DNA from: Halorubrum sp. CBA1229 | Lineage (GTDB): Archaea > Halobacteriota > Halobacteria > Halobacteriales > Haloferacaceae | Assembly (NCBI RefSeq): GCF_003721435.2 | Contig: NZ_CP054585.1 | Span: 2,852,001-2,916,000, forward strand | DNA length: 64,000 nucleotides | Direction of reading: 5' to 3' | Part shown: positions 1 to 64,000 of the stretch, piece after piece | How positions within the stretch are numbered: the first letter of the stretch is position 1 | How the letters are laid out: each line of letters opens with the position of its first letter | Made by a program: the position numbers and the translations under genes | Notes under the pieces: model-generated | Told to the model about the DNA's origin: nothing | Databases searched by the model: none | The model's input: only the letters and a program-made list of their open reading frames with translations

Positions 1-2176
1 CAATCGGTACGAGGGCGCGAAGGTCGACAAGGCGTACCTCTACGACGACGACCTGCTCCGGCTGAAGCTCCGCGACTTCGACCGCGGCCGCGTCGAGCTC
101 ATGATCGAGGTGGGCGACGTGAAGCGGGCCCACGTCGCCGACGCGGAGCACGTCGCCGACGCCCCGGGCCGGCCGCCGAACTTCGCGAAGATGCTCCGAA
201 ATCGGATGTCCGGGGCCGACTTCGCGGGCGTCGAGCAGTACGAGTTCGACCGGATCCTCACCTTCGAGTTCGAGCGCGAGGACCAGAACACGACGCTCGT
301 CGCCGAGCTGTTCGGGCAGGGCAACGTCGCCGCCCTCGACGAGACCGGCGAGGTCGTCGGGTCGCTGTCGACGGTCCGGCTCAAGTCCCGGACGGTCGCG
401 CCCGGCTCGCAGTACGAGTACCCCGCCTCGCGGCTCAACCCTCTCGACGTGAGCCTCGGCGGGTTTAAACGGCACATGCGCGAGTCCGACAGCGACGTGG
501 TGCGGACCCTCGCCACGCAGCTCAACCTCGGCGGGCTCTACGCCGAGGAGGTGTGCACGCGCGCCGGCGTGGAGAAGGAGACGCCCATCGACGAGGCGAC
601 CGACGACCAGCTCAGCGCGCTCCACGAGGCGCTCGAGCGGATCGGCGAGCGGCTCCGCTCCGGCGACATCGACCCGCGCGTCTACGAGGAGCCGCTCGAT
701 GGCGAGGGTGATGAGGGGGACGGCGACGACGCCGACCGCGACCCCCGCGTCGTCGACGTCACGCCCTTCCCGCTCTCCGAGCACGAGGGGCTCCCGAGCG
801 TCGGCTTCGACTCGTTTAACGCCGCCGTCGACGACTACTTCTATCGCCTCGAAAGCGAGGCAACCGACGCGGGCGAGGCCCCGGCGGACGCCAGCGCATC
901 TCGGCCGGACTTCGAGGAGGAAATCGCCAAACAGGAGCGGATCATCGAACAGCAGAAGGGAGCGATCGAGGGGTTCGAGGAGCAGGCGGAAGCCGAGCGC
1001 GAACGCGCTGAGCTGCTGTACGCCAACTACGACCTCGTCGACGAGGTGCTCTCGACGGTTCAAGACGCTCGCGAGGCGGAAGTCCCCTGGGAGGAGATCG
1101 CCGAGACCCTCGACGCCGGCGCCGAGCGCGGCATCCCGGCCGCGGAGGCCGTGGTCGACGTCGACGGCGGCGAGGGGACCGTGACGGTCGAACTCGACGC
1201 CGAGAGCAGTGAGGGCGACGGGGACGACGATGACGGCGACACGGTCCGCGTCGAGCTCGACGCGAGCGCCGGCGTCGAGGTCAACGCCGACCGGCTCTAC
1301 CAAGAGGCGAAGCGCATCGAGGGGAAGAAGGAGGGCGCGATGGAGGCGATCGAGTCGACCCGCCGGGAGCTGGAGGCGGTCAAGGAGCGGAAAGAGGAGT
1401 GGGAGGCCGAGCAGGCCGCCGACGACGGGAGCGGCGGAGGCGACGGTGCCGGCGATGGGGACGACGGAGACGACGAGGCGTACGAGACCGACTGGCTCTC
1501 GCGCTCGTCGATCCCGATCCGGAGCCCCGACGACTGGTACCACCGGTTCCGGTGGTTCCACACCTCCTCGGGGTACCTCGTCATCGGCGGACGCAACGCC
1601 GACCAGAACGAGGAGCTCGTCAAGAAGTACATGGGGAAACACGACCGGTTCTTCCACACGCAGGCGCACGGGGGGCCGGTGACGCTTTTAAAAGCCGCGG
1701 GCCCCTCCGAGTCGGCGGACCCGGTCGACTTCGCCGAGGAGACGCTGCGGGAGGCCGCGCAGTTCGCGGTCTCGTACTCCTCGGACTGGAAGGACGGCCG
1801 CGGCGCGGGCGACGCGTACATGGTCGAGCCCGATCAGGTCTCGAAGACCCCCGAGAGCGGCGAGTACATCGAGAAGGGGAGCTTCGTGATCCGCGGCGAC
1901 CGCACCTACTTCGAAGACGTCCCCTGCCGGATCGCCGTCGGCGTCCAGTGCGAGCCGGTGACGCAGGCGATCGGCGGCCCGCCGTCGGCGATCGTCGACC
2001 GCGCGGCGACGAGCGTCACCTTCGAGCCGGGGATGTACGCGCAGAACGACGCGGCGATGATGGCCTACCGGACGCTGAAAGAGCGGTTCGCGGACCAGTC
2101 GTTCGTCCGGAAGGTGGCGAGCGCGGACCAGCTCCAGGAGTTCATTCCGGCGGGCGGATCCGACATCGCCGACTGA
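1..2176 (+). CDS. rqcH: RqcH/NEMF-family ribosome quality control protein (NFACT), 5'-truncated
   Basis: The reading frame is open from the first bases, so the N-terminus lies outside the window; 725 codons are visible including the stop. The visible start is the end of an NFACT-N domain (NRYEGAKVDKAYLY..., FAKMLRNRM). The middle is acidic and likely coiled coil (residues about 250-460 from the first visible Met). The C-terminus has the NFACT-R signature (SSGYLVIGGRNADQNE, then FFHTQAHGGP). Members bind obstructed large ribosomal subunits and, in bacteria and archaea, can add alanine tails to stalled chains. The family call is firm; tail addition here is inferred from the family. Confidence 0.93.
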   Translation, partial: NRYEGAKVDKAYLYDDDLLRLKLRDFDRGRVELMIEVGDVKRAHVADAEHVADAPGRPPNFAKMLRNRMSGADFAGVEQYEFDRILTFEFEREDQNTTLVAELFGQGNVAALDETGEVVGSLSTVRLKSRTVAPGSQYEYPASRLNPLDVSLGGFKRHMRESDSDVVRTLATQLNLGGLYAEEVCTRAGVEKETPIDEATDDQLSALHEALERIGERLRSGDIDPRVYEEPLDGEGDEGDGDDADRDPRVVDVTPFPLSEHEGLPSVGFDSFNAAVDDYFYRLESEATDAGEAPADASASRPDFEEEIAKQERIIEQQKGAIEGFEEQAEAERERAELLYANYDLVDEVLSTVQDAREAEVPWEEIAETLDAGAERGIPAAEAVVDVDGGEGTVTVELDAESSEGDGDDDDGDTVRVELDASAGVEVNADRLYQEAKRIEGKKEGAMEAIESTRRELEAVKERKEEWEAEQAADDGSGGGDGAGDGDDGDDEAYETDWLSRSSIPIRSPDDWYHRFRWFHTSSGYLVIGGRNADQNEELVKKYMGKHDRFFHTQAHGGPVTLLKAAGPSESADPVDFAEETLREAAQFAVSYSSDWKDGRGAGDAYMVEPDQVSKTPESGEYIEKGSFVIRGDRTYFEDVPCRIAVGVQCEPVTQAIGGPPSAIVDRAATSVTFEPGMYAQNDAAMMAYRTLKERFADQSFVRKVASADQLQEFIPAGGSDIAD

Positions 2177-2257
2177 GCTGTCGACGGGGCAAGCCGGACC
2201 GTCGCCGCGCCCGCCCCGGAGCGCGACCCTTTCAAGCCTCCGCGCCTCACTCCGTCC

Positions 2258-2641
2258 ATGAGCTTCGAGGCGCTGCCGGACGGCTGGCGGGTGTGGAACG
2301 AGGAGCCGAGCGGCCGGGCCATCCTCGTCTACCGTCCCGACGTGTTCGACGGCGACGACCTCCCGGCCGAGTGCCTGCCGACCATCTACCTCACGAACGG
2401 CGCGCGCAAGGCCCGCCCGGGATCCGGCCAGTACGCGACCGACGAGTGGCACGTCGTCCTCTTCTTAGAGCCCGAGGTCGAGGCGGTCTCGGAGACCCTC
2501 GACGACCGCGACGCCGGCGCGGCCGCGGCCGTCGACGTCGCGGAGCGGTTCGTCGCGGGCGACGTCGACTACCGCGCCGCCTACCAGGTGCCGCGCGAGG
2601 ACTACTTCGAGCGGCTGGACGACTGTATCGACCGGGACTGA
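2258..2641 (+). CDS. Small haloarchaeal conserved protein, probably DUF5820
   Basis: This 127-residue acidic soluble protein begins MSFEALPDGWRVWNEEPSGR and has no signal peptide or membrane segment. It resembles the short haloarchaeal family I know as DUF5820, whose function is unknown. The ATG lies 81 bp after the rqcH stop with no gene between. Its last codons (IDRD, stop) are the first unit of a 22-bp tandem duplication running past the stop. Family name is from memory; coding status is well supported by codon use and composition. Confidence 0.75.
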   Translation: MSFEALPDGWRVWNEEPSGRAILVYRPDVFDGDDLPAECLPTIYLTNGARKARPGSGQYATDEWHVVLFLEPEVEAVSETLDDRDAGAAAAVDVAERFVAGDVDYRAAYQVPREDYFERLDDCIDRD

Positions 2642-2692
2642 ACGCGACACGGACCGGGAGTAGTCGCGACATCGACCGAGACTGAACGCGAC
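2627..2692 (+). repeat. 22-bp tandem repeat, three units, spanning the stop codon of the preceding gene
   Basis: Units start at 2627, 2649 and 2671. Units 1 and 3 differ at one of 22 positions; unit 2 matches unit 1 at about 16 of 22. The first unit includes the stop codon of the upstream gene at 2639-2641. Confidence 0.85.
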
Positions 2693-2779
2693 GCCGCGAC
2701 CGGCCGACCCGCCGCGATCGATCCGTGTTCGTGGATATATTTTCCGGCGTGAATACCGATCGCATCACGAACACGAGGA

Positions 2780-2787
2780 TTTTTATC
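2780..2787 (+). promoter_or_regulatory. TATA-like box for purF
   Basis: TTTTTATC lies 25-32 bp before the ATG at 2812, the spacing expected for a haloarchaeal leaderless transcript. This favours the 2812 start over the in-frame start at 2725. Confidence 0.6.
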
Positions 2788-2811
2788 GCCTCACGCCCCA
2801 CCGTCGAGTAC

Positions 2812-4311
2812 ATGAACGCCGGTGGGGACCACACCGCTGACGAGCCGCGAGAGAAGTGCGGCGTCGTCGGCATCTCGCTCGCTGACCGCGAGGCCGCGCG
2901 GCCGCTGTACTACGCGCTGTACGCGCTCCAACACCGCGGGCAGGAGTCCGCGGGGATCGTCACGCACGACGGGTTCCAACAGCACAGCCACGTCGAGCGG
3001 GGGCTCGTCGGCGACGCGTTCGAGAAGGGCGACCTCGAGTCGCTGTCGGGCGGGACCGGCATCGGTCACGTCCGGTACCCGACCGCCGGGAGCCTCGACA
3101 AGAGCTGCGCGCAGCCGTTCTCCGTCTCGTTTAAGTCCGGATCGCTCGGGCTCTCGCACAACGGCAACCTCGTCAACGCCGACGAGGTGCGCGAGGAGCT
3201 GGCCGCCGCGGGCCACGCGTTCACCTCGGACGGCGACACCGAGGTGATCGCCCACGACCTCGCGCGCAACCTCCTCGAGGAGGACCTCGTGCGCGCCGTC
3301 AAACACACGATGAACCGCATCCACGGCTCCTACTCGCTGGCGATCACCCACGACGACACCGTCCTCGGCGTGCGCGACCCGCTCGGGAACCGCCCGCTGT
3401 GCCTCGGGAAGATCGACGGCGGCTACGTCCTCGCGAGCGAGTCCGCCGCCATCGACACGCTCGACGGCGAGCTCATCCGGGACGTGCGACCGGGCGAGCT
3501 CGTCGTCCTCGACCCCGACGGGCAGGGGTACGACACGTACCAGCTCGTCGAGCGCGAGTCGACCGCCCACTGCTTCTTCGAGCACGTCTACTTCGCGCGC
3601 CCCGACTCCGTCATCGACGACAACCTCGTGTACGAGGTCCGGCGCAAGCTCGGCCGGAAGCTCTGGGAGGAGTCGGGCGTCGAGTCGGACGTGGTGATGC
3701 CGGTCCCGGACTCGGGCCGAGCGTTCGCCTCCGGCTACGCCGACGCGGCCGGCGAGACGACCGCCGGCGGGGAGCCGCGCCCGGACGGCGACGCCGGTAT
3801 CGAGTTCGCCGAGGGGCTGATGAAGAACCGGTACGTCGGCCGGACGTTCATCATGCCGACGCAGGACGAGCGCGAGCGCGCGGTCCGGCTGAAGCTCAAT
3901 CCGATCCGGTCGACCGTGGAGGGGAAGTCCGTCACCATCATCGACGACTCCATCGTCCGGGGGACGACCTCGACGCAGCTGGTCGAGCTCGTCCGCGAGG
4001 CCGGCGCCGAGGAGGTCCACCTCCGCATCGGCGCGCCGGCGATCATCGCGCCCTGCTACTTCGGGATCGACATGGCGACCCGCGAGGAGCTGATCGCCGC
4101 CGACGCCTCCACCGATGAGATCCGGGAGGAGGTCGGCGCCGACTCCCTATCGTATCTCTCGATCGACGCCGTCGCCGAGGCGCTCGGCGAGAGCCGCGCG
4201 GACCTCTGTCTCGGTTGCGTCACCGGTGAGTACCCGTTCGACGTCGAGGGTGAGGAGAGCGACCGCGACCTCGACGCCGTCACGCCGGATCCCGCGCCGG
4301 CGGACGACTGA
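2812..4311 (+). CDS. purF: Amidophosphoribosyltransferase (glutamine PRPP amidotransferase)
   Basis: Catalyses the first committed step of purine synthesis, making phosphoribosylamine from PRPP and glutamine. The 499-residue product starts MNAGGDHTADEPREKCGVVG, so the nucleophile Cys would be residue 16 after a 15-residue propeptide. The glutaminase domain comes first; the PRPP loop (TIIDDSIVRGTTSTQ) is at about residues 375-390. Cysteines at about 254 (HCFFEH), 415 (APCYFG), 466 and 469 (CLGC) match the pattern of the [4Fe-4S] form known from Bacillus. It stands alone, without other pur genes nearby. Confidence 0.96.
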   Translation: MNAGGDHTADEPREKCGVVGISLADREAARPLYYALYALQHRGQESAGIVTHDGFQQHSHVERGLVGDAFEKGDLESLSGGTGIGHVRYPTAGSLDKSCAQPFSVSFKSGSLGLSHNGNLVNADEVREELAAAGHAFTSDGDTEVIAHDLARNLLEEDLVRAVKHTMNRIHGSYSLAITHDDTVLGVRDPLGNRPLCLGKIDGGYVLASESAAIDTLDGELIRDVRPGELVVLDPDGQGYDTYQLVERESTAHCFFEHVYFARPDSVIDDNLVYEVRRKLGRKLWEESGVESDVVMPVPDSGRAFASGYADAAGETTAGGEPRPDGDAGIEFAEGLMKNRYVGRTFIMPTQDERERAVRLKLNPIRSTVEGKSVTIIDDSIVRGTTSTQLVELVREAGAEEVHLRIGAPAIIAPCYFGIDMATREELIAADASTDEIREEVGADSLSYLSIDAVAEALGESRADLCLGCVTGEYPFDVEGEESDRDLDAVTPDPAPADD

Positions 4312-4357
4312 TCCGGACGCCGACTCGCGGTTTGGCGGCGTGAACCCGGAATCGGGA

Positions 4358-4367
4358 ATTTAAATAC
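4358..4367 (+). promoter_or_regulatory. TATA-like box and possible SD for the halocyanin-like gene
   Basis: ATTTAAATAC is 23-32 bp before the ATG at 4390, and a GGAGGT motif lies at about 4378-4383. Together they support the chosen start. Confidence 0.55.
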
Positions 4368-4389
4368 GCCCACGCCGGGAGGTACGGGT

Positions 4390-5070
<681 letters not shown>

Positions 5071-5085
5071 GGCGCCGGACCGGTC

Positions 5086-5646
5086 TCACCGATCCCTTTC
5101 TCGGTCCGCGTCGACGGCGAACCGCGACCGCAACGCGAGGAGGACGGCAGCCAGCCACAGCGCGACCTCGAGGAAAAACGAGGGGCTCCCGAGGTAGAAC
5201 AGCGCGAACTCCCCCGGCGGGATCGCGATCGGGTCGGGCCGCTCGATGACCGGCCACGCGAGGAACAGCGCGTCGCCCGCCCGCCCGTTCACGGTCACGT
5301 GGAGCGCGTCGAGCGCGAGGTGCGATCCCCACCCCACCGCGACCGCGAGCCCGCGCCGGTGACTCGCGGCGACGGCGACGGCGAGGGGAACGAGCAGCGC
5401 TGAGTGGCCGACCGACTGGTAGACGTCGACGACGCCGAGGGCGCCGAGCGGCTTGTCGACGACGTCCGGGAGCGCGGCGCCGGCGACGAGCCAGCCGGTC
5501 GAGAGCGCCCCGGCGGCCGAGCCCCTCGACCCGTCCGCGAGCCGCCGCCGGACTCGCGGCCGGCCCGAGAGCCACCCGATGCCGGCGGCGACGAGGAGGT
5601 GGGTCGCGAACAGCACGCCGACCCGTACGGCCGGCGGCGGTTTCAA
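5086..5646 (-). CDS. DUF457-type membrane-bound metal-dependent hydrolase family protein
   Basis: 186 residues with four or five hydrophobic segments and the family-like motif GAALPDVVDKPLG near residue 60, plus paired His sites (SVGHSALL, WGSHLALDALH). These are typical of the YdjM/DUF457 family, predicted metal-dependent hydrolases of unknown substrate. The upstream in-frame start is a TTG at 5646; a GTG ten codons further in is an alternative. It converges on the halocyanin-like gene with about 15 bp between stops. Confidence 0.72.
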   Translation of the reverse strand: MKPPPAVRVGVLFATHLLVAAGIGWLSGRPRVRRRLADGSRGSAAGALSTGWLVAGAALPDVVDKPLGALGVVDVYQSVGHSALLVPLAVAVAASHRRGLAVAVGWGSHLALDALHVTVNGRAGDALFLAWPVIERPDPIAIPPGEFALFYLGSPSFFLEVALWLAAVLLALRSRFAVDADRERDR

Positions 5647-5688
5647 GCTTCGTCGGTTCGAGCGTGGACTCCGGAGGCGACAAGCGCC

Positions 5689-6249
5689 TCAGAACGCGTG
5701 GTACAACATGACGTAGACGCCGATCCCCATCGTGAAGGATATCAGCCAGAGGACGGCGGCGACGAGGCCGACCTGCGCGTGTCGCGTGTGGTACAGTTCC
5801 TCGTACGGACGGGTCGCAGCGAGCAGGAGGGCGTAGAAGACGAACGGGAGACAGCAGATCGCGAGCAGGATGTGGATCCCGAGGAAGGGGAGGTAGAGGT
5901 AGGTGTAGACGGTCTCCGGGCCCGGGAACTCGGTCGTGCCGACGTGGATCAGCCGGTAGAGGTAGGCGCCGAGGAAGGCGGTAAAGAGGCCGAACGACGT
6001 CAGCATGAGCGCGCGGTGCCGGCGCACGTTCCCGCGCGAGATGGCTCGCCACCCGAGGAGGATGGTGACGATCGCGGTCGCCGAGACGGCGGCGTTGAAG
6101 TGCGGGATCGCGGCGAGCACGGCGTCGCTCGCGCGCGGAAGGAGGGCGCTCGGGATCGCGCCGCCGACGGCGCCGAACACCACGGCGAGGGCGACGACGG
6201 AGGAGATGGCGGTCAAAAGCGGGACGTTCTCGCGGGCCCACTCGGACAT
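5689..6249 (-). CDS. DUF420 multi-spanning membrane protein
   Basis: I start at MSEWARENVPLL (ATG at 6249) because the upstream extension is Arg/Gly-rich and not membrane-like. The 186 residues hold about five transmembrane helices with conserved-looking His (PHFNAAV, RRHRAL, YHTRHAQVG), as in DUF420. That family often lies near heme-copper oxidase genes and is thought to help oxidase assembly; that role is inference here. It follows the DUF457 gene's strand 42 bp upstream of its start. Confidence 0.82.
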   Translation of the reverse strand: MSEWARENVPLLTAISSVVALAVVFGAVGGAIPSALLPRASDAVLAAIPHFNAAVSATAIVTILLGWRAISRGNVRRHRALMLTSFGLFTAFLGAYLYRLIHVGTTEFPGPETVYTYLYLPFLGIHILLAICCLPFVFYALLLAATRPYEELYHTRHAQVGLVAAVLWLISFTMGIGVYVMLYHAF

Positions 6250-6437
6250 GGACTGATGGACGGGCGCCACCCCCAAACGCGTGCCGGTTCCGTCGCGCCG
6301 CACTCCAGCGTTCGACCCCCGCAGGAGCGCGACAGGATCGCCCTCGCCGCTCGGTGCCACTCTCCGACACGGCACTGCCGAATGGAAGGGCTTTTAATTG
6401 GGGGAAGGGTACGTGGAAACGCGATAGAACACCGCGA

Positions 6438-6522
6438 GCGTGGGTAGCCAAGCCAGGCCAACGGCGCAGCGTTGAGGGCGCTGTCCTGTAGAGGTCCGCC
6501 GGTTCAAATCCGGTCCCACGCA
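6438..6522 (+). tRNA. tRNA-Leu (anticodon GAG)
   Basis: The 7-bp acceptor arms GCGTGGG and CCCACGC pair perfectly. The anticodon stem CAGCG/CGCTG encloses loop TTGAGGG, giving anticodon GAG. A long variable arm is present, and the T arm reads GCCGGTTCAAATCCGGT. Discriminator A is at 6522 and no CCA is encoded. An AT-rich stretch (CTTTTAATTG, about 6391-6400) may be its promoter. Confidence 0.96.
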
Positions 6523-6640
6523 TCGCTCGGCGGCACACCCGCCACACCGATGCACGGTGTTGTCTCTACGACAGCACCCACGCACAATACCTTTCGATGC
6601 TACGCGAGAAGTGACGAGTACGATCGGACTGCTGTAGTCG

Positions 6641-6839
6641 TCAGTACCGCCAAAGCCCCAGCCGCTCGCTTATAAATAGCTACTCGCGGATCGGTGGCGG
6701 ACACCTCCAAAGCCCCAGCCGGGAGGGCGGCGCACACTCGTTGCGCTCCTCGCTCGCGCTGCTCGCTGCGGTGCTTACGTCGTCTGCGCCGCCCTCCCGG
6801 CTGCCCCTTTGGGTCCCACCTCGCAGGCACGCGCCACCG
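6641..6839 (+). repeat. Composite dispersed repeat, copy A (57-bp units, palindrome, tail)
   Basis: Two cores matching CCAAAGCCCCAGCCG begin 57 bp apart (6649 and 6706). The second runs into a palindrome with perfect 17-bp arms at 6718-6734 and 6785-6801, and the copy ends in GGCACGCGCCACC at about 6838. Between palindrome and terminus it is much shorter than copies B and C, as if internally deleted. It fills the gap between tRNA-Leu and gatE; positions 6523-6640 hold nothing I recognise. Confidence 0.85.
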
Positions 6840-6932
6840 TTAACTTATTTATAAACAGTATCAGTGGTCACGATTCTCGTCGCTCGCGCGAACTGCCACC
6901 CTTTTAGTCGCGCGCCGTCGGAGTGAGGCGTA

Positions 6933-8816
6933 ATGAGTACGGACGCGACCCCCGAGTACGACCACGAGGAGCTGGGGCTCGTCGCCGGGCTGGAGATCCA
7001 CCAGCAGCTCGACACGGAGACGAAGCTGTTCTGCGACTCCCCGACGACCGAGCGCGAGCCGGACGAGGCCGAGCGGGAGATCACCCGTCGGCTCCACCCG
7101 ACGAAGAGCGAGCTCGGCGAGCTCGACGACGCCGCGATGGAGGAGAGCCGCGTCGACCGCGAGTTCACCTACCTCGCGTACGACACCACCTGCCTCGTCG
7201 AGGAGGACGACGAACCGCCCCGCCGCGTCGACGAGGAGGCGCTCTCCGTCGCGCTGCAGATCGCCGACCTGCTCGACATCTCGGTCGTCGACCAGGCGCA
7301 CGTGATGCGGAAGCTCGTCATCGACGGCTCGAACACCTCCGGCTTCCAGCGGTCGATCCTGCTCGGTCAGGAAGGGGAGATCGAGACGAGCGAGGGGACG
7401 GTGTCGATCGTCGATCTCATGTTAGAGGAGGAGTCGGCCAAGCGCGTCGAGGAGACGGACGACGGCGTCGTCTACTCGCTGGACCGGCTCGGCGTCCCCC
7501 TCGTCGAGATCGGGACCGGACCGGACATCCGGAGCCCCGAGGGCGCCCGCGAGGCCGCCGAGCGCATCGGGATGCTGCTCCGCTCGACGGGCGCGGTCAA
7601 GCGCGGGCTCGGGACGATCCGCCAAGACGTCAACGTCTCCATCGCCGAGGGCGCCCGCGTCGAGGTGAAGGGCGTGCAGGACCTGCAGGGGATCGAGGAC
7701 ATCGTCCGCGGCGAGGTCGGTCGGCAGGCCGAGCTGCTCGCGATCCGCGACGAGCTCCGCGAGCGCGACGCGAGCGTGGGCGACGTCTCGGACGCGACCG
7801 ACGTCTTCGCCGACACCGACTCGGGGGTCATCCGCGGCGCGCTCGACTCTGGCGGGAAGGTGACCGCCGTCCCCCTGTTCGGCTTCGACGGCCTCGTCGG
7901 GCGCGAGATCCAGCCGGACCGTCGGCTCGGCACGGAGCTCTCGGACCACGCGAAGCGTCACGGCGCGGGCGGGATCTTCCACACCGACGAGCTGCCGGCG
8001 TACGGCGTGACCGAGGCGGAGGTCGAGGCGCTCCGCGACGCGGTCGGCGCCGGGCCCGAGGACGCGGTCGCCATCGTCGCCGCCGACCCGGAGACGGCCG
8101 ACCTCGCGATCGAGGCCGCCGCCGACCGCGCCGTCGCCGCGATCGAGGGCGTCCCCGAGGAGACGCGCGGCGCCAACGAGGACGGCACCACCCGGTACCT
8201 CCGTCCGCTCCCCGGCGCGGCGCGGATGTACCCCGAGACGGACGTGCCGCCGGTCGAGCCCGACCCGTCCGACGTGGACCGACCGGAGCTGCTCGACGAG
8301 AAGACCGACCGCTACGTCGAGGCGTTCGACCTCGACCGCGGGCTCGCGGAGCAGGTCGCGTTCGGGCGTCGCTTCCCGCTGTTCGAGACCGCGGTCGACC
8401 GCGGCGTCGACCCCACCTTCGCGGCCTCGACGCTCGAGTCGACGACGACGGAGATCCGACGCGACGGGGCCCCGGTCGAGAACCTGACGGACGAGCACTT
8501 CCTCGACCTGTTCGCGCTCGTCGAGGACGGCGACCTCGCGAAGGAGGGCGTGCCGGAGGTGTTGACGACGCTCGCGGAGCGCCCCGATCTCACGGCCGAA
8601 GAAGCGATCGAGGAGGCGGGGCTCTCCGGCGTGAGCGAGGACGCGGTGCGCGAGGCGGTCGTCGAGGTCGTCGAGCGCAACGCCGACCAGATCGCCGAGG
8701 AGGGGATGGGCGCGTTCTCGGGGCTGATGGGCGAGGCCATGGGCGCGCTCCGCGGGAAGGCCGACGGCGAGGTCGTCTCCGACGTGCTCCGCGAGGAGAT
8801 CGGCAAGCGGTCGTAG
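6933..8816 (+). CDS. gatE: Glutamyl-tRNA(Gln) amidotransferase subunit E
   Basis: 627 residues. It opens with the GatB/GatE core (LVAGLEIHQQLDTETKLFC, then SNTSGFQRSILLGQEGEI). A middle GAD-like insertion (about residues 280-410, with GLVGREIQPDRRLGTELSDH) is specific to GatE and absent from GatB. The C-terminus has the helical tail domain ending in GAFSGLMGEAMGALRGKADG. With GatD, encoded elsewhere, it converts mischarged Glu-tRNA(Gln) to Gln-tRNA(Gln), the normal archaeal route. Length and domain order fit the family. Confidence 0.95.
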   Translation: MSTDATPEYDHEELGLVAGLEIHQQLDTETKLFCDSPTTEREPDEAEREITRRLHPTKSELGELDDAAMEESRVDREFTYLAYDTTCLVEEDDEPPRRVDEEALSVALQIADLLDISVVDQAHVMRKLVIDGSNTSGFQRSILLGQEGEIETSEGTVSIVDLMLEEESAKRVEETDDGVVYSLDRLGVPLVEIGTGPDIRSPEGAREAAERIGMLLRSTGAVKRGLGTIRQDVNVSIAEGARVEVKGVQDLQGIEDIVRGEVGRQAELLAIRDELRERDASVGDVSDATDVFADTDSGVIRGALDSGGKVTAVPLFGFDGLVGREIQPDRRLGTELSDHAKRHGAGGIFHTDELPAYGVTEAEVEALRDAVGAGPEDAVAIVAADPETADLAIEAAADRAVAAIEGVPEETRGANEDGTTRYLRPLPGAARMYPETDVPPVEPDPSDVDRPELLDEKTDRYVEAFDLDRGLAEQVAFGRRFPLFETAVDRGVDPTFAASTLESTTTEIRRDGAPVENLTDEHFLDLFALVEDGDLAKEGVPEVLTTLAERPDLTAEEAIEEAGLSGVSEDAVREAVVEVVERNADQIAEEGMGAFSGLMGEAMGALRGKADGEVVSDVLREEIGKRS

Positions 8817-8884
8817 CGCGCCTCGCGTCGGTTAGGCCCGTTCTTTACGTATCGAGAGTCCCTGATTCGATTCGAGGGACACAG

Positions 8885-9409
8885 ATGGCTGACCCGCCTC
8901 CAACCGATGCCTCCGACGACCCGTCCGCGTCGGACCGCACCCCCGACCCGGCCGTCGCGAAGACGCGCGGGGACCGAGTCTCCGACGCGACGAACCGGTT
9001 CATCCACGGCGTCGAACTCGCCGCCGCGGCGCTTTTCGCACTGCTGTTCGGCATCGGCGTCGTCGACCTCGCGATACAGATCGTCGAGTCGGTTCCGACC
9101 GGCGAGATAACGGACCCGAACACCGTCATCGGCTTCATCGAGACCGGCCTGCTGCTGCTGATCATCGTCGAGGTGTACGAGACGGTGGTCGCCTACATCG
9201 AGCAGAGCGACACCCGCCGGATCGTGAGGCTGGTGATCTACACCGGCGTCATCGCGATGGTCCGGAAGGTGATCATCTTCCGAACCACGGAGTACCCGAC
9301 GACGCAGGACGCCCTGTTCGCCGCGTTCTCCTACACGCTCGTGATACTCGGCCTCGTTGCGCTGCTGTACGTTGAGCGGTCGGTGGGGAGTTCGCTGACG
9401 CCCGAGTGA
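8885..9409 (+). CDS. PsiE-like four-helix membrane protein
   Basis: 174 residues. A disordered acidic N-terminus of about 40 residues precedes four hydrophobic segments (LAAAALFALLFGIGVVDLAI; TGLLLLIIVEVYETVVAY; RLVIYTGVIAMVRKVIIF; AFSYTLVILGLVALLYV). The pattern LIIVEVYETV...RKVIIF resembles the phosphate-starvation-inducible PsiE family. Function is unknown and phosphate control is not shown here. The ATG is 69 bp after gatE. Confidence 0.72.
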   Translation: MADPPPTDASDDPSASDRTPDPAVAKTRGDRVSDATNRFIHGVELAAAALFALLFGIGVVDLAIQIVESVPTGEITDPNTVIGFIETGLLLLIIVEVYETVVAYIEQSDTRRIVRLVIYTGVIAMVRKVIIFRTTEYPTTQDALFAAFSYTLVILGLVALLYVERSVGSSLTPE

Positions 9410-9416
9410 GCCCCGG

Positions 9417-9899
9417 TCAGTCCGTCAGCTCCGCGATCAGCGTGTCGAGCTCGTAGGTCGCCGGCGCGCGCGACTCGTCGCGGAGGGCGGCGATCGTGAA
9501 CGTCGAGTTCGTGCGCTCGACCTCCGGGATCGCCTCGAAGTCGCTGATGAGTCGCTCGACCATGTCCGACGAGGAGAGCCGCGCGAGGACGACGAAGTCG
9601 GTCTCGCCCATCGTGAAGAACGCCTCCGTGACGCCCTCGACGGAGAGCAGTTCGTCCGCGAACTCCTCGTACGGGCCTTCGTAGTCGGCGAGCACCTCGA
9701 CGATCACGGTGACGCCGAGCCCGAGCGCCTCGTGGTCGAGGTCGTACAGGTCGTTCTCGATCACGCCGGCCTCGCGGAGGTTGTTCAGCCGGTAGTGAAT
9801 CGTCGACACCGGAATCTGCGTCTCCTCGTGGAGCCGCTCGGGGCTCCCGGTGCCCAGGTCCGATATCGCCTTCAACAGCCGCACGTCGCGCTCGTCCAT
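9417..9899 (-). CDS. Lrp/AsnC-family transcriptional regulator
   Basis: 160 residues from MDERDVRLLKAI; upstream in-frame Met codons add sequence unlike the family. An N-terminal winged helix (ISDLGTGSPERLHEETQIPVS...REAGVIEN) is followed by an Lrp-like ligand/oligomer domain (LGLGVTVIVEVLADYEGPYEEFADEL, then VEGVTEAFFTMGETDFVV). It is divergent from the EamA transporter gene with about 180 bp between starts, so it may control that transporter; this is positional inference only. Confidence 0.88.
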   Translation of the reverse strand: MDERDVRLLKAISDLGTGSPERLHEETQIPVSTIHYRLNNLREAGVIENDLYDLDHEALGLGVTVIVEVLADYEGPYEEFADELLSVEGVTEAFFTMGETDFVVLARLSSSDMVERLISDFEAIPEVERTNSTFTIAALRDESRAPATYELDTLIAELTD

Positions 9900-10081
9900 A
9901 CGTCCCCTTCGCGTGAGGGATTGTTGTATATTCCGACCGACAGGGTTGGATTCGACTGCAAGAAGCCCCTCGATTTCGGAAGCGTATTGCATCGAAATCG
10001 TATGTGTGATTGTTCATTCTAAATACGCCGGATCCCGAGAGAATAGTTTAACTATCTCAATCTACTTCGAACTGGTATCGA

Positions 10082-11038
10082 ATGAATCTACGGAACCTGC
10101 TTTCTACTCCTGAATCGGTCGTCGCCGCGTTCGTCCTCCTCGCGGTCCTTTGGGGCACCTCCTTCGTCGCCATCGAGGCCGGGCTGCACCACTTCCCGCC
10201 GCTGCTGTTCGCCGGCGTCAGGTACGCGATCGCCGGCGTGATCGTGCTGGGAGTCGCCGCGGTCGCGTCGGGTCGAACGGTCCCCCGCGGTCGCGACGAG
10301 TGGCTCGGCGTCGCCGTGGCGGGGACCTTCGTGATCGCCGCCTACCACGGCCTGTTGTACGTCGGCGAGCTCCGCATCTCCGGAGCGGTCGCCGCCGTGG
10401 TCGTGAGCCTCGCGCCGGTGTTGACCGCGGTGTTCGCCGCCCTCCTCCTCCCGAACGAGCGGCTCGGTCCCGTCGAGGTCGGCGGCTTCGCGCTCGGGAT
10501 CCTCGGCGTCGTCGTGATCGCCGACCCGATGGAGGCGGGGGTGGGAAGCGCCGCCATCGTCGGCGTCGCGCTCGCGTTCGCCGGCGCGGTCGCCTTCTCG
10601 CTGGGCGCGGTCCTGCTCCGGCCGCTCCGAACGGACCTCCCGATCGCCGCCCTCCAGGGGTGGGCGATGGTGCTCGGCGCCGGGCTCCTGTTCGTCGGCG
10701 CCGCCGTGTTCGGCGAGTCGCCGGCGGCGATCGAGTGGAACCGGACCGCCATAGTATCGTTAGCGTACCTCACGCTGCTGTCCGGCGTCCTCGCGTTCCT
10801 GATCTACTTCGCGCTGCTCGACGCGGTCGGGCCCGCGCAGCTCCACCTGGTCGGGTACGCCGAGCCCGTCGTCGCCGCGGTCGGGAGCTGGGTCCTGTTC
10901 GGCAGCCTGATCGAGGCGGAGGCGATCGTCGGCTTCGTCGCGATTCTCGCCGGGTTCCTCGCGCTCGAACGGCACGAGATCGCCGCGTACGTCGGGTTCG
11001 ACGCGTACCACTGGCCCGCCGAGATCGGGCGGAAGTGA
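10082..11038 (+). CDS. EamA/DMT-family metabolite transporter
   Basis: 318 residues forming ten predicted transmembrane helices as two repeated EamA halves. It begins VAAFVLLAVLWGTSFVAIEAG, the usual first-helix signature, and the second half ends with LVGYAEPVVAAVGSWVLFGS. The substrate cannot be read from sequence; relatives export amino acids or other metabolites. An AT-rich stretch (AGTTTAACTATCTC, about 10046-10059) lies upstream at promoter distance. It faces the Lrp gene and ends before a 23-bp tandem repeat. Confidence 0.88.
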   Translation: MNLRNLLSTPESVVAAFVLLAVLWGTSFVAIEAGLHHFPPLLFAGVRYAIAGVIVLGVAAVASGRTVPRGRDEWLGVAVAGTFVIAAYHGLLYVGELRISGAVAAVVVSLAPVLTAVFAALLLPNERLGPVEVGGFALGILGVVVIADPMEAGVGSAAIVGVALAFAGAVAFSLGAVLLRPLRTDLPIAALQGWAMVLGAGLLFVGAAVFGESPAAIEWNRTAIVSLAYLTLLSGVLAFLIYFALLDAVGPAQLHLVGYAEPVVAAVGSWVLFGSLIEAEAIVGFVAILAGFLALERHEIAAYVGFDAYHWPAEIGRK

Positions 11039-11070
11039 GAGACTGTTCAACTCTGGCCGTCCGGCTGTCC

Positions 11071-11162
11071 GGCTTTTGACTTCTTGGCCGCCCGGCTTTT
11101 GACTTCTTGGCCGCCCGGCTTTTGACTTCTTGGCCGCCCGGCTTTTGACTTCCCGACCGTCC
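11071..11162. repeat. 23-bp tandem repeat, four units, between convergent genes
   Basis: GGCTTTTGACTT begins at 11071, 11094, 11117 and 11140, an exact 23-bp period. The first three units are essentially identical (GGCTTTTGACTTCTTGGCCG) and the fourth decays. It lies between the EamA stop (11038) and the stop of the next minus-strand gene (11192). Each unit has a T-run on the plus strand, so termination is possible but untested. Confidence 0.92.
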
Positions 11163-11191
11163 GGCTCTCCGACTTCCAGACTCCCGAGAGA

Positions 11192-11764
11192 TCAGCCCTC
11201 GACGTCCTGCGTCAGGCCGGCCCGGAGGTCGCGGCCGAAGTAGTGGCCGAGCAGCGCGACGACGAGCCCGAGCCCGCCGCCGACCGCGAGCAGGGAGAGT
11301 CCCCACTGCTGGAGGTAGTCGACGCCGATCGGGAGGAAGCCGACGTTGAGCACGTTCGTCACGGCGACGAGCGCCCCCGCCGCGGCGCCGGCGACGCCGG
11401 CCTCGACGTACCGCCGAGCGGAGAGGGCCAGCCCGATCAGGAACGCGGCGACGAACACCCCGCCGGCGGAGCCGATCGTACCGCCGATCAGCGGGATCGC
11501 GCCGCCCGCGAACACCCCCGCGGCGACGGCGACGAGCGACAGCGCGAACGCCTTCCCGGAGAACCAGCGACCGCCCATTCCGACGCGGCCCTCCTCGCCG
11601 CTCGCGGAGGCCGCGTGACCGGACGACTCGCCCGTCGCGGCGTCCGACTCGGCGCCGCCCGACGGGGCGGCCTCCCCGCCCTCGGTGAGGTCGTCGTCGA
11701 GGAGGTCGTCGAGGTCGTCCATCGGATCGCCGTCGGACGACTCGCGCTCTTTGGAGGGTTGCAT
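11192..11764 (-). CDS. Haloarchaeal membrane protein with acidic N-terminus (unknown function)
   Basis: 190 residues. The first about 70 are acidic and low complexity (MDDLDDLLDDDL, then a Ser/Gly/Glu stretch). Three or four hydrophobic segments follow (FALSLVAVAAGVFAGGAIPL; GGVFVAAFLIGLALSA; GAAAGALVAVTNVLNVG; LSLLAVGGGLGLVVALLGHY). An internal Met at residue 15 (position 11722) is an alternative start. I do not recognise a family with certainty; it vaguely resembles DUF456-like small membrane proteins. Confidence 0.68.
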   Translation of the reverse strand: MQPSKERESSDGDPMDDLDDLLDDDLTEGGEAAPSGGAESDAATGESSGHAASASGEEGRVGMGGRWFSGKAFALSLVAVAAGVFAGGAIPLIGGTIGSAGGVFVAAFLIGLALSARRYVEAGVAGAAAGALVAVTNVLNVGFLPIGVDYLQQWGLSLLAVGGGLGLVVALLGHYFGRDLRAGLTQDVEG

Positions 11765-11916
11765 ACCGGAGCGTTCGCCCCTGAGACCTTGTGTCTTGTG
11801 CCCACGGGCGGCGTCGCCACCGTCGGGCGCCGCGCGTTTCCCCGCGCCGTTTCACCGGAAACGAGGTGTCTCGGGAGGAAGAACGGCGACGCGGGAACGC
11901 GCGGTCGGACTCGGGG

Positions 11917-12264
11917 TCAGTCGCCCTCTCTCGACTCGCGCGACCCCCACACCCGCTTGTCGACGAGCTCGACCGTCATCGGCCCGTCGACCGTCACCTG
12001 ACAGGAGAGCCGCGGGTAGCCGAAGCGGGCCGCGAGCCGGTCGTGCCAGTGGTCCGGCGGCGGCCCCTCGCGGATCCGGACGCCGCAGGTGGCACACAGC
12101 CCGCGCCCGCCACAATTCAGGCGGCGCGTCGCCGCGGCGTACGGCGACAGGTCGGCCGCGAGCAGCGCCCGCCGGAGGTTCCGCCCCCGCTCGATCGACA
12201 GCTCGGTGCGCTCGTCGCCGTCGAGGACGACCACCGGGACTGGTTCGGCGCTCTCGTCGCTCAT
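11917..12264 (-). CDS. 2Fe-2S ferredoxin-type protein
   Basis: 115 residues from MSDESAEPVPVVVL (ATG at 12264). Cluster ligands show as LNCGGRGLCATC, that is C-x5-C-x2-C, and a fourth Cys in YPRLSCQV. This matches a plant/adrenodoxin-type [2Fe-2S] fold. The C-terminal strand (MTVELVDKRVW) is also typical. It is divergent from birA with about 106 bp between starts. The redox partner is unknown. Confidence 0.88.
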   Translation of the reverse strand: MSDESAEPVPVVVLDGDERTELSIERGRNLRRALLAADLSPYAAATRRLNCGGRGLCATCGVRIREGPPPDHWHDRLAARFGYPRLSCQVTVDGPMTVELVDKRVWGSRESREGD

Positions 12265-12370
12265 TCGGTGTTCGATGCGTCGTCCGCTGGGACCAAAGGT
12301 CTGCGCCCAGACCGCGGCGCATCGGCGCCGACCCGGAACGGCTTTCGGCGCTCGCCCCGACCCCGTCGGC

Positions 12371-13342
12371 ATGGACACGCGTCGCGCGCTGCTCGACGCC
12401 CTCGAGGACGGCCCCGTCTCGGGACCGGCGCTCGCCGCCGAGCTCGACGTCTCGCGGACGGCGGTGTGGAAGGCGGTCGAGGCGCTCCGCGAGGAGGGGT
12501 TCGCCGTCGAGTCGACGTCTGACGGCTACGCCGCGCCCGCCGACCCCGCGTACTGCGCGGCCGGGATCGAGTTCGGGCTCGACGCGCCGTACGCGGTGGA
12601 GTATCACGAAGGCCTCCCGTCGACGAACGACCGCGCCCGCGAACTGGCGGCCGAGGGCGCGGCGGACGTCGCCGTGGTCGCCGACGAGCAGACCGGCGGG
12701 CGGGGGCGGCTGGACCGGGAGTGGGTCGCGCCGAGCGGCGGCGTCTGGCTCTCGCTCGTCACGCGGCCGACGGTGCCGCCGGCCCGAGCGCCGCTTTTCA
12801 CCCTCGCCGCGGCGGTCGCGACGGTCGACGCCTGCCGCGAGGCCGGCGTCGACGCGCACATCAAGTGGCCGAACGACGTGCTCGTGGGCGCCCCCGACGC
12901 CTCGGTCGGTCGCGGCGGTCGCGGCGGCCGCAAGGTCGCGGGGGTCCTCACGGAGATGGAGGGGGAGGCCGACCGGGTCTCGTGGCTCGTCGCGGGCGTC
13001 GGCGTCAACGCCAACGTCGACGCCGAGACGCTTCCGGCGGGCGCGACGTCCCTCCGGGAAGAACTCGGGGAGCCAGTCGACAGGCGTCGGTTCGCCGCGA
13101 CCCTCCTCGAACGCTTCGCGGCGCTCGCGGGGACGCCGGACCGGACGGACCGGATCCTGCCGGCGTGGCGCGACCGGGCGAGCACGCTCGGGAAGCGGGT
13201 GCGGGTGGAGACGTCGACCGGGGCCGTCTCGGGGACCGCCGTCGACGTCGAGTCGCCGGGCGCACTCGTGATCGACACCGGCGAGGGAACGCGACGAGTC
13301 CACGCCGGTGACTGCGAGCACCTCCGAGACGCGGACGACTGA
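12371..13342 (+). CDS. birA: Bifunctional biotin--protein ligase / biotin operon repressor
   Basis: 323 residues from MDTRRALLDALEDGPVSG. A winged helix (PALAAELDVSRTAVWKAVEAL) occupies about residues 15-60. The catalytic domain follows, with STNDRAREL, the biotin/ATP loop GGRGRLDREWVAPSGG, and IKWPNDVLV, which are hallmark motifs. The C-terminal SH3-like domain is present. It attaches biotin to carboxylase carrier proteins and probably represses biotin genes through the HTH. Between the Lys-Trp-Pro-Asn motif and the next strand is a Gly/Arg-rich loop (GRGGRGGRK). Confidence 0.94.
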   Translation: MDTRRALLDALEDGPVSGPALAAELDVSRTAVWKAVEALREEGFAVESTSDGYAAPADPAYCAAGIEFGLDAPYAVEYHEGLPSTNDRARELAAEGAADVAVVADEQTGGRGRLDREWVAPSGGVWLSLVTRPTVPPARAPLFTLAAAVATVDACREAGVDAHIKWPNDVLVGAPDASVGRGGRGGRKVAGVLTEMEGEADRVSWLVAGVGVNANVDAETLPAGATSLREELGEPVDRRRFAATLLERFAALAGTPDRTDRILPAWRDRASTLGKRVRVETSTGAVSGTAVDVESPGALVIDTGEGTRRVHAGDCEHLRDADD

Positions 13343-13351
13343 CCTCGCGGC

Positions 13352-13840
13352 CTACGTCCGCCCGGTCGCGGCTCCCGCGACGCTCGGCTCTGCCGGAACG
13401 TCGCCGTCGATCCGGACCGTCAGGACGGGGACGGCGCAGCCGCGGACGACCTTCTCGGCGACGCTCCCGAGCAGGAGCCGGTCGATCCCGCCGCGGCCGT
13501 GGGTCCCCATCACGACGAGGTCGCAGTCGTTCTCCTCGGCGTACCGGATGATCTCGCGGCTGGGCGTCCCCTCGACGACCGCCGAGTCCACGTCGACGTC
13601 GGTCTCCGCTGCCAGGTCCTCGACCGCCGCGACCGCCTCGTCGGCGTCATCCTGTAGGAGCTCGCCGATCCCCTCCCACGAGGCCTCCATCGGCATTCCC
13701 GCGTATCTCGCCGTGTCGACGACGTACAGCGTGTGTACGGCCGCATCGTGGACCGCGGCGAGGTCGAGCGCGTGCGCAACGGCGCACTCGCCTTCGGCGG
13801 AGCCGTCGGTCGGAACGAGGATCCGGTCGTACAGGTCCAT
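13352..13840 (-). CDS. Universal stress protein, UspA family
   Basis: 162 residues from MDLYDRILVPTDGSAEG, the classic Usp first strand; an ATG five codons upstream is possible. The nucleotide-binding loop (GTHGRGGIDRLLLGSVAEKVVRGCAVPVL, positions near the C-terminus) contains the G-x2-G-x9-GS signature, so ATP binding is likely. It converges on birA with about 10 bp between stops. A 27-bp tandem repeat lies upstream. Confidence 0.92.
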   Translation of the reverse strand: MDLYDRILVPTDGSAEGECAVAHALDLAAVHDAAVHTLYVVDTARYAGMPMEASWEGIGELLQDDADEAVAAVEDLAAETDVDVDSAVVEGTPSREIIRYAEENDCDLVVMGTHGRGGIDRLLLGSVAEKVVRGCAVPVLTVRIDGDVPAEPSVAGAATGRT

Positions 13841-13889
13841 GTGTTCACATGCCACAAGGATCTCCGGTGTGATAACTCTTTGCAGGTCT

Positions 13890-13970
13890 TGCCGGTTTCT
13901 TCGGCAGTTTGGCGCCTCGGCGGTTCCTTCGGCGGTTCGGACCCCGGCGGTTCCTTCGGCGGTTCGGACC
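13890..13970. repeat. 27-bp tandem repeat upstream of two divergent genes
   Basis: Two near-perfect units start at 13918 and 13945 (CGGCGGTTCCTTCGGCGGTT and onward), and a degenerate unit precedes them from about 13890. The array lies between the divergent Usp gene (start 13840) and the small gene at 14030. CGGCGGTTC also repeats within each unit. Confidence 0.85.
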
Positions 13971-14029
13971 TCACCGGTCGGCGTTCGATCATGGCGCGCC
14001 CTTAAGCCCTCAGACGACGATACTCACCT

Positions 14030-14287
14030 ATGACATCCGAAGTTCACCTCTCGCACGTTCAAGACGAGTTCCGAGACCACTCGTACCCGGCGCCTCGGGA
14101 CGCGCTCGTCGAGTCGTGCGCGGGGACGACCGTGCTGTTCGCCGACGGCGACGCCGACCTCGGCGCGCTCCTCGAGGAGATCGAACAGGAGCGATTCGAG
14201 AGCCCCGAGGACGCGTTCGCCGCGCTCCAAAACGTCCTCCCGATCGAGGCGCTCGGCGAGCCGGGGCAGTCCGACGGCGACGCCTGA
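14030..14287 (+). CDS. Small acidic haloarchaeal protein, DUF5789-like
   Basis: 85 residues, acidic, soluble. The pattern YPAPRDALVESCAGTTVLF, then LGALLEEIE...FESPEDAFAALQNVLP and a closing GEPGQSDG tail, resembles the DUF5789 family as I remember it. Function is unknown. The start ATG follows an AT-containing stretch (ACTCACCTATG) with no clear SD, consistent with leaderless expression. Confidence 0.75.
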   Translation: MTSEVHLSHVQDEFRDHSYPAPRDALVESCAGTTVLFADGDADLGALLEEIEQERFESPEDAFAALQNVLPIEALGEPGQSDGDA

Positions 14288-14358
14288 CCGGGACGCCCGC
14301 CTCTTATAAATAGAGGCGCCACGTCACCGCTCCGCACGCCACGGCGCGTCTCGCATCG

Positions 14359-14366
14359 CTTTTTAC
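14359..14366 (+). promoter_or_regulatory. TATA-like box for the YchF gene
   Basis: CTTTTTAC lies 23-30 bp before the ATG at 14389 and supports that start over the in-frame GTG at 14383. Confidence 0.6.
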
Positions 14367-14388
14367 CGCGGGTCGCGCACTGGTGGTA

Positions 14389-15591
14389 ATGAGTTATCGG
14401 ATCGGCCTCGTCGGCAAGCCCTCCGTGGGGAAGTCGACGTTTTTCAACGCCGCGACGATGAACGACGTGCCCGAGGGCGCGTACCCGTTCACCACGATCG
14501 ACCCGACCGTCGGCGAGGCGTACGTCCGCGTCGACTGCGCCGCCCCCGAGTTCGACGAGAGCTGCACGCCGAGCGTCGGCGTCTGCCGCGAGGGGACCCG
14601 CTTCGTCCCCGTCAAGCTCGTCGACGTCGCCGGGCTCGTCCCGGGCGCCCACGAGGGGCGGGGGCTCGGCAACCAGTTCCTCACGGACCTCAACGAGACG
14701 GACGTGCTGATCCACGTCGTCGACTTCTCGGGCAAGACGGACATCGAGGGCGAGACGACGGAGGGCCACGACCCGCGCGAGGACATCGACTTCCTCGAGG
14801 CGGAGCTCGACGAGTGGTACCTCGACGTGCTCCGGAAGGGCCTCGAGAAGTACGAGACGCGCTACCACGGGTCCGAGGCCGCCGTCGAGGCGGAGCTCGC
14901 CGAGCAGATGTCGGCGTTCGGCATCGACAAGGACCGGATGAAGCGCGTCATCCTCGCCGAAGGGCTCGAGCTGGACCCGGAGACGTGGGACGACGCGGAC
15001 GAGGCGTCGCTCGCGCGGGAGATCCGGAAGCGCACGAAGCCGATGGTCGTCGCCGCCAACAAGATGGACACGCCCGAGGCGCAGGCGAACTGGGAGGAGA
15101 TCACCGCGGACCCCGACTACGACCACCTCTCCTTCGTCCCCGCGAGCGCCCACGCCGAGAAGGCGCTTAAAAACGCGAACGAGGCCGGCGTCGTCGACTA
15201 CACGCCCGGCGAGAGCGAATTCGACGTCGTCGGCGACGTCTCGGGCGAGCAGGAAGCCGGCCTCGACCGGATCGGTGAGTTCGTCGGCGACTACGACGGC
15301 ACCGGCGTCCAGGGCGCGCTGGAGTCGGCCGTCTTCGACGTGCTCGGCTGCATCGCCGTCTTCCCCGGCTCCGCGAACGGGAGCAAAGACGAGAAGGGCG
15401 TCTTCCGCGACTGTTTCATCCTCCCCGAGGGGTCGACGACGGAGGACTTCGCGTTCCACATCCACTCGGACATCGGCGAGGGGCTCCTCCACGGCACCGA
15501 CTGCCGGAGCGGGCGGCAGGTGGGCACCGACCACGCGCTCGACCACCGCGACGTGATCGAGCTGGTCTCGACGAAACAGCTCGCGCCGTAG
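14389..15591 (+). CDS. ychF: YchF/Obg-family redox-regulated GTPase/ATPase
   Basis: 400 residues from MSYRIGLVGKPSVGKSTFFN, with the Walker A loop GKPSVGKS at residues 8-15. Later motifs are DVAGLVPGAHEGRGLGNQFL (switch II region), an NKMD (AANKMDTPEA) base-recognition site, and a C-terminal TGS-like domain (FHIHSDIGEGLLHGTDCRSG). Archaeal relatives are ribosome-associated P-loop NTPases of the OLA1/YchF group. Length fits. The nucleotide preference cannot be settled by eye. Confidence 0.94.
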   Translation: MSYRIGLVGKPSVGKSTFFNAATMNDVPEGAYPFTTIDPTVGEAYVRVDCAAPEFDESCTPSVGVCREGTRFVPVKLVDVAGLVPGAHEGRGLGNQFLTDLNETDVLIHVVDFSGKTDIEGETTEGHDPREDIDFLEAELDEWYLDVLRKGLEKYETRYHGSEAAVEAELAEQMSAFGIDKDRMKRVILAEGLELDPETWDDADEASLAREIRKRTKPMVVAANKMDTPEAQANWEEITADPDYDHLSFVPASAHAEKALKNANEAGVVDYTPGESEFDVVGDVSGEQEAGLDRIGEFVGDYDGTGVQGALESAVFDVLGCIAVFPGSANGSKDEKGVFRDCFILPEGSTTEDFAFHIHSDIGEGLLHGTDCRSGRQVGTDHALDHRDVIELVSTKQLAP

Positions 15592-15817
15592 GCGCCGATC
15601 GCCCCCCGAACCGGCTTTTCACCCCCGACGGCGACGGCGGCGGTTCTCCGGGCGAGGTTTCGGGGTCGTTCACGAGCCCGCGGACGAATCGCGACCGATG
15701 CCGTCGGGTGTGAGCTCCACAGAATCCGAACAGGTTCGGGGGTCGGTGACGGGCTTCTCCGCAGCCAGCAGATATATACCTCGACTGTTTAAATCAGCAG
15801 TTAGTCGGTAACCCAAC

Positions 15818-17668
15818 GTGTCAAGTGAACTGATACCACTGGTAGCGTCGATCATCGCGATCGGAGTCATCGCGCAGCTACTTGCCGATCGCTTCGAAGT
15901 ACCGAGCATCGTCTTCCTCCTCGTCGCGGGGGTCGCTCTCGGTCCCGAGGGACTCGGGTTCATCACCCCGGACACCTTCGCGTCGCTTCCGGCCATCGTC
16001 GGGCTCTCGGTCGCGATCATCGTTTTCGAGGGCGCGTTCCACCTGCGGATAGAGAGCATCCGACAGGCGACGAGAGAGAGCATCCGGCTCGTCTCGATCG
16101 GAGCGGCCATCTCGCTCGTCGGCACCGCGCTCGTCGTCCGCCTCGCGCTGGACGCCGATTGGGGAGTGGCGTTCCTCATCGGTTCGCTGCTGGTCGCGAC
16201 CGGCCCGACCGTCATCACGCCGATCCTGCGGGTCGTTCCCGTTCGCGATCGAGTGGCGACGGCGCTGGAGACCGAAGGGATCGTCAACGACGTCACGGCG
16301 GCCATTCTCGCCATCGTGGTCTTCAAGACGATGCGGTTACAGGAACCGTCGGTACCGGCGTTCCTCGAGCTGTTCATCGAGCGGATCGGGACCGGGATCG
16401 GAGTCGGCGTCATCGTCGCGGTCGTGATCTGGGTCGTTCTCCGCTACATCGACCTCTCGCCGGGCGACGCGCCGCGAAACGCTCGGCTGGTCGTCCTCGC
16501 TGGCGCTCTCGTCGCGTTCGGCGCCGCCGACACCGTCGCGAGCGAGGCGGGGGTCGCCGCCGTCGCGACGGCCGGCATCATACTCGGGAACGCCGATATC
16601 CCCTACGAGGAGGAGATCGCCGATTTCAAAGGCGACATCACGCTTATCGTCCTCTCGTTCGTGTTCATCGCGTTGGCGGCGCTGCTCAGGTTCAGCGACC
16701 TGATCGCGCTGGGCGTCGGCGGCCTCGTCGTCGCCGCCGCGGTCATCTTCCTCATCCGGCCGCTGGACGTGCTCGTCTCCACGCAGGGAGGGGACTTCAC
16801 CACGTCCGAACGGTTGTTCGTCAGTTTCGTCGGCCCGCGGGGGATCATTCCCGCCTCGGTCGCGACGCTGTTCGCGGTCGAGCTACAGGCGGCCGGCCAG
16901 TCCGAGGCCGCGACGCTGCTCGTCGGAACCGTCTTCTTGGTCATCTTTTCGACCGTCGTGCTTGAGGGCGGGTTCGCCCGCCAGATCGCCGAATACCTCG
17001 ACGTGATACCAATGCGTGTACTCATCATCGGCAGCGGGCGGGTCGGCCGCGAGGTCGCCGCTCGACTCGAAAACAGGGGAGAGAACGTCGTCATCATCGA
17101 GAACGACGAGACAGCGATCGAAACCGCCCGCAGCGAGGGACTCACGGTGCACATTGGCGACGGGGCCAACGTGGACACGCTCCGCTCGGCCGGTATCGAG
17201 AACGCCAAGACCGTCATCGCGGCGACCGGCGACGACACGGTGAACCTCTTCGTCGGGCAACAGGCCACCACGAACTTCGACGTCGATCGCGTGGTCTGCC
17301 GGGCGAACGACCCGGAGAACCTCGACGCGTTCGATGACCTCGGCGTCGAGACGATCTCGCCGACCCAGGCGACGGCGCAAGCCATCGACGACCACATCGA
17401 GCGTCCGGCGATGGCCCGCTGGGTGGACATGCTCGGCGAGGAGGGCGACGTGCAGGAGGTGACGCTTCAGAACCCGGAGCTCGTCGGACAGTCGCTCAAC
17501 GAGCTCGGTCCGGAGATCCCGGGTCGCTGTCTCGTCGCTCTCGTCTCCCAGGGCGACGAGACCTTCGTGCCCGAGGCGACGTATACGCTCGAAGCCGACG
17601 ACCACCTCACCCTCATCGGCGAACCGGAAGCCGTCCAGTCGACCATGTCGCTGATACGCGGGAAGTAA
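15818..17668 (+). CDS. CPA-type sodium/proton antiporter with C-terminal RCK (TrkA-N/TrkA-C) domains
   Basis: 616 residues, GTG start. Residues about 1-400 form 12-13 membrane helices of an NhaP/CPA exchanger (ATGPTVITPILRVVPVRDR is the ion-site helix region). From about residue 404 a Rossmann NAD-binding TrkA-N domain begins (MRVLIIGSGRVGREVAARLENRG), followed by a TrkA-C domain (LQNPELVGQSLNELGPEIPG). The fused domains suggest gating by nucleotides. It should export Na+ or K+ in exchange for protons, relevant to life in high salt. AGATATATACC at 15770-15780 is a possible TATA box. Confidence 0.9.
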   Translation: MSSELIPLVASIIAIGVIAQLLADRFEVPSIVFLLVAGVALGPEGLGFITPDTFASLPAIVGLSVAIIVFEGAFHLRIESIRQATRESIRLVSIGAAISLVGTALVVRLALDADWGVAFLIGSLLVATGPTVITPILRVVPVRDRVATALETEGIVNDVTAAILAIVVFKTMRLQEPSVPAFLELFIERIGTGIGVGVIVAVVIWVVLRYIDLSPGDAPRNARLVVLAGALVAFGAADTVASEAGVAAVATAGIILGNADIPYEEEIADFKGDITLIVLSFVFIALAALLRFSDLIALGVGGLVVAAAVIFLIRPLDVLVSTQGGDFTTSERLFVSFVGPRGIIPASVATLFAVELQAAGQSEAATLLVGTVFLVIFSTVVLEGGFARQIAEYLDVIPMRVLIIGSGRVGREVAARLENRGENVVIIENDETAIETARSEGLTVHIGDGANVDTLRSAGIENAKTVIAATGDDTVNLFVGQQATTNFDVDRVVCRANDPENLDAFDDLGVETISPTQATAQAIDDHIERPAMARWVDMLGEEGDVQEVTLQNPELVGQSLNELGPEIPGRCLVALVSQGDETFVPEATYTLEADDHLTLIGEPEAVQSTMSLIRGK

Positions 17669-17729
17669 CGCCCGTCGAGGCCGTTGCCCGAGGTATCGCT
17701 CGCACCCGGCGTCGAGCCCCTCGAACGCA

Positions 17730-17737
17730 CTTATAAG
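17730..17737 (+). promoter_or_regulatory. TATA-like box for ptsHI
   Basis: CTTATAAG lies 25-32 bp before the ptsH ATG at 17762, good leaderless spacing. Confidence 0.7.
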
Positions 17738-17761
17738 GCCGCCCCTCGTGTATCGGGGACT

Positions 17762-18097
17762 ATGGAACGTACCGTAACGGTGGTACCCGAGGCGGGGCTC
17801 CACGCCCGCCCGGCCTCGGAGCTGGTGCAGACGGCGAACGGGTTCGACGCCGACGTGTCGATCGGTCGCGCGGACGACGGCGACGACGGGCTCGTCCGCG
17901 CCGACAGCATGCTCTCGGTGAGCGGGCTGAACGTCGGCCACGGGGAGACCGTCCGCGTCGTCGCCGAGGGGGCGGAGGCGGGGGACGCCCTCGACGCGGT
18001 CTGCGACCTGCTGACGAGCGAGGTCGATGGAGACGGCGAGGACGGCGACGAGAGCGACGACGGCGGGGCCGAGCCCGACGGCGGTGACCCGGCGTGA
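17762..18097 (+). CDS. ptsH: Phosphocarrier protein HPr
   Basis: 111 residues from MERTVTVVPEAGLHARPASE. His14 in GLHARPA is the phosphoryl-accepting residue. The usual regulatory region reads ADSMLSVSGLNVGHGE. A 20-residue acidic tail rich in Gly/Asp extends beyond the normal HPr length of about 85-90. Its stop overlaps the GTG start of ptsI (GTGA), so the two are translationally coupled. It relays phosphate from EI to DhaM. Confidence 0.94.
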   Translation: MERTVTVVPEAGLHARPASELVQTANGFDADVSIGRADDGDDGLVRADSMLSVSGLNVGHGETVRVVAEGAEAGDALDAVCDLLTSEVDGDGEDGDESDDGGAEPDGGDPA

Positions 18098-19785
18098 GGA
18101 CGCTCTCTGGCGTCGGGAGCACGCCGCTTGCGGGCGTCGGCGCGGCACGCTGGTATCGCCCCGGGGCGGACCTGACGCTCCCCGACCGACCCGACCCGAC
18201 CGCGGTCGACGCTGACGCCGAACTATCGCGGTTCGCGGCCGCCCGCGACGAGGCTCGGGCAGAGATCCGGGCCGCACGCAACCGCGCCGCCGAGCGCGTC
18301 GGCGAGGAGGAGGCGGCCGTCTTCGACGCGCACGAGCAGTTCCTCGACGACCCGGAACTGGTGGGGGACATCGAGGACGCGATCGGTGAGGGAGCGCCGG
18401 CCGAACACGCCGTCCACGACCGGTTCGCGGCCGCTATCGAGCAGTTCGAGGGGCTGGAGGGACCGATGGCCGAACGCGCCGACGACCTCCGGGACGTCCG
18501 CGACCGCCTGCTGCGCGTCCTCCTCGACGCCGACTCGCTCGTCGACCTCGGCGACCTGCCGGCCGGGACCGTCCTGCTCGCCGAGCGGCTCACGCCGAGC
18601 GACACCGCGGAGCTGGACCCGGACGCGGTCGCCGGGATCGCGACGGTCACGGGCGGGCGGACCGCGCACGCGGCGATCATCGCGCGGTCGCTGTCGATCC
18701 CCGCGGTCGTCGGCGTCGGGGAGCCGCTCCGCGAGGTGTCGGACGGCGCCGACCTCCTCGTCGACGGAGAAGCGGGACGGATCGTCGTCGACCCCGACGC
18801 CGAGACGCGTGCGGCCGCGGCGGGCGACGCGGCGTCGGCGGTGCCCGAGCGCGTCGCGACCGCCGACGGCAGACCGATCGAGGTGGCCGCGAACGTCGGG
18901 AGCGAGGCGGAGCTCGCCCCCGCCGCTGACCGCGGCGCCGACGGGATCGGACTGTTCCGGACGGAGTTCCTCTTCCTCGACCGCGAGGCGCCGCCGACAG
19001 AGGACGAGCAGTACGAGACCGTGACCGACGCCCTGTCGGCGTTTCCCGACGACCGGGTCGTCGTCCGGACGCTCGACGTGGGCGGCGACAAGCGGGTGCC
19101 GTACCTCGACCTGCCGAGCGAGACGAACCCGTTCCTCGGGCGGCGCGGGATCCGGCTCTCGCTCGACGAGCACCGCGACCTGTTCGAGACGCAGCTCCGG
19201 GCGCTGTTGCGGGCGGCCGCGAGCGAGGGCGGCGAGGGGCTCGCCGTGATGGTCCCGCTCGTCTCCCGGGTCGAGGAGGTCGAGGCGGCCGCGGCGGCGG
19301 TCGAGTCGGTCGCCGCCGACCTCGCCGCCGAGGGGGTCGACCACGCCGTCCCCGAGCTGGGCGCCATGATCGAGACGCCGGCCGCGGCCCTCCTCGCCGA
19401 CGCGCTCGCCGAGCGGCTCGACTTCCTCAGTATCGGGACGAACGATCTGACCCAGTACGTGATGGCCGCCGACCGCGAGAACGACGGGGTCGCCGCGTAC
19501 GGCGATCCCCTTCACCCGGCGGTGTTGCGGGCGATCGACCGCACCGTGTCGGCCGCCGCGGGGACCGACGCCTGGGTCGGGATGTGCGGCGAGATGGCGG
19601 GCGACCCGACGCTCACGGAGCTCCTCGTCGGGCTCGGGCTCGACGAGCTCAGCATGAGCGCGGTGACCGTGCCGGCGGTGAAAGAGCGGGTTCGAGAGGT
19701 GGACTCGGCCGAGGCGCGCGACCTCGCCGACGAGGCGCTCGCCTGCGAGACGCGCGCCGAGGTGCGAGAGCTGCTCAACGCGTAG
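18094..19785 (+). CDS. ptsI: PTS enzyme I (phosphoenolpyruvate-protein phosphotransferase)
   Basis: 563 residues, GTG start overlapping the ptsH stop. The phosphohistidine is His192 in GGRTAHAAIIARSLSIPAVVG. The PEP-binding barrel has GIGLFRTEFLFLDREAPP, TLDVGGDKR and a catalytic Cys at about 498 (VGMCGEMAGDP). Length is normal for EI. It autophosphorylates with PEP and charges HPr. It ends 14 bp from the convergent dhaM stop, so the two halves of one phosphorelay face each other. Confidence 0.95.
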   Translation: MRTLSGVGSTPLAGVGAARWYRPGADLTLPDRPDPTAVDADAELSRFAAARDEARAEIRAARNRAAERVGEEEAAVFDAHEQFLDDPELVGDIEDAIGEGAPAEHAVHDRFAAAIEQFEGLEGPMAERADDLRDVRDRLLRVLLDADSLVDLGDLPAGTVLLAERLTPSDTAELDPDAVAGIATVTGGRTAHAAIIARSLSIPAVVGVGEPLREVSDGADLLVDGEAGRIVVDPDAETRAAAAGDAASAVPERVATADGRPIEVAANVGSEAELAPAADRGADGIGLFRTEFLFLDREAPPTEDEQYETVTDALSAFPDDRVVVRTLDVGGDKRVPYLDLPSETNPFLGRRGIRLSLDEHRDLFETQLRALLRAAASEGGEGLAVMVPLVSRVEEVEAAAAAVESVAADLAAEGVDHAVPELGAMIETPAAALLADALAERLDFLSIGTNDLTQYVMAADRENDGVAAYGDPLHPAVLRAIDRTVSAAAGTDAWVGMCGEMAGDPTLTELLVGLGLDELSMSAVTVPAVKERVREVDSAEARDLADEALACETRAEVRELLNA

Positions 19786-19798
19786 CGAGTTACCCTCG

Positions 19799-20179
19799 TT
19801 ACAGTTTCTCCATCCCGCGGGCGGCCTCGGCCTGCTCGTGGACCGACTCCAGCGTGGCGGACGGATCGGTCGCGGCCACGGCCGCGTTGACGGCTCCTTC
19901 CAAGACGGGCGCGTCGGCGATGACCGCCTCGGCGTCGCTCAGCTCGACGGCGACGTCGGCGTTCATCACGGCGCTCCCGAGGTCGACGAGGACGACGACA
20001 CCGTCGCCGTCGTCCGCGGCGTCGATCGCGGCCCCGATGTCGTCCGGGACGGTGCCGATCCCGCCCTGTCCGTCGCCGCCGACGGGCTCGATGCGGGTGT
20101 CGCCGGCCATCTCCGCGGCCACCTCGACGATCCCTTCGGCCGCGCGCTCGCTGTGGGAGACGACGACGAGCCCGACCAT
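19799..20179 (-). CDS. dhaM: PTS-dependent dihydroxyacetone kinase, phosphotransferase subunit DhaM
   Basis: 126 residues covering only the EIIA-Man-like domain. His9 in VVVSHSERAAEG is the expected phosphosite, and GTVPDDIGAAI and VLVDLGSAVMNADVAV are family motifs. In E. coli DhaM is fused to HPr and EI-like domains; here those are the separate ptsHI genes opposite. The ATG overlaps the dhaL stop (TGATG), so it is the last gene of dhaKLM. Confidence 0.94.
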   Translation of the reverse strand: MVGLVVVSHSERAAEGIVEVAAEMAGDTRIEPVGGDGQGGIGTVPDDIGAAIDAADDGDGVVVLVDLGSAVMNADVAVELSDAEAVIADAPVLEGAVNAAVAATDPSATLESVHEQAEAARGMEKL

Positions 20180-20952
20180 CAGCCGTCCTCCGGGTCGGGC
20201 GGGGTCGCGTCATCCGACTCCGCCGCACCCTCGTCAGGGATCGTCGGCGAGGTCGCGTCGACGTCTGGGACCTCGGCGTCGAGTCGGTCGGCGGCGACCG
20301 CGAGCAGCTCCTCGAGGATGAACAGCGCGCTCGTCGCGCCGGGGTCCTGGTGGCCGACGGACCGCCAGCCGAGGTAGGAGGCGCGCCCCTTCTTCGCCCG
20401 GATCGGGACGGTGAACGCGACGCCGCGCTCAGCCGCGTCGACCGCCTTCGCGAGCGCTTCGAGCGGCGGGAGCTCGTCCGTCTCGATCGACTTCTTGAAC
20501 GTGTGGACCGCGGGGGTGAGCGCGTCGACCATCGTCTGGTCGCCCACGCGGGCGTCGCCGCGGTCCTCGACCTTCTCGAGGTAGGTCTCGGCGAACGCCA
20601 CGGCGCTTTCGGGCGTGACCCCGCCGTCGAGCTCCGCGCTCGCGAACACGAGCGAGCCGCCGAACAGGGGGCCGGAGGCGCCGCCGACCTCGGCCATGAG
20701 CGTCTTCCCGACCGTCTTGCAGACGGTCTGCGGGTCGGGGTCGTCGAGGTCGCGCGCCGCCTCGGCGGCGGCCGCCCACCCGCGCGCCATGTTGCCCCCG
20801 TGGTCCGCGTCGCCGATGGCGGAGTCGAGGTCGGTGAGGTGGTCGCGCTCGCCCTCGATGCGGTCCGCGACCGCCTCGACCGCCGCGACAACCGCGTCGC
20901 CGTCGCTCGCATCGTCCGCCGCTCCGCCGTCGGTTCGGGTCCCCCCGCTCAT
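20179..20952 (-). CDS. dhaL: Dihydroxyacetone kinase ADP-binding subunit DhaL
   Basis: 257 residues from MSGGTRTDGG; the upstream in-frame extension lies inside dhaK in another frame and is rejected. The nucleotide/Mg-binding motif DSAIGDADHGGNMARGW and GASGPLFGGSLVFASAEL, AFAETYLEK and MVDALTPA are typical. An acidic C-terminal tail of about 40 residues extends past the family core. Start overlaps dhaK stop (ATGA). DhaL holds the ADP cofactor that DhaM rephosphorylates. Confidence 0.94.
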   Translation of the reverse strand: MSGGTRTDGGAADDASDGDAVVAAVEAVADRIEGERDHLTDLDSAIGDADHGGNMARGWAAAAEAARDLDDPDPQTVCKTVGKTLMAEVGGASGPLFGGSLVFASAELDGGVTPESAVAFAETYLEKVEDRGDARVGDQTMVDALTPAVHTFKKSIETDELPPLEALAKAVDAAERGVAFTVPIRAKKGRASYLGWRSVGHQDPGATSALFILEELLAVAADRLDAEVPDVDATSPTIPDEGAAESDDATPPDPEDG

Positions 20953-21950
20953 CGCGTCTGGGTGAGTGCGGGGGTGTCGGCCGGCGCGCCGAGCAGCTCC
21001 TTCAGCTCGTCGTCGACGGCGCAGACGGTGACCGACGCGCCCATCATGTCGAGCGAGGTCATGTAGTCGCCGACCCACGCGTCCCACGTCTCGAGGCCGC
21101 GCTCGCCGAGCAGCTCTTGGAGCCGGCGGTTGACCACGAACAGTTCCATCTGCGGGGTTCCTCCCATCCCGTTGACGATCGTGAGAACCTCCTGGCCCTC
21201 GTCGAGGTCGAGGTCGTCGAGGACGGCCTCCGTCAGGGCGTCGGTGATCTCGTCGGCGCTCATCAGCTCGGTGCGCTCGGTGCCGGGCTCGCCGTGGATC
21301 CCGATTCCCAGTTCGATCTCGTCGTCGCCGAGGTCGAAGGTGGGCTCGCCTTTCTCCGGCGTGACGCAGGAGGTGAGCGCGGTGCCCATGGTGCCGACGT
21401 TGTCGATCACCTTCTCGGCGACGCGCTTGACCTCCGACAGCTCGGCGCCCTGCGCGGCCTTCGCCCCGGCGGCCTTGTGGACGAGGATCGTCCCGCAGAC
21501 CCCCCGTCGCCCCGAGGTGTACAGCGAGTCCTCGACGGCGACGTCGTCGTTCACCACGACGCTCTCGACCTCGACGCCCTCCATCTCGGCGAGTTCGATG
21601 GCGGTCTCGAAGTTCATCACGTCGCCCTCGTAGTTCTTGATGATCGCGAGGACGCCGTCGCCGGCGTCGCAGGCCCCGATCAGCTCCTCGAACTCGTCGG
21701 CGGTCGGCGAGGAGAACACGTCGCCCGCGGCGGCCCCGTCGAGCATGCCGTCGCCGATGTACCCCGCGTGGGTCGGCTCGTGGCCGCTCCCGCCGCCCGT
21801 CACGAGCGCGACCTTCCCGTCGACCGGCGCGTCGTCGCGGACGAGCACCTGCGTGTCCGGGAGCCGGCGGAGTCGGTCCGGGTACGCCGCGGTCATCCCG
21901 TCAAGCATCTCGTCGACGACGTCGTCCGGGTCGTTGATCAGCTTCTTCAT
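20949..21950 (-). CDS. dhaK: Dihydroxyacetone kinase substrate-binding subunit DhaK
   Basis: 333 residues from MKKLINDPDDVVDEMLDGM. Substrate-site motifs are GGGSGHEPTHAGYIGDGMLDGAAAG (split by position across about residues 48-75) and the covalent-His loop GIGIHGEPGTERT near residue 220. It binds dihydroxyacetone, which DhaL-ADP phosphorylates to DHAP. This lets the cell use DHA or oxidised glycerol, abundant from Dunaliella in salterns. AGATCTGTTAAAG upstream (about 21972-21984) may carry the promoter. Confidence 0.95.
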   Translation of the reverse strand: MKKLINDPDDVVDEMLDGMTAAYPDRLRRLPDTQVLVRDDAPVDGKVALVTGGGSGHEPTHAGYIGDGMLDGAAAGDVFSSPTADEFEELIGACDAGDGVLAIIKNYEGDVMNFETAIELAEMEGVEVESVVVNDDVAVEDSLYTSGRRGVCGTILVHKAAGAKAAQGAELSEVKRVAEKVIDNVGTMGTALTSCVTPEKGEPTFDLGDDEIELGIGIHGEPGTERTELMSADEITDALTEAVLDDLDLDEGQEVLTIVNGMGGTPQMELFVVNRRLQELLGERGLETWDAWVGDYMTSLDMMGASVTVCAVDDELKELLGAPADTPALTQTR

Positions 21951-22229
21951 AATCAACGTGTATGACACTCCGAGATCTGTTAAAGATAGTGGGAGTTCAC
22001 GCTCCTCACCGGTCGCAGCCAGAGCGATCGCGCTTAACACCGAGGTGAACGGTGCGCTCGCGCCTCTTTCCGGCACCCGAAACTCGCTGGGACCCGTCGC
22101 TCGAAACTCGCTGGGATCGCTCACGCGGGTCGACGGTGGCGCGATACACCGCGCAGGCGTTCCCACGAATCAACAATCATGATACTCAATTATGTCGGTT
22201 GGCTCATATTTCCAACTGGGTGAAACCAT

Positions 22230-22649
22230 ATGCCAATCGAAGACCTCGCTCGCAGCGACGCCGTCACGGCTCCCCCCGAAACCTCCGTGACCGACCTCGC
22301 GGCGACCATGGACGAGGAGAACGTCGGTAGCGTCGTGATCACGGACGGCGAGACGCCCGTCGGGATCGTCACGGACCGGGATCTGACCGTTCGCGTCCTC
22401 GGAGCGGCAGTCGATCCGACCGAGCAGACGGCCGAAGACGTGATGACCGACGGGCTCTGCACGGCCGAACCCGGCACCGGGTTCTACGAGGCGACGAACC
22501 TGATGGCCGAGCACGGAATCCGACGCCTCCCCATCTGTGAGGGAGACACGCTCGTCGGAATCATCACGGCGGACGACGTGGCCGAACTGCTCGCCGACGA
22601 ACAGCAACAGCTCGGCGATCTCATCCGCGCCCAGCGACCGGAGTACTGA
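22230..22649 (+). CDS. Two-CBS-domain protein
   Basis: 139 residues from MPIEDLARSDAVTAPPETSV. Two CBS motifs in tandem (VGSVVITDGETPVGIVTDRDL and IRRLPICEGDTLVGIITADDV, each at about residues 30-50 and 95-115) form one Bateman module and nothing else. Such proteins bind adenosyl nucleotides and regulate partners; the partner is unknown. It is followed 6 bp later by the amphi-Trp gene, likely co-transcribed. The 21951-22229 gap contains a short direct repeat (CGAAACTCGCTGGGA twice, about 22078-22113). Confidence 0.92.
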   Translation: MPIEDLARSDAVTAPPETSVTDLAATMDEENVGSVVITDGETPVGIVTDRDLTVRVLGAAVDPTEQTAEDVMTDGLCTAEPGTGFYEATNLMAEHGIRRLPICEGDTLVGIITADDVAELLADEQQQLGDLIRAQRPEY

Positions 22650-22655
22650 TCCCAA

Positions 22656-22898
22656 ATGCCCGAAGAACAACTGTTCAAAAGCGAGAACCGTATCGACAGA
22701 GCGGCGATCTCGGAGGCGCTGCGTGACGCCGCGGACCAGATCGAGTCCGGCGACGTCACGCTGGGAAGCGGCGCGGAAACGCAGACCGCGACGGTTCCGG
22801 AACGCGCCCGGTTCGAGGTCGAACTCGAACGGCTGACGGACTCAGAGACCGGAGATCAGCGGCTCGAACTGGAGTACGAGATCAGGTGGACGGAGTAG
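22656..22898 (+). CDS. Amphi-Trp domain protein
   Basis: 80 residues, MPEEQLFKSENRIDRAAISE to the closing LELEYEIRWTE, which matches the short amphi-Trp domain found in halophiles and some bacteria. No function is established. It follows the CBS gene by 6 bp and probably shares its transcript. Confidence 0.86.
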   Translation: MPEEQLFKSENRIDRAAISEALRDAADQIESGDVTLGSGAETQTATVPERARFEVELERLTDSETGDQRLELEYEIRWTE

Positions 22899-23060
22899 CC
22901 CTCGACCCGTGCCGACTGCACTCTCCCTGTGCGCGGCACGCGGCTTTTATTTCTCTCTGAGGATACCGACGGTGGCGACTATCGAGAGTAGGACGAAATT
23001 GGGTGGCTGGGGAGTCCCAGCCCACCAATCCCGCACGGCCAAAGACCGTGCGCGTTGTAG

Positions 23061-23092
23061 GTGGGCCAACACGGATTTGAACCGTGGACCTC
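23061..23092. repeat. Left attachment site (tRNA-Ile 3' fragment)
   Basis: These 32 bp are identical to 26065-26096, which covers the acceptor 3' strand, T arm and variable-loop side of tRNA-Ile plus one flanking base. Just left (23001-23060) are two hairpins, one perfect (CGCACGG, 7-nt loop, CCGTGCG, about 23032-23052). The rest of 22899-23060 has no gene I can support. Confidence 0.92.
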
Positions 23093-23203
23093 AGTGCCTC
23101 TACCGCACGATTTCGGCACTTGCGCCTGCCTCGTAACGCTCGATAGGCAGTAGCTCTCGGGGAGTGAGCCTCACCCAATTTGTGGTTCCGGATTCGATTG
23201 AGA

Positions 23204-24223
23204 ATGAACGACAATCTCGAACCCATTGAGGCGGCTGAGGCAAAGGAGATGTATCTCGAACAGCGCAAGCAGGAGGTGTCAGAGTCAACGATCCAGGCTC
23301 ACCACTATCGGCTCAAACATTTTGTCCGGTGGTGTGAAGAGCAAGAGGATCTGCACAATCTGAACAATCTAACGGGACGCGATCTCCAACGGTACTCGAT
23401 GTGGCGGCGCGAGGATGGTGACCTGAATAACGTCACGATGGTCACGCAGCTGTCCACACTACGAGTCTTCATCAAATGGTGCGAACGCATTGATGCCGTG
23501 GAAGATGGCCTCCACGATAAGATCATTCTCCCTGATTTGTCCCGGCACGAGGATCAGCGTGACGCGATGCTCGATTCTGAGGATGCCAAACAGCTACTTG
23601 AATATATGCGACAATTTGAATGGGGATCTCGGACCCACGCACTCATTGAGCTTCTTTGGTATGGTGGGATGCGTATTGGTGCGGCGCACGGACTCGATTT
23701 AGACGACTACGACCCTGACGAGCAGTACGTAGAAATCCGTCACCGACCGGATACAGAGACACGACTGAAGAATAAGAAAGACGGTGAACGGTTTGTCGGC
23801 TTATCAGCTCAGGTCTGTGACGCCATAGATGCGTATATCAAGTACAAACGCATGGAGTCGGAGGATGACTTCGGACGAGAGCCGCTGTTCACCAGTAATC
23901 ACGGGCGAGTAAGCAAAAGTTCACTCCGAGATAATATCTATCGTGCTACCCGTCCATGCGTTTATACAGGCGATTGTCCTCACGACCGTGAGATAGACTC
24001 GTGCGAAGCGATGGGTCGAGACAAGGCCAGCCTATGCCCTTCGAGCGTCAGCCCTCACGCTATTCGCCGAGGGTCGATTACGTACCATCTGACGGAGGAC
24101 GTTCCCGAAAAGATGGTCGGTGATCGGATGAATGTCAGTCTGGACGTATTGGAGAAACATTACGACCGACGAACTGAGGAAGAGAAGGCGAGCCAGCGGC
24201 GCGATTATTTAGATAATATCTAA
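23204..24223 (+). CDS. Tyrosine recombinase (integrase) of the tRNA-Ile element
   Basis: 339 residues from the ATG at 23204; a TTG eight codons upstream is weaker. A core-binding SAM-like domain (about 1-100) precedes the catalytic domain. Visible catalytic residues are Arg157 (YGGMRIGAAHGLDLDDY), His285 and Arg288 (SPHAIRRGS) and Tyr320 (LEKHYDRR). The usual second His (GH) is Asp here (VGDRMNVS), which I recall as common in haloarchaeal integrases. A Cys-rich insertion (CVYTGDCPHDREIDSCEAM) may bind zinc. It starts 111 bp inside the left att site. Confidence 0.94.
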   Translation: MNDNLEPIEAAEAKEMYLEQRKQEVSESTIQAHHYRLKHFVRWCEEQEDLHNLNNLTGRDLQRYSMWRREDGDLNNVTMVTQLSTLRVFIKWCERIDAVEDGLHDKIILPDLSRHEDQRDAMLDSEDAKQLLEYMRQFEWGSRTHALIELLWYGGMRIGAAHGLDLDDYDPDEQYVEIRHRPDTETRLKNKKDGERFVGLSAQVCDAIDAYIKYKRMESEDDFGREPLFTSNHGRVSKSSLRDNIYRATRPCVYTGDCPHDREIDSCEAMGRDKASLCPSSVSPHAIRRGSITYHLTEDVPEKMVGDRMNVSLDVLEKHYDRRTEEEKASQRRDYLDNI

Positions 24224-24253
24224 TTGATATTTAAATAATATGTGAATAGATTG

Positions 24254-25774
24254 TCATAAACCCTCATCTGGAAGGTGTGGTTTGTCGTTGAATCGACTGC
24301 TAATATACGTAATAAGTGAATCATTTTCAGCGGCTTCGTCGATCGCCTCTCGTAAATGAGCGTCTGAATCGTAGTTGTCGAAGAACATTGCCCAGTAGTC
24401 GCGTTCGTTGAATGAGAATACAGGCATGTCATATCCATAATTTGTTCGCCAGAGCAAGTAGTCTTCAAATCGGTCCAGTTCCTCTGTCTGATTTGCCAGC
24501 TCGAACAAGTCAAACAAAGTTATGAGTAGAACTCTGTCCTCCTCGGCAACCGATTCGTAAAGCTCACTCATATCAAAAATACGGTCCATCCGTTTGTTCT
24601 GAGAGAATAACGTTGGAAGTAGGCCATCAAGAACCACTATTGTTCCAGATTCTTTGTCTCTTGGTGACTTCATACCAGCAAGATTGTAGGGTAAGTTATG
24701 GTCGTGTTCTCTCAAGAAATTTAGCGTATTTTCTCCCTGGGCTATCGCTTCCTTTGTCTTCTCTTTAAATCGTGTTTTTGCCGTCTGAAGATCATTTGGA
24801 ATCTTCCGGAAAATGGGATGTGATTTGATTTCAATACACCAGAATGAATCCTCAAAGAATAGTAACCCATCAGTTTCTCTCGGGTGAGGGTCATTGTATT
24901 TGAAGGACTGTATTAGATTACGACTGTCAAATTCAGCAAAGGCTTCTAAGGTTAATTCTTCAACAATATCCCCTTTTCTACGATCTTCAACTGTTCGTAT
25001 TTCCTCGTGCTGTTGGAATAGCTCCTCAATTCTCATCTGCGTCGTGCTTACTAACAAAGAAGGAAACGGCACTAAGATCCTGTCTTCCTTTCCTTCTACC
25101 TCAAAGAGAGGCGTACTCAAAAATTGGTAACGAGAGTATTTTTCGTCTCGGTCATACCTCACGGAAAGAAAATTAATCATGCTATTAGCTACGTCAATTC
25201 GATCTGAAATGGAGAATTTTTGAGCGAATGGCTGATCTTCTGTCTTACTCAAGAATGCGCTAATCAACTCGCTTCGAGAAAACTCAATACAGGCAAGCCA
25301 CTTATTTTGAAAAGCCTCACTCGGTACCTCGTACTCGGTAGAGTTGACAAATTCTTTTTTATCTTCGAATGTGTGGAATGTCGAACCTATATCCAGATCA
25401 TTAGCCCTTTCAGTGATTAGATTGTATATGAAAGCCTCCATAGAAATAAGATCAATCGCAGAATACCCGATTTTATTTCGTATCTCATCGCTTATATCTG
25501 CGTAGCGGACATTAAGATAGAGTTGATAGTGTTGTACATCTGGGTCATCAGGATACATCAAAATAAATTGATTGAACACATTTTCCGGCTGGTCGGATGA
25601 CAATCCCTCGTTCTCCCAATAATTCTGAATCGATTCGTGGGTGACCTCCTCGTCAAATATCGCTCCAGATTGCAAAATACTATCAAAATATCCTCTCAAA
25701 AGCATTCGCCTCTCGGTGTTGTACCTGTTGGCACCTGAAAGAAAAGAGAGATTTTCCATGCCTTGATCGGTCAT
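24254..25774 (-). CDS. Unrecognised 506-residue protein with PD-(D/E)XK-like nuclease motifs
   Basis: I recognise no named family. The C-terminal half shows a restriction-endonuclease-like core: Glu in RRKGDIVEELTLEAF (about 266-271), Asp at about 300 in PRETDGLLFF, and a Glu-x-Lys at about 314-316 in FWCIEIKSH. The spacing D-x13-E-x-K fits PD-(D/E)XK enzymes, near NERD- or Mrr-like types. The N-terminal half is helical and acidic, without a signal peptide or membrane segment. No methyltransferase or helicase is adjacent. Codon use is AT-rich and unlike the host. As sole cargo of an integrated element, a defence or inter-element role is plausible, but this is inference. Confidence 0.72.
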   Translation of the reverse strand: MTDQGMENLSFLSGANRYNTERRMLLRGYFDSILQSGAIFDEEVTHESIQNYWENEGLSSDQPENVFNQFILMYPDDPDVQHYQLYLNVRYADISDEIRNKIGYSAIDLISMEAFIYNLITERANDLDIGSTFHTFEDKKEFVNSTEYEVPSEAFQNKWLACIEFSRSELISAFLSKTEDQPFAQKFSISDRIDVANSMINFLSVRYDRDEKYSRYQFLSTPLFEVEGKEDRILVPFPSLLVSTTQMRIEELFQQHEEIRTVEDRRKGDIVEELTLEAFAEFDSRNLIQSFKYNDPHPRETDGLLFFEDSFWCIEIKSHPIFRKIPNDLQTAKTRFKEKTKEAIAQGENTLNFLREHDHNLPYNLAGMKSPRDKESGTIVVLDGLLPTLFSQNKRMDRIFDMSELYESVAEEDRVLLITLFDLFELANQTEELDRFEDYLLWRTNYGYDMPVFSFNERDYWAMFFDNYDSDAHLREAIDEAAENDSLITYISSRFNDKPHLPDEGL

Positions 25775-26064
25775 GTCTTATTATTCTGATTTTTGACTGA
25801 TAAAGAATTATCGAATATTATATCATCTATTGATTGATCCAGATGGACTGAGTTCAAGAAAATTCGGTGAGAGATCTACCCTGAATTGTACTCCATTGAG
25901 GCAGCGACTATTTCTAAATGGGAGACAGCGTGGACGCTCGCGAGTATTGTGGTTCAAATCAACTGAGAAAGACGCTTCTCTTCGGTTTGTAGTCCAACGG
26001 AAATTGGTGGCCGGGGAGGATTTGAGCCGCAAGGGCCCTCGAATAGGCCCCGCGCTTCGCGCGA

Positions 26065-26096
26065 GTGGGCCAACACGGATTTGAACCGTGGACCTC
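26065..26096. repeat. Right attachment site within tRNA-Ile
   Basis: Identical over 32 bp to 23061-23092; positions 26066-26096 are the 3' part of the intact tRNA-Ile. About 64 bp before each core a second conserved block occurs (AAATTGG, then GGGGAG; 22996 and 26001), so similarity extends beyond the core. The stretch 25775-26064 has no supportable gene; it holds the promoter side of the nuclease gene and short palindromes (GCGCTTCGCGC, about 26052-26062). Confidence 0.92.
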
Positions 26097-26139
26097 CCGG
26101 TTATCAGCCGAGCGCTCAACCTGACTGAGCTATTGGCCC
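26066..26139 (-). tRNA. tRNA-Ile (anticodon GAT)
   Basis: On the minus strand the acceptor arms GGGCCAA and TTGGCCC pair fully. The anticodon stem CTCGG/CCGGG encloses CTGATAA, giving GAT. The T arm is CACGG, loop TTCAAAT, CCGTG. Discriminator A, no CCA encoded. The gene is intact despite serving as the integration site. Confidence 0.97.
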
Positions 26140-26245
26140 AGGTGAGCGCATTCAGTCGTTGCGCGGGTAGGATTTTAAGGGTTTCCTTTCGTCACTCCCC
26201 CGCCGTCTCGCGGTTTCGACGCCGGGCGACCCGACGGTCTCGCGG

Positions 26246-26908
26246 TCAGTCGGTTCGCTCGGAGTCCTCGTCCTCGACCGTGTAGTCGACGTCGACCACG
26301 TCGTCAGCGCGATCCGGGTCGTCAAAGCGATCGCCGCCGTTTCCGCCGCCGCTGTCGGTCGCCCCGCCGGCGCCGCCCGCGCCGGGGAAGTCGTCGGGAT
26401 CGTCGCCCGAGGGATCGCCGTCGAACCCGCTCCCGCCGAATCCGCCGCCGCCCATCGTGAAGCCGGCCCCGCTGCCGTTGCCGTCGCCGGGGAACCCGCC
26501 GATGTACACGTTGCCGGAGGCGAAGCCGTCGGTCTCGCTGTCGATGTACGGCACCACGACGTACTTTTTGAGCGCCATCCGGATCGGGACCCGAGAGAGC
26601 GGGAACGCGAGCAGGAAGCCGACCGCGTCCGTGACGAGCCCGGGGGTGAGCAGGAACGCGCCGGCGGCGATCAGCAGGCCGCCGTCGAGCAGCTCGTCCG
26701 TCGGCGGTTCGCCGCGGGCCAGCTTGCGCTGGACGCGCGCGAGCGTCGCCCGGCCCTCGGCGCGCAGGAGGAGCATGCCGAGCACGGCGGTCAACACGAC
26801 CAGCGCGACCGTGACCGCCCACCCCAGCCGCGTCGCGACCACGATCAGGAACAGCGCGTCCACGAGGGGGACGACGAGCAGCAGCGCGAGCAGCGTACGC
26901 GGGCGCAT
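26246..26908 (-). CDS. FxsA-family membrane protein
   Basis: 220 residues. The first about 130 form the FxsA domain with three or four hydrophobic segments (LLALLLVVPLVDALFLIVVA; VTVALVVLTAVLGMLLLRAEG; LLIAAGAFLLTPGLVTDAVGFLLAFP). The rest is a long Gly/Asp-rich tail ending VDYTVEDEDSERTD. FxsA was named for phage-exclusion suppression in E. coli; the function here is unknown. The tail is longer than in bacterial members. Confidence 0.86.
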   Translation of the reverse strand: MRPRTLLALLLVVPLVDALFLIVVATRLGWAVTVALVVLTAVLGMLLLRAEGRATLARVQRKLARGEPPTDELLDGGLLIAAGAFLLTPGLVTDAVGFLLAFPLSRVPIRMALKKYVVVPYIDSETDGFASGNVYIGGFPGDGNGSGAGFTMGGGGFGGSGFDGDPSGDDPDDFPGAGGAGGATDSGGGNGGDRFDDPDRADDVVDVDYTVEDEDSERTD

Positions 26909-27027
26909 ACCACGAGGGTTCCCGCCGGGGACTCATAGCCCTTTTCGTCCCGGCGGCGGCTCGGAGTCCGTTCGGGGAGGCGATCCGCGACCGCCACGGC
27001 TTTGAGCGGCGGGTCCGACCCGAGGGT

Positions 27028-27741
27028 ATGGACATCGTCGGCGCGCTCGGTCGCGAGCCCCCGGAGCGCGAGTCGCTGCCGCGGTGGGTCGCACCGCTGC
27101 CGAAGGCGCTGGAGAACGTCGCCTTCCGGTTCGCGTGGGTCATCGTCGCGATCAACCTCGTCGGCACCGCGTTCGGCTTCTGGTACTACCGGTTCCAGTT
27201 CCGGGAAGTGCCCGTCGAGATGTGGGCGTTCGTCCCGGACAGCCCGGGCGCGACGCTGCTCATCGCGCTCGCCCTCGCGGCGTGGGCGGTCGGCCGGTCG
27301 AGCGACACCCTCGCGGCGCTCGCCTTCTTCGGGAACATCAAGCTCGGGCTCTGGACCCCGTACGTGCTCGTCGTCTTCGCGCCGCGGTTCGTCGAGACGT
27401 CGGGGCCGCCGCTGTACGCGTTCCTGCTCGTGAGCCACCTCGGGATGGTCGTGCAGGCGTTCGTGCTCTACCGGATCACGGACTTCCCGCCGAAGGCGGT
27501 CGCCGTCGCGACCGCGTGGTACACCGTCGACCTCCTGATGGACTACTTCGTTCCCGTCACCGGCGGCGTGACACACACCTCGCTTCCGTACGCGGACGCC
27601 ACCCCGTGGTTCACCACCACGGTGCTGCAGGTCGCGGCCGCCGGCGCGGTCGCGCTCACCGTGATCCCGCTGTTCTGGACGCTCGGGACGCACGTCGAGA
27701 AGCTTCGGGCCCGCCACGGTCCCGGTCGCGACGGGCGCTGA
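27028..27741 (+). CDS. DUF1405 membrane protein
   Basis: 237 residues with six or seven transmembrane segments and the family-like stretches INLVGTAFGFWYYRFQF, FFGNIKLGLWTPYVLVVF and LVSHLGMVVQAFVLY. DUF1405 has no established function. It is divergent from the fxsA-like gene and followed 42 bp later by the enolase-superfamily gene. Confidence 0.86.
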   Translation: MDIVGALGREPPERESLPRWVAPLPKALENVAFRFAWVIVAINLVGTAFGFWYYRFQFREVPVEMWAFVPDSPGATLLIALALAAWAVGRSSDTLAALAFFGNIKLGLWTPYVLVVFAPRFVETSGPPLYAFLLVSHLGMVVQAFVLYRITDFPPKAVAVATAWYTVDLLMDYFVPVTGGVTHTSLPYADATPWFTTTVLQVAAAGAVALTVIPLFWTLGTHVEKLRARHGPGRDGR

Positions 27742-27783
27742 CCGCGTCCCCTCTTTAAGTTCGCCGCGCCCGTCGGCCCACCC

Positions 27784-28830
27784 ATGAGCGCCTACGAGCG
27801 GATCGCGGGGCTGTCCGTGACGATCGAATCGGTCGACCGGCGCCGATACACCGGCGAGACCACCAGCGGGTTCGAGCGGACCACCACCGAGTTCCGGCTC
27901 GCCGGCGACGGCGTCGTCGGGCGCGGCGAGGACGTCACCTACGAGGCCGAGGACCACGCCGCCCTCGTCGGGACCGACCACGTCGACATCGAGGGCGAGT
28001 GGACGATCGCGGAGCTCTCGACGCGCCTCGACGACGAGGACCTGTTCGCGCACGAGCCGCCTTCGCGGGAGCACTTCCGGAACTACCGCCGGTGGGCGGT
28101 CGAGAGCGCCGCGCTCGATCTGGCGCTCCGGCAGCGCGGCGAGTCGCTCGGGGAGTGCCTCGGTATCGAGCCGGATCCGGTGCGGTTCGTCGTCTCCACC
28201 CGGCTCGGCGAGCCGCCGACGACCGACCGCGTCGAGGAGCTGCTCGCGCTCGACGACGACCTGGAGTTCAAGCTCGACCCGACCCCGGACTGGCCGGAGG
28301 AGGCGTTCGTCACCCTCCGCGAGACCGACGCCGTCCGGATCCTCGACCTGAAGGGCTGGTACGAGGACACCGACGTCGACGTCGAGGCCGACCCCGAGCT
28401 GTACCGCGACGTGTTCGCCGCGTTCCCGGCCGAGATCGTCGAGGACCCCGCGCTCACGCCCGAAACGCGAGCCCTCGTCGAGCCGCAGGCCGACCGGCTC
28501 TCGTTCGACTACCCGATCGACGGCGTCGAGAGCCTCGAATCGCTCCCGGTCGACCCCGGCTACTGCAACATCAAACCCTCCAGGTTCGGCACCCTCGAAT
28601 CGCTGTTCGAGACGATAGCGTACTGCGAGGACCACGGCATCGAGATGTACGGCGGCGGCCAGTTTGAGCTCGCCAGCGGGCGGGACGCGATCCAGACGCT
28701 CGCCGCCCTCTTCTACCCCGACGCTCCGAACGACGTGGCTCCCCGCCCGTTCAACGACCCCGAGGCGTCGCCGCCGTACCCGATGAGCCCGCTCCGGCCC
28801 GACCGCGACGCGGTCGGTTTCGAGTTCTGA
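27784..28830 (+). CDS. Enolase-superfamily (mandelate-racemase-like) protein
   Basis: 348 residues. An N-terminal capping domain is followed by a barrel with DLKGWYEDTDVDV, AEIVEDPAL, CNIKPSRFGTLESL and a closing MYGGGQFELASGRDAIQ. The acidic metal ligands (Asp, Glu) at strand ends and the Lys in NIKPSR are as expected in this superfamily, which abstracts alpha-protons from carboxylates. The substrate cannot be deduced. A TATA-like CTTTAAG lies at about 27752-27758. Confidence 0.8.
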   Translation: MSAYERIAGLSVTIESVDRRRYTGETTSGFERTTTEFRLAGDGVVGRGEDVTYEAEDHAALVGTDHVDIEGEWTIAELSTRLDDEDLFAHEPPSREHFRNYRRWAVESAALDLALRQRGESLGECLGIEPDPVRFVVSTRLGEPPTTDRVEELLALDDDLEFKLDPTPDWPEEAFVTLRETDAVRILDLKGWYEDTDVDVEADPELYRDVFAAFPAEIVEDPALTPETRALVEPQADRLSFDYPIDGVESLESLPVDPGYCNIKPSRFGTLESLFETIAYCEDHGIEMYGGGQFELASGRDAIQTLAALFYPDAPNDVAPRPFNDPEASPPYPMSPLRPDRDAVGFEF

Positions 28831-28885
28831 GACGGTACGATCTCGGCCGAATGTCGCTCGACCATTTATAATAGAAATGGAATGC

Positions 28886-29225
28886 GGTGGCGCGTGCCTC
28901 CGAGCGCCCGCAGGGTGCGAGGAGCACGCGCGAGGGAGTCGCGAGCATAGCGAGCGACGAGGTTGGGGAGGCGTGAGGTGCGGTGCGGTGCGGGGTGGGA
29001 CTCAAAGGGGCAGCCGCGAGGGCGGCGCACGCTCGCTGCGCTCCTCGGTCGCTCACTCCGTTCGCTCCCTCCGGTGCTTGCGTCGCCTCCGCCGCCCTCG
29101 CGGCTGGGGCTTTGGAGGTGTTCGCTGGCGATCCGGAGTCGCTCACGTATAACCGAGCGGCTGGGGCTTTGGAGCTGTTCACCGCCGAGTCGCCAGTGTC
29201 GACTTATAAACGAACACCTGCGACC
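28886..29225 (-). repeat. Composite dispersed repeat, copy B (inverted)
   Basis: Read on the minus strand it has two CCAAAGCCCCAGCCG cores whose equivalent bases are exactly 57 bp apart (29173 and 29116). A palindrome follows with perfect 14-bp arms (29013-29026 and 29091-29104), then a long tail ending in the same GGCACGCGCCACC as copy A, at about 28886. It lies between convergent genes (enolase-like, stop 28830; engB, stop 29265), and accounts for most of that gene-free gap. Confidence 0.87.
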
Positions 29226-29264
29226 TTCACGAACCGAACTCACGGTCCTGCCCGAAACGACCGA

Positions 29265-29885
29265 TCAGGAGACGAACTTCAGCAGGTCGTCGCGGTTGTG
29301 GTCGTGAAAACGGGTCCGCAGGCACTCCTCTAACGCCTCGATGTCGCCGCGCTTCGCGCAGATCGGCGCCACGCGATCCGACCACTGCTGCCACGGCGGG
29401 TAGAGTCCGAGGCGGTCGCAGATCTCGTCGAGCCGCTCGTCGAGGTCGTCGATTTTGTCCGTCTTGTTGACGGCGATGATGGGTTCGACGCCGACGTCCT
29501 CCAGGAACCCGTATATCTCCACGTCGTGCGGGATGTTCCCGCGCTCGGCGTGCCGGTCGATGATGTCGACGGCCGCCTTCCCGTCCATTACGACGACGCC
29601 CGCGAGGATCGAGTCGGCGTTCTCCTCCAGGTAGCGGACGATGTTCGTCTTGATCGTCTCGCGGTGCTCCTCTTCGACGCCGGACATGAAGCCGAACCCG
29701 GGGAGGTCCGTGAACATGAAGCTCTCGCTGGACCAGTCGAAGTGGTTCGGCTGGCGGGTGACCCCCGGCTTGCCGCCGGTCGAGAAGTCGTGGCCCGTCA
29801 GCTCGCGCATCAGCGTGGACTTGCCGACGTTCGAGCGCCCCACGAGGACGACCTCGGCGTCGCGGTCCGGCCGGTCTTCGAACAT
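29265..29885 (-). CDS. engB: EngB-family GTP-binding protein
   Basis: 206 residues. G1 loop GRSNVGKST (about residues 16-24), a DLPGFG switch II (about 59-64), NKTDK base recognition (about 139-143), all in the TrmE-Era-EngA-EngB order. Bacterial EngB assists large-subunit assembly; the archaeal role is assumed similar. A TTTAAA box lies about 20 bp before the ATG. The 3' end abuts the composite repeat. Confidence 0.93.
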
Positions 29886-29969
29886 ACCCGTACGTGGGCG
29901 ACTGAGCGGTTTAAAGGGCGCGTCGCGGCTCCGGTCCGCCCCGCCGAACTCGGCGGTTCGGTCCGTCGG

Positions 29970-30686
29970 TCAGACCGCCGGGCCGACGTCGTCGTCGGCC
30001 GCGCCCGCCGCGCGGCCGGGTGAGCCGTCCTCGATCCGGTCGTTGACCGACGCGAACGCCGAGCCGAACATCCGGAAGACGGCGACCTGCCCGTAGAACT
30101 GAACGAACGGGACCAAAAGGAGGCCGACGACGGTGACGGCCAGCAGCGCGGTCGCGATCCACATGACGACCGCCACGACGATGGGCATGAGCACCGCGAC
30201 GAGGTACTCGGTGCTGAAAAGCGCCGGCTTCAGGAGCTCCGGGTCGAACGCGGCGCTCAGCTCCCCGCGGGCCGCGTACGCCGACAGCGCGGCGGGAACG
30301 GCGTAGTAGATCAGGAACAGCACGGGGATGAACGCCAGCGCCAGCAGGAGGCCGACCACGCCGACGAGCGCGCCGACGTCGCCGCCGACAGCGCCGCCGG
30401 TCCCGCTCACGACCCCCACGACGACCGCGTAGACGACCACCGGGATCACCGTGTACGCGAGGGTGATGATCGTCCCGATCACGCCCTTCGTCAGCAGTTC
30501 GCCCCAGTCGGTGAACTCCGGGGGGACCTCGTCGCCGCCGATCGTCCGCTCCAAGACGCGCACGAGGTAGCCGACGATGAGGAACGCCGGAATCACGAGC
30601 ACCGAGAGGAGCCCCAGTATCCCGCCGATGACGATGCGGCCGATCCAGTCGCCGCGAATCGGATACGAGAGTCCGTCTTCTAACAT
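29970..30686 (-). CDS. DUF4013 membrane protein
   Basis: 238 residues from MLEDGLSYPIRGDWIGR, the usual DUF4013 opening. Six or so membrane helices follow, including IVIGGILGLLSVLVIPAFLI and LLLALAFIPVLFLIYYAVPA. Function unknown. A TATA-like CTTATATAT (30709-30717) is 23-31 bp upstream, which decides this start over longer in-frame options. Transcription is convergent with nothing nearby. Confidence 0.88.
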   Translation of the reverse strand: MLEDGLSYPIRGDWIGRIVIGGILGLLSVLVIPAFLIVGYLVRVLERTIGGDEVPPEFTDWGELLTKGVIGTIITLAYTVIPVVVYAVVVGVVSGTGGAVGGDVGALVGVVGLLLALAFIPVLFLIYYAVPAALSAYAARGELSAAFDPELLKPALFSTEYLVAVLMPIVVAVVMWIATALLAVTVVGLLLVPFVQFYGQVAVFRMFGSAFASVNDRIEDGSPGRAAGAADDDVGPAV

Positions 30687-30708
30687 ACGACGAATCAACA
30701 CCGATCTG

Positions 30709-30717
30709 ATATATAAG
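30709..30717 (-). promoter_or_regulatory. TATA-like box for the DUF4013 gene
   Basis: CTTATATAT on the minus strand, 23-31 bp before the ATG at 30686. Confidence 0.65.
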
Positions 30718-30854
30718 TTCGGCGGTGAGTGCCGCCGGATCGGCGGACGGGCCGGACCGAGTCGCAATCGGCGGACCGAGTCGCAATCGGCGGACGGCCA
30801 CCTCCCCGTGCTCGCGTTCGAGGCTTACTTGGCGGGTCGGACCGTCCATAATCC

Positions 30855-31697
30855 ATGGACAAGCAGGCCGTCCGCGAGGCCGTCTGGGACGCCTTCGAGG
30901 CGGGCGACCAGGCCCGGTTCCCGTTCCCGCCCCACGACCGGATCCCGAACTTCGCGGGCGCGGACGCGGCGTGCCAACGACTGACCGAGACCGACGAGTG
31001 GGCCGCGGCGGCGACGCTCAAGTGCAACCCCGACGCCCCGCAGTTGCCGGTCAGGCGCGCCGCGCTCCGCGCCGGCAAGACGGTGTACGTGGCGCAGCCG
31101 CGGCTGCGCGACCCGGACCCGTTCCTCCGGCTCGACCCGGACGAACTCGCCGCGCCCGACGACGACGGCGCGGCCGACCGCCCGACGATCGACGACGCCA
31201 CGACCGTCTCGGGGATCTCGACGCACGGCACGCCGGTCGCGCCGGAGGACGTCCCCCACGTCGACCTCGTCGTCTCCGGCTCCGTCGCGGTCACCACTGA
31301 CGGCGCCCGCATCGGCAAGGGCGAGGGGTACAGTGACTTAGAATGGGGTATGCTCCGCGAACTCGACGCCGTGGACAGCGAGGCGCAACGCGCCTCTGGC
31401 AGTCGGGCGAAGCCCGACGACGACGAGACGACGGTCGCGACCACCGTCCACGAGCTCTCCGTGATCGACGGCCCGGCGTCGGCGCTGGCGGGCGAGGCCG
31501 GCGGAGCGGACGGCCCCGCGTCGAGTCGACTGCCCGAGCCGGACGCTCACGACGTGCCGCTCGATCTGATAACTACTCCCGAACGGACGATCCGGACTGA
31601 GACGCCGTACGAGCGGCCGTCCGGGGTCGACTGGGACGTGCTCGACGCCGAGCGACTGGACGACATTCCGGTGCTCGCGGAGCGGGCACCGGAGTGA
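30855..31697 (+). CDS. 5-formyltetrahydrofolate cyclo-ligase family protein
   Basis: 280 residues. It resembles archaeal MTHFS-like proteins in VREAVWDAFEAGDQARFPFPPHDRIPNF (read across residues 5-32), AATLKCNPDAPQLPVRRAAL and VDLVVSGSVAVTTDGARIGKGEGYSDLEW, the last being the phosphate/nucleotide loop. It would convert 5-formyl-THF to methenyl-THF with ATP, or act on a related C1 carrier. A pair of hairpins (31380-31417) adds about 13 in-frame residues (EAQRASGSRAKPD) near residue 180, just after the conserved loop. Confidence 0.85.
   Translation: MDKQAVREAVWDAFEAGDQARFPFPPHDRIPNFAGADAACQRLTETDEWAAAATLKCNPDAPQLPVRRAALRAGKTVYVAQPRLRDPDPFLRLDPDELAAPDDDGAADRPTIDDATTVSGISTHGTPVAPEDVPHVDLVVSGSVAVTTDGARIGKGEGYSDLEWGMLRELDAVDSEAQRASGSRAKPDDDETTVATTVHELSVIDGPASALAGEAGGADGPASSRLPEPDAHDVPLDLITTPERTIRTETPYERPSGVDWDVLDAERLDDIPVLAERAPE
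31380..31417. repeat. Paired small hairpins inserted in frame (copy 1)
   Basis: GAGGCGC-AAC-GCGCCTC (31380-31396), spacer TGGCAG, then TCGGGC-GAA-GCCCGA (31403-31417). Both hairpins are perfect. The layout and the shared CTCTGG junction match the second pair at 42764-42807 on the opposite strand. Confidence 0.8.
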
Positions 31698-31726
31698 AAA
31701 CAACGGGATTCGGACGGCCGACCGTT

Positions 31727-31774
31727 CAGTTCGCGCGCTTCTCAGTTCGCGCGCTTCTCAGTCCGCTCGCTTCG
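31727..31774. repeat. 16-bp tandem repeat, three units, at a stop codon
   Basis: CAGTTCGCGCGCTTCT at 31727 and 31743 is identical; the third unit (31759) has three changes and lies inside the last codons of the minus-strand zinc-ribbon gene, whose stop is 31758-31760. Confidence 0.9.
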
Positions 31775-31961
31775 GCGACGGCGCGGACCGCTCCGTGCGG
31801 TGGTCGGCGACGTGACCGCACTCGGGGCAGACGATGGTGCGCTCGTCGCCGTCGCTGACGACGAGCCACCCCTCCGAGACGGGGTTCTGGAAGCTACACT
31901 CCGCACAGAAGAGGACCGACTTCCGGCGGGACGACCGGGGACCGCTAGCGACTGCGTTCAT
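31758..31961 (-). CDS. Small zinc-ribbon protein
   Basis: 67 residues from MNAVASGPRSSRRKSVLF. Two Cys pairs, FCAECSF and VCPECGH, spaced by a short strand region (WLVVSDGDERTI), form a classic zinc ribbon. Such small haloarchaeal proteins are of unknown function. Upstream on its strand, GGACGTATATGGG (about 31979-31991, plus-strand reading) may carry the TATA box. Confidence 0.8.
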   Translation of the reverse strand: MNAVASGPRSSRRKSVLFCAECSFQNPVSEGWLVVSDGDERTIVCPECGHVADHRTERSAPSPKRAD

Positions 31962-32125
31962 GTGCAGCCGTAGGAGCCGGACGTATATGGGTCTTGTTCG
32001 ACCTGATCGTTCGGTATATTCCGAACTATAACTCAAATCTGCGCCGTCTCTTGCTTATAAATCTCACATTCATTTCAGAAAGCGGAACAGAATCGATCGG
32101 TAGCTGTCGGCGGCGTCACCGATCG

Positions 32126-33220
32126 CTATCGCGCCAGCGGCATGTTGTAGCTCGTCTCCGCCTCCATCACGTGTTCCCACGTCGCCTCGCACTCGCAGGA
32201 GACCTGTGCGAAGACGCTCGGGTCTTGCCGCTTGTCGAAGTCCTTGATCGCGGTCTGGACGCGGTCGTCGCACTCGCCGCAGTTGTGCGCGCCCCGGTCG
32301 GAGCCGTGCCCCACGGGGTCTGAGACGACGATGGCGTCGACGTCGGCCGTTTCTTCGAGGACGTGCGCGACCGACCAGAGCCACGGCGGCCGGTAGCCGC
32401 CCTCGAAGAACAGCTCGTCGACCATCGTGTAGCGCTGGACGTTCGTGGGGTTCATCGAGACGGTGTGGCAGCCGTCGACGTCGGCGCAGCGCCGGATCGA
32501 GTCGATCATGTCGGCGGCGGCCTCCGGCTCCGCGAGGAACGGCGGCTTCATGAGGAGGTACGCCTTGATCCCAACGTCGGCGTCGAACTCGGCGTCCGCC
32601 GCGGCCGCCTCGGCGCAGGCGTCCTCGAAGTCGGCGAAGTCGAAGTATTTGTTCACGCAGTCGTGGCGCACCCGGTCGGTGGCCGTCTCCAGCCCGACGG
32701 CCACGTCGGTCGCGATCCCGTGGTCGGCGAAGTCGCCGATCTTCTCCCGACTCACGAAGTCCGGCAGCGACTCGACCACGATCCGGTCCCGGTCCGCGAA
32801 CGTCTCCGCGATGGCCCGTCGGGTCTCCGCGGGCACCTCGCGCTCGTCGAGGAAGGACCCCGAGGTGTAGATCTTGATCAGCTCGGCGGGCGCGTCCGCC
32901 TCCTCCCGCTCGTGATCGAGACAGACCTCGATCTGGTTCATCAGGGCCTCGTGGCTCACGCTCCCGCCCTCCACGGACTCGGCGACGTAGCCGCACATCG
33001 TGCAGCCGCCGGCGCGGGCCCACCGGCACCCGCCCGTGTTTAAGATGATCGTGAGGGAGTTCACGACGCCGTCGGGCGTGTTGTCCTCGTCGATCCACAC
33101 GCGGGTCGGCTGCGTCGGGTCGTACGTCTCCGAGCGCTCGGCGCGGATATCGCGCATCACGGCGTTGTGCGCGTCCATCCCGCGCCCCTGCTCGTACGCG
33201 TCGGGGCTCGGCTTACTCAT
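32126..33220 (-). CDS. raSEA: Archaeosine biosynthesis radical SAM protein RaSEA
   Basis: 364 residues. The radical SAM cluster motif reads NTGGCRWARAGGCTMCGY, C-x7-C-x2-C, near residues 65-77. VDEDNTP-like and LPDFVSREKI, GLETATDRVRHDCVNK and MNPTNVQRYTMVDELFF blocks follow the Elp3-like fold. With ArcS it makes archaeosine at tRNA G15. A C-terminal pair HNCGECDDR and SCECEATW adds further cysteines. ArcS and TGT are not in this window. Confidence 0.9.
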   Translation of the reverse strand: MSKPSPDAYEQGRGMDAHNAVMRDIRAERSETYDPTQPTRVWIDEDNTPDGVVNSLTIILNTGGCRWARAGGCTMCGYVAESVEGGSVSHEALMNQIEVCLDHEREEADAPAELIKIYTSGSFLDEREVPAETRRAIAETFADRDRIVVESLPDFVSREKIGDFADHGIATDVAVGLETATDRVRHDCVNKYFDFADFEDACAEAAAADAEFDADVGIKAYLLMKPPFLAEPEAAADMIDSIRRCADVDGCHTVSMNPTNVQRYTMVDELFFEGGYRPPWLWSVAHVLEETADVDAIVVSDPVGHGSDRGAHNCGECDDRVQTAIKDFDKRQDPSVFAQVSCECEATWEHVMEAETSYNMPLAR

Positions 33221-33257
33221 TACCGGAGGGAGCGGCCGAGCGCGTAAAGCCGTGTCG

Positions 33258-33764
33258 TCATCGCGTACTCGTCCGCGCCGCGACCGGGCCGGCGACCGCG
33301 CCGGTGACCGCTCCGACGACGGCCCCCGCGGCGTTGAGCGCGGCGTCGGTCCACGCGAACGACCGCCACGGGATCGGCGCCTGCACGAGCTCGATCCCGA
33401 ACCCGAACGCGGTCGCCGCGGCTACCGCCATGGCCGCGGCGACCGCGACGCCGCGTCGCTCCCGGTTCGCCGCGCGGACGAACAGGGCGGCCAGCACCGC
33501 GTAGCCGACGAAGTGGAACGGGGCGGTGAGCCCGAGCCCGGCCGGAAGCGCACCGACGATGAGGTCGAACGCGCCGTCGACGAGACCGCCGATCGCGCCG
33601 CCGGGGGCCCCACCCGACGACGCGGTCGGAACCGGGACCACCGAGCCGACGAACACGACGACCCCGAACGCGGCCGCGGCGGTCCGGGGTCGCGTCGCAG
33701 ACGCTCCGGTGGTCGAATCCGGACCGTCGGATCGGGCTCGCCGGTCGGACGCGGAACCGGTCAC
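33258..33764 (-). CDS. VanZ-family membrane protein
   Basis: 168 residues, a polar N-terminus of about 28, then three to four hydrophobic segments. The family-like blocks are APFHFVGYAVLAALFVRAA, GFGIELVQAPIPWRSFAWTDAALNAAGAVVGA. The VanZ-like fold is of unknown role outside glycopeptide resistance. It sits 37 bp upstream of the RaSEA start on the same strand. Confidence 0.86.
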   Translation of the reverse strand: MTGSASDRRARSDGPDSTTGASATRPRTAAAAFGVVVFVGSVVPVPTASSGGAPGGAIGGLVDGAFDLIVGALPAGLGLTAPFHFVGYAVLAALFVRAANRERRGVAVAAAMAVAAATAFGFGIELVQAPIPWRSFAWTDAALNAAGAVVGAVTGAVAGPVAARTSTR

Positions 33765-34046
33765 GCTCCCGGTTCGCCTCGCGGGGAGTTATGGCTCACG
33801 GCTTCCAGAAGGGTTCATGACTCCCGAGCGGCCGGGCGCCGGCGCGTGCTCCCCGTCGAAACCGCTCGCTCGCACGGGGCGACGATCTCCGCCGATACCG
33901 CACCTCACCGGGGCGCTGTCTCCGAGTCTCGACCGCGTCGCCGCCGCGCCGGATTTATAAACGCCCCTCACGTGACACGCGACGAATCGTAACCGGTTTC
34001 GGCTACGTCGGGAGGTGAACACCTAACACGCTACAGTCCGTCTATA

Positions 34047-35993
34047 ATGAACGAGCATTACATGACTGAAATGGGCGGCTACAGAGACCGAGTTGCACAG
34101 GTCGATCTCGGCGAGGGAGCGGTCGAGTACCGCGGGATCGACGACGAGGACGCGAAAAAATACATCGGCGCGCGCGGCCTGGGCGTCAAGTACGTCTTCG
34201 ACGCCGGCCCGGACGTGGACCCGATGGGACCGGACAACCGACTGGCGTTCATGACGGGCCCCCTCACGGGGACCCAGACCGTGATGAGCGGCCGCATCGC
34301 GCTGGTGACCAAGTCTCCGCTGACGGGGACGGTCACCGACTCCCATCACGGCGGCTGGTCCGGCGCGCGGCTCAAGTGGGCGGGGCTCGACGGCATCCTG
34401 CTCGACGGCGAGAGCGACGACCCCGTCTACCTGCTCGTCGAGGACGGCGAGGTCGAGGTACGCGACGCCTCCCACCTCTGGGGCCAGGGCGTCCACGACA
34501 CGATCGATGATCTCGGCGAGGAGGTCGAAGGGTCGGTCGGCAAGAACCTCTCCGTGATGGCGATCGGGCAGGGCGGCGAGAACGGCGTCCGCTACGCCTG
34601 CGTCATCAACGAGGACGACCGGGCGTCGGGCCGCGGCGGCACGGGCGCCGTGATGGGCGCGAAGAACGTGAAGGCCGTCGTCGTGAAGGGCGGCACCGAC
34701 ATGCCGAAGCCCGCCGACTCGGAGACGTTCCAGGAGGGCTACCAGCAGGCGATGGAGGTCATCCGGGAGTCGGACGTCACCGCGCCCAACGAGGGCGGGC
34801 TCTCGATGTACGGCACCAACGTCCTGATGAACGCGACCGAGGAGATGGACGGCCTCCCGACGAAGAACGCGCAGCACACGTCGACGGAGGCGTACAGCGA
34901 GACCGACGGGATCGACGTCCAGGCCGAGCGCGTCTCCGGCGAGAACGTCCGCGAGAACATCCTCGTCGACGAGCCGACGTGTCACTCCTGTCCGGTCGCC
35001 TGTAAGAAGGAGGTCGAGGTCGACGTCACCCACAAGGGCGAGGACCTGAACGTCCGCATGGAGTCGTACGAGTACGAGTCCGCGTGGGCGCTCGGCCCGA
35101 ACTCCGGTCACGACGACCGCGACGAGATCGCGGTCATGCTCGACCGGTGTAACGACCTCGGCATCGACACGATCGAGGCCGGGAACATGATGGCGATGGC
35201 GATGGAGATGAGCGAGGAGGGCAAACTCGAGGGCGTCGGTCACCTCGACTGGGGCGACTCCGAGACGATGATCGACCTCCTCGACGAGATCGGCCACCGC
35301 TCGTCGGACCTCGGCGACCTTCTCGCGGAGGGGCCCGAGCGCGTCGCCGACGCGAAGGACGCGCACGGCAACAAGCTCTCCGTCAAGGGTCAGACGATGG
35401 CCGCCTACGACCCGCGCTGCATGAAGGGGATGGGGATCGCGTACGCGACCTCCAACCGCGGCGCGTGCCACCTGCGCGGCTACACGCCGGCCGCCGAGAT
35501 CCTCGGGATCCCGGAGAAGGTCGACCCGTACGAGTGGGAGGGCAAAGGCGAGCTCACCGCCACCTTCCAGGACCTGCACGCGGTGTCGGACTCGTTCGAC
35601 ATCTGCAAGTTCAGCGCGTTCGCCGAGGGGATCGAGGAGTACGTGCTCCAGTACAACGGCATGACCGGCCGCGACCTCTCCGAGGACGAGCTGTTCGAGG
35701 CGGGCGAGCGGGTGTACAACCTCGAACGCTACTTCAACAACCTCGCCGGCTTCGACGGCGCGGACGACACGCTGCCGAACCGCTTCATCGAGGGGCACCC
35801 GGACGCCATCCCCGGCACGGGCGCCAGCGAGGGCGAGCTGGTCGAGCTCGACGAGATGAAGGCGGAGTACTACGAGACCCGCGACTGGGTCGACGGCGTC
35901 GTCCCCGACGAGAAGCTCGAGGAGCTCGGGATCGACATCGGCCCGGGTACCGGCGTCTCCGCCGGCGACTCCGCGGCTCCGGCCGACGACTGA
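34047..35993 (+). CDS. Tungsten-type aldehyde:ferredoxin oxidoreductase
   Basis: 648 residues. Domain 1 has KYIGARGLGVKYVFD and FMTGPLTGTQTVMSGR plus SPLTGTVTDSHHGG, which bind the pyranopterin. Cluster ligands are CHSCPVAC near residue 312-319 with a further Cys in DICKFSAF near 530. ARGLG, GGWSG and RGACHLRGYTPA match AOR. It oxidises aldehydes and passes electrons to ferredoxin. Starts at residues 6 and 9 are alternatives. A TATA-like ATTTATAAAC (33953-33962) would give a leader of about 60 nt. The 33765-34046 gap holds no gene I can support. Confidence 0.93.
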   Translation: MNEHYMTEMGGYRDRVAQVDLGEGAVEYRGIDDEDAKKYIGARGLGVKYVFDAGPDVDPMGPDNRLAFMTGPLTGTQTVMSGRIALVTKSPLTGTVTDSHHGGWSGARLKWAGLDGILLDGESDDPVYLLVEDGEVEVRDASHLWGQGVHDTIDDLGEEVEGSVGKNLSVMAIGQGGENGVRYACVINEDDRASGRGGTGAVMGAKNVKAVVVKGGTDMPKPADSETFQEGYQQAMEVIRESDVTAPNEGGLSMYGTNVLMNATEEMDGLPTKNAQHTSTEAYSETDGIDVQAERVSGENVRENILVDEPTCHSCPVACKKEVEVDVTHKGEDLNVRMESYEYESAWALGPNSGHDDRDEIAVMLDRCNDLGIDTIEAGNMMAMAMEMSEEGKLEGVGHLDWGDSETMIDLLDEIGHRSSDLGDLLAEGPERVADAKDAHGNKLSVKGQTMAAYDPRCMKGMGIAYATSNRGACHLRGYTPAAEILGIPEKVDPYEWEGKGELTATFQDLHAVSDSFDICKFSAFAEGIEEYVLQYNGMTGRDLSEDELFEAGERVYNLERYFNNLAGFDGADDTLPNRFIEGHPDAIPGTGASEGELVELDEMKAEYYETRDWVDGVVPDEKLEELGIDIGPGTGVSAGDSAAPADD

Positions 35994-36033
35994 GGAGGGC
36001 CGCCGCGCGACCGGCGCGCGACTCCGGTTCGCG

Positions 36034-36045
36034 TTTATTTTTAAG
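36034..36045 (+). promoter_or_regulatory. TATA-like box for the gene at 36070
   Basis: TTTATTTTTAAG lies 25-36 bp before the ATG at 36070. Confidence 0.6.
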
Positions 36046-36069
36046 TGACCCGCGCCGGTAGCGGCGTCC

Positions 36070-36393
36070 ATGGCGCACGACCCGCTCTCGCCCGCCGAGG
36101 CCCTCCGCACGCGACTCGGCACCGTCGTCGCGACCGTGCCCCTCCTGACGCTCGTCTACTCCGTCGTGATCGCCGCGCAGCCGCTGCTCGGACTCATCGT
36201 CGCCTTCGGGCTCACCCTCGGACCGTACCTCTCGTACCGCCTGTTCGCCGCGCTCGACGCGCTCGCGGACGCCGCCCAGCGGATCGCCGACGCCCGCGAG
36301 CGCGAGGCCGAGCGGGGGGACCAGTTCGGATCGGTCGCCGAGCGGGAGGAGTCGTCCGCCGACCGAGTCTCGGAGCGCGAGCGCGGGCGGTAG
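36070..36393 (+). CDS. Small two-helix membrane protein
   Basis: 107 residues. Two hydrophobic helices (VVATVPLLTLVYSVVIAA; LLGLIVAFGLTLGPYLSYRLF) are followed by a charged tail that looks helical and coiled-coil forming (ADAAQRIADAREREAERGDQ). I do not recognise a family. Coding is supported by the TATA spacing, acidic composition and codon use. Confidence 0.7.
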   Translation: MAHDPLSPAEALRTRLGTVVATVPLLTLVYSVVIAAQPLLGLIVAFGLTLGPYLSYRLFAALDALADAAQRIADAREREAERGDQFGSVAEREESSADRVSERERGR

Positions 36394-36421
36394 CCCGTCT
36401 CGCGACACGAGAACGCGGCGT

Positions 36422-36431
36422 CTTATTTAAG
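36422..36431 (+). promoter_or_regulatory. TATA-like box for the gene at 36456
   Basis: CTTATTTAAG lies 25-34 bp before the ATG at 36456. Confidence 0.65.
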
Positions 36432-36455
36432 CCGTGAGCCGTCCATCTGGCGGGT

Positions 36456-36824
36456 ATGAACCCCCGCCCAGTCGCGGCGGTCGGCGTCGCGCTCACGACG
36501 TTCCTCGTCGTCGCCGCCGTCATCACCGAGGCGCTCGCGGCCCGGATCGCCTTCTCGGCGCTCGTCGGCCTCCCCGTCGGCGTCGTGTTCGGAGTCGCCG
36601 CGGGCGCGGCCGTCCGGGCGCGCCTCTGGCGCTCGCCGCGGTTCAGGCCGGTCCTGCTCGGGACCGCCGCGTTCGGGTACGCGCTGCTCGCCGTCGCCGC
36701 CGTCTCGTACGCCGTGCCGCCGGCTCGCGGCCTCGTGAGCGTCGCGACCGCGGTCCCGGTCGCCGGGCTCTGCGCGGTCGCGGTCGCGCTCCTCGCGCGG
36801 CGGTACTCGGGGCGAATCGGTTGA
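36456..36824 (+). CDS. Four-helix membrane protein of unknown function
   Basis: 122 residues, almost entirely hydrophobic, with four predicted transmembrane helices separated by short Arg-rich loops (RARLWRSPRFRP). No catalytic motif is seen. It is convergent with azlD (20 bp between stops). A conserved haloarchaeal membrane protein is likely but the family is not recognised. Confidence 0.72.
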   Translation: MNPRPVAAVGVALTTFLVVAAVITEALAARIAFSALVGLPVGVVFGVAAGAAVRARLWRSPRFRPVLLGTAAFGYALLAVAAVSYAVPPARGLVSVATAVPVAGLCAVAVALLARRYSGRIG

Positions 36825-36844
36825 GACTGACCGACTGGAGCGCC

Positions 36845-37198
36845 TCACGCGAAGACGACGAACCGGAACAGCCACAGGACGCCCATCCCGACCGCGATGG
36901 TCGCGAACACGTTCTCGGTGCGCCACGCGACGACGCCGGCGACGGCGCCCGCGATCAGCCGCTCGTCGAGGAGCGTCGCGGTGACGGAGGGGCCCAGCGT
37001 TACCAGATCCGGGAGGACGAGCGCGGCGAGCACCGCCGGGGGGACGTAGCGCAGGGGACGCTTTATCCGGGGCGGCACCTCGTCGATCCGGCCGAACAGG
37101 TGGATAAAGGAGAGCCGGAAGCCGTACGTGGCGACCCCGATGAGGACGATAGCGAGCCAGACGCGCGGGGAGCTTACGGCGGGAAGCGCGCCCGTCAC
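36845..37198 (-). CDS. azlD: AzlD-family branched-chain amino acid transport protein
   Basis: 117 residues from a GTG at 37198 that overlaps the azlC stop (GTGA). Four hydrophobic segments with ATYGFRLSFIHLFGRIDEVP and RYVPPAVLAALVLPDL are typical of AzlD. It is the small partner of AzlC, thought to export branched-chain amino acids or analogues. Confidence 0.9.
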   Translation of the reverse strand: MTGALPAVSSPRVWLAIVLIGVATYGFRLSFIHLFGRIDEVPPRIKRPLRYVPPAVLAALVLPDLVTLGPSVTATLLDERLIAGAVAGVVAWRTENVFATIAVGMGVLWLFRFVVFA

Positions 37199-37884
37199 TC
37201 GCCGATCACCTCCACCGCGAGGCCGACGACGATGCCCGTGATCGCCCCGACGAGCAGTCCGAGGTTCAGCGGGAGCCCGGCGGCGACGACCGCGACCGCG
37301 CCGGCTGCGACGCCCGCGGCCGTGGTCGGCCGGTCTTTCATCGCGGGGACGAGGAGCGCGAGGAAGACGAGCGGCACCGCGAAGGTGAGTCCCCACGCGT
37401 CGGGGACGCCGGCGCCGACGACGACGCCGACGACCGTCCCGATCTGCCAGACCACCCACAGCGACGCGGCCGCGCCGAGGTAGTAGCGCCAGCGGCTACG
37501 CCCGGGGTCCTCGTCGAACTCCGCGACCGAGAGCGCGTACGCCTGGTCGGTGAGCAGGTACGCGAGGCCGGCCCGGAGCCGGCGGCCGTACTCCGCGAAG
37601 TACGGCGCGATGGAGGCCGAGTACATCACCATCCGGACGTTGATCACGACCGCCGTGCCGACCACGACCGCGAGCGGCGCGTCCGCCCCGAGCAGGTCGA
37701 GCGCGGCGAGCTGGGAGGCCCCGGCGAACACGATCACCGACATGCCGACCGCCTCCGCGAGGCCGAGGCCGGCGTCGACCGCGGCGATGCCGGCGACGAG
37801 CGCGAACGGGACGATGCCGAGCATCAGCGGCGACACGTCCCGCACGCCGGCCCAGAGGTCGCCGTCGAGGAGGGAGTCGCTCAC
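37195..37884 (-). CDS. azlC: AzlC-family amino acid permease
   Basis: 229 residues from a GTG at 37884, just 2 bp after the trmJ stop. It has about seven helices and the family motifs SPLMLGIVPFALVAGIAA, VIVFAGASQLAALDLLG, VINVRMVMYSASIAPYF and YLLTDQAYAL. Coupled with azlD by overlap. It is translated downstream of trmJ, an association that may only reflect a shared transcript. Confidence 0.92.
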   Translation of the reverse strand: MSDSLLDGDLWAGVRDVSPLMLGIVPFALVAGIAAVDAGLGLAEAVGMSVIVFAGASQLAALDLLGADAPLAVVVGTAVVINVRMVMYSASIAPYFAEYGRRLRAGLAYLLTDQAYALSVAEFDEDPGRSRWRYYLGAAASLWVVWQIGTVVGVVVGAGVPDAWGLTFAVPLVFLALLVPAMKDRPTTAAGVAAGAVAVVAAGLPLNLGLLVGAITGIVVGLAVEVIGE

Positions 37885-37886
37885 GG

Positions 37887-38786
37887 CTATCGCTCCCGCG
37901 GGTAGACGGGTTCGTCGTACTTCGCGGCGAGGTGCTCGGCGTGCTCCAGTTTCGCGTTCGCCTTGCGGAACGTGCCCAGCAGCGAGTGAACCTCGCGTTC
38001 GGTCGGGTGCGCGCGCCCGAGCAGCCGCCGCATCAGCAGCGCGTTCTTCTCGACCTGATGCTCGCGCTGGCCGGTCGCCTCCAGGAACTCGCCGAAGAAC
38101 TCGTGGAAGCGCTCCAGGTCGGCCTCGGGGGCCCGCGTGACCGCCGTATCCGGGAGCTGCGTCTCGTCGACGGTGAGATCGCGGAGCTCGTAGAGGAGGA
38201 CGGTCGCGGCCTGGCCGAGGTTCAACACCGGGTAATCGTCGTCCGCGGGGATCGAGCACACCTCGTCGAGCCGCGAGAGCTCCTCGTTGTTGAGCCCGCG
38301 GCCCTCGCGGCCGAAGACGATCGCGGTCGGCGCGTCGACGGTCTGCAGCGACTCCCGGAGCTCGGCGGGGGTCTTGAACGGGAAGCGCTCGTGGCTCCGG
38401 TCGTCCTCGCCGGTGATCGCCGTGGTCCCGACCGTGTGGTAGTTCGCGACGACCTCGTCGAAGGTCACCTCCTCGGCGTTCGGGAGCACGTCCTCGCGGG
38501 CGTGGCCGGCGAAGCCGTACGCCTCGCCGTCCTCCTTCAGCTCGGGCGGATCGACCAGCTTGAGCTCGGAGAGGCCGAAGTTCTTCATCGCGCGGGCGAT
38601 GGTGCCGACGTTGCCGGGGGTCTCCGGCTCGACGACGACCACGACCGGCTTGCGGCGGGCCGAGCGGTCGGAATCCGTGGAGTCTGCCGAGTCACCGGAG
38701 TCGGCCGGGTCACCGGAATCGGCCGGGTCACCGGAATCGGCGCTCGCGTCGCCCTCGCTGACCGCGCCCTCGTCCCCGCCGCTCAT
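37887..38786 (-). CDS. trmJ: TrmJ-type tRNA (Cm32/Um32) 2'-O-methyltransferase
   Basis: 299 residues. An N-terminal low-complexity stretch contains (DSGDPA)-like 18-bp repeats. The SPOUT core follows: VVVVEPETPGNVGTIARAMKNFG, then IVFGREGRGLNNEEL and IPADDDYPVLNLGQAATVLLYE, the three SpoU motifs with the trefoil knot. A C-terminal extension of about 90 residues fits TrmJ. Its start overlaps the stop of the upstream cysteine-rich gene by ATGA, and azlCD follows, making a five-cistron-like cluster. Confidence 0.9.
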   Translation of the reverse strand: MSGGDEGAVSEGDASADSGDPADSGDPADSGDSADSTDSDRSARRKPVVVVVEPETPGNVGTIARAMKNFGLSELKLVDPPELKEDGEAYGFAGHAREDVLPNAEEVTFDEVVANYHTVGTTAITGEDDRSHERFPFKTPAELRESLQTVDAPTAIVFGREGRGLNNEELSRLDEVCSIPADDDYPVLNLGQAATVLLYELRDLTVDETQLPDTAVTRAPEADLERFHEFFGEFLEATGQREHQVEKNALLMRRLLGRAHPTEREVHSLLGTFRKANAKLEHAEHLAAKYDEPVYPRER

Positions 38787-39373
38787 CGGTTCGACGGGTA
38801 GTCGGTCGAGAGGTCGGCGTCCCGGAACTCGTCTTCGTCCAGCTCGTCTTCGGAGTCACCTTCGTCGTCCTCCCCGGCGAGTTCGAGGATGTCGATCCGG
38901 TCGCCCTCGAAGTCCTGCTCGACGCGCTCTTGGATCTCCTGTTGGTCCGGCAGGTCCGGGAGCCCCTCCGGGTCTTCCTCGACGTGCTCGACGGAGCCGT
39001 ACCCCTCGGGGGCCTCGTTGCCGGCCGCGACCCACTCGTGGAAGCGGTCGCCGAACTCCACGCTGCCGGCGTGCTCGCTCCCGCCCTCCTCGCGGTACCA
39101 GTAGATCAGGTCGGGCTCGTGTTCCGGGCAGCACAGCACCTCGCCTTCGGGCTCCCCGTAGACGATCTCGGCCTGGTTACAGCGGTGGACCTCGCTTTCG
39201 CCGTGTTCGAGGTAGCAGACGTCGCACGGCTCCTCGACGAGACCCACGAGCCTGAAGAGCCGCTCGCGGGGCCCCTCGGGGATCTCGTCGAGCGGCTTGA
39301 GCTCGCCGTCGCCGGTGAAGATCTCCTCCTCGTCGAACCGCCATCCGCGGAGGCCGACGCTCACTTTCGCCAT
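38783..39373 (-). CDS. Conserved haloarchaeal protein with paired cysteines
   Basis: 196 residues from MAKVSVGLRGWRFDEEEIF. A Cys-rich region (EEPCDVCYLEH, then HRCNQAEIVYG, then VLCCPEHEPD) is likely zinc binding. The C-terminal half is strongly acidic (GEDDEGDSEDELDEDEF). I do not recognise a named domain. Stop/start overlap with trmJ (ATGA) suggests co-translation and perhaps a tRNA-related role, which is inference. Confidence 0.8.
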   Translation of the reverse strand: MAKVSVGLRGWRFDEEEIFTGDGELKPLDEIPEGPRERLFRLVGLVEEPCDVCYLEHGESEVHRCNQAEIVYGEPEGEVLCCPEHEPDLIYWYREEGGSEHAGSVEFGDRFHEWVAAGNEAPEGYGSVEHVEEDPEGLPDLPDQQEIQERVEQDFEGDRIDILELAGEDDEGDSEDELDEDEFRDADLSTDYPSNR

Positions 39374-39530
39374 GCGCGGCGCTACACGCGGCGCGGATAA
39401 AAGCGCGTCCTTCCCGGAACGAGCGCGCTCGTCGGCCCGAGCGTTCGTTCCGCGGCCAAGACGGTCGACCTCCTCGGCGGTCGGCGACCCCTCCGCGGGG
39501 CATATACGCGAGCGACTCGTACTTCGGGCC

Positions 39531-40070
39531 ATGCGACGCCGGAACCTGCTGGCCGCGATCGGTGCGGGCTCGATCGGCGCACTCGCCGGCTGTGCGGGGG
39601 CCACTCCGGCCGGAACCGACCCCGACGGCGGCGAGGGAGCGGACCCCGCGACCGACTGGCCGTCCGGCGCCTACGCCGACTACGCGACGACCGACGTCGA
39701 GGCTCGAACCGCCGACGGCGACCTCCTCGGGACGGTGACCGCGGCGGTCGCCGAGACCGGCGATCAGCGACGCCTCGGACTCAGCGACGCGGAGACGCTC
39801 CCCGAGGATGCCGGCATGCTGTTCGTCTTCCCGGCGCCGCAGGACTCGCTCACGTTCGTCATGCGCGAGATGGACTTCGGGATCGACATCGTCTACGCCG
39901 ACGCCGAGGGGACGGTCGTCGAGATCCACAACGCGCCGGAACCGGGGCCGAACGAGGACGGCAGCGAGCAGGAGTACCCCGGATCGGGTCGGTACGTGCT
40001 GGAAGTTCCTTATAAATGGACCGACCGCCACGGCGTCGAAACCGGCGACGAGCTGGCGTTCGAGCTGTGA
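39531..40070 (+). CDS. DUF192 lipoprotein
   Basis: 179 residues from MRRRNLLAAIGAGSIGALAG. A Tat-like RRRN signal leads to a lipobox LAGC at Cys22, so it is probably a lipid-anchored exported protein. The DUF192 domain (residues about 60-175) has TPEEQRLGLSDAETLPEDAGMLF-like and MREMDFGIDIVYAD blocks. Function is unknown; bacterial members have an ancient fold near carbohydrate proteins. It is divergent from the cysteine-rich gene. Confidence 0.88.
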   Translation: MRRRNLLAAIGAGSIGALAGCAGATPAGTDPDGGEGADPATDWPSGAYADYATTDVEARTADGDLLGTVTAAVAETGDQRRLGLSDAETLPEDAGMLFVFPAPQDSLTFVMREMDFGIDIVYADAEGTVVEIHNAPEPGPNEDGSEQEYPGSGRYVLEVPYKWTDRHGVETGDELAFEL

Positions 40071-40142
40071 CACTCGTGGAGGAGTTATTTGTGTCTCACA
40101 AGCCAACTTTTATTATTATCTGAAGCGACCATCTTTCAGTTA

Positions 40143-42194
40143 GTGTTACAGAATCTCGGCACCGTCGGGCAAATATATCTCGCTGTCTTCGCGCTCAGCG
40201 GACTCGTCTGTTTCGCCGCCATCGGTCGGGCGCGGAAGTTTCAGGACCCCGACGTCCGCCGCGGACTGGTGGGGCTGCTCGCCACCGCCGGCGGGTGGGC
40301 GCTCCTCAGAGCCGCCGGGTTCCTGCTCCCCGATCCGTTCCGCGTGCCGGCGTACATCGTCGGACTCGCCATCGGGTTCGCCACCGTCTGGGCGTGGCTC
40401 TACTTCTGTTCCGCCTACTCCGGACGGATGTACCACCGCAACAAGTCGTTGCGACGTGTGAGTGCGGCCATCTTTCTCGTCGTCGTTTCGGTCAAAGTCA
40501 CGAACCCCATTCACGGGGCGTACTTCACGGCGCGGCAGGCGTCGACGCCGTTCGCCCACCTCGCGGTGGAACACAACGTGCTCCACTGGACCGCGACAGG
40601 CCTGTCGTACGCGCTGTCGGCGGTGGGACTGTTCATCATCTTCCAGCTCTTCTTCGAATCGGAGTACGACACCGGGCCCCTCAGCGCGCTCTCGGCCCTG
40701 ATCGGGCTCCCGGTCGTGCTCGACATCACCGCTCAGTTCACGCCGCTGCTCATCAACATCATCTACGCGCCCATCGGGGTGGCGGTGTTCGCGGTCGGTG
40801 TGCTGTTCGTCTTCGAACGCCGCTTCCTCGCGGTCCAGCGGGCGTCGTTCGGTGACGACCTCTCCATCTATCTCGACGAGCGGGGACGGATCCGCGATTA
40901 CTCGGCGACCGTCAGGGAGGTGTTACCGGAACTCGACGAGTCGAGGGGCGACCGGCTCTCCGAGACCGTTCCGTCGGTCGCCGAGGCCCTCGAGAGCGAC
41001 GACCAGATACTCGAACGGGAGCGGTCCGACGAACTGCGGTACTACTTCGTCTCGACGAGCACCACCTCGCTCGGTGACACCGGAGCGCAGATCGTATTAC
41101 TGTCGGACGTGACCCAGACGGAGCGCCAGCGCCGCCAACTCGCCGAACGCGAGGCCGAGATCAACGAGCAGAACGAGCTCTATCGGGGCGTCATCGACGC
41201 CAGTTTCGGCTTCGTCTTCCGGATCGACAAGCAGGGCCGGTTCACATTCGCCTCGCCGTCAGTGGAGGAGTTCCTCGGCTACTCGCCGGCGGAACTCGAG
41301 GGGCAACCGGTTTCGATCACGCTCCCAAACGAGGCGACGATCGAACGGGCGTGGAACGAGATCGAGCCGATCTTCGACGGCAAACGCAACATGGTGCGGG
41401 ACTTTCCGCTGGAGACGAAAGCCGGGGCGACCGTGTTCACGGACGTGCGCGGTGTTCCCATTTACGAGGGGAGCGTTCCCGCCGACGAGCGAACGACGGA
41501 GGACATCGTGGGCATCCAGTTGATGGTGCGTGACGCGACGAAGCGCCGGGAGCGCGAGGGCCTCATCAGCGTCATCAACCGCGTGCTGCGTCACAACATG
41601 CGGAACAAGATGGGAATCATCACCGGGTACGCGGAGATGCTCGAAGGCCGACTCAGCGGCGGGGACGCCGAGAAAGCGACGCAGATCAGGGACACGGCCG
41701 ACCAGTTGCTCGACCTGACCGAGTCGGCCCAGCGTCTCGAGGAGTACCGGGAGCTGTCGCCCGACCTCGAACCGGTCGACATCGTCCCGATGCTCGAGGA
41801 CACCGTCTCGGAGCTGCAGATGCAGTACCCCGAGGCGTCGGTGACCATCGACGCCCCCGACGCCGTCGTGGTTGACACCCACGAGCGTCTCAAAACGGCG
41901 CTGTGGGAGGTCGTCGAAAACGCCGCGAAACACGGCGGCGACCCGCCCGTCGTCGAGATCGACGTGACGGACACCGAGGCGGGGGTGACGATCGCCGTGA
42001 GGGACAACGGGCCGGGGATCCCCGAAATAGAACGGGACGTCCTGCAGTCGAACGTGGAGACGCCGCTGGTTCACGGCGAGGGCCTCGGTCTGTGGCTGAT
42101 CCACTGGATCGTCACCAGCCTCGACGGCGAACTCAAAACGACGGCGGGGGGCGAGGGCACGACGGTCACGATCCGCCTCCCGAAAGCGTCGTGA
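40143..42194 (+). CDS. Membrane-bound sensor histidine kinase (7TM + PAS + HisKA/HATPase)
   Basis: 683 residues from a GTG at 40143; a TATA-like CTTTTATTATTA (about 40107-40118) lies upstream and argues against the longer TTG start. Seven hydrophobic helices occupy about 1-230. A PAS domain follows at about 355-470 (YRGVIDASFGFVFRIDKQGR, YSPAELEGQPVS). The H-box is INRVLRHNMRNKMGIITGY. ATPase motifs are VVENAAKHGG (N box), VRDNGPGIP (G1) and EGLGLWLIHWIV (G2). It should autophosphorylate on His; a partner regulator is not adjacent. Confidence 0.92.
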   Translation: MLQNLGTVGQIYLAVFALSGLVCFAAIGRARKFQDPDVRRGLVGLLATAGGWALLRAAGFLLPDPFRVPAYIVGLAIGFATVWAWLYFCSAYSGRMYHRNKSLRRVSAAIFLVVVSVKVTNPIHGAYFTARQASTPFAHLAVEHNVLHWTATGLSYALSAVGLFIIFQLFFESEYDTGPLSALSALIGLPVVLDITAQFTPLLINIIYAPIGVAVFAVGVLFVFERRFLAVQRASFGDDLSIYLDERGRIRDYSATVREVLPELDESRGDRLSETVPSVAEALESDDQILERERSDELRYYFVSTSTTSLGDTGAQIVLLSDVTQTERQRRQLAEREAEINEQNELYRGVIDASFGFVFRIDKQGRFTFASPSVEEFLGYSPAELEGQPVSITLPNEATIERAWNEIEPIFDGKRNMVRDFPLETKAGATVFTDVRGVPIYEGSVPADERTTEDIVGIQLMVRDATKRREREGLISVINRVLRHNMRNKMGIITGYAEMLEGRLSGGDAEKATQIRDTADQLLDLTESAQRLEEYRELSPDLEPVDIVPMLEDTVSELQMQYPEASVTIDAPDAVVVDTHERLKTALWEVVENAAKHGGDPPVVEIDVTDTEAGVTIAVRDNGPGIPEIERDVLQSNVETPLVHGEGLGLWLIHWIVTSLDGELKTTAGGEGTTVTIRLPKAS

Positions 42195-42283
42195 GACGCG
42201 ACCCGACGGCCGTTGCTCTCGACTCCCCGGCGAGCGCGTCGGGTACTCGTCCCGTTTATGTCGCTCGCGCCCGTGGTGATCGT

Positions 42284-43597
42284 ATGCGAAACGTGGACGC
42301 CGCGGGGCTCGGGATCGGCGACGACCACCCCCCTCGGATCATGGGCGTGCTCAACGTCTCCGCGGAGTCGCCGTACGACCCGAGCGTGTACGACGACCCG
42401 GGCGAGGCCGCCGAGTACGTCGACGAGGAGCTGATCGGCGAGGGCGCCGACATCGTCGATGTCGGCCTCGAATCGGCCAACAAGGACCTCGACGTGCTGT
42501 CCGCCGAACAGGAGCTGGACCGGCTCGACACCGCGGTCGAGACCCTCGAATCGACCTCGGGCGACGCCGTCTGGTCGATCGAGACCCGCTACCACGAGGT
42601 CGCCGACGAGGCGCTCTCGCGCGGGTTCGACATGGTCAACGACATCTGCGGGTTCGCCGACCCCGAGATGCCCCGCGTCTGCAGCGAGCACGACGCCGCC
42701 GTCTCGAAGATGGCCTCGCCGCCGGACTTGGAGCGACCGGGGGCGATCGAAGATGTCGACTGGGCGGCGCGAAGCGCCGCAAGTCCAGAGCGTAGCTGGA
42801 GCTACGCGGACGACATCTACGAGGCGCTCTCGATGAACGGGTTCACCGACAAGACGATCCTCGACCCCGCCTTCGGCGGCTGGTCCGAGGCGAAGACCCA
42901 CGCCGATGACCGCGAGACGCTCCGCCGGCTCCGGGAGTTCCGGGGGTACGGCCGGCCGCTGCTCGTCTCGATCAACCGCAAGAGCTTCCTGAAGACGATC
43001 GCCGGGCGGACCACGGAGGAGGCGCTGCCCGTCTCGCTGGCGGCCACGTCGATGGCGGTCGAGCGCGGCGCGCACGTGATCCGCACCCACGACGTCGCGG
43101 AGACCCGCGACGCGGCGCTCGTCGGCGCCGAATTCGCCCGGAACCGGGTCCGCTCGGGGCGCGACGCGGGCGACGTCGCCGTCGAGGAGCTCGACGTGAC
43201 GACCGCGCGTGAGGCCGAGCGCCACCTCGACCGGCTCGACGCCGACCGCGACGCGGCCGCTGAGGCCGTCGTTCGCACCTACGAGCTCACCGGCCTCCCG
43301 GAGCCGGCGGTCGGCGCGCTCCGGGCCGCGACCGCGGGGGCGGAGGGCGTCGACGGCGCGGAGTTCGCCCTCGCGGCCGAAGCCGATGCGGCGGCGCCCG
43401 GCCCGGCCGCCGACCCGCCCTCCGCGACCGACGGCGGCGCTCCGGACACGAGCGACGCCCGAGATGCCGCCGAGACCGGCGCTGCGGGCCTCCTTATTTG
43501 TACCCCGGCCGGGCGAAGAGCGCTGATAGACCGGGTTTCGGGGGTTTCCGACCCGCTCGACGCAGCGCTCGTAGCGACCGACGCGGGCTCAAAGTAA
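42284..43597 (+). CDS. Dihydropteroate synthase-like protein
   Basis: 437 residues from MRNVDAAGLGIGDDHPPRIM. Early strands carry GVLNVSAESPYDPSVYDD and ADIVDVGLESANKDLDVLSAEQELD, matching the pterin-binding TIM barrel, then SIETRYHEVADEAL, MVNDICGFAD, ILDPAFGGW, LLVSINRKSFLKTIAG and GAHVIRTHDVAET, which line the pterin and phosphate sites. It would couple pterin pyrophosphate to pABA. In-frame hairpins (42764-42807) add about 15 residues. A TATA-like GTTTATG is 24-30 bp upstream. The C-terminal about 80 residues extend past the barrel. mptE follows. Confidence 0.86.
   Translation: MRNVDAAGLGIGDDHPPRIMGVLNVSAESPYDPSVYDDPGEAAEYVDEELIGEGADIVDVGLESANKDLDVLSAEQELDRLDTAVETLESTSGDAVWSIETRYHEVADEALSRGFDMVNDICGFADPEMPRVCSEHDAAVSKMASPPDLERPGAIEDVDWAARSAASPERSWSYADDIYEALSMNGFTDKTILDPAFGGWSEAKTHADDRETLRRLREFRGYGRPLLVSINRKSFLKTIAGRTTEEALPVSLAATSMAVERGAHVIRTHDVAETRDAALVGAEFARNRVRSGRDAGDVAVEELDVTTAREAERHLDRLDADRDAAAEAVVRTYELTGLPEPAVGALRAATAGAEGVDGAEFALAAEADAAAPGPAADPPSATDGGAPDTSDARDAAETGAAGLLICTPAGRRALIDRVSGVSDPLDAALVATDAGSK
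42764..42807. repeat. Paired small hairpins inserted in frame (copy 2, opposite orientation)
   Basis: GCGGCGC-GAA-GCGCCGC (42764-42780), spacer AAGTCCAGA, then GCGTAGCT-GG-AGCTACGC (42790-42807). Read on the minus strand the junction is CTCTGG, as in the pair at 31380. The DHPS frame is kept and the flanks would read directly from VDW to ADDIYEAL without the insert. Confidence 0.82.
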
Positions 43598-43774
43598 GAG
43601 AAAGTTTATGCCGTCGTGCAGACAACCGATCGACCGGACGCCGGAGGGGCACGCGGGTAGGGGTACTCTGTGCCACTCCGGCCCATACCATATTCCACAC
43701 CGCCAGCGGCGGCGCCGCGCGGCGCACTTCCGAGCGCGCAGTCGCGGCCTCACGATACCCGCGGAGGAGTCGGC

Positions 43775-44479
43775 GTGAACTTCGAGACGTTCGAGCCGAT
43801 GTACGAGGCGATCCTCGCGGACTTCGGCTTCGAGCGCGCCGCGGACGAGCGCGCCCGCGACGTCGCCGCCGAGCTGGCGACGCCCTTCCCGCTCGATAGG
43901 CTCGGTGACTGGCGCGGCGCGACCGTCGCGGTCGCCGGCGCCGCGCCGCGACTCGTCGCCGACGTCGAAATCGCCCGCGACGCCGACGTCGTCGTCGCCG
44001 CCTCGACCGCCGCCGACGTCCTCCGCGACCGGGGGGTCGCCGTCGACTGCATGGTGACCGACCTCGACAAGAACCCGGAGACTGCGGCGGCGCTGACCCG
44101 CGAGGGCGTGCCGGTCGCGGCGCACGCGCACGGCGACAACGTCCCCGCCGTTCGCGAGTGGCTCCCGCGGTTCGCCGACGAGTGGACGCTGGCGACGACG
44201 CAGGCGGCGCCCCAGGGACCGGTCGTCAACACGGGCGGATTCACCGATGGCGACCGCGCAGCCTTCCTCGCCGACCACGTCGGCGCGGGGCGGCTCGTCT
44301 TCCCCGGGTGGGCGTTCGACGACCCCGACGTCGACCCGATGAAGGCGCGGAAGCTCGACTGGGCCGCCCGCCTGCTGCGCTGGCTCGAACGGCGCCGCGA
44401 CGAGCGGTTCGGCGTTCTCGACGGGCGGCGAGAAGCGACGGACGCGGCGCTCGACCCGATCCTGTCCGGTCGCGGCTAG
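43775..44479 (+). CDS. mptE: 6-hydroxymethyl-7,8-dihydropterin pyrophosphokinase, MptE type
   Basis: 234 residues from a GTG at 43775, chosen because GGAGG sits 7 bp upstream (43763-43767) and the earlier frame is not like the family. It resembles archaeal MptE/DUF115 proteins: DWRGATVAVAGAAPRLVADVE, DVVVAASTAADVLRDRG, DCMVTDLDKNPETA, AAHAHGDNVPAVREWLPRFA and FPGWAFDDPDVDPMKARKLDWA. It makes the pterin diphosphate that DHPS uses, so the two genes act in sequence. It overlaps the convergent deformylase gene by 4 bp at the stops. Confidence 0.9.
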   Translation: MNFETFEPMYEAILADFGFERAADERARDVAAELATPFPLDRLGDWRGATVAVAGAAPRLVADVEIARDADVVVAASTAADVLRDRGVAVDCMVTDLDKNPETAAALTREGVPVAAHAHGDNVPAVREWLPRFADEWTLATTQAAPQGPVVNTGGFTDGDRAAFLADHVGAGRLVFPGWAFDDPDVDPMKARKLDWAARLLRWLERRRDERFGVLDGRREATDAALDPILSGRG

Positions 44480-45261
44480 TACGGCGACGACTCGACGCGC
44501 GCTTTCGGCAGCAGTTCCTCGCGGTCGCGGGCCTCCAGCCACTCGACGAGCTGCACGAGCTGGTCGGTGGCCGCCTCGAACAGCCGCTCGGCCTTCTCCG
44601 GGGTCACGTCGGTCGGGTCGCCGAACGCGCCGTTCGCGGAGTTGTCGACCGAGTCGTAGAAGGTCCGGGCGCCGTGGACGACCGCGTCGGAGTCGTCGAG
44701 GTGAACCAACCCGTCGTCGCGGGCGTTCCTGAACTGGTCCTCGCGGACGAGTTCCGGGGCGATGTGGGTGATCATGGCGGTCTCCTTCGGCCCCGCGTGC
44801 GGGCCGTTGTGCTCGAACAGCTCGTCGACCAGCTCCGGGATCGACTCGTCCCACATCCACTCGAGCGCGTACGTCGTCCCGTCCTGGTGGAGCCGCCGGC
44901 CGACCTCGCGGAGGTGCTGGACGTTGCCGCCGTGGGCGTTCACGTAGACGACGCGGTCGATCCCGTGGTACGCGAGGTTCCGGGTGAACCCCTCGACGTA
45001 GTCCCGGAACTCCGGCGGGTCGACCCACATCGTCCCCGGGAACTGGCGGTGGTGGGGGCTGACGCCCACGTTGATCGTCGGGGTGCGGACGACGTCGGCC
45101 TCCTCGGCGGCGGCGCTCGCGAGCGCCTCGGCGATCAGATGGTCGGTCGCCAGCGGGAGGTGCGGGCCGTGCTGTTCGGTGGAGCCGAGCGGGACGAGGG
45201 CGACGGTGCCGTCGGACAGCTCCGCCGCGAGTTCCGGCCATGTGTGGTCGGCGAGATACAT
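44476..45261 (-). CDS. arfB: Creatininase-family formamide hydrolase, ArfB-like
   Basis: 261 residues from MYLADHTWPELAAELS. The metal-binding pattern of the family is present: VPLGSTEQHGPHLPLATDH, GVSPHHRQFPGT, YVNAHGGNVQHLREVG and GPHAGPKETAM. Archaeal ArfB deformylates the pyrimidine intermediate in the flavin and F420 pathways. The neighbouring pterin genes make that call attractive over creatininase. The protein sits head-to-head with aNAC, sharing about 106 bp. Confidence 0.84.
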   Translation of the reverse strand: MYLADHTWPELAAELSDGTVALVPLGSTEQHGPHLPLATDHLIAEALASAAAEEADVVRTPTINVGVSPHHRQFPGTMWVDPPEFRDYVEGFTRNLAYHGIDRVVYVNAHGGNVQHLREVGRRLHQDGTTYALEWMWDESIPELVDELFEHNGPHAGPKETAMITHIAPELVREDQFRNARDDGLVHLDDSDAVVHGARTFYDSVDNSANGAFGDPTDVTPEKAERLFEAATDQLVQLVEWLEARDREELLPKARVESSPY

Positions 45262-45367
45262 ACCCGAAGGTGTGGGTCGCGACGTATGAACCCAGCCGTC
45301 CCGGCGCGGTTCGCCGTCTCGTCCCGTGTCGCCACCCTTTTTGTGTCGTCCGGCCGAACTCGTTCCT

Positions 45368-45775
45368 ATGTTTGGAGGCGGCGGCATGAACCCGCGGAAG
45401 ATGAAACAGATGATGAAACAGATGGGGATCGACGTCGAGGAGCTCGACGCCGAGCGGGTCGTCATCGAGACGGCCGACGGCGACCTCGTCTTCGACGGCG
45501 CTCAGGTCACCAAGATGGACGCGCAGGGCCAGGAGACCTACCAGATCGTCGGCTCGCCTGAGGAGGTCGACGACGCGGGCGCCCGCGGGGGTCCCTCCGC
45601 GGTCGAGGGCGGGTCCACCGACGCGGCCGGCGAGATCGACGAGGCCGACGCCGGTATCCCCGACGAGGACGTGGCACTCGTCGCCGAGCGCGCGGGCGTG
45701 CCGCAGTCCACGGCCCGCGAGGCTCTCGAAGACAACGACGGCGACCTCGCGGCCGCGATCGCGGAGCTGGAGTGA
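45368..45775 (+). CDS. nac: Archaeal nascent polypeptide-associated complex protein (aNAC)
   Basis: 135 residues from [23 protein letters not shown] strand region ([32 protein letters not shown], split over residues 31-62), a Gly/Asp-rich linker and a C-terminal UBA helix bundle ([34 protein letters not shown], about 100-134). It binds ribosomes and emerging chains. CTTTTTGTG at about 45337-45345 is a weak TATA-like box. Confidence 0.95.
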
Positions 45776-45785
45776 CTGATTCGGC

Positions 45786-46526
45786 GTGACGGACGCCGCG
45801 TACCTGCTCGTCCACGAGGACCGGGAGTACCTGCTGGAGCCCGGCGAGGAGTTCGGCACCGACCTCGGCGTGCTCGAGGTCCCCGACGACGTCGCCGGCG
45901 GCGACACGGTCGAGACCCACCTCGGCACCGAGTTCGCGGTCCGCGAGCTCCGCGGCCCGGACCTGTTCAACCACCTCGAACGCACCGGCGCGCCGATGAT
46001 GCCGCGCGACGTGGGGCTCGTGATGGGCCACACCGGCGCGTCCAGCGGCGACCGCGTCCTCGACGCCGGCACCGGAACGGGGATCCTCGCCGCCTATCTC
46101 GGTCGGGCCGGCGCCGACGTGACCACCTACGAGGTCGACGACGAGTTCGCCGACGTCGCCCGCGCCAACATGGCGACCGCGGGCGTCGCCGACCGCGTCG
46201 AGGTCCGGACCGGCGACCTCACCGAGGAGCTGGACGGGCTCGCCGAGGTGGAGCCGTTCGACGCGCTCACGCTGGACACCGGCGACGCGCCGGCCGTCGT
46301 CGAGCGCGCCGACGAACTGCTCGTCTCGGGCGGCTGTCTCGCCGTCTACTCGCCGTTCGTCGAGGGCACCCGCGAGGCGGTCCTCGCCGCGCGCGAGGCC
46401 GGCCTCGACGGCATCGAAACGCTGGAGACGATCCAGCGCGAGATGGACTTCTCCGACCGCGGTTCCCGTCCCTCCACCGCGGGCGTCGGCCACACCGGCT
46501 ACCTCGTCTTCGCGCGGGCGCCCTGA
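45786..46526 (+). CDS. trmI: TrmI-type tRNA (adenine-N1) methyltransferase
   Basis: 246 residues, GTG start 10 bp after the aNAC stop. A small N-terminal beta domain is followed by the SAM-binding domain: RVLDAGTGTGILAAYLGRAG (motif I), TYEVDDEFADVARANM, VEVRTGDLTEEL, FDALTLDTGDAPAVVE (motif IV), then SGGCLAVYSP. Archaeal TrmI methylates A57/A58. Motif IV lacks a Pro after the Asp, so a related N1-methyltransferase is an alternative. Probably co-transcribed with aNAC. Confidence 0.88.
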   Translation: MTDAAYLLVHEDREYLLEPGEEFGTDLGVLEVPDDVAGGDTVETHLGTEFAVRELRGPDLFNHLERTGAPMMPRDVGLVMGHTGASSGDRVLDAGTGTGILAAYLGRAGADVTTYEVDDEFADVARANMATAGVADRVEVRTGDLTEELDGLAEVEPFDALTLDTGDAPAVVERADELLVSGGCLAVYSPFVEGTREAVLAAREAGLDGIETLETIQREMDFSDRGSRPSTAGVGHTGYLVFARAP

Positions 46527-46567
46527 CCGGGCGCAACGTTCTTTCCGATTCCGCCGCCACGGAGCGT

Positions 46568-47692
46568 ATGGGTTCCCCGGGGGACGGCGACGGCGCTACC
46601 GCCGACAGCTCCGACGCTCCCGACAGCTCTGACGCCCCCGACGGCTCCGACGCCCCCGACGGCTCCGACGAACCCTCCGAAGTCGCCGTCGCGGTCGATC
46701 GGTGGGGCGGGGAGCTCGCGACCGCGGTCGAGTCGGCGCTCGCGGGACGGTCCGGCGTCGTCGCCGTCGGCGTTCCGCTCGGGCTGCTTCCGCCCGTCCT
46801 CGCGGCCCGACGGCGGACCGACGACGCCGAGCCGTGGCGGATCGCCTGTCGGCCCGGTGCCGTCGACGCGCTCGCTCGGGCGTTCGTCCTCGGTACCGAC
46901 GTCGCCGAGGCGGTCGCGGACGGATCGCTCGAACTCCGGACGCCCGCTGACGACGGGGCTTCCGGAGACCTATTGAAAGCCGATGCCGCCGCTCGCTCGC
47001 TCGCGTTCGCGACGCCCGACCGCGTCGACGCGGTCGCCGGCCCCCGCGCGGACCGGGCCCTCCTCTCGGAGACGGGAGACGCGACCGCGGCCGCGGCGCA
47101 CCGGGCCGCGACGGCTCGGTTCGAGGCGGCGACGCCCGCGACCGTCGAGATGCCCTCGCGGACCCGCCTGCTCGCCGCGGCGCGCGAGGTCCTCGACGAC
47201 CGGTTCGCCGACGACCTGGCGGCGGTCCTCGACGCGCTCGACTACGGCGCGGTCGGGCGGACCGTGGCGCCCGCCGATCGAACCCTCCTCGTCGCGCTGG
47301 CGGCCCGCCACGATCACCTCTTTCGGGACCTCAGGCGGTGGGTCGACGGCGCGGGCGGCGAGGGGGGCGAGGGCGACGGCGCTGGCGGCGAGGGGACCGA
47401 AGGCGACGACGCCGAAGGGGACGCCGACCGCGTCGCGATCGCGCCCGGACAGGAGCTCACGGCCGACCGGCGCGCGCTCGTGGAGCGGGAGCTGATCGAG
47501 TCGATCAAGGTTCCGATGGGGGCGGGGCGACCCAAGCTCCGGCTCAGGGCGGTCGACGAGGTGCTCTTGCGGGCACGGCCGAGCGAGGTGCTCAGCGTGC
47601 TCCGCGGGCGGTTCGCGCTCCCGCTCGACGGGGACGGCACGCTCCGGCGGGGTCCCGACGGCGAGGGGCGCCGGCCGGTGTGGGACCGCTAG
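46568..47692 (+). CDS. Haloarchaeal protein, possibly TbsP/DUF5821-like regulator
   Basis: 374 residues. The N-terminus is a repeated DAPDSS/DAPDGS stretch (15-18 bp DNA repeats). An alpha/beta domain follows (VVAVGVPLGLLPPVLAARR; PWRIACRPGAVDALARAF). The C-terminal half contains a helix-turn-helix-like region (RFADDLAAVLDALDYGAVGR), a charged linker and a final domain with MGAGRPKLRLRAVDEVLLRA. I suspect the DUF5821/TbsP family from memory, but the evidence is weak. Codon use supports coding. Confidence 0.6.
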   Translation: MGSPGDGDGATADSSDAPDSSDAPDGSDAPDGSDEPSEVAVAVDRWGGELATAVESALAGRSGVVAVGVPLGLLPPVLAARRRTDDAEPWRIACRPGAVDALARAFVLGTDVAEAVADGSLELRTPADDGASGDLLKADAAARSLAFATPDRVDAVAGPRADRALLSETGDATAAAAHRAATARFEAATPATVEMPSRTRLLAAAREVLDDRFADDLAAVLDALDYGAVGRTVAPADRTLLVALAARHDHLFRDLRRWVDGAGGEGGEGDGAGGEGTEGDDAEGDADRVAIAPGQELTADRRALVERELIESIKVPMGAGRPKLRLRAVDEVLLRARPSEVLSVLRGRFALPLDGDGTLRRGPDGEGRRPVWDR

Positions 47693-47785
47693 CGGCGACG
47701 CGGGCGGGCGGCGGTCGCGGGACCGCCTCCTCGTCGGTGCGCCGACGTGACAAGAACTAACTCCCGGCGGCGCCCCCGAACGGGT

Positions 47786-48907
47786 ATGCCGAACTTCTCC
47801 GACAGGGTCGAGCGGATCTCCATCAGCGGGATCCGCGAGGTGTTCGAGGCGGCCGGCGACGACGCGATCAACCTCGGGCTCGGGCAGCCCGACTTCCCCA
47901 CGCCAGCGCACGCGAGGCAGGCCGCCGTCGACGCGATCGAGGACGGGAAGGCGGACGCCTACACCGAGAACAAGGGGACCCGGTCGCTGCGGGAGGCGAT
48001 CGCGGAGAAACACCGGGCGGACCAGGGGATCGACCTCGATCCCGGGAACGTGATCGCCACTGCGGGGGGGAGCGAGGCGCTCCACGTCGCGATGGAGGCG
48101 CACGTGAGCGAGGGCGACGAGGTCGTGATCCCGGATCCGGGATTCGTCTCGTACGACGCGCTCACGAAACTCGCGGGCGGCGAGCCCGTCCCCGCCCCGC
48201 TGCGCGACGACCTCACGATCGACCCGGCCGCGATCGAGGACGCGATCACCGACGACACCGCGGCGTTCGTGGTGAACTCGCCCGGCAACCCCACCGGGGC
48301 GGTCTCCTCCGAGGAAGACGTGCGGGAGTTCGCGCGGATCGCGGACGAACACGACGTGCTCTGTATCTCCGACGAGGTGTACGAGTACACCGTCTTCGAC
48401 GGCGAGCACTACTCGCCGATGGAGTTCGCGGAGACGGACAGCGTCGTCGTCGTCAACTCCGCCTCGAAGCTGTTCTCGATGACGGGCTGGCGGCTCGGCT
48501 GGGTGTACGGCTCCGACGAGCGCGTCGAGCGCATGCTGCGCGTCCACCAGTACGCGCAGGCCTGCGCGTCGGCCCCGGCGCAGTACGCGGCCGAGGGCGC
48601 GCTGCGCGGCGACCGCGGGATCGTCGACGAGATGACCGCCTCCTTCGAGCGCCGCCGCGACCTCCTGTTGGAGGGGTTCGATGATATTGGCCTCGACTGT
48701 CCCACCCCGCAGGGCGCCTTCTACGCGATGCCGCGGGTGCCCGAGGGGTTCGTCGACGAGTGCCTCGACCGCGGGGTGATCGTCGTCCCCGGCGAGGCGT
48801 TCGGCGAGCACGGCCGCGGCCACGCGCGCATCTCGTACGCGACCGACGAGAGCGAGCTCCGGGAGGCGCTCGACGTGATGGCGGAGGCCTACGAGGCGGC
48901 GAAGTAG
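47786..48907 (+). CDS. Class I/II PLP aminotransferase
   Basis: 373 residues from MPNFSDRVERISISGIREVF. Fold type I motifs: NLGLGQPDFPTPAHAR, YTENKGTRSLREAIAEKHR, ATAGGSEALHVAM, VNSPGNPTGAVSS, CISDEVYEYTVFDG and the PLP-lysine in NSASKLFSMTGWRLGW, then the substrate Arg in HARISYATDESEL. It is likely an aspartate/aromatic-type or related aminotransferase; substrate not determined. The 438-bp inverted-repeat element lies 32 bp after its stop. Confidence 0.9.
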   Translation: MPNFSDRVERISISGIREVFEAAGDDAINLGLGQPDFPTPAHARQAAVDAIEDGKADAYTENKGTRSLREAIAEKHRADQGIDLDPGNVIATAGGSEALHVAMEAHVSEGDEVVIPDPGFVSYDALTKLAGGEPVPAPLRDDLTIDPAAIEDAITDDTAAFVVNSPGNPTGAVSSEEDVREFARIADEHDVLCISDEVYEYTVFDGEHYSPMEFAETDSVVVVNSASKLFSMTGWRLGWVYGSDERVERMLRVHQYAQACASAPAQYAAEGALRGDRGIVDEMTASFERRRDLLLEGFDDIGLDCPTPQGAFYAMPRVPEGFVDECLDRGVIVVPGEAFGEHGRGHARISYATDESELREALDVMAEAYEAAK

Positions 48908-48939
48908 GTGACGAGGCACGAGGCGAGGTAGGGACGAGG

Positions 48940-49377
48940 GAGTCTGTTGAACTCCAATTTTTCAGAAACATTCTCGACTGAAACAGCCGGTCGGTGAAGC
49001 GTGCGTATCAATCGTTATTAGAACGAGTACAGTTCTATCCGCACCTGAGAACACACCGAATTAGTTTTCGGGAGAGGCAACTGTACCTTCGACAAGTATG
49101 CCCTCCGAGAAGACGTGTCCCGATTGCGAGGAACCACTGGAACGGATGGAACTACAAGGAACCGACGCCGTTGGCGAACTATCTATCGTCTCACCATCGA
49201 CGGACGACGGATTTCTTAGTAGTATCCGAGCGGATGAGATTCTGACGCCAGTTCCATACGTTTGCCCCGAGTGCCGACGAACCCTCCTGTATGCCGAAAA
49301 GTAGCCGATACGTTAGTCACCTGTATTGACCACAACCGGATCAAAATAGATCACCTGTTACGGATTTCAACAGAGCC
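48940..49377. mobile_element. 438-bp inverted-repeat element (MITE-like) with 8-bp target duplication
   Basis: Left end GAGTCTGTTGAACTCC (48940-48955) and right end, on the minus strand, GGCTCTGTTGAAATCC (49362-49377) match at 13 of 16 positions. Both are directly flanked by GGACGAGG (48932-48939 and 49378-49385). The inside is AT-rich compared with neighbours. The ends resemble IS6-family termini, which also make 8-bp duplications, but no transposase is present. The only open frame that looks real is a zinc-ribbon gene. Host DNA just left is rich in GACGAGG-like words, which slightly weakens the duplication call. Confidence 0.8.
49098..49304 (+). CDS. Small zinc-ribbon protein carried inside the inverted-repeat element
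   Basis: 68 residues, MPSEKTCPDCEEPLERMELQ to VPYVCPECRRTLLYAEK, with CPDC and CPEC pairs framing an acidic strand region. No further domain. It lies wholly between the two terminal repeats. Codon use is more AT-rich than neighbours. The two Cys pairs make it a convincing gene, and an untranslated 140-bp leader separates it from the left end. Function is unknown; DNA- or protein-binding is plausible. Confidence 0.75.
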   Translation: MPSEKTCPDCEEPLERMELQGTDAVGELSIVSPSTDDGFLSSIRADEILTPVPYVCPECRRTLLYAEK

Positions 49378-49512
49378 GGACGAGGTAGGGAGACAGAATG
49401 CAAAGCGGCTGCAGGATACTGGCAACACCTGCCAAACGATAACTAAAGAGCATTACCCGGGCGCGGGAGGTTTCCGCAAGTTATACTGCGACCGACGGAG
49501 TACCGAGAGGTA

Positions 49513-50715
49513 ATGGACCGGAACATTCAGGTCAGCCGTCTCGACCGGCGGGCCGTCGAGGACCAAGAGGTCGAGATCGTCGAGCGGAAGGGTATCGGAC
49601 ACCCTGACTCGATCTGTGACGGAATCGCGGAGTCGGTGTCGCGGGCGCTCTCGCAGCTCTACTTGGACCGCGTCGGAAAGGTGCTTCACTACAACACGGA
49701 CGAGACCCAGCTCGTCGCCGGGCGCGCCGCGCCCGCCTACGGCGGCGGCGAGGTCGTCGAGCCGATCTACGTGCTCATCGTCGGGCGCGCCACGAAGGAG
49801 TACGACGGCCAGCAGCTCCCGGTCGACTCGACCGCGCTGGCGGCCGCCCGCGACTACCTCGCGGAGGCGATCCCGGAGCTGGAGTACGGCACCGACGTCG
49901 TCGTCGACGCCAAGCTCGGCGAGGGCTCCGGCGACCTCCAGGACGTCTTCGGCGAGGAGACCCAGCAGGTCCCGATGGCGAACGACACCTCCTTCGGCGT
50001 CGGCCACGCCCCCCTCACCGAGACCGAGACGATCGTTCACGAGGCCGAGCGCGCGCTCAACGGACGCTACCACGACGAGCACCCCGAGCTCGGCCCCGAC
50101 GTGAAGATCATGGGCAAACGCGAGGGCGACCGGATCGACATCACGGTCGCGGCCGCGATGGTCGACCGCTACGTCGACGGGCTCGACGAGTACGACGACG
50201 CGGTCGACGATGTGCGCGAGTTCGTCACCGGGCTCGCCGAGGACCACACCGACCGCGAGGTCCACGTCGACGTCAACACCGCCGACGACTACGACGAGGG
50301 GTCGGTGTACCTCACCGTCACCGGCACCTCCGCGGAGCAGGGGGACGACGGCTCGGTCGGGCGCGGCAACCGCGCGAACGGCCTCATCACCCCGAACCGA
50401 CCGATGTCGATGGAGGCGACCTCCGGGAAGAACCCCGTCAACCACATCGGGAAGATCTACAACCTGCTTTCGACCCGGATCGCCGAGTCGGTCACCGACG
50501 AGGTCGACGGGATCCGCGACCTGCAGGTCCGCCTGCTCTCGCAGATCGGCCGGCCGATCGACGAGCCCCACGTCGCCGACGCGCAGCTCGTCACCGAGGA
50601 GGGGGTCGCGATCGGCGACATCGAGCCGGAGGTCCTCGAGATCGTCGACCGCGAGCTGAACGACGTCACCGACGTGACCCGCAGCGTCATCGACGGCGAC
50701 GTCTCGACGTTCTGA
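49513..50715 (+). CDS. mat: Archaeal S-adenosylmethionine synthetase
   Basis: 400 residues. The archaeal type is plain from [55 protein letters not shown] (split over about residues 58-94), [25 protein letters not shown] and [25 protein letters not shown]. It makes SAM from methionine and ATP. Length is normal. The start follows a purine-rich ACCGAGAGGTA at 49501-49511, a possible SD. Confidence 0.96.
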
Positions 50716-50720
50716 GTCGG

Positions 50721-50766
50721 CCGCGTTCGACGATCCCGAGCCACCCGCGTTCGACGATCCCGAGCC
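50721..50766. repeat. 22-bp direct repeat (24-bp period) just after the mat stop
   Basis: CCGCGTTCGACGATCCCGAG followed by CC occurs at 50721 and again at 50745, identical over 22 bp, starting 5 bp after the stop codon. Confidence 0.92.
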
Positions 50767-50810
50767 GAACGACCGCAACCGATTTGGGGAGCGGGCGAGA
50801 CCGACAGCGT

Positions 50811-51263
50811 GTGACGCGGGTGTGTCTCCTCGGCGATCCGGACGTCAACCTCACCTACGAGCTGCTGTCTCGGGAGACCGCCCGGGACGCGCTCGCGACG
50901 TACGACATCGAGGAGCCGTTCGCGAACAGCCTCGCGGTCGACACCGTGAGCCTCGGCGCCGCCGTCGCGCTGTTGAACGACCTCAACTGGTACCTCGTGC
51001 GCTTCGTCGACGAGGCGCTCGTCCGCGAGCCGTCGATCTCCACCGACGAGTGGCTCTCGCGCGACCTCGCCCGCGAGGTTCGCGACGGCGCCGTCCCGCC
51101 CGAGGAGACCGACCAGCGCCTGAAGGTGTTCGGCCTCGTCGACGGGCGGCCGGTCGAGCCGCTGTACGTTCGGCGGCAACAGGGCGAGACGCCCGAATAC
51201 GACCTCCGTGACGTCGACGAGACGGTGATCGTCCGGGTGAGCGAGTCGGAATTCTCGGGGTAA
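50811..51263 (+). CDS. DUF5804-like haloarchaeal protein
   Basis: 150 residues from a GTG at 50811 (MTRVCLLGDPDVNLTYELLS). Mixed alpha/beta, with LNDLNWYLVRFVDEALVREP and VDGRPVEPLYVRRQQGETPEYDL. I recall this pattern as DUF5804, function unknown. No membrane segment or signal. The composite repeat, copy C, begins 33 bp after the stop. Confidence 0.72.
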   Translation: MTRVCLLGDPDVNLTYELLSRETARDALATYDIEEPFANSLAVDTVSLGAAVALLNDLNWYLVRFVDEALVREPSISTDEWLSRDLAREVRDGAVPPEETDQRLKVFGLVDGRPVEPLYVRRQQGETPEYDLRDVDETVIVRVSESEFSG

Positions 51264-51296
51264 GTGGCGGATAGGGGCGTTTGTTTATAAGATAGC

Positions 51297-51682
51297 GCGG
51301 TGAACAGGTCCAAACCCCCAGCTGCGCGTTTATAAGTGACCGACCGAAACCTGGCACTGAAGCGGTCCAAAGCCCCAGCCGCTCGTCGGTACGTCGTCGC
51401 GATCGCTGTAGGGGAGAACACCTCCAAAGCCCCAGCCGCGAGGACTCGATGGGCTCGCTGCGGTCCTCGTCGCTCACTTCATTCGCTCCTGCGGTCCTTG
51501 CGTCGCCCGTCTTCGCCCTCGCGGCTGCCCCTTTGAATCCCACCCCTCACCGCGACCGCACCTCACGCCTCCCCAGCCTCGTCGCTCGCTCGGGGCTCCC
51601 TTCGGTCGCCCACATCACTCGCGACTCCCTCGCACGCGCTCCTCGCGCCCGAAGGGCGCTCGGAGGCGCGCGCCACCGGAAC
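51297..51682 (+). repeat. Composite dispersed repeat, copy C
   Basis: Three cores related to CCAAAGCCCCAGCCG begin at 51309, 51366 and 51423, each 57 bp apart. A palindrome follows with 9-bp perfect arms (51435-51443 and 51517-51525). The tail continues through CCCACC and a region similar to copy B, to the same GGC-CGCGCCACC end at about 51682. This accounts for the 474-bp gap between the DUF5804-like gene and thuA. Confidence 0.86.
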
Positions 51683-51737
51683 GATCTTTTTCGCTCCGGA
51701 TACGATCGTACAAGTCAATCGGGCGGCGAAGGCGCGT

Positions 51738-52481
51738 ATGGCACGCGTCACGGTCTGGAACGAGTACCGTCACGAGCGCGAGAGCGACGTCGTCGCCGAC
51801 CGCTATCCCGACGGGATCCACGCGGTCCTCGCGGAGGTCTTCGAGGAGGCGGGCCACGACGTCCGCACCGCCACGCTCGACGAGGGACCCGAGCACGGCC
51901 TCACCGAGGCGGTCCTCGACGACACCGACGTGCTCACGTGGTGGGGCCACGCCGCCCACGACGAGGTGCGCGACGAGGTCGTCGACCGCGTCCACGAGCG
52001 GGTGCTCGACGGGATGGGCCTCTTGGTGCTTCACTCCGCGCACTACTCGAAGATCTTCAAGAAGCTGATGGGCACCAGCTGCTCGCTGAAGTGGCGGGAG
52101 GCCGCCGAGACGGAGCGGCTCTGGGCGATCGAGCCGAGCCACCCGATCGCCGACGGGATCGGCGAGTACATCGAGGTCGACGAGGCGGAGATGTACGGCG
52201 AGCGCTTCGACGTTCCCGCGCCGGACACGCTCGTTTTCAACTCCTGGTTCGAAGGCGGCGAGACGTTCCGATCCGGCTGCTGTTACCGCCGCGGCAGCGG
52301 GAAGGTGTTCTACTTCCGCCCGGGCCACGAGACGTATCCGGTGTACTACAACGACGACGTCCGGCGGGTGCTCCGGAACGCGGTCGAGTGGGCGGAACCG
52401 GGCGACGGCCCGAATCCCGAATTCGGCAACGCCGACCCGATCGAGGATATCGACACGAGCGACGACCGAACGGTCCACTAG
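51738..52481 (+). CDS. ThuA-like (trehalose-utilisation family) protein
   Basis: 247 residues from [20 protein letters not shown]. The class-I glutamine-amidotransferase-like fold shows in [76 protein letters not shown] (split over residues 178-214). ThuA-like proteins are linked to trehalose or disaccharide use in bacteria, though the enzyme activity is unknown. The stop codon is duplicated in a 22-bp repeat. Confidence 0.88.
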
Positions 52482-52502
52482 CGACGACCGAACGGTCCAC
52501 TA
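52459..52502. repeat. 22-bp perfect tandem duplication across the thuA stop
   Basis: GCGACGACCGAACGGTCCAC followed by TA occurs at 52459 and 52481, identical, with the thuA stop (52479-52481) at the junction. Confidence 0.95.
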
Positions 52503-52533
52503 GCGGCGGTTCGCGGGCCGCTCGCTCGCGCCC

Positions 52534-53211
52534 TCACGACACCTCGCGAAGCTCCATGAACGCGGTCATCACGGCCGACTCCGCTTTCCGGAGGTGCTCC
52601 GACGCGGTGCTCGCGGAGGCGTCGATCCGCGCCGCGACCTCCTCGACGGTCGCTTCCCGGGGTGCGTCGTAGTAGCCGCTCTCGACGGCGGCCGCGAGCG
52701 CGTCGAACTGCCGGTCGGTCAGCTCCGGATCGAAGAGGTGCTGCCGCCAGTCGTACTCGCCGATCCGGAGGACGGTGGTGTCGATCCGCTCCGGGAGGCC
52801 CGCGAGCGCCTCCCGGAGCGGGCCGCCGTTCCCGATCGCCGTCAGCCGCGCGATCCCATTCGGGCGGAAGTCGATCGGCGGGACGACGACGACGCCCGTT
52901 CGCTGGAGCGGGTCGAACGTCGCGTCGTCGGCGCCGTCGCGACGCTGCGTGAGGAAGACGTAGTGACCCGATTCGTCGATCCGGGTCACGTCGAACTCCC
53001 GAATGCGGTCGACCGACCGAAGCGCGTCGGTGTACACGTCGATGTCCCCCTCTACGTAGAAGAGGAAGGTGTCGTCCGGTTCGCCGAACACCGTCCCCTG
53101 AACGAGCACGTCGCGCTCGATAGCGTCGGACTCGTCGATGAGCCGGTGTATCGGGTGCATGAGTTCCGGCGGATACCGGAGTTCGACTCGGAGGTACTTC
53201 ACGCCGGCCAC
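52534..53211 (-). CDS. HTH_10 family (bacterio-opsin activator-like) regulator
   Basis: 225 residues. The N-terminal about 150 form a GAF-like or BAT-type sensory region (ELRYPPELMHPIHRLIDESD). The C-terminal HTH_10 reads LTDRQFDALAAAVESGYYDAPREATVEEVAARIDASASTASEHLRKAES (split over residues 167-215). It diverges from the orphan nuoCD gene with 75 bp between starts and may regulate it; this is inferred from position. Confidence 0.9.
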   Translation of the reverse strand: MAGVKYLRVELRYPPELMHPIHRLIDESDAIERDVLVQGTVFGEPDDTFLFYVEGDIDVYTDALRSVDRIREFDVTRIDESGHYVFLTQRRDGADDATFDPLQRTGVVVVPPIDFRPNGIARLTAIGNGGPLREALAGLPERIDTTVLRIGEYDWRQHLFDPELTDRQFDALAAAVESGYYDAPREATVEEVAARIDASASTASEHLRKAESAVMTAFMELREVS

Positions 53212-53225
53212 TGTTCACGGATCCG

Positions 53226-53235
53226 GTATAAATAC
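53226..53235 (-). promoter_or_regulatory. TATA-like box between the HTH_10 regulator and nuoCD
   Basis: GTATAAATAC is close to palindromic and could serve either strand. It is 15-24 bp upstream of the regulator ATG and about 52-61 bp upstream of nuoCD. Confidence 0.5.
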
Positions 53236-53286
53236 CCGTCCTGATCCGGCAGAAGACTCGGATGGTCCGGACGCGTCGGTTCACCC

Positions 53287-54942
53287 ATGTCGATCGACGC
53301 GACGACAGACGGCGTCGACGCAGCGACGAAACCGGACCCGTTCTCGTCGATTTCGGAGCTGGTCGTCGGACGCGAGACGCATCTGAACGCCCCCGCCGCG
53401 CGAATTCGCCCGGACGCGGTCCGAGAGGCGCTCTCGACGCTGAAAGCGGAAGCTGGCTTCGATCACCTCGCCTGCGTCACCGCTCAGGAGTACGAGGGCC
53501 GCTACGAGTCGATCTACCACCTGCGGACGTTCGACGACCCGACCCAAGAGGTCAGCGTCGTCGTGCCCGCCGACACGGATACTCCCGTTTCGGAGTCGGC
53601 CGAGCCCGTCTTCCGCACCGCCGACTGGCACGAGCGGGAGGCGTACGACCTGATCGGCATCGAGTACGACGACCACCCCGACCTGCGCCGGATTCTGCTG
53701 CCGGAGACGTGGCAGGGCCACCCTCTGTCGATGGATTACGACAAGGACCAGCCCCAGATCGCCGCGCTCTCCGAGAATGAGCCCGTCGAACCGGGCTCGT
53801 CGACGGCGGTGGGGAGCGACACCATGCTCCTCAACATCGGGCCGCACCACCCGGCGACCCACGGCGTGCTCCACCTCCAGGTCACCTTAGACGGGGAGGA
53901 CGTCGTCGACGTCGAACCCGACATCGGTTACATCCACCGCTGCGAGGAGCAGATGGCCCAGTCGGGGACGTACCGGCACCAGATCATGCCGTACCCCGAC
54001 CGCTGGGATTGGGGCGGTGCCGGCCTCCTCAACGAGTGGGCGTACGCCCGCGCGGCCGAGGACCTCGCCGACATCGAGGTGCCGGAGTACGCGCAGGTCG
54101 TCCGGACGATGGCCGCGGAGTGCAGCCGGATCCTCTCGCACATGCTGGCGATGGGGGCGTACGCGCTCGACGTGATCGGCGACTTCACGGCGACGTTCAT
54201 GTACGCGATCCAAGAGCGCGAGCGCGTCCAAGACGTTCTGGAGGAGCTGACGGGCCAGCGGCTGATGTTCAACTACTTCCGGCTCGGCGGCGTCGTCTGG
54301 GACTTGCCGGAGCCGCGCGAGGAGTTCTTCTCGACGGTGCGGGAGTTCCTCGACGGACTCCCGCGTCGCCTGGAGGAGTACCACGACCTCCTCACCCGCA
54401 ACGGGATCCTCCAGTTGCGCACGGTCGACACGGGGGTCCTGCCGCCGGACGTCGCGAAGGAGTACGGCTGCACCGGACCCGTGCTTCGCGGGTCGGGCGT
54501 CGACTACGACCTGCGTCGCGACGACCCGTACGGCTACTACGACGAACTCGACTGGGACGTCGTCACCGAGGACGGCTGCGACAACTACAGTCGCCTGCTC
54601 GTCCGGATGCGCGAGGTCGAGGAGTCCGCGAAGATCATCGAACAGTGCGTCGACCTGCTCGAGGACTGGCCGGAGGACGAACGGACGATTCAGGCGAACG
54701 TGCCCCGCACGCTCCGCCCGGACGACGACGCCGAGATCTACCGCGCCGTCGAGGCGGCCAAAGGCGAGCTCGGCATCTACATCCGCTCCGACGGCACCGA
54801 CAAGCCCGCTCGCTTCAAGATCCGCGGCCCCTCCTTCTCGAACCTCCAAGCGCTCCCGGAGATGGCCAACGGCGAGTCGATCCCGGACCTGATCGCCTCG
54901 CTGGGGAGCTTGGACACGATCATGGGCGAGGTCGATCGGTGA
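53287..54942 (+). CDS. nuoCD: Fused NuoC-NuoD subunit of complex I, stand-alone
   Basis: 551 residues. Residues about 1-150 match NuoC (FDHLACVTAQEYEGRYESIYHL, WHEREAYDLIGIEYDDHPDLRRILLPETWQGHPL split by position), and from about 180 NuoD (LNIGPHHPATHGVLHLQVTLDGE; EPDIGYIHRCEEQMA; LMFNYFRLGGVVWDLPE; ALPEMANGESIPDLIASLGSLDTIMGEVDR by position). Fusion is usual in haloarchaea, where it normally sits in a nuoABCDHIJKLMN operon. None of those neighbours is present here, so it is probably a paralog or a displaced copy. An HTH_10 regulator is divergent. Confidence 0.9.
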   Translation: MSIDATTDGVDAATKPDPFSSISELVVGRETHLNAPAARIRPDAVREALSTLKAEAGFDHLACVTAQEYEGRYESIYHLRTFDDPTQEVSVVVPADTDTPVSESAEPVFRTADWHEREAYDLIGIEYDDHPDLRRILLPETWQGHPLSMDYDKDQPQIAALSENEPVEPGSSTAVGSDTMLLNIGPHHPATHGVLHLQVTLDGEDVVDVEPDIGYIHRCEEQMAQSGTYRHQIMPYPDRWDWGGAGLLNEWAYARAAEDLADIEVPEYAQVVRTMAAECSRILSHMLAMGAYALDVIGDFTATFMYAIQERERVQDVLEELTGQRLMFNYFRLGGVVWDLPEPREEFFSTVREFLDGLPRRLEEYHDLLTRNGILQLRTVDTGVLPPDVAKEYGCTGPVLRGSGVDYDLRRDDPYGYYDELDWDVVTEDGCDNYSRLLVRMREVEESAKIIEQCVDLLEDWPEDERTIQANVPRTLRPDDDAEIYRAVEAAKGELGIYIRSDGTDKPARFKIRGPSFSNLQALPEMANGESIPDLIASLGSLDTIMGEVDR

Positions 54943-55157
54943 GTCGCCCCGGTCGCGGACGAGCCGGCGGCTCACGACTGTAGGGCGACCGCCGCTACGG
55001 CGCGGACGTTGAAAGGCGACCGCCTCGCGCGAACGCGAGACGACCGGTGTGTCGCACGCCGGCGGCCGGTCGAGTAGGCGTCGGCCGCGGTGGGATATAA
55101 ATCCTCGTTCGTGCGGACGAGGAGGGCAGACCGGTGGGGCGAGACCGACGGCTCCCG

Positions 55158-56018
55158 TCAGTCGGGGCGGTGGACCTCGCCGTCGCGCCCGTCGGCGTCC
55201 TTCCGGCGGAGCGCGGCGGCCGCGTTGTTGGCGTCGTAGCCGAAGAAGACGTCCTTCGCGTACGTCTCGGCGACCTCGGTCGCGTGGATCAGCTCGTCGA
55301 CGGGGACGTCGACCGCGTACAGCTCCAGCGAGAACGGCGTCTCCGGCGGCGCGCCGTGCACGTCGTAGTCGCCGCCGAGCCGCGTGCGGAACCCGCGGGC
55401 GATGGTCTCCAGCCAGTAGGTCGTCGCGTACTCGGTGTCGTACAGCGGGACCACGAACTCGTCGACGTGCTCGGCGAGTCGGTCGAGGTCGAGGCCGGCG
55501 CGCGCTCGGAGGTGGCCGGGGTACGGGTCCGGATACAGGGTGAGCAGGACGCGGCCGGGGACCAGCTCGGCGGCGTCGGCGACGAACTCGGTGATGACGT
55601 CGGCGCGCCAGTCGCTCCAGCGCTCGCGGTCGCTCTCGGCGAACAGCCGCTCGCAGCGGTCGCAGCGACAGAACCCCTCGCGCGGGAAGCCCACGTCGTC
55701 GAGCCGGACGTCGTCGCTCTCGGCGGCGCAGTCCTCGATGATCTCCAAGAGCCCCTCGCGGTACTCCGGGTGCGTCGGGCAGATGTACGCCCAGTCGAAG
55801 TAGTCGCGGTCCCGGGTCGCCGGCTCGCCGCGCTCGTCGACGGGGACCAGATCCGGGTTCTCGGCGGCCGCGGCGTTGTCGCCGAAACACGACACCATGT
55901 TCACCGCGTTCGGGAGCGGCGCGGCCGCGCGCCCCGTAACGTCTTTTACCTCGTAGAAGCCGAGGTCGAACGGCTCCATCTCGACCTCGTCGGCGTTGCG
56001 CGTGACGACCCCGTACAT
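55158..56018 (-). CDS. Conserved haloarchaeal protein, possible TIM-barrel-like fold
   Basis: 286 residues. It contains WAYICPTHPEYREGLLEIIED, VGFPREGFCRCDRCERLF, WRADVITEFVADAAELVPGRVLLTLYPDPYPGHL and FVVPLYDTEYATTYWLETIARGF. The strand-helix rhythm and the Cys pair CRCDRC recall glycoside-hydrolase-like barrels, but no family is firm. The 54943-55157 gap contains a hairpin (CCTCGT, 8-nt loop, ACGAGG, about 55101-55120) that could end nuoCD transcripts. Confidence 0.62.
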   Translation of the reverse strand: MYGVVTRNADEVEMEPFDLGFYEVKDVTGRAAAPLPNAVNMVSCFGDNAAAAENPDLVPVDERGEPATRDRDYFDWAYICPTHPEYREGLLEIIEDCAAESDDVRLDDVGFPREGFCRCDRCERLFAESDRERWSDWRADVITEFVADAAELVPGRVLLTLYPDPYPGHLRARAGLDLDRLAEHVDEFVVPLYDTEYATTYWLETIARGFRTRLGGDYDVHGAPPETPFSLELYAVDVPVDELIHATEVAETYAKDVFFGYDANNAAAALRRKDADGRDGEVHRPD

Positions 56019-56111
56019 ACCGGTCGGTACGCGCGTGAGGGGTAAAAACGGCGGGCATCCGCCCGCGGGAGGTAGTCGTGATTCGACGCGTCCGGTTCTC
56101 GCGGTCGCTCG

Positions 56112-56207
56112 TTACTCGACGGTCACCGGCTCCTTGTCGCCGGCGAACATGAAGTACGCGACCGCCACGAGCGACAGGACCAGGACGAGCTTGACTTTCT
56201 TGCTCAT
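56112..56207 (-). CDS. 31-residue membrane microprotein
   Basis: ATG at 56207 to TAA at 56112 encodes MSKKVKLVLVLSLVAVAYFM then FAGDKEPVTVE: a lysine-rich start, one hydrophobic helix and an acidic end. I recall very similar short ORFs in other haloarchaea, so it is probably a real gene that automated annotation may skip. No function is known. Confidence 0.7.
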   Translation of the reverse strand: MSKKVKLVLVLSLVAVAYFMFAGDKEPVTVE

Positions 56208-56300
56208 GTTCCACGCATCGGGCGGCGGGCGCTAAAACCTACCGGAGCGTCGGACGCGTCGCGGCGGCGGTCGGGGGTGGACCGGGCGACGCCGCGGGCC

Positions 56301-56759
56301 TCACACGTCGATGTGGTCGGCGATGTCGGCGCGCAGGATCGTCGAGCAGTAGTCGCAGCGGACGCCGTCGGCGACGACGTCGAACCGGGTCTCGATCGGC
56401 TCGTCGGCGTTCGTGATGCAGTTACGGTTCGGGCACGAGAGCACGCCGGTCACGGTGTCGGGGCGAGTCACCCGGTTCTTCTCGACGACCTCGAAGTCGC
56501 GGACGATGTTGATCGTCGCCTCGGGCGCGATGAGCGAGAGCACGTCGACCTCGGACTGCGAGAGCTCCCGCTCTTCGACCTTCACGATGTCCTTCCGGCC
56601 GAGCCGGTCCGAGGGGACGTTCATCCCGACGGAGACGCCGAACCCTTCCGAGCCGTCGATCCCGAGGATCGCGAGCACGTTGAGCGCCTGCCCGCCCTCG
56701 ACGTGGTCGATCACGGTGCCGTCGCGGATCTTCGAGACGCGGAGCTCGTGGTCGCTCAT
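56301..56759 (-). CDS. pyrI: Aspartate carbamoyltransferase regulatory subunit
   Basis: 152 residues from [20 protein letters not shown], the normal opening. The nucleotide-binding domain is followed by a zinc domain with CPNRNC and CDYC. Start overlaps the pyrB stop (ATGA). It mediates allosteric control of pyrimidine synthesis by CTP. Confidence 0.95.
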
Positions 56760-57697
56760 CGGTCCACCTCCATCCCCTCGGCGGCCTCGGCGTTCTCCAT
56801 GAGGGTGTCGAGCAGCGCCATCCGCACCGGAATCCCGTTGTGCGCCTGCTCGAAGTACGTCGCGTGATCGGTCTCGTCGACGTCGGGCGAGATCTCGTCG
56901 ACGCGCGGGAGCGGGTGCATCACGGTGAGGTCGTCGGAGGCGTCCTCGAGCGTCTCGGCGTCGATCCGATACTCGCCGGCGACGCGGTGGTACTCGTTCT
57001 CGTCGGGGAACCGCTCCTTCTGGATCCGGGTGACGTACAGCACGTCGAGCTCGCCGAGCACGTCCTCCAGGTCGGTGTGCTCGCGCATCTGCGCGCCGGT
57101 CTCGTGGAGGTCGAACCGGACCGACCGCGGGAGCCGCAGCGACTCGGGGCTGATGAAGTGCTGGTTGGCGTCGAACTCCGTGAGCGCCGCGGCCAGCGAG
57201 TGGACCGTGCGGCCGTACTTCAGGTCGCCCATGATCCCGACCGTGAGGTCCTCGAGGCCGTGGTTCTCGCGGATCGTGTGGAGGTCGAGGAGGGTCTGCG
57301 AGGGGTGCTGCCCCGCGCCGTCGCCCGCGTTGACGACCGGGACGGAGACGTTCTCGGCGGCCAGTGTCGCGGCGCCCTCGCTCGGATGTCGGAGGACGAG
57401 CGCGTCCGCGTAGCCCTCGATGACGCGGACGGTGTCCGAGAGCGACTCCCCCTTCGACACCGACGAGGAGTCGACGTCGCCCATGTCGACGGTGTTCATC
57501 CCGAGGCGTTTGGCCGCGCTGTCGAAGCTCATCCGGGTGCGCGTGCTCGGCTCGAAGAAACAGAGCGCGAGCACGCGCCCGGCGTGCCGGTCCGCGTAGG
57601 CGGCGGGGTCGTCGGCGACCTCGCGGGCCCGGTCGAGCACCGCCTCGATGTCATCCCGCGAGAGCTGTGTCGCGGTGATGAGGTGGTCCTGACGCAT
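56756..57697 (-). CDS. pyrB: Aspartate carbamoyltransferase catalytic subunit
   Basis: 313 residues. The carbamoyl phosphate motif is [20 protein letters not shown] (residues about 48-67), followed by [50 protein letters not shown] and [15 protein letters not shown]. It condenses carbamoyl phosphate with aspartate. Operon pyrB-pyrI. Upstream ATTCAAGATA (about 57718-57728) may be the promoter. Confidence 0.96.
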
Positions 57698-57735
57698 CGT
57701 CGGAGAAGGGGACCGGCAGTATCTTGAATCCCTCG

Positions 57736-57946
57736 GCTCGGCCCGCTAATTCGCTGATCACGAAAGTGAACACCGCCGTCAGCGACGGTTTCGAGATGCG
57801 TAATGTCGACTCGTCTTCACGCGTCACCGCGTCCTTCGGTCGCGCCCGCGCTCCCGCCTCGACGGACTCAGCGATTCCACGCCGCCGATGGAAGGCTAAC
57901 AGTTCCACGTCGCCGACGTCACGGCCACCCGCCCCCGAGCTCTCGG
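57736..57946. other. Gap with no supportable gene; possible coding relic
   Basis: On the minus strand the frame can be read as LRISKPSLTAVFTFVISEL followed by another stretch without a plausible start or end, which looks like a degraded tail of some protein. I cannot identify it and call no gene. Confidence 0.35.
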
Positions 57947-58363
57947 TCAGTCGTCCCTGCCGCCGGCGTCGGGGACCACTGGTCCGTGCCCCGCGATTCG
58001 AGAGTCGCGGTCGGCCTCGACGGAGAGGTGGGTGTGTTTGAATCCGGTCGGGCGCTTCAGTCCGTACCCCACGGCGCGGTCGGCACCGATGTGAGCGGCC
58101 CAGACGAGCGCGATCCATGAGAGGGGCGTTACGCCGAGCCCCACCCCGACTCCCAAGAGGCTCAACGGCGCGAGATACGTGTGAAAGGCGTTGTAGAAAC
58201 GACTGCCGACGCGAGGTCCCGCGAGGTACGCCGCCATCGAGATGTCGGGGGCGAGAGCGAGCACCGCGAACAGCCAGAGCGGGCCGCCCAGCGAGAAGTA
58301 CGCCGCGGTCGCCGCGGCGAAGAGCCCGGCCCCTTCGAGTCGGAGAATAGATCGCGTATCCAT
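57947..58363 (-). CDS. DUF4260 membrane protein
   Basis: 138 residues from MDTRSILRLEGAGLFAAATA. Two to three hydrophobic segments and PDISMAAYLAGPRVGSRFYNAFHTYLAPL, WIALVWAAHIGADRAVGYGLKRPTGFKHTHL, with the conserved Asp, Tyr and His, match DUF4260. Function unknown. A TATA-like GTATTTATCC (58384-58393, minus) is 21-30 bp upstream. The minus-strand frame can be extended upstream but loses the family. Confidence 0.88.
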   Translation of the reverse strand: MDTRSILRLEGAGLFAAATAAYFSLGGPLWLFAVLALAPDISMAAYLAGPRVGSRFYNAFHTYLAPLSLLGVGVGLGVTPLSWIALVWAAHIGADRAVGYGLKRPTGFKHTHLSVEADRDSRIAGHGPVVPDAGGRDD

Positions 58364-58383
58364 GACAGGAATACGGCGGTCGC

Positions 58384-58393
58384 GGATAAATAC
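58384..58393 (-). promoter_or_regulatory. TATA-like box for the DUF4260 gene
   Basis: GTATTTATCC on the minus strand, 21-30 bp before the ATG at 58363. Confidence 0.6.
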
Positions 58394-58437
58394 GCGCAGT
58401 GAGGCGTGATAGCACCCACGGGCGCAGAGGCCGTCCA

Positions 58438-58447
58438 CATTTATAAG
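58438..58447 (+). promoter_or_regulatory. TATA-like box for the ASCH-domain gene
   Basis: CATTTATAAG lies 25-34 bp before the ATG at 58472. Confidence 0.7.
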
Positions 58448-58471
58448 CGGATCCGCGCCCAACGAACGGCC

Positions 58472-58792
58472 ATGTCCGAGAACGATCCAGCGGACCTGCT
58501 CCCGAACGACCGCGTGAAACAGGCCGCGCTCGACGGCGACGTCACGCAGCTCCACCGCGGGAATCAGTACGGCGACGAGGGCGACGTCTTCGAGATCGAC
58601 GGCGTCGACTTCGAACTGACCGAGGTCACCGAGCGCACCCTCGGCGACATGACCGACGCCGACGCGAAGCGAGAGGGGTCGCCGTCGCTGGAGGCGTACA
58701 AAGAGCGGATGGTCCGCGCGCACGGCGGGAACTTCGACTGGGACGACGACGCCGACGTGGTACGCCACCGGTTCGAGCGCGTCGGCGAGTAG
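58472..58792 (+). CDS. ASCH-domain (PUA-like) protein
   Basis: 106 residues, MSENDPADLLPNDRVKQAAL onward. A small beta-barrel with GDEGDVFEIDGVDFELTEVTERTLGDM (split by position) and DADAKREGSPSLEAYKERMVRAHGGNFDWDDDADVVRHRFERV matches haloarchaeal ASCH proteins. The PUA-like fold suggests RNA contact; the role is unknown. A 19-bp duplication includes its stop. Confidence 0.85.
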   Translation: MSENDPADLLPNDRVKQAALDGDVTQLHRGNQYGDEGDVFEIDGVDFELTEVTERTLGDMTDADAKREGSPSLEAYKERMVRAHGGNFDWDDDADVVRHRFERVGE

Positions 58793-58827
58793 GGAGTCGG
58801 AGAAGGAATAGGGAGTCGGAGAAGGGC
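58790..58827. repeat. 19-bp tandem duplication across a stop codon
   Basis: TAGGGAGTCGGAGAAGG occurs at 58790 and 58809 (19-bp period). The first TAG is the stop codon of the ASCH gene. Confidence 0.93.
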
Positions 58828-58841
58828 GACGGCGAGACGGC

Positions 58842-59195
58842 TCAGTCGTCGTCCGCGGCCGCGCCGTCGGCGCCGTCGCCGTCCCCGCCGGCCGCGGTCG
58901 CCGCGTCGTCCTCGATGCTCGGCGGGTACTTCCCGCGGTCGAGCTTCAGGTCCGACTGCGGGCGGGCCATGCAGGTGAGCGCGTACTCCTCGGCCTCCTC
59001 GTCGGTGAGCCCCCGGGCGGCCGGCTGGGTCACCTCGCCCTCGACGATCTCCGCGGAGCAGGCGAGGCACATCCCGACGCGGCAGGAGTACTCCTGGGCG
59101 ATCCCCGCCTCGATACAGGAGCTGAGGACCGTCTCCGTGTCGGCCACCTCGATCGTCTCGCCGGTGCCGACGAACTCGACGGTGTACTCTGTCAT
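58842..59195 (-). CDS. fdx: 2Fe-2S ferredoxin
   Basis: 117 residues from MTEYTVEFVGTGETIEVADT. Cluster ligands appear as YSCRVGMCLACSAE (C-x4-C-x2-C) and a fourth Cys in YALTCMARPQSD. The order and the ALTC element are those of plant/halophilic [2Fe-2S] ferredoxins. A poly-Gly/Ala/Asp tail of about 20 residues extends the C-terminus. It is divergent from the phosphomevalonate decarboxylase gene. Confidence 0.93.
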   Translation of the reverse strand: MTEYTVEFVGTGETIEVADTETVLSSCIEAGIAQEYSCRVGMCLACSAEIVEGEVTQPAARGLTDEEAEEYALTCMARPQSDLKLDRGKYPPSIEDDAATAAGGDGDGADGAAADDD

Positions 59196-59332
59196 GGCGC
59201 GGAGTACCCGCCGACCCGTCAAAAAGGGTTCCCCTCTATCGCGTCGCCGTCGCGGGGACGGAAGCGGGGAAGCGCCCCCGACGCCCCGCGCCCATCGCAA
59301 CGACTAATCCCCCGCCGGACGCTTCCCGAGGT

Positions 59333-60331
59333 ATGACCGAGAAGGCCACCGCGCGAGCCCACCCGATCCAGGGGCTCGTCAAGTACCACGGGATGCGCGA
59401 CCCGGAGCTCCGGCTCCCGTACCACGACAGCATCAGCCTCTGTACCGCGCCGACCGCGACGACGACCACGGTCGAGTGGCAGCCCGACGCGAGCGAGGAC
59501 ACCTACGTCATCGGGGGCGAGGAAGTGGACGGGAGGGCCGCCGAGCGTATCGATATGGTCGTCGACCACGTCCGCGAGCTGGCCGGCGTCGACGCCGCCG
59601 TCCGGCTGGAGAGCGAGAACTCCTTCCCGTCGAACATCGGGTTCGGCTCCTCGTCGTCCGGGTTCGCGGCCGCCGCGCTCGCGCTCACCGAGGCCGCAGG
59701 CCTCGACCTCTCGCTTCCCGAGGTGTCCACGGTCGCCCGTCGCGGGTCCTCCTCCGCGGCCCGCTCGGTCACCGGCGCGTACTCCCGGCTCGACGCCGGA
59801 CTCAACGACGCGGACTGCCGCTCGCACCGACTGGACGTGGGCACGGGCGAAGACGGGTTCGACCCCGAGGAGGACCTCCGCATCGTCGCCGCGCACGTGC
59901 CCGCTTATAAGGAGACGGAGGAGGCGCACCGCGAGGCGGCGGAGAGCCACATGATGCAGGCGCGGACCGCGCACGTGCAGGACCAGCTCGTCGAGATGAC
60001 CGACGCGCTCCGCGAGGGCGACTTCGACCGGATCTTCGAGACCGCCGAGCACGACTCGCTCTCGCTGACGGCGACGACGATGACCGGCCCCGCGGGCTGG
60101 GTGTACTGGCAGCCGGAGACGATCGCCGTGTTCAACGCGGTCCGCGAACTGCGCGAGGAGGGCGTCCCCGTCTACTTCTCGACGGACACCGGCGCCTCGG
60201 TGTACGTGAACACGCTCGCCGACCACGCCGACGAGGTCGAGAGCTGGATCGCCGAGATCGGGATCGACACCGACGTCTGGGAGGTCGGCGGCCCGGCGCG
60301 CGTGCTCGACGAGAGCGAGGCGCTCTTTTAA
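59333..60331 (+). CDS. Phosphomevalonate decarboxylase
   Basis: 332 residues. A GHMP-fold decarboxylase: HPIQGLVKYHGMRDPELRLPYHDSISLC opens it (read across residues 10-37), then FPSNIGFGSSSSGFAAAALAL (ATP loop) and ARRGSSSAARSVTGAYSRLDAG. In Haloferax the enzyme of this type works on phosphomevalonate, not the diphosphate, in the archaeal mevalonate route to isoprenoids. It would feed lipid and carotenoid synthesis. It stands alone, next to a ferredoxin. Confidence 0.9.
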   Translation: MTEKATARAHPIQGLVKYHGMRDPELRLPYHDSISLCTAPTATTTTVEWQPDASEDTYVIGGEEVDGRAAERIDMVVDHVRELAGVDAAVRLESENSFPSNIGFGSSSSGFAAAALALTEAAGLDLSLPEVSTVARRGSSSAARSVTGAYSRLDAGLNDADCRSHRLDVGTGEDGFDPEEDLRIVAAHVPAYKETEEAHREAAESHMMQARTAHVQDQLVEMTDALREGDFDRIFETAEHDSLSLTATTMTGPAGWVYWQPETIAVFNAVRELREEGVPVYFSTDTGASVYVNTLADHADEVESWIAEIGIDTDVWEVGGPARVLDESEALF

Positions 60332-60436
60332 AAGGGCGGCACTCGGGACGACCGTCTCGTTCCCGGTGGACACTCCCCTTCGACTTCTCGCCGGCCACAA
60401 GCGACTAATACATTCGATACAAACTGTACGCTCGAG

Positions 60437-60799
60437 ATGCCCATCAGCGCCGATCGGTTCGAATCGATGCGCGAACCGGACGACGGCCCCGTACCGGGAA
60501 CGAACGCGCACGAGGTCCTCTCGTTTCTGGAAGAACACGCCGATGAGGCGTTCACGCAGAGCGAAATCGCGGACGCGACGGGGATCGCGACGGGGTCCAT
60601 CGGACCGACGCTCACGCGGCTCCGCGAGGACGGTCGGGTCGATCATAAGGGGATATACTGGCGGATAAGCGATCACGCCCGGAGCCTCGACGCCGCCGGA
60701 GCGCACGCAGGAGCGACCGCAGCGAACCGTGAGGACGAACCGCCGGCGTATGACGACTGGCAGGAGCACGCGGTCGACCCCCGCGCGGACCGTGAGTGA
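60437..60799 (+). CDS. Winged-helix protein, probable antitoxin of the MazF-like pair
   Basis: 120 residues. The winged helix VLSFLEEHADEAFTQSEIADATGIATGSIGPTLTRLREDGRVDHKG (by position about 27-72) precedes an acidic C-terminal tail. Its stop overlaps the GTG of the downstream PemK/MazF-type gene by 8 bp, the classic antitoxin-toxin order. The DNA-binding domain should allow autorepression; the tail may bind the toxin. TA function is inferred. Confidence 0.82.
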   Translation: MPISADRFESMREPDDGPVPGTNAHEVLSFLEEHADEAFTQSEIADATGIATGSIGPTLTRLREDGRVDHKGIYWRISDHARSLDAAGAHAGATAANREDEPPAYDDWQEHAVDPRADRE

Positions 60800-61133
60800 C
60801 GCGTACCGAAGGGGCGACGTGTTCTGGGCGCCCGACCCGTTCAGACGCGGGACGAATCCCCGGCTCTGGTTGGTTCTCGCCGCGGAAAATCTCCCGTACC
60901 CCGGCGAAGAATACGTCTGCGCCGCGCTCACCACCAGCGATCTGCCTGCGAACGAAGCGGTGGGTGGCGACTGGGTCTCGGGCCGCAACCCGGACAAGAC
61001 GTCGTACTGCTCGCCGTGGGTGATCGGAACGATCAAACACCGGGCGGTAGCGAACCCGCAGGGGCGGATCTCGACCGAATTCACCGAGAGAATGGCCGAG
61101 CGGTGTCGATCGTTCCTGGCCGAGGATCGGTGA
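60792..61133 (+). CDS. PemK/MazF-family toxin-like protein
   Basis: 113 residues from a GTG at 60792 (MSDAYRRGDVFWAPDPFRRG) that overlaps the antitoxin end. The family-typical start RRGDVFWAPDPF...RPWLVLAAE and later GTIKHRAVANPQGRISTEF fit MazF-type endoribonucleases. The catalytic residues are not proven, since the family Arg and Thr sites are not obvious. An alternative is a diverged MazF-fold protein with another role. Confidence 0.83.
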   Translation: MSDAYRRGDVFWAPDPFRRGTNPRLWLVLAAENLPYPGEEYVCAALTTSDLPANEAVGGDWVSGRNPDKTSYCSPWVIGTIKHRAVANPQGRISTEFTERMAERCRSFLAEDR

Positions 61134-61162
61134 CCGCGTCGGCCCCCTCCCTCGGAATCTCC

Positions 61163-62710
61163 CTACTCGTCCGGGTCCTCGCCGCGCGCTCGCTTGTACA
61201 TCGCCAACGCCTCCTCGCGTCGCTCCGAGTGGTCGACGACGGGCGCGGGGTATTCCGGCGCCGCGTTCGCGCGCTGGGTGGGCGACAGCTCGTGCCACTC
61301 GTGGATCAGGTCGGCGTCGAGGCCCCGGAGCTCGGGGACGTACTCTTTGATGTACTCCGCGTCGGGGTCGTACCGCTCCCCCTGTGTCATCGGGTTGAAG
61401 ATGCGGAAGTAGGGCTGGGCGTCGGTCCCGGTCGAGGCCGCCCACTGCCAGCCGCCGTTGTCGTTGGCGGTGTCGTGGTCGGCCAGTTTCTCCCGGAAGT
61501 GCTCGTATCCGTGGCGCCAGTCCGCGAGCAGGTCCTTCGTCAGGAAGGAGGCGACGATCATCCGCACGCGGTTGTGCATGAACGCCTCCTCGCGGAGCTG
61601 ACGCATCCCGGCGTCGACGATCGGGTAGCCGGTCTCGCCGCGCTTCCACGCCGCGATCTCGTCGGGGTCGTCGCGCCACTCGATCCCCTCCTCGTACTCC
61701 TTGTAGTCGTCCGTCACGACCTCTGGGTTGTGGTACAGCACCTGCGTGTAGAACTCCCGCCACGCCAGCTGCTGCTGGTACTCCTCGACCGCGGCGACGG
61801 GGCCCTCGTCCTCGTCGCCCTCCTCATCGGTTTCCTCGGCCCGCTCCTCCGCCGCGGCCATCGCGCGCTCGGTCGCCTCGTACGCCTCGCGCACCCCGAT
61901 CTCGCCGTATTTTAAAAAGGCCGACATGCGGGAGGTGGCCTCGCGGGCGGGGTAGTCGCGCTCCGCGTCATACGCGAACACCGCCTCCGAGAGGAAATCG
62001 TCAAGCCGCTGGCGGGCCGCCTCGGTGCCGGCCGGACCGATGTCGGCCTCGGGCTCCGCGAAGCCCAGGTCGGCGGGTGCGGGCAGGTCACCGACGGCGA
62101 CGCGGTCGATCGCGACGCCGTCGACCGATCGCCCGTCGCCCCGATCACCGCCGTCCGCCAGCGCGCCCCCGTCGTCCCCCACCGCCGCCGCCAGCGCGTC
62201 GGCGTCGACGAGGTCGCCCGCCCCGGGCGTCGGTGCCGGCGAGTCGGTCTCGCGGTCGGCCCACTTCCGCCAGTAGTAGGTGTACACCGAGTAGGGGTCG
62301 CCGGCATTCGTCCGGATCGAGTCCGGAGTGTGTAACACCGCGTCGTGGTGCGCCGCGCGTTCGATCCCGGCCTCGTTGAGCGCCTTCCGGACATCGGCGT
62401 CGCGCTGGCGCGCGAGCCCCGAGTAGTCTCGATTCCAGACGACCCGGTCAGCGTCGAGCGCGCCGGCCAGCTCCGGGAGGACGCTCTCGGGGTCGCCGCG
62501 GGCGACGAGGAGGTCGCTGCCGCGGTCGCGGTAGTTGTCCCGCAGCGCCGCGAGCCCGTCGAGCAGGCGGCGGACCCGCGCGTCGCTCGCGTGCGCCAGC
62601 ACGTCGTCGTCGAAGACGAAGGCGCCCGCGACCGCTCCCCTGTCGGCCGCAGCCGCGAGCCCGACGTTATCGGCGAGTCGCAGGTCCCGTCGGTGCCAGA
62701 ACAGATCCAT
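61163..62710 (-). CDS. phr: Deoxyribodipyrimidine photolyase (class I)
   Basis: 515 residues from MDLFWHRRDLRLADNVGLAA. The antenna-binding domain comes first, then an acidic linker (about residues 190-235), then the FAD domain with YPAREATSRMSAFLKYGEIGVREAY, AWREFYTQVL, RGETGYPIVDAGMRQLREEAFMHNRVRMIVASFL and WQWAASTGTDAQPYFRIFNPMTQGERYDPDAEYIKEYVPEL by position. It repairs UV dimers using light, expected for a haloarchaeon. Start at 62710 is preferred over the upstream GTG. Confidence 0.94.
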   Translation of the reverse strand: MDLFWHRRDLRLADNVGLAAAADRGAVAGAFVFDDDVLAHASDARVRRLLDGLAALRDNYRDRGSDLLVARGDPESVLPELAGALDADRVVWNRDYSGLARQRDADVRKALNEAGIERAAHHDAVLHTPDSIRTNAGDPYSVYTYYWRKWADRETDSPAPTPGAGDLVDADALAAAVGDDGGALADGGDRGDGRSVDGVAIDRVAVGDLPAPADLGFAEPEADIGPAGTEAARQRLDDFLSEAVFAYDAERDYPAREATSRMSAFLKYGEIGVREAYEATERAMAAAEERAEETDEEGDEDEGPVAAVEEYQQQLAWREFYTQVLYHNPEVVTDDYKEYEEGIEWRDDPDEIAAWKRGETGYPIVDAGMRQLREEAFMHNRVRMIVASFLTKDLLADWRHGYEHFREKLADHDTANDNGGWQWAASTGTDAQPYFRIFNPMTQGERYDPDAEYIKEYVPELRGLDADLIHEWHELSPTQRANAAPEYPAPVVDHSERREEALAMYKRARGEDPDE

Positions 62711-62774
62711 GGGATCCACACGGGTGCAAGGACCGTGAAAGCACCGCCGTCGACGACGCGGCGATCGGCGACCG

Positions 62775-62945
62775 TCACCACAGACCGGCGACGTAGCCGC
62801 TGAGAAAACCGAGCAACAGAAGTAAGGCGAGTATCCGGAGGACGTTCCGTTTGGTCAGGAACCGGCTCCGCGAACGGTTCGACTCGATCCCAGAGACATC
62901 GTTTCCGTTCCGTTCCCGCTTACCTGACGGGTCACTTGAGTTCAT
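62775..62945 (-). CDS. 56-residue membrane microprotein downstream of the sequon-array gene
   Basis: MNSSDPSGKRERNGNDVSGI opens it, then a basic stretch (RSRSRFLTKRNVLR) and a single helix ILALLLLLGFLSGYVAGLW. It starts 24 bp after the stop of the sequon-rich gene and reads in the same direction, so it likely belongs to that operon. No family is recognised; it could be a tail-anchored partner. Confidence 0.62.
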   Translation of the reverse strand: MNSSDPSGKRERNGNDVSGIESNRSRSRFLTKRNVLRILALLLLLGFLSGYVAGLW

Positions 62946-62969
62946 GTGACTCTCCTTTTCCCGAACGCT

Positions 62970-63503
62970 TCACCCGCCCGACGGCGGCGGCGCCGCCGGG
63001 AGACGTCGTTGGTCCGCGGTCGTCGCCGAGGCGGCTGGAACGGCGTCGCTCGCCCGACTAACGTCCGGTCCCTCGGTGGTCGGGAGGCCTTCGCTATAGA
63101 GCCGATCGGATGTGTTCTGGCTCGTTTCGTTGGTCGTGGTATCGTCGCTGTCGGTGGTGTTGTCGGTCGTGGTGTTGTCGGTCGTGGTGTTGTCGGTCGT
63201 GGTGTTGTCGGTCGTGGTGTTGTCGGTCGTGGTGTTGTCGGTCGTGGTGTTGTCGGTCGTGGTGTTGTCGGTCGTGGTGTTGTCGGTCGCTGTGATGTTG
63301 TCCGTCTCGTCGGAATCCACTACATTCGTCCCGCTTATCGTTACTTCCGAACTGCCGGAGAAGTTGCCGGCAGTAAACGTCACGTCAACGTCACCGCTGT
63401 CGCTGAACGCGGCATACGTCACGGCGCCGCTGGAGACCGCGGCTATCAGTAGCGCCATACTCACCGCCAGCACGGCGGTCTTTCGAAGTGGCGTGTTATG
63501 CAT
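62970..63503 (-). CDS. Secreted TasA/camelysin-like protein with DNTTT sequon array
   Basis: 177 residues from MHNTPLRKTAVLAVSMALLI (ATG at 63503; the longer frame is Arg-rich and not signal-like). The signal helix is followed by YAAFSDSGDVDVTFTAGNFSGSSEVTISG, which recalls TasA/CalY- and SipW-substrate-like proteins. Next comes DNTTT repeated eight times plus a partial copy. Every unit gives an N-T-T sequon, so the surface should be heavily N-glycosylated. The C-terminus is Ala/Pro/Ser-rich. A role in pili, S-layer or biofilm matrix is inference. Confidence 0.78.
   Translation of the reverse strand: MHNTPLRKTAVLAVSMALLIAAVSSGAVTYAAFSDSGDVDVTFTAGNFSGSSEVTISGTNVVDSDETDNITATDNTTTDNTTTDNTTTDNTTTDNTTTDNTTTDNTTTDNTTTDNTTDSDDTTTNETSQNTSDRLYSEGLPTTEGPDVSRASDAVPAASATTADQRRLPAAPPPSGG
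63166..63285 (-). repeat. 15-bp perfect tandem repeat, eight copies
   Basis: GTCGTGGTGTTGTCG (plus strand) occurs eight times without a mismatch. It codes the DNTTT array of the secreted protein. Exact identity over 120 bp points to recent expansion by slippage or recombination. Confidence 0.97.
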
Positions 63504-64000
63504 CGTCCGCCTCCGATTCCGCGTGATCCGCGCTCTCGATTCCGGCGTGCTCAGGAGACGGCATCGACGATCCGTCGGCACGCATCGCCGGGGTCGATCC
63601 AGTCACGGCCACAGGGTCCAGGGCGGGTACCGAGCCAGTATCTGACGTGGTCTCCGACTCCGGTGCGTCATCACTCCCGGCGGCGTAGTACATAGAGCCG
63701 ACGAGTAACGCCCCGATTCCCGACCCGAAGGCGACGGCGAACGACCACGCGGCTTGGATGTTGTAGACGACCCAGCCGGCGTATACCGCGGTCCCCGTGA
63801 GAACGCCCAGCGAGAGACGGAGGTCCGTTCGCGTGAGCGCGATGCCCCCCCCATCTTCCGCTTCCTCGTCGGCCGCTTCGGACGCCGCCCTCTGACCGTT
63901 CGTCCCGGCGACGGTCGGAGTGTGGACGGGTCGCCGAACGGCCGGCTCCGGCCCGGCGACGTCCGGGTCTGCAGCGGTGACCGCTTTCGTCTCGTCGCTC
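63496..64000 (-). CDS. Membrane protein upstream of the sequon-array gene, truncated by the window
   Basis: The frame is open to the window edge (about 167 codons), so the true N-terminus is missing. The visible part has a Pro/Ala-rich segment, then two hydrophobic segments (LSLGVLTGTAVYAGWVVYNI; AVAFGSGIGALLVGSMYY) and a polar, acidic tail. Its stop (63496-63498) overlaps the ATG of the downstream gene by 8 bp. It may be a signal peptidase or assembly partner of that protein, but the catalytic part is not seen. Confidence 0.6.
   Translation of the reverse strand, partial: SDETKAVTAADPDVAGPEPAVRRPVHTPTVAGTNGQRAASEAADEEAEDGGGIALTRTDLRLSLGVLTGTAVYAGWVVYNIQAAWSFAVAFGSGIGALLVGSMYYAAGSDDAPESETTSDTGSVPALDPVAVTGSTPAMRADGSSMPSPEHAGIESADHAESEADDA

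Follow-up and report, generated by a model that had tools for sequence, protein, structure and literature searches.

How did an AT-rich block with room for only two genes come to lie at a tRNA gene of this Halorubrum genome, and what does the gene that accompanies its integrase do? In the window, i.e., the whole 64-kb stretch of DNA that was analysed, an exact 32-bp direct repeat (23061-23092 and 26065-26096) brackets 2,972 bp of unique DNA, with a repeat-to-repeat period of 3,004 bp. No third copy with up to three mismatches was found in the window, and the count was 0 in 100 shuffles. ARAGORN places a tRNA-Ile(GAT) at 26065-26139 on the minus strand, so that the right repeat is the 3' end of this tRNA gene; Rfam matched the tRNA alone, an antisense plastid match falling far below threshold. 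The G+C content is 0.41-0.53 inside the block versus about 0.70 in the flanks, and the element is single-copy in a check of its whole genome. Between the repeats, just two ORFs are convincing, one for an integrase and one for a 506-aa protein; they are convergent, with their stop codons 30 bp apart. The earlier note had described an AT-rich block of about 3.0 kb between identical 32-bp repeats, a tRNA-Ile target, and a tyrosine recombinase and a 506-residue protein as the sole genes, and all of this holds. The features are the following.

22984-23060, minus strand: original host tRNA-Ile trailer (double hairpin), separated from the tRNA by the element (fold z-score; relatives)
23061-23092, no strand: attL core, the left 32-bp repeat copy, a displaced tRNA-Ile 3' end (repeat search, shuffles)
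23204-24223, plus strand: SNJ2-type tyrosine recombinase (integrase) of 339 aa, transcribed from the attL side into the element (Pfam, SNJ2 identity, catalytic residues)
24254-25774, minus strand: predicted PD-(D/E)XK nuclease of 506 aa, its N-terminal region helical; oriented towards the integrase gene
24704-24976, minus strand: predicted nuclease core, residues 267-357, NERD-like/Can2-like (NERD 267-357; Can2 profile match 270-324)
24824-24877, minus strand: putative catalytic motif E300-x-D302 ... E315-x-K317 (six-homologue alignment; alignment with Can2 E276/D278, PMC7969007)
25924-26018, no strand: conserved right end of the element (87% identity to its G012 counterpart despite a different cargo)
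25996-26064, minus strand: element-borne substitute for the tRNA-Ile downstream (trailer) region (GGTGGC(T/C)GGGGAG kept at the same tRNA distance)
26065-26096, no strand: attR core, the right 32-bp repeat copy, 3' end of the intact tRNA-Ile (ARAGORN, repeat search)
26065-26139, minus strand: intact tRNA-Ile(GAT) (ARAGORN, Rfam)

The tRNA-Ile locus was located in 48 congeners via the neighbouring FxsA gene, and the junction is readable in 47 of them (L073 ends too early; L115 reaches 66 bp past the tRNA). In several congeners, the outer left flank of the window abuts an intact tRNA-Ile directly. For instance, window positions 22980-23092 joined to 26065-26300 are collinear, without gaps, with positions 12870-13188 of G035, where the position of the CBS and Amphi-Trp genes relative to the tRNA-Ile is as in the window. 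Similarly, the intact tRNA-Ile of G020 directly adjoins sequence matching the outer left flank. Compared in this way, both junctions are natural empty sites and the block is an insertion at tRNA-Ile, which gives it the marks of a tRNA-targeted integrative element: direct repeats, one of them the 3' end of an intact tRNA, and natural empty sites. Its mobility is well supported by such comparison. The earlier note had named a block shared by all relatives, with host-like base composition, as what would speak against a mobile element; instead, the 506-aa cargo is absent from the locus in all 47 congeners with a readable junction, and the G+C content is foreign. The two congeners that have a relative of the 506-aa protein have the gene elsewhere, away from the tRNA-Ile locus. 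The comparison of tRNA-Ile loci across related strains that the note had proposed also reveals that this site is occupied by other cargoes in G019 and G012 (see below). Just left of the tRNA-Ile in L086, L101, L107 and L112 lie ends resembling those of integrase-bearing elements; an integrase of the window lineage was not found in the fetched stretch of these four loci, and the ends are possible scars of past insertions.

The integrase (ATG at 23204, stop at 24223, 339 aa) carries the Phage_int_SAM and Phage_integrase domains of the SNJ2-type family (PF00589, 4e-11; PF02899, 3e-10; PF13495 likewise above the Pfam cut-off). The Natrinema virus SNJ2 integrase is 44.1% identical to it across residues 1-339, and those of HRPV-9, HHPV-4 and Halfgib1 are 42-45% identical. 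Since at least 30% identity to the SNJ2 integrase over at least 60% of the length defines an SNJ2-type integrase (PMC8371274), the window protein belongs to this type. Its catalytic residues R157, K189, H285, R288 and Y320 are invariant among six elements, and the enzyme is intact as judged from its sequence. The two annotated accessory proteins of SNJ2 (Orf2/Orf3) are absent from the window element, and many SNJ2-like viruses are without accessory proteins as well (PMC8371274). The window genome holds six further relatives of this integrase, one of them 52% identical at 1.63 Mb (G000:C1:1629897-1630901).

Related integrases are found at the same tRNA with other genes. In G019, a 2,802-bp element at this tRNA-Ile encodes an integrase of 72% identity and two different small ORFs. 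In G012, the integrase is 91% identical, the block on the attL side is 83% identical over window positions 22992-24227 and the right end is 87% identical over 25924-26018, and between these shared ends lies an unrelated, IS-interrupted cargo that includes a transposase-like ORF. By sequence, these two comparisons therefore reveal a conserved integrase with conserved ends and exchangeable DNA in the middle: the integrase and the ends are the chassis, and the cargo has been exchanged. C-terminal integrase remnants lie beside the tRNA-Ile with other ORFs in G023 (82% identity), G051 (61%) and G049 (73%), and larger elements with integrases of the same family occupy tRNA-Phe (7.2 kb), tRNA-Arg (9.3 kb) and tRNA-Lys (5.2 kb). 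Some alternative cargoes match LmuB and PtuB weakly; these matches may be coiled-coil noise and were set aside. In seven congener loci (L137, L138, L140, L141, L144, L146 and L148), two SNJ2-type integrases stand face to face, 0.6-3 kb apart with a small cargo between them, a recurrent architecture that is mostly found away from detected tRNAs. In G007 (L120:8154-8426; tRNA-Phe at 15632), three consecutive copies of the tRNA-Phe 3' end, spaced 136 and 119 bp apart, adjoin an SNJ2-type integrase and resemble the scars of several integrations.

The insertion also changes what follows the tRNA. Congeners have in common a stretch of about 75 nt downstream of the tRNA-Ile that folds into two hairpins. 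The host copy in the window (22984-23060) has a fold z of -4.84, and sequence matching it sits directly downstream of the intact tRNA-Ile in relatives. The first hairpin varies with apparent compensatory changes among 45 distinct Halorubrum sequences (alignment read by eye), a stricter motif of the trailer is found once in the genome, and the double hairpin has no Rfam match. The substitute brought by the element (25996-26064) retains GGTGGCCGGGGAG at the same place relative to the tRNA and is predicted to form two short hairpins, with a stability not above that of shuffles. As the element cuts the tRNA from its host trailer and brings a substitute, insertion swaps the tRNA end and the downstream region together. 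The trailer may serve as a terminator or a processing signal.

Turning to the cargo, relatives of the 506-aa protein are rare and sporadic: with the window genome included each time, they were counted in 3 of 146 near genomes, the wider samples giving 5 of 391 for the class, 4 of 392 for the order and 4 of 247 for the phylum. One additional relative lies on plasmid pHG3 of Haloferax gibbonsii. An initial scan of genome contigs without an alignment returned no relatives; an alignment-based scan found them in H. laminariae, H. persicum and Natrinema ejinorense. Viral contigs gave no match in two scans by degenerate patterns, for which the 506-aa protein or the alignment was used, and the phage collection contains no relative. 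Near-full-length homologues are present in two distant archaea, G473 (31% identity) and G579 (24%).

Several lines point to a nuclease. Residues E300, D302, E315 and K317 are invariant in all six aligned homologues, the most distant being 24% identical. The profile matches Can2 (7bdv) at E = 0.0012 with the E-x-D aligned on the catalytic residues E276/D278, the double mutant of which is inactive (PMC7969007). Pfam NERD (PF08378) is matched by three homologues (E = 0.014, 4.8e-4 and 1.2e-3; 16.3, 21.1 and 19.8 bits), all below the gathering cut-off of 22.1. An AlphaFold2 model, which was poor with a four-sequence alignment as input and improved once the two distant homologues were added, has low confidence (mean pLDDT 55, pTM 0.61). 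Its core, predicted at the same low confidence, comprises a helix (257-283), three strands (287-291, 301-306 and 310-317) and a helix (329-356), so that the E/D-x-D ... E-x-K motif of the PD-(D/E)XK superfamily falls on a predicted alpha-beta-beta-beta-alpha core. The top Foldseek matches are mostly PD-(D/E)XK enzymes (Cdn1, McrC, Can2, BstEII), none at E < 1e-3. A nuclease fold is likely, and the identity of the protein as a rare, stand-alone PD-(D/E)XK nuclease with an intact motif is fairly well supported. Shedu is a single-gene nuclease system, and its domain SduA_C (PF14082) and NERD belong to the same superfamily and match weakly on the same stretch. The alignment members miss both Pfam cut-offs, however, and differ from these families in their N- and C-terminal regions; SduA_C reaches a best E of 0.0073 in two other members, the window protein itself has no SduA_C match at E ≤ 1 and no PADLOC Shedu match, and an SduA_C family search in 97 relatives gave no match but is uninformative, its controls being silent too. 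Neither window protein has a PADLOC-DB match at E ≤ 1, and no NCBIfam model matches the cargo. A PADLOC HamB1 match (9e-4) was set aside, as it belongs to another alignment member. The earlier note's description of the cargo as a putative nuclease that matches no recognised system agrees with the invariant motif, the Can2 profile match and the NERD matches below cut-off on the one hand, and with the silence of PADLOC and NCBIfam on the other.

The neighbourhoods of the homologues give a mixed picture of its role. In H. laminariae, the neighbours are SLFN/AlbA_2 and transposases, and on pHG3 of H. gibbonsii a PADLOC-matched helicase. In G579 they are housekeeping genes, so a defence association is not uniform, and no partner gene is conserved across the homologues. 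In G473 (L152:6238-7957), two nucleotidyltransferase/HEPN-type (MNT-HEPN) pairs lie immediately upstream of the homologue, the second being Pfam-confirmed. Because there is no modification or antitoxin partner, a lone nuclease would have to be restrained until triggered. This restraint, the carriage on a mobile element and the partly defence-like neighbourhoods together make a single-gene antiviral or anti-plasmid effector our best guess, which we rate as slightly better than an even bet.

Putting these observations together, we propose a minimal, cargo-swapping SNJ2-type integrative element that delivers a single-gene, probably anti-virus, predicted nuclease (probability of about 0.62, judged from sequence). 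The integrase would recombine a circular form of the element with the 3' end of the tRNA-Ile, the insertion restoring the tRNA and supplying the substitute trailer. The integrase and both ends would form the conserved chassis, and the DNA from the integrase to the right end the exchangeable cargo, here one stand-alone gene combining a NERD/Can2-like catalytic domain with a helical N-terminal region. This nuclease would most likely be triggered and act, as a single gene, against competing viruses or plasmids. No replication, transfer or virion gene is identifiable in the element; its spread would therefore have to use excision, which we infer to occur at present, followed by uptake, or carriage by another element, e.g., a pleolipovirus using the same site.

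The main rival to a role in defence accepts the same element and has the nuclease serve it, either by excluding competitors from the tRNA-Ile or by stabilising the element through damage to cells or circles from which it is lost; a general role against viruses is then not assumed. The heavy contest for this site among related integrases and proviruses, the position of the 506-aa cargo as the sole non-integrase gene and the rarity of cargo-bearing elements all suit such a reading. We nevertheless consider it unlikely, as the homologues in the distant archaea G473 and G579 lie away from the element and the site, with no integrase in the examined stretch, and the element encodes no immunity or antitoxin partner. 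A little less likely again is the decay of a larger SNJ2-type provirus or plasmid into a fixed remnant, the nuclease being a leftover rather than a selected cargo. The absence of replication and structural genes fits decay, which is common at this site to judge from same-lineage integrase remnants (L097, L100, L110), and the six SNJ2-type integrases elsewhere in the genome could act on the element. Yet neither gene is truncated and the att repeats are exact, and independent decay would hardly produce a second compact element of the same lineage with different genes (G019) and the same ends around another cargo (G012).

The identity of the nuclease itself has a competitor, in which its PD-(D/E)XK fold is degenerate and the 506-aa protein binds DNA or has a regulatory role instead. 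All matches are indeed sub-threshold and the structural model is of low confidence, but the conservation of all four acidic/lysine positions down to 24% identity and their alignment with the proven catalytic residues of Can2 make this the least probable of the three. The minimal element with a predicted defence nuclease is thus retained as the preferred reading.

Larger elements use the same site. Those of G042 (14.7 kb) and G047 (18.1 kb) are located at this tRNA-Ile and bounded by 14-bp repeats, GTGGGCCAACACGG, which form the first 14 bp of the attL repeat in the window and are the core common to the tRNA-Ile proviruses. Their integrases share 44% identity with the window integrase. The VP4 spike precursor of Halorubrum pleomorphic virus 12 has a counterpart of 29% identity in the G047 element, and further products match PHROG families, for which reasons we call these elements pleolipovirus-like proviruses. 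In G012, the small element stands in tandem with such a provirus, the end of the one being the start of the other, and over the 1,110 bp that start at the shared core, identity to the end of the G047 provirus is 94%. Archaeal elements are known to integrate in tandem at a single locus (PMC8371274), and the tandem in G012 could allow the small element to exit along with a virus. No homologue of the G047 spike was found in the genome of the window. The tRNA, the nested 14-bp core, a related integrase and one tandem case in common with the proviruses make it possible, though unproven, that the element is a pleolipovirus satellite. A bolder proposal is a whole family of such satellites, with a two- or three-gene SNJ2-type chassis that is excised or carried with viruses and exchangeable single-gene antiviral effectors, here from a new PD-(D/E)XK nuclease family. 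We regard it as improbable; if true, satellites with the same 14-bp tRNA core as betapleolipovirus-like proviruses would repay their host with antiviral effectors. A satellite of a pleomorphic archaeal virus was not found in our literature search.

Parts of this picture are already known, namely tiny cryptic elements (PMC6563490), SNJ2-type integrases (PMC8371274, PMC13107129) and Halorubrum islands with only the integrase in common (PMC11078007). The element resembles the recombination module of betapleolipovirus SNJ2 (PMC8371274, PMC13107129) in the full-length similarity of the integrase, its SAM-like N-terminal and Phage_integrase domains, the tRNA 3'-end target and a nested 14-bp core as short as that of SNJ2, but differs by the lack of Orf2/Orf3, replication and virion genes, by its 32-bp repeat and by its size (3 kb versus 17 kb). 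NitUzo-E2, a cryptic integrated archaeal element of 2.6 kb with four proteins (PMC6563490), is likewise tiny, has an integrase and att repeats, and lacks a recognisable gene for replication, whereas the window element is haloarchaeal, has an SNJ2-type integrase and only two genes, and exchanges cargo between conserved ends. According to the part of the source available to us, the islands of Halorubrum ezzemoulense are of low G+C, conflicting islands at one locus have the integrase alone in common, and restriction-modification genes reside on integrase islands only (PMC11078007). The window element shares with them the low G+C and an integrase common to differing cargoes; unlike the multi-gene islands described there, it has two genes, and that part of the source describes no two-gene, lone-nuclease element (PMC11078007). 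The CRISPR ancillary nucleases Can2 and Cdn1 (7bdv, 9u49; PMC7969007) have a motif that can be aligned at E276/D278 and E-x-K, but the 506-aa protein has no predicted CARF domain (no Pfam match), its N-terminal half being helical in a low-confidence prediction. The two-gene SNJ2-type chassis with swapped cargo, the nesting of the pleolipovirus core and the nuclease family appear to be new, as no description was found in the literature searched.

The locus illustrates how compact a site-specific archaeal integrative element can be: one integrase, one effector and two ends. The nuclease family is small and uncharacterised, and extends to distant archaea within the phylum. The site shared with pleolipovirus-like proviruses and the tandem arrangement raise the question of whether pleomorphic archaeal viruses have satellites. 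Finally, because the effector slot is swapped while the integrase and the ends stay, the locus could be used for the discovery of archaeal effectors, the DNA between window-type integrases and the tRNA-Ile in other strains providing a list of candidates.

Follow-up and report, generated by a model that had tools for sequence, protein, structure and literature searches.

A probable transposase-less cassette with IS5-family ends carries a zinc-ribbon gene in Halorubrum and has relatives across sampled Halobacteria

A 438-bp unit lying between an aminotransferase gene and a methionine adenosyltransferase (MAT) gene of Halorubrum sp. CBA1229, within the 64,000-nucleotide stretch of contig NZ_CP054585.1 analysed here (the window), is very probably a mobile insertion cassette (MIC), that is, a transposase-deleted derivative of a transporter IS (tIS) with IS5-family ends. 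The unit has the structure of an insertion, its termini are absent in relatives, and its ends are shared with other elements; the same cargo is found elsewhere together with a transposase, and the cargo gene is under purifying selection.

The unit (element e0, 48940-49377) is bounded by 16-bp inverted termini, GAGTCTGTTGAACTCC and GGCTCTGTTGAAATCC, which match at 13 of 16 positions, and an exact 8-bp direct repeat, GGACGAGG, flanks it on both sides. These repeats and their coordinates had been given in a preliminary description of the sequence, and direct reading confirms them. As that description also held, the interior encodes a complete CxxC...CxxC protein, the ORF being intact, and has no match to a transposase; the unit presents IS-type inverted repeats and a target-site duplication without the enzyme. 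The features of the region, with the flanking genes taken from ORF reading and used as conserved neighbours in the empty-site comparison, are as follows.

47747-48907, plus strand: aminotransferase gene, flanking
48932-48939, no strand: target-site duplication GGACGAGG, left copy, 8 bp, identical to 49378-49385
48940-48955, plus strand: left 16-bp terminal repeat GAGTCTGTTGAACTCC, with 3 mismatches to the family consensus GGCTCTGTTGAAATCC
48940-49010, plus strand: left-end (LE) block common to family members, with 87% identity to L002 over element positions 4-71
49057-49072, plus strand: putative promoter of the zinc-ribbon gene, an A/C-rich run followed by TTTT, proposed from alignment and kept in copies without termini
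49098-49304, plus strand: passenger gene for a 68-aa CPDC...CPEC zinc-ribbon protein, stop codon included
49321-49377, minus strand: right-end (RE) block, with 75% identity to that of a 644-bp element in L077
49362-49377, minus strand: right 16-bp terminal repeat, perfect consensus GGCTCTGTTGAAATCC
49378-49385, no strand: target-site duplication GGACGAGG, right copy, 8 bp, identical to the left copy
49513-50715, plus strand: archaeal MAT gene, flanking

A second frame of 83 aa (48994-49245), which overlaps this ORF and whose composition is basic and non-haloarchaeal, was treated as spurious. A short CGAGGTAGGGA repeat at 48924-48934 and 49381-49391 contains the target site; it overlaps the right 8-bp duplication and partly extends the flanking similarity.

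The interval between the aminotransferase and MAT genes is without the termini in all 28 scorable congeners. It measures 605 bp in the window, 89-205 bp in 20 of the 28 congeners, and about 1.2 kb, made up of unrelated sequence, in the other eight (L059, L065-L070, and L075); this position may serve as an insertion site more generally. Of 52 genomes of the genus, 10 contain the zinc-ribbon gene, and the window's own copy is the sole one at this position; a zinc-ribbon gene at the same spot without the termini, which the preliminary description had named as evidence against mobility, is not found in congeners. Because both the termini and the gene are missing from the spot in congeners, the 438-bp unit is an insertion, one that, as far as the compared sequences go, is present in the window's species and absent from the sampled congeners.

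The ends of the unit, about 70 bp on the left and about 57 bp on the right, recur elsewhere in this genome as well as on plasmids of haloarchaea, and LE positions 1-66 are largely invariant among 58 oriented elements. A 273-aa transposase is encoded by elements in which the 16-bp ends are identical and the duplication is likewise 8 bp long; it scores 218 bits against the NCBIfam IS5 model NF033579 (cut-off 140) and matches DDE_Tnp_1 (PF01609) with E=1.7e-16. The same ends surround an IS5-type DDE transposase in L013, in L250, and in nine further elements, and the duplications of the autonomous elements are likewise 8 bp (AGGCAAGC in L013, ACTGATAC in L250). Since the intact transposases found between these ends are IS5-type, the cognate family is IS5; among the transposases found there, no match to an IS6 DDE domain was obtained. 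Duplications of 8 bp speak for a DDE mechanism. A search of viral contigs for the exact left-end pattern and of phage records for the transposase gave no hits, and thus no viral vehicle was found.

The zinc-ribbon gene is itself found with such ends outside the window. L250, in a genome of another family, is a 1263-bp element with both termini and a perfect duplication, in which a zinc-ribbon gene (84% amino acid identity) adjoins the LE and an intact, convergent transposase gene adjoins the RE. In L077 and L081, both from the window's genus, the gene is preceded by a decayed left end, the spacing being close to that in the window, so that the termini are not, as the preliminary description had considered, lacking in all other copies. 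Most other copies are without ends and look native. Homology between L250 and two of these end-less copies, L261 and L262, begins at element position 66, which is the LE boundary, and stops 0-8 bp past the zinc-ribbon stop codon; the captured segment therefore comprises the gene together with about 88 bp of the DNA that originally preceded it. In the window, the sequence runs from just past the gene straight into the RE, and this junction, which is blurred by divergence from L250 and not placeable to the base, is consistent with loss of a transposase segment. A tree of this 68-aa gene fits one capture as well as several. L077 was considered as a second intact zinc-ribbon cassette and rejected, as its 644-bp element (1853-2496) is a different family member, GC-rich and apparently non-coding, inserted in the decayed zinc-ribbon left end, from which its duplication AATTTCAT derives; e37 (L156 6370-6951) is a GC-rich relative of it.

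Members of the zinc-ribbon family were detected in 47 of 391 genomes (E<=1e-8). Comparison of the window gene with that of L077, its nearest relative, reveals 8 synonymous changes and 1 non-synonymous change (96% identity, dN/dS 0.037), and the adjoining upstream non-coding DNA is about 81% identical; against other copies, dN/dS lies between 0.05 and 0.16. Judged from these substitutions, the gene is maintained as protein-coding, the older pairs mixing selection before and after mobilisation. End-less copies on two plasmids adjoin a thioredoxin gene, and one of them also adjoins TusA and DsrE-like genes. These neighbours hint at a function of the protein in thiol or sulfur metabolism.

The zinc-ribbon gene is one of dozens of cargos. 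Ends of this family were detected in 293 of 391 sampled Halobacteria genomes and in 74 of 86 genera, using a single query and scoring no more than two candidates in each genome; copy numbers are thus lower bounds. The 238 loci taken into a census were picked by good left-end matches and are therefore not an unbiased sample; they include 207 left/right pairs, 74 of which have a duplication matching at 7 or more of 8 positions (60 distinct elements), compared with 0 of 1035 shifted controls. Among the 60 duplication-verified elements, 10 encode an intact transposase, three contain fragments, and 47 have no match; in seven of the 10, another ORF (59-157 aa) lies next to the transposase. Cargo with Pfam support includes RidA, Hypoth_Ymh/DUF2321, an HVO_A0114 HTH protein, DUF5518, HalOD1 (twice), UDG, Trypsin_2, an SBF transporter, PAS, a Rce1-like protease, and RDD; the other cargos are lipoproteins and small membrane proteins that belong to no family. 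In roughly a dozen of the shortest elements, no gene is convincing. Related genes are carried at different sites, flanked by different duplications (e22/e39/e47 and e6/e17), and e47 joins the cargo of the e22/e39 group to a broken transposase. Both outcomes that the preliminary description had envisaged for other haloarchaea are thus seen, with the zinc ribbon travelling (L250) and the cargo also varying; its idea of terminal repeats as a gene-spreading device holds more broadly than proposed. In L089 (6088-6491) and L217 (2064-2501), the sole gene encodes a HalOD1 domain standing by itself (about 70-75 aa), which Pfam annotates as a halobacterial output domain.

The genome of the window contains several other family members. 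These include a 567-bp RidA cassette (L002, duplication GGAAAATT), a 2448-bp unit with a 363-aa Tat-type secreted ORF (L309 101-2548, G000:C1:802670-805117, duplication ACATGTTC), a 1319-bp unit with a 362-aa membrane ORF (L312 101-1419, 7/8 duplication), and weaker members. L309, L312, and L310 (101-2749, with a 667-aa pentapeptide-repeat-like ORF) have the same 16-bp tips and a different subterminal sequence (TTAAGAACTGATAG...), so that more than one end subfamily exists; going by these subterminal differences, the three are a second subfamily with bigger cargo. A cognate transposase (at least 50% identity) was not found in the own-genome sequence searched, where the best match is 46% identical. 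The present mobility of the window copy is therefore doubtful, and it may be stranded.

The course of events that we favour would begin with a transporter IS laid out, as in L250, in the order LE, cargo gene, convergent transposase, and RE. The resulting cassette would consist of the LE and RE enclosing the zinc-ribbon gene with its own promoter, the window copy having lost, probably by deletion, a transposase segment of about 0.8 kb between the cargo stop codon and the RE. Insertion between the aminotransferase and MAT genes would have been catalysed by a transposase acting in trans, giving rise to the 8-bp duplication, and the cargo may benefit the host. The 3 mismatches in the left terminal repeat, the missing cognate transposase in the own-genome sequence searched, and the blurred junction count against this reading.

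Other explanations differ in how much of this evidence they can accommodate. That the repeats surround a native gene by chance has a practically negligible probability. The window has one exact 8-bp repeat enclosing 16-bp inverted ends that match at 13 or more positions, the sole such structure within it, and 20 block-shuffled windows have 4, or about 0.2 each, so that the repeat structure alone is not beyond chance in GC-rich DNA; the element is judged real because its ends, homologous to those of other mobile elements over 57-70 bp, recur elsewhere, and because termini and gene are both missing at this spot in relatives. An IS6-family MITE, or a derivative of one, that happens to hold an ORF is highly improbable. 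IS6 elements also make 8-bp duplications. The tips of the element (GG, CTGTT, GAAA) resemble IS6 ends, which have GG, cTGTt, and caaa motifs (PMC7986276), and this accounts for the IS6-like ends of the preliminary description; that assignment does not stand, as every intact transposase between these ends, in 10 duplication-flanked elements, is of the IS5-type DDE_Tnp_1 class.

Two further possibilities accept the IS5-family ends. The cassette may never have had a transposase, two family ends having captured a host gene directly by one-ended or two-element transposition or by recombination between ends. The 47 verified elements without any transposase match would fit such an origin, as would the cargo homology, which starts cleanly at the LE boundary and ends shortly beyond the gene; nevertheless, we consider it unlikely, given that in L250 the zinc-ribbon gene and a transposase occur in the same arrangement, and that e25 (L112 5862-7108), e47 (L202 1661-2501), and e46 (L200 574-2501), whose cargos are UDG, a small membrane protein, and a lipoprotein, respectively, combine cargo with broken transposase fragments and are apparent intermediates between autonomous and transposase-less forms. 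Somewhat less probable still is a neutral hitchhiker, in which selfish ends carry a gene without benefit. Family members without a convincing ORF (e8, e14, e24, e35, and e37, for example) indicate that cargo is not required for movement, but purifying selection is seen after separation at different sites both for the zinc ribbon and for three other cargo pairs (dN/dS 0.29, 0.24, and 0.26), even if former native sites may contribute to these values.

The preferred reading, a MIC derived from a tIS, places the element in a kind that is already known in bacteria. Its nearest worked example is MIC231, one of the IS231 cassettes of Bacillus cereus, which, as cited in PMC3913671, are moved in trans by the transposase of the parent IS. 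Both have a target duplication and IS ends that bracket a non-transposase gene, with no transposase inside; movement in trans was shown for MIC231 and would apply here as well. Unlike MIC231, the window family has IS5-family ends, an 8-bp duplication, an archaeal host, and a far larger variety of cargo within one end family. Like tIS (PMC3129680, PMC7986276), the autonomous elements L250 and e58 carry a transposase and an unrelated passenger gene, but most autonomous copies here have an extra ORF, and the cargo bay lies, where orientation is clear, between the LE and the transposase 3' end. The MITEs of Haloquadratum, including an ORF-bearing ISH2-type one, are likewise transposase-less, with transposon-related inverted ends and a target duplication; four of their five families are non-coding and one described MITE has an ORF (PMC3119063), whereas dozens of different genes are found here under one set of ends. 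The MITE proposed in the preliminary description stands as a transposase-less mobile carrier of a small host-type gene and fails as a strict MITE, since the ORF is intact and selected. PATEs are also transposase-free mobile repeats of haloarchaea, but they have near-terminal palindromes and neither terminal inverted repeats nor a target duplication (PMC3119063), both of which the window element has. In outcome, the family resembles integron gene cassettes, in that numerous small genes, most of them uncharacterised, are dispersed one per unit; unlike those cassettes, which rely on attC/IntI site-specific recombination and form arrays, it uses DDE transposase ends and no array.

According to a study from 2019 on integrated mobile elements in archaea, DNA transposons with diverse passenger genes had gone undetected there (PMC6563490), and passenger cassettes go unmentioned in a 2024 review of the MITEs of prokaryotes (PMC10969869). 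The open-licence literature searched contained no class-wide, hyperdiverse archaeal version; an earlier description outside it is possible. We tentatively propose, with slightly less than even confidence, that Haloarchaea have a class-wide, transposon-based cassette system, in which IS5 ends and a fixed cargo bay, located between the LE of about 66 bp and either the transposase 3' end or the RE, capture single accessory genes with their own promoters, shed the transposase, and spread these genes under selection. Halobacteria are known as a class in which gene exchange is rampant, and some of their members, such as Haloferax, are genetically tractable. If the proposal is correct, the system does in archaea what integron cassettes and MICs do in bacteria. 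With one end family in about three-quarters of the sampled Halobacteria genomes, and with dozens of unrelated, often selected genes that include regulators, transporters, and proteases, it would then be a major route by which Halobacteria acquire genes, one that annotation has so far missed.
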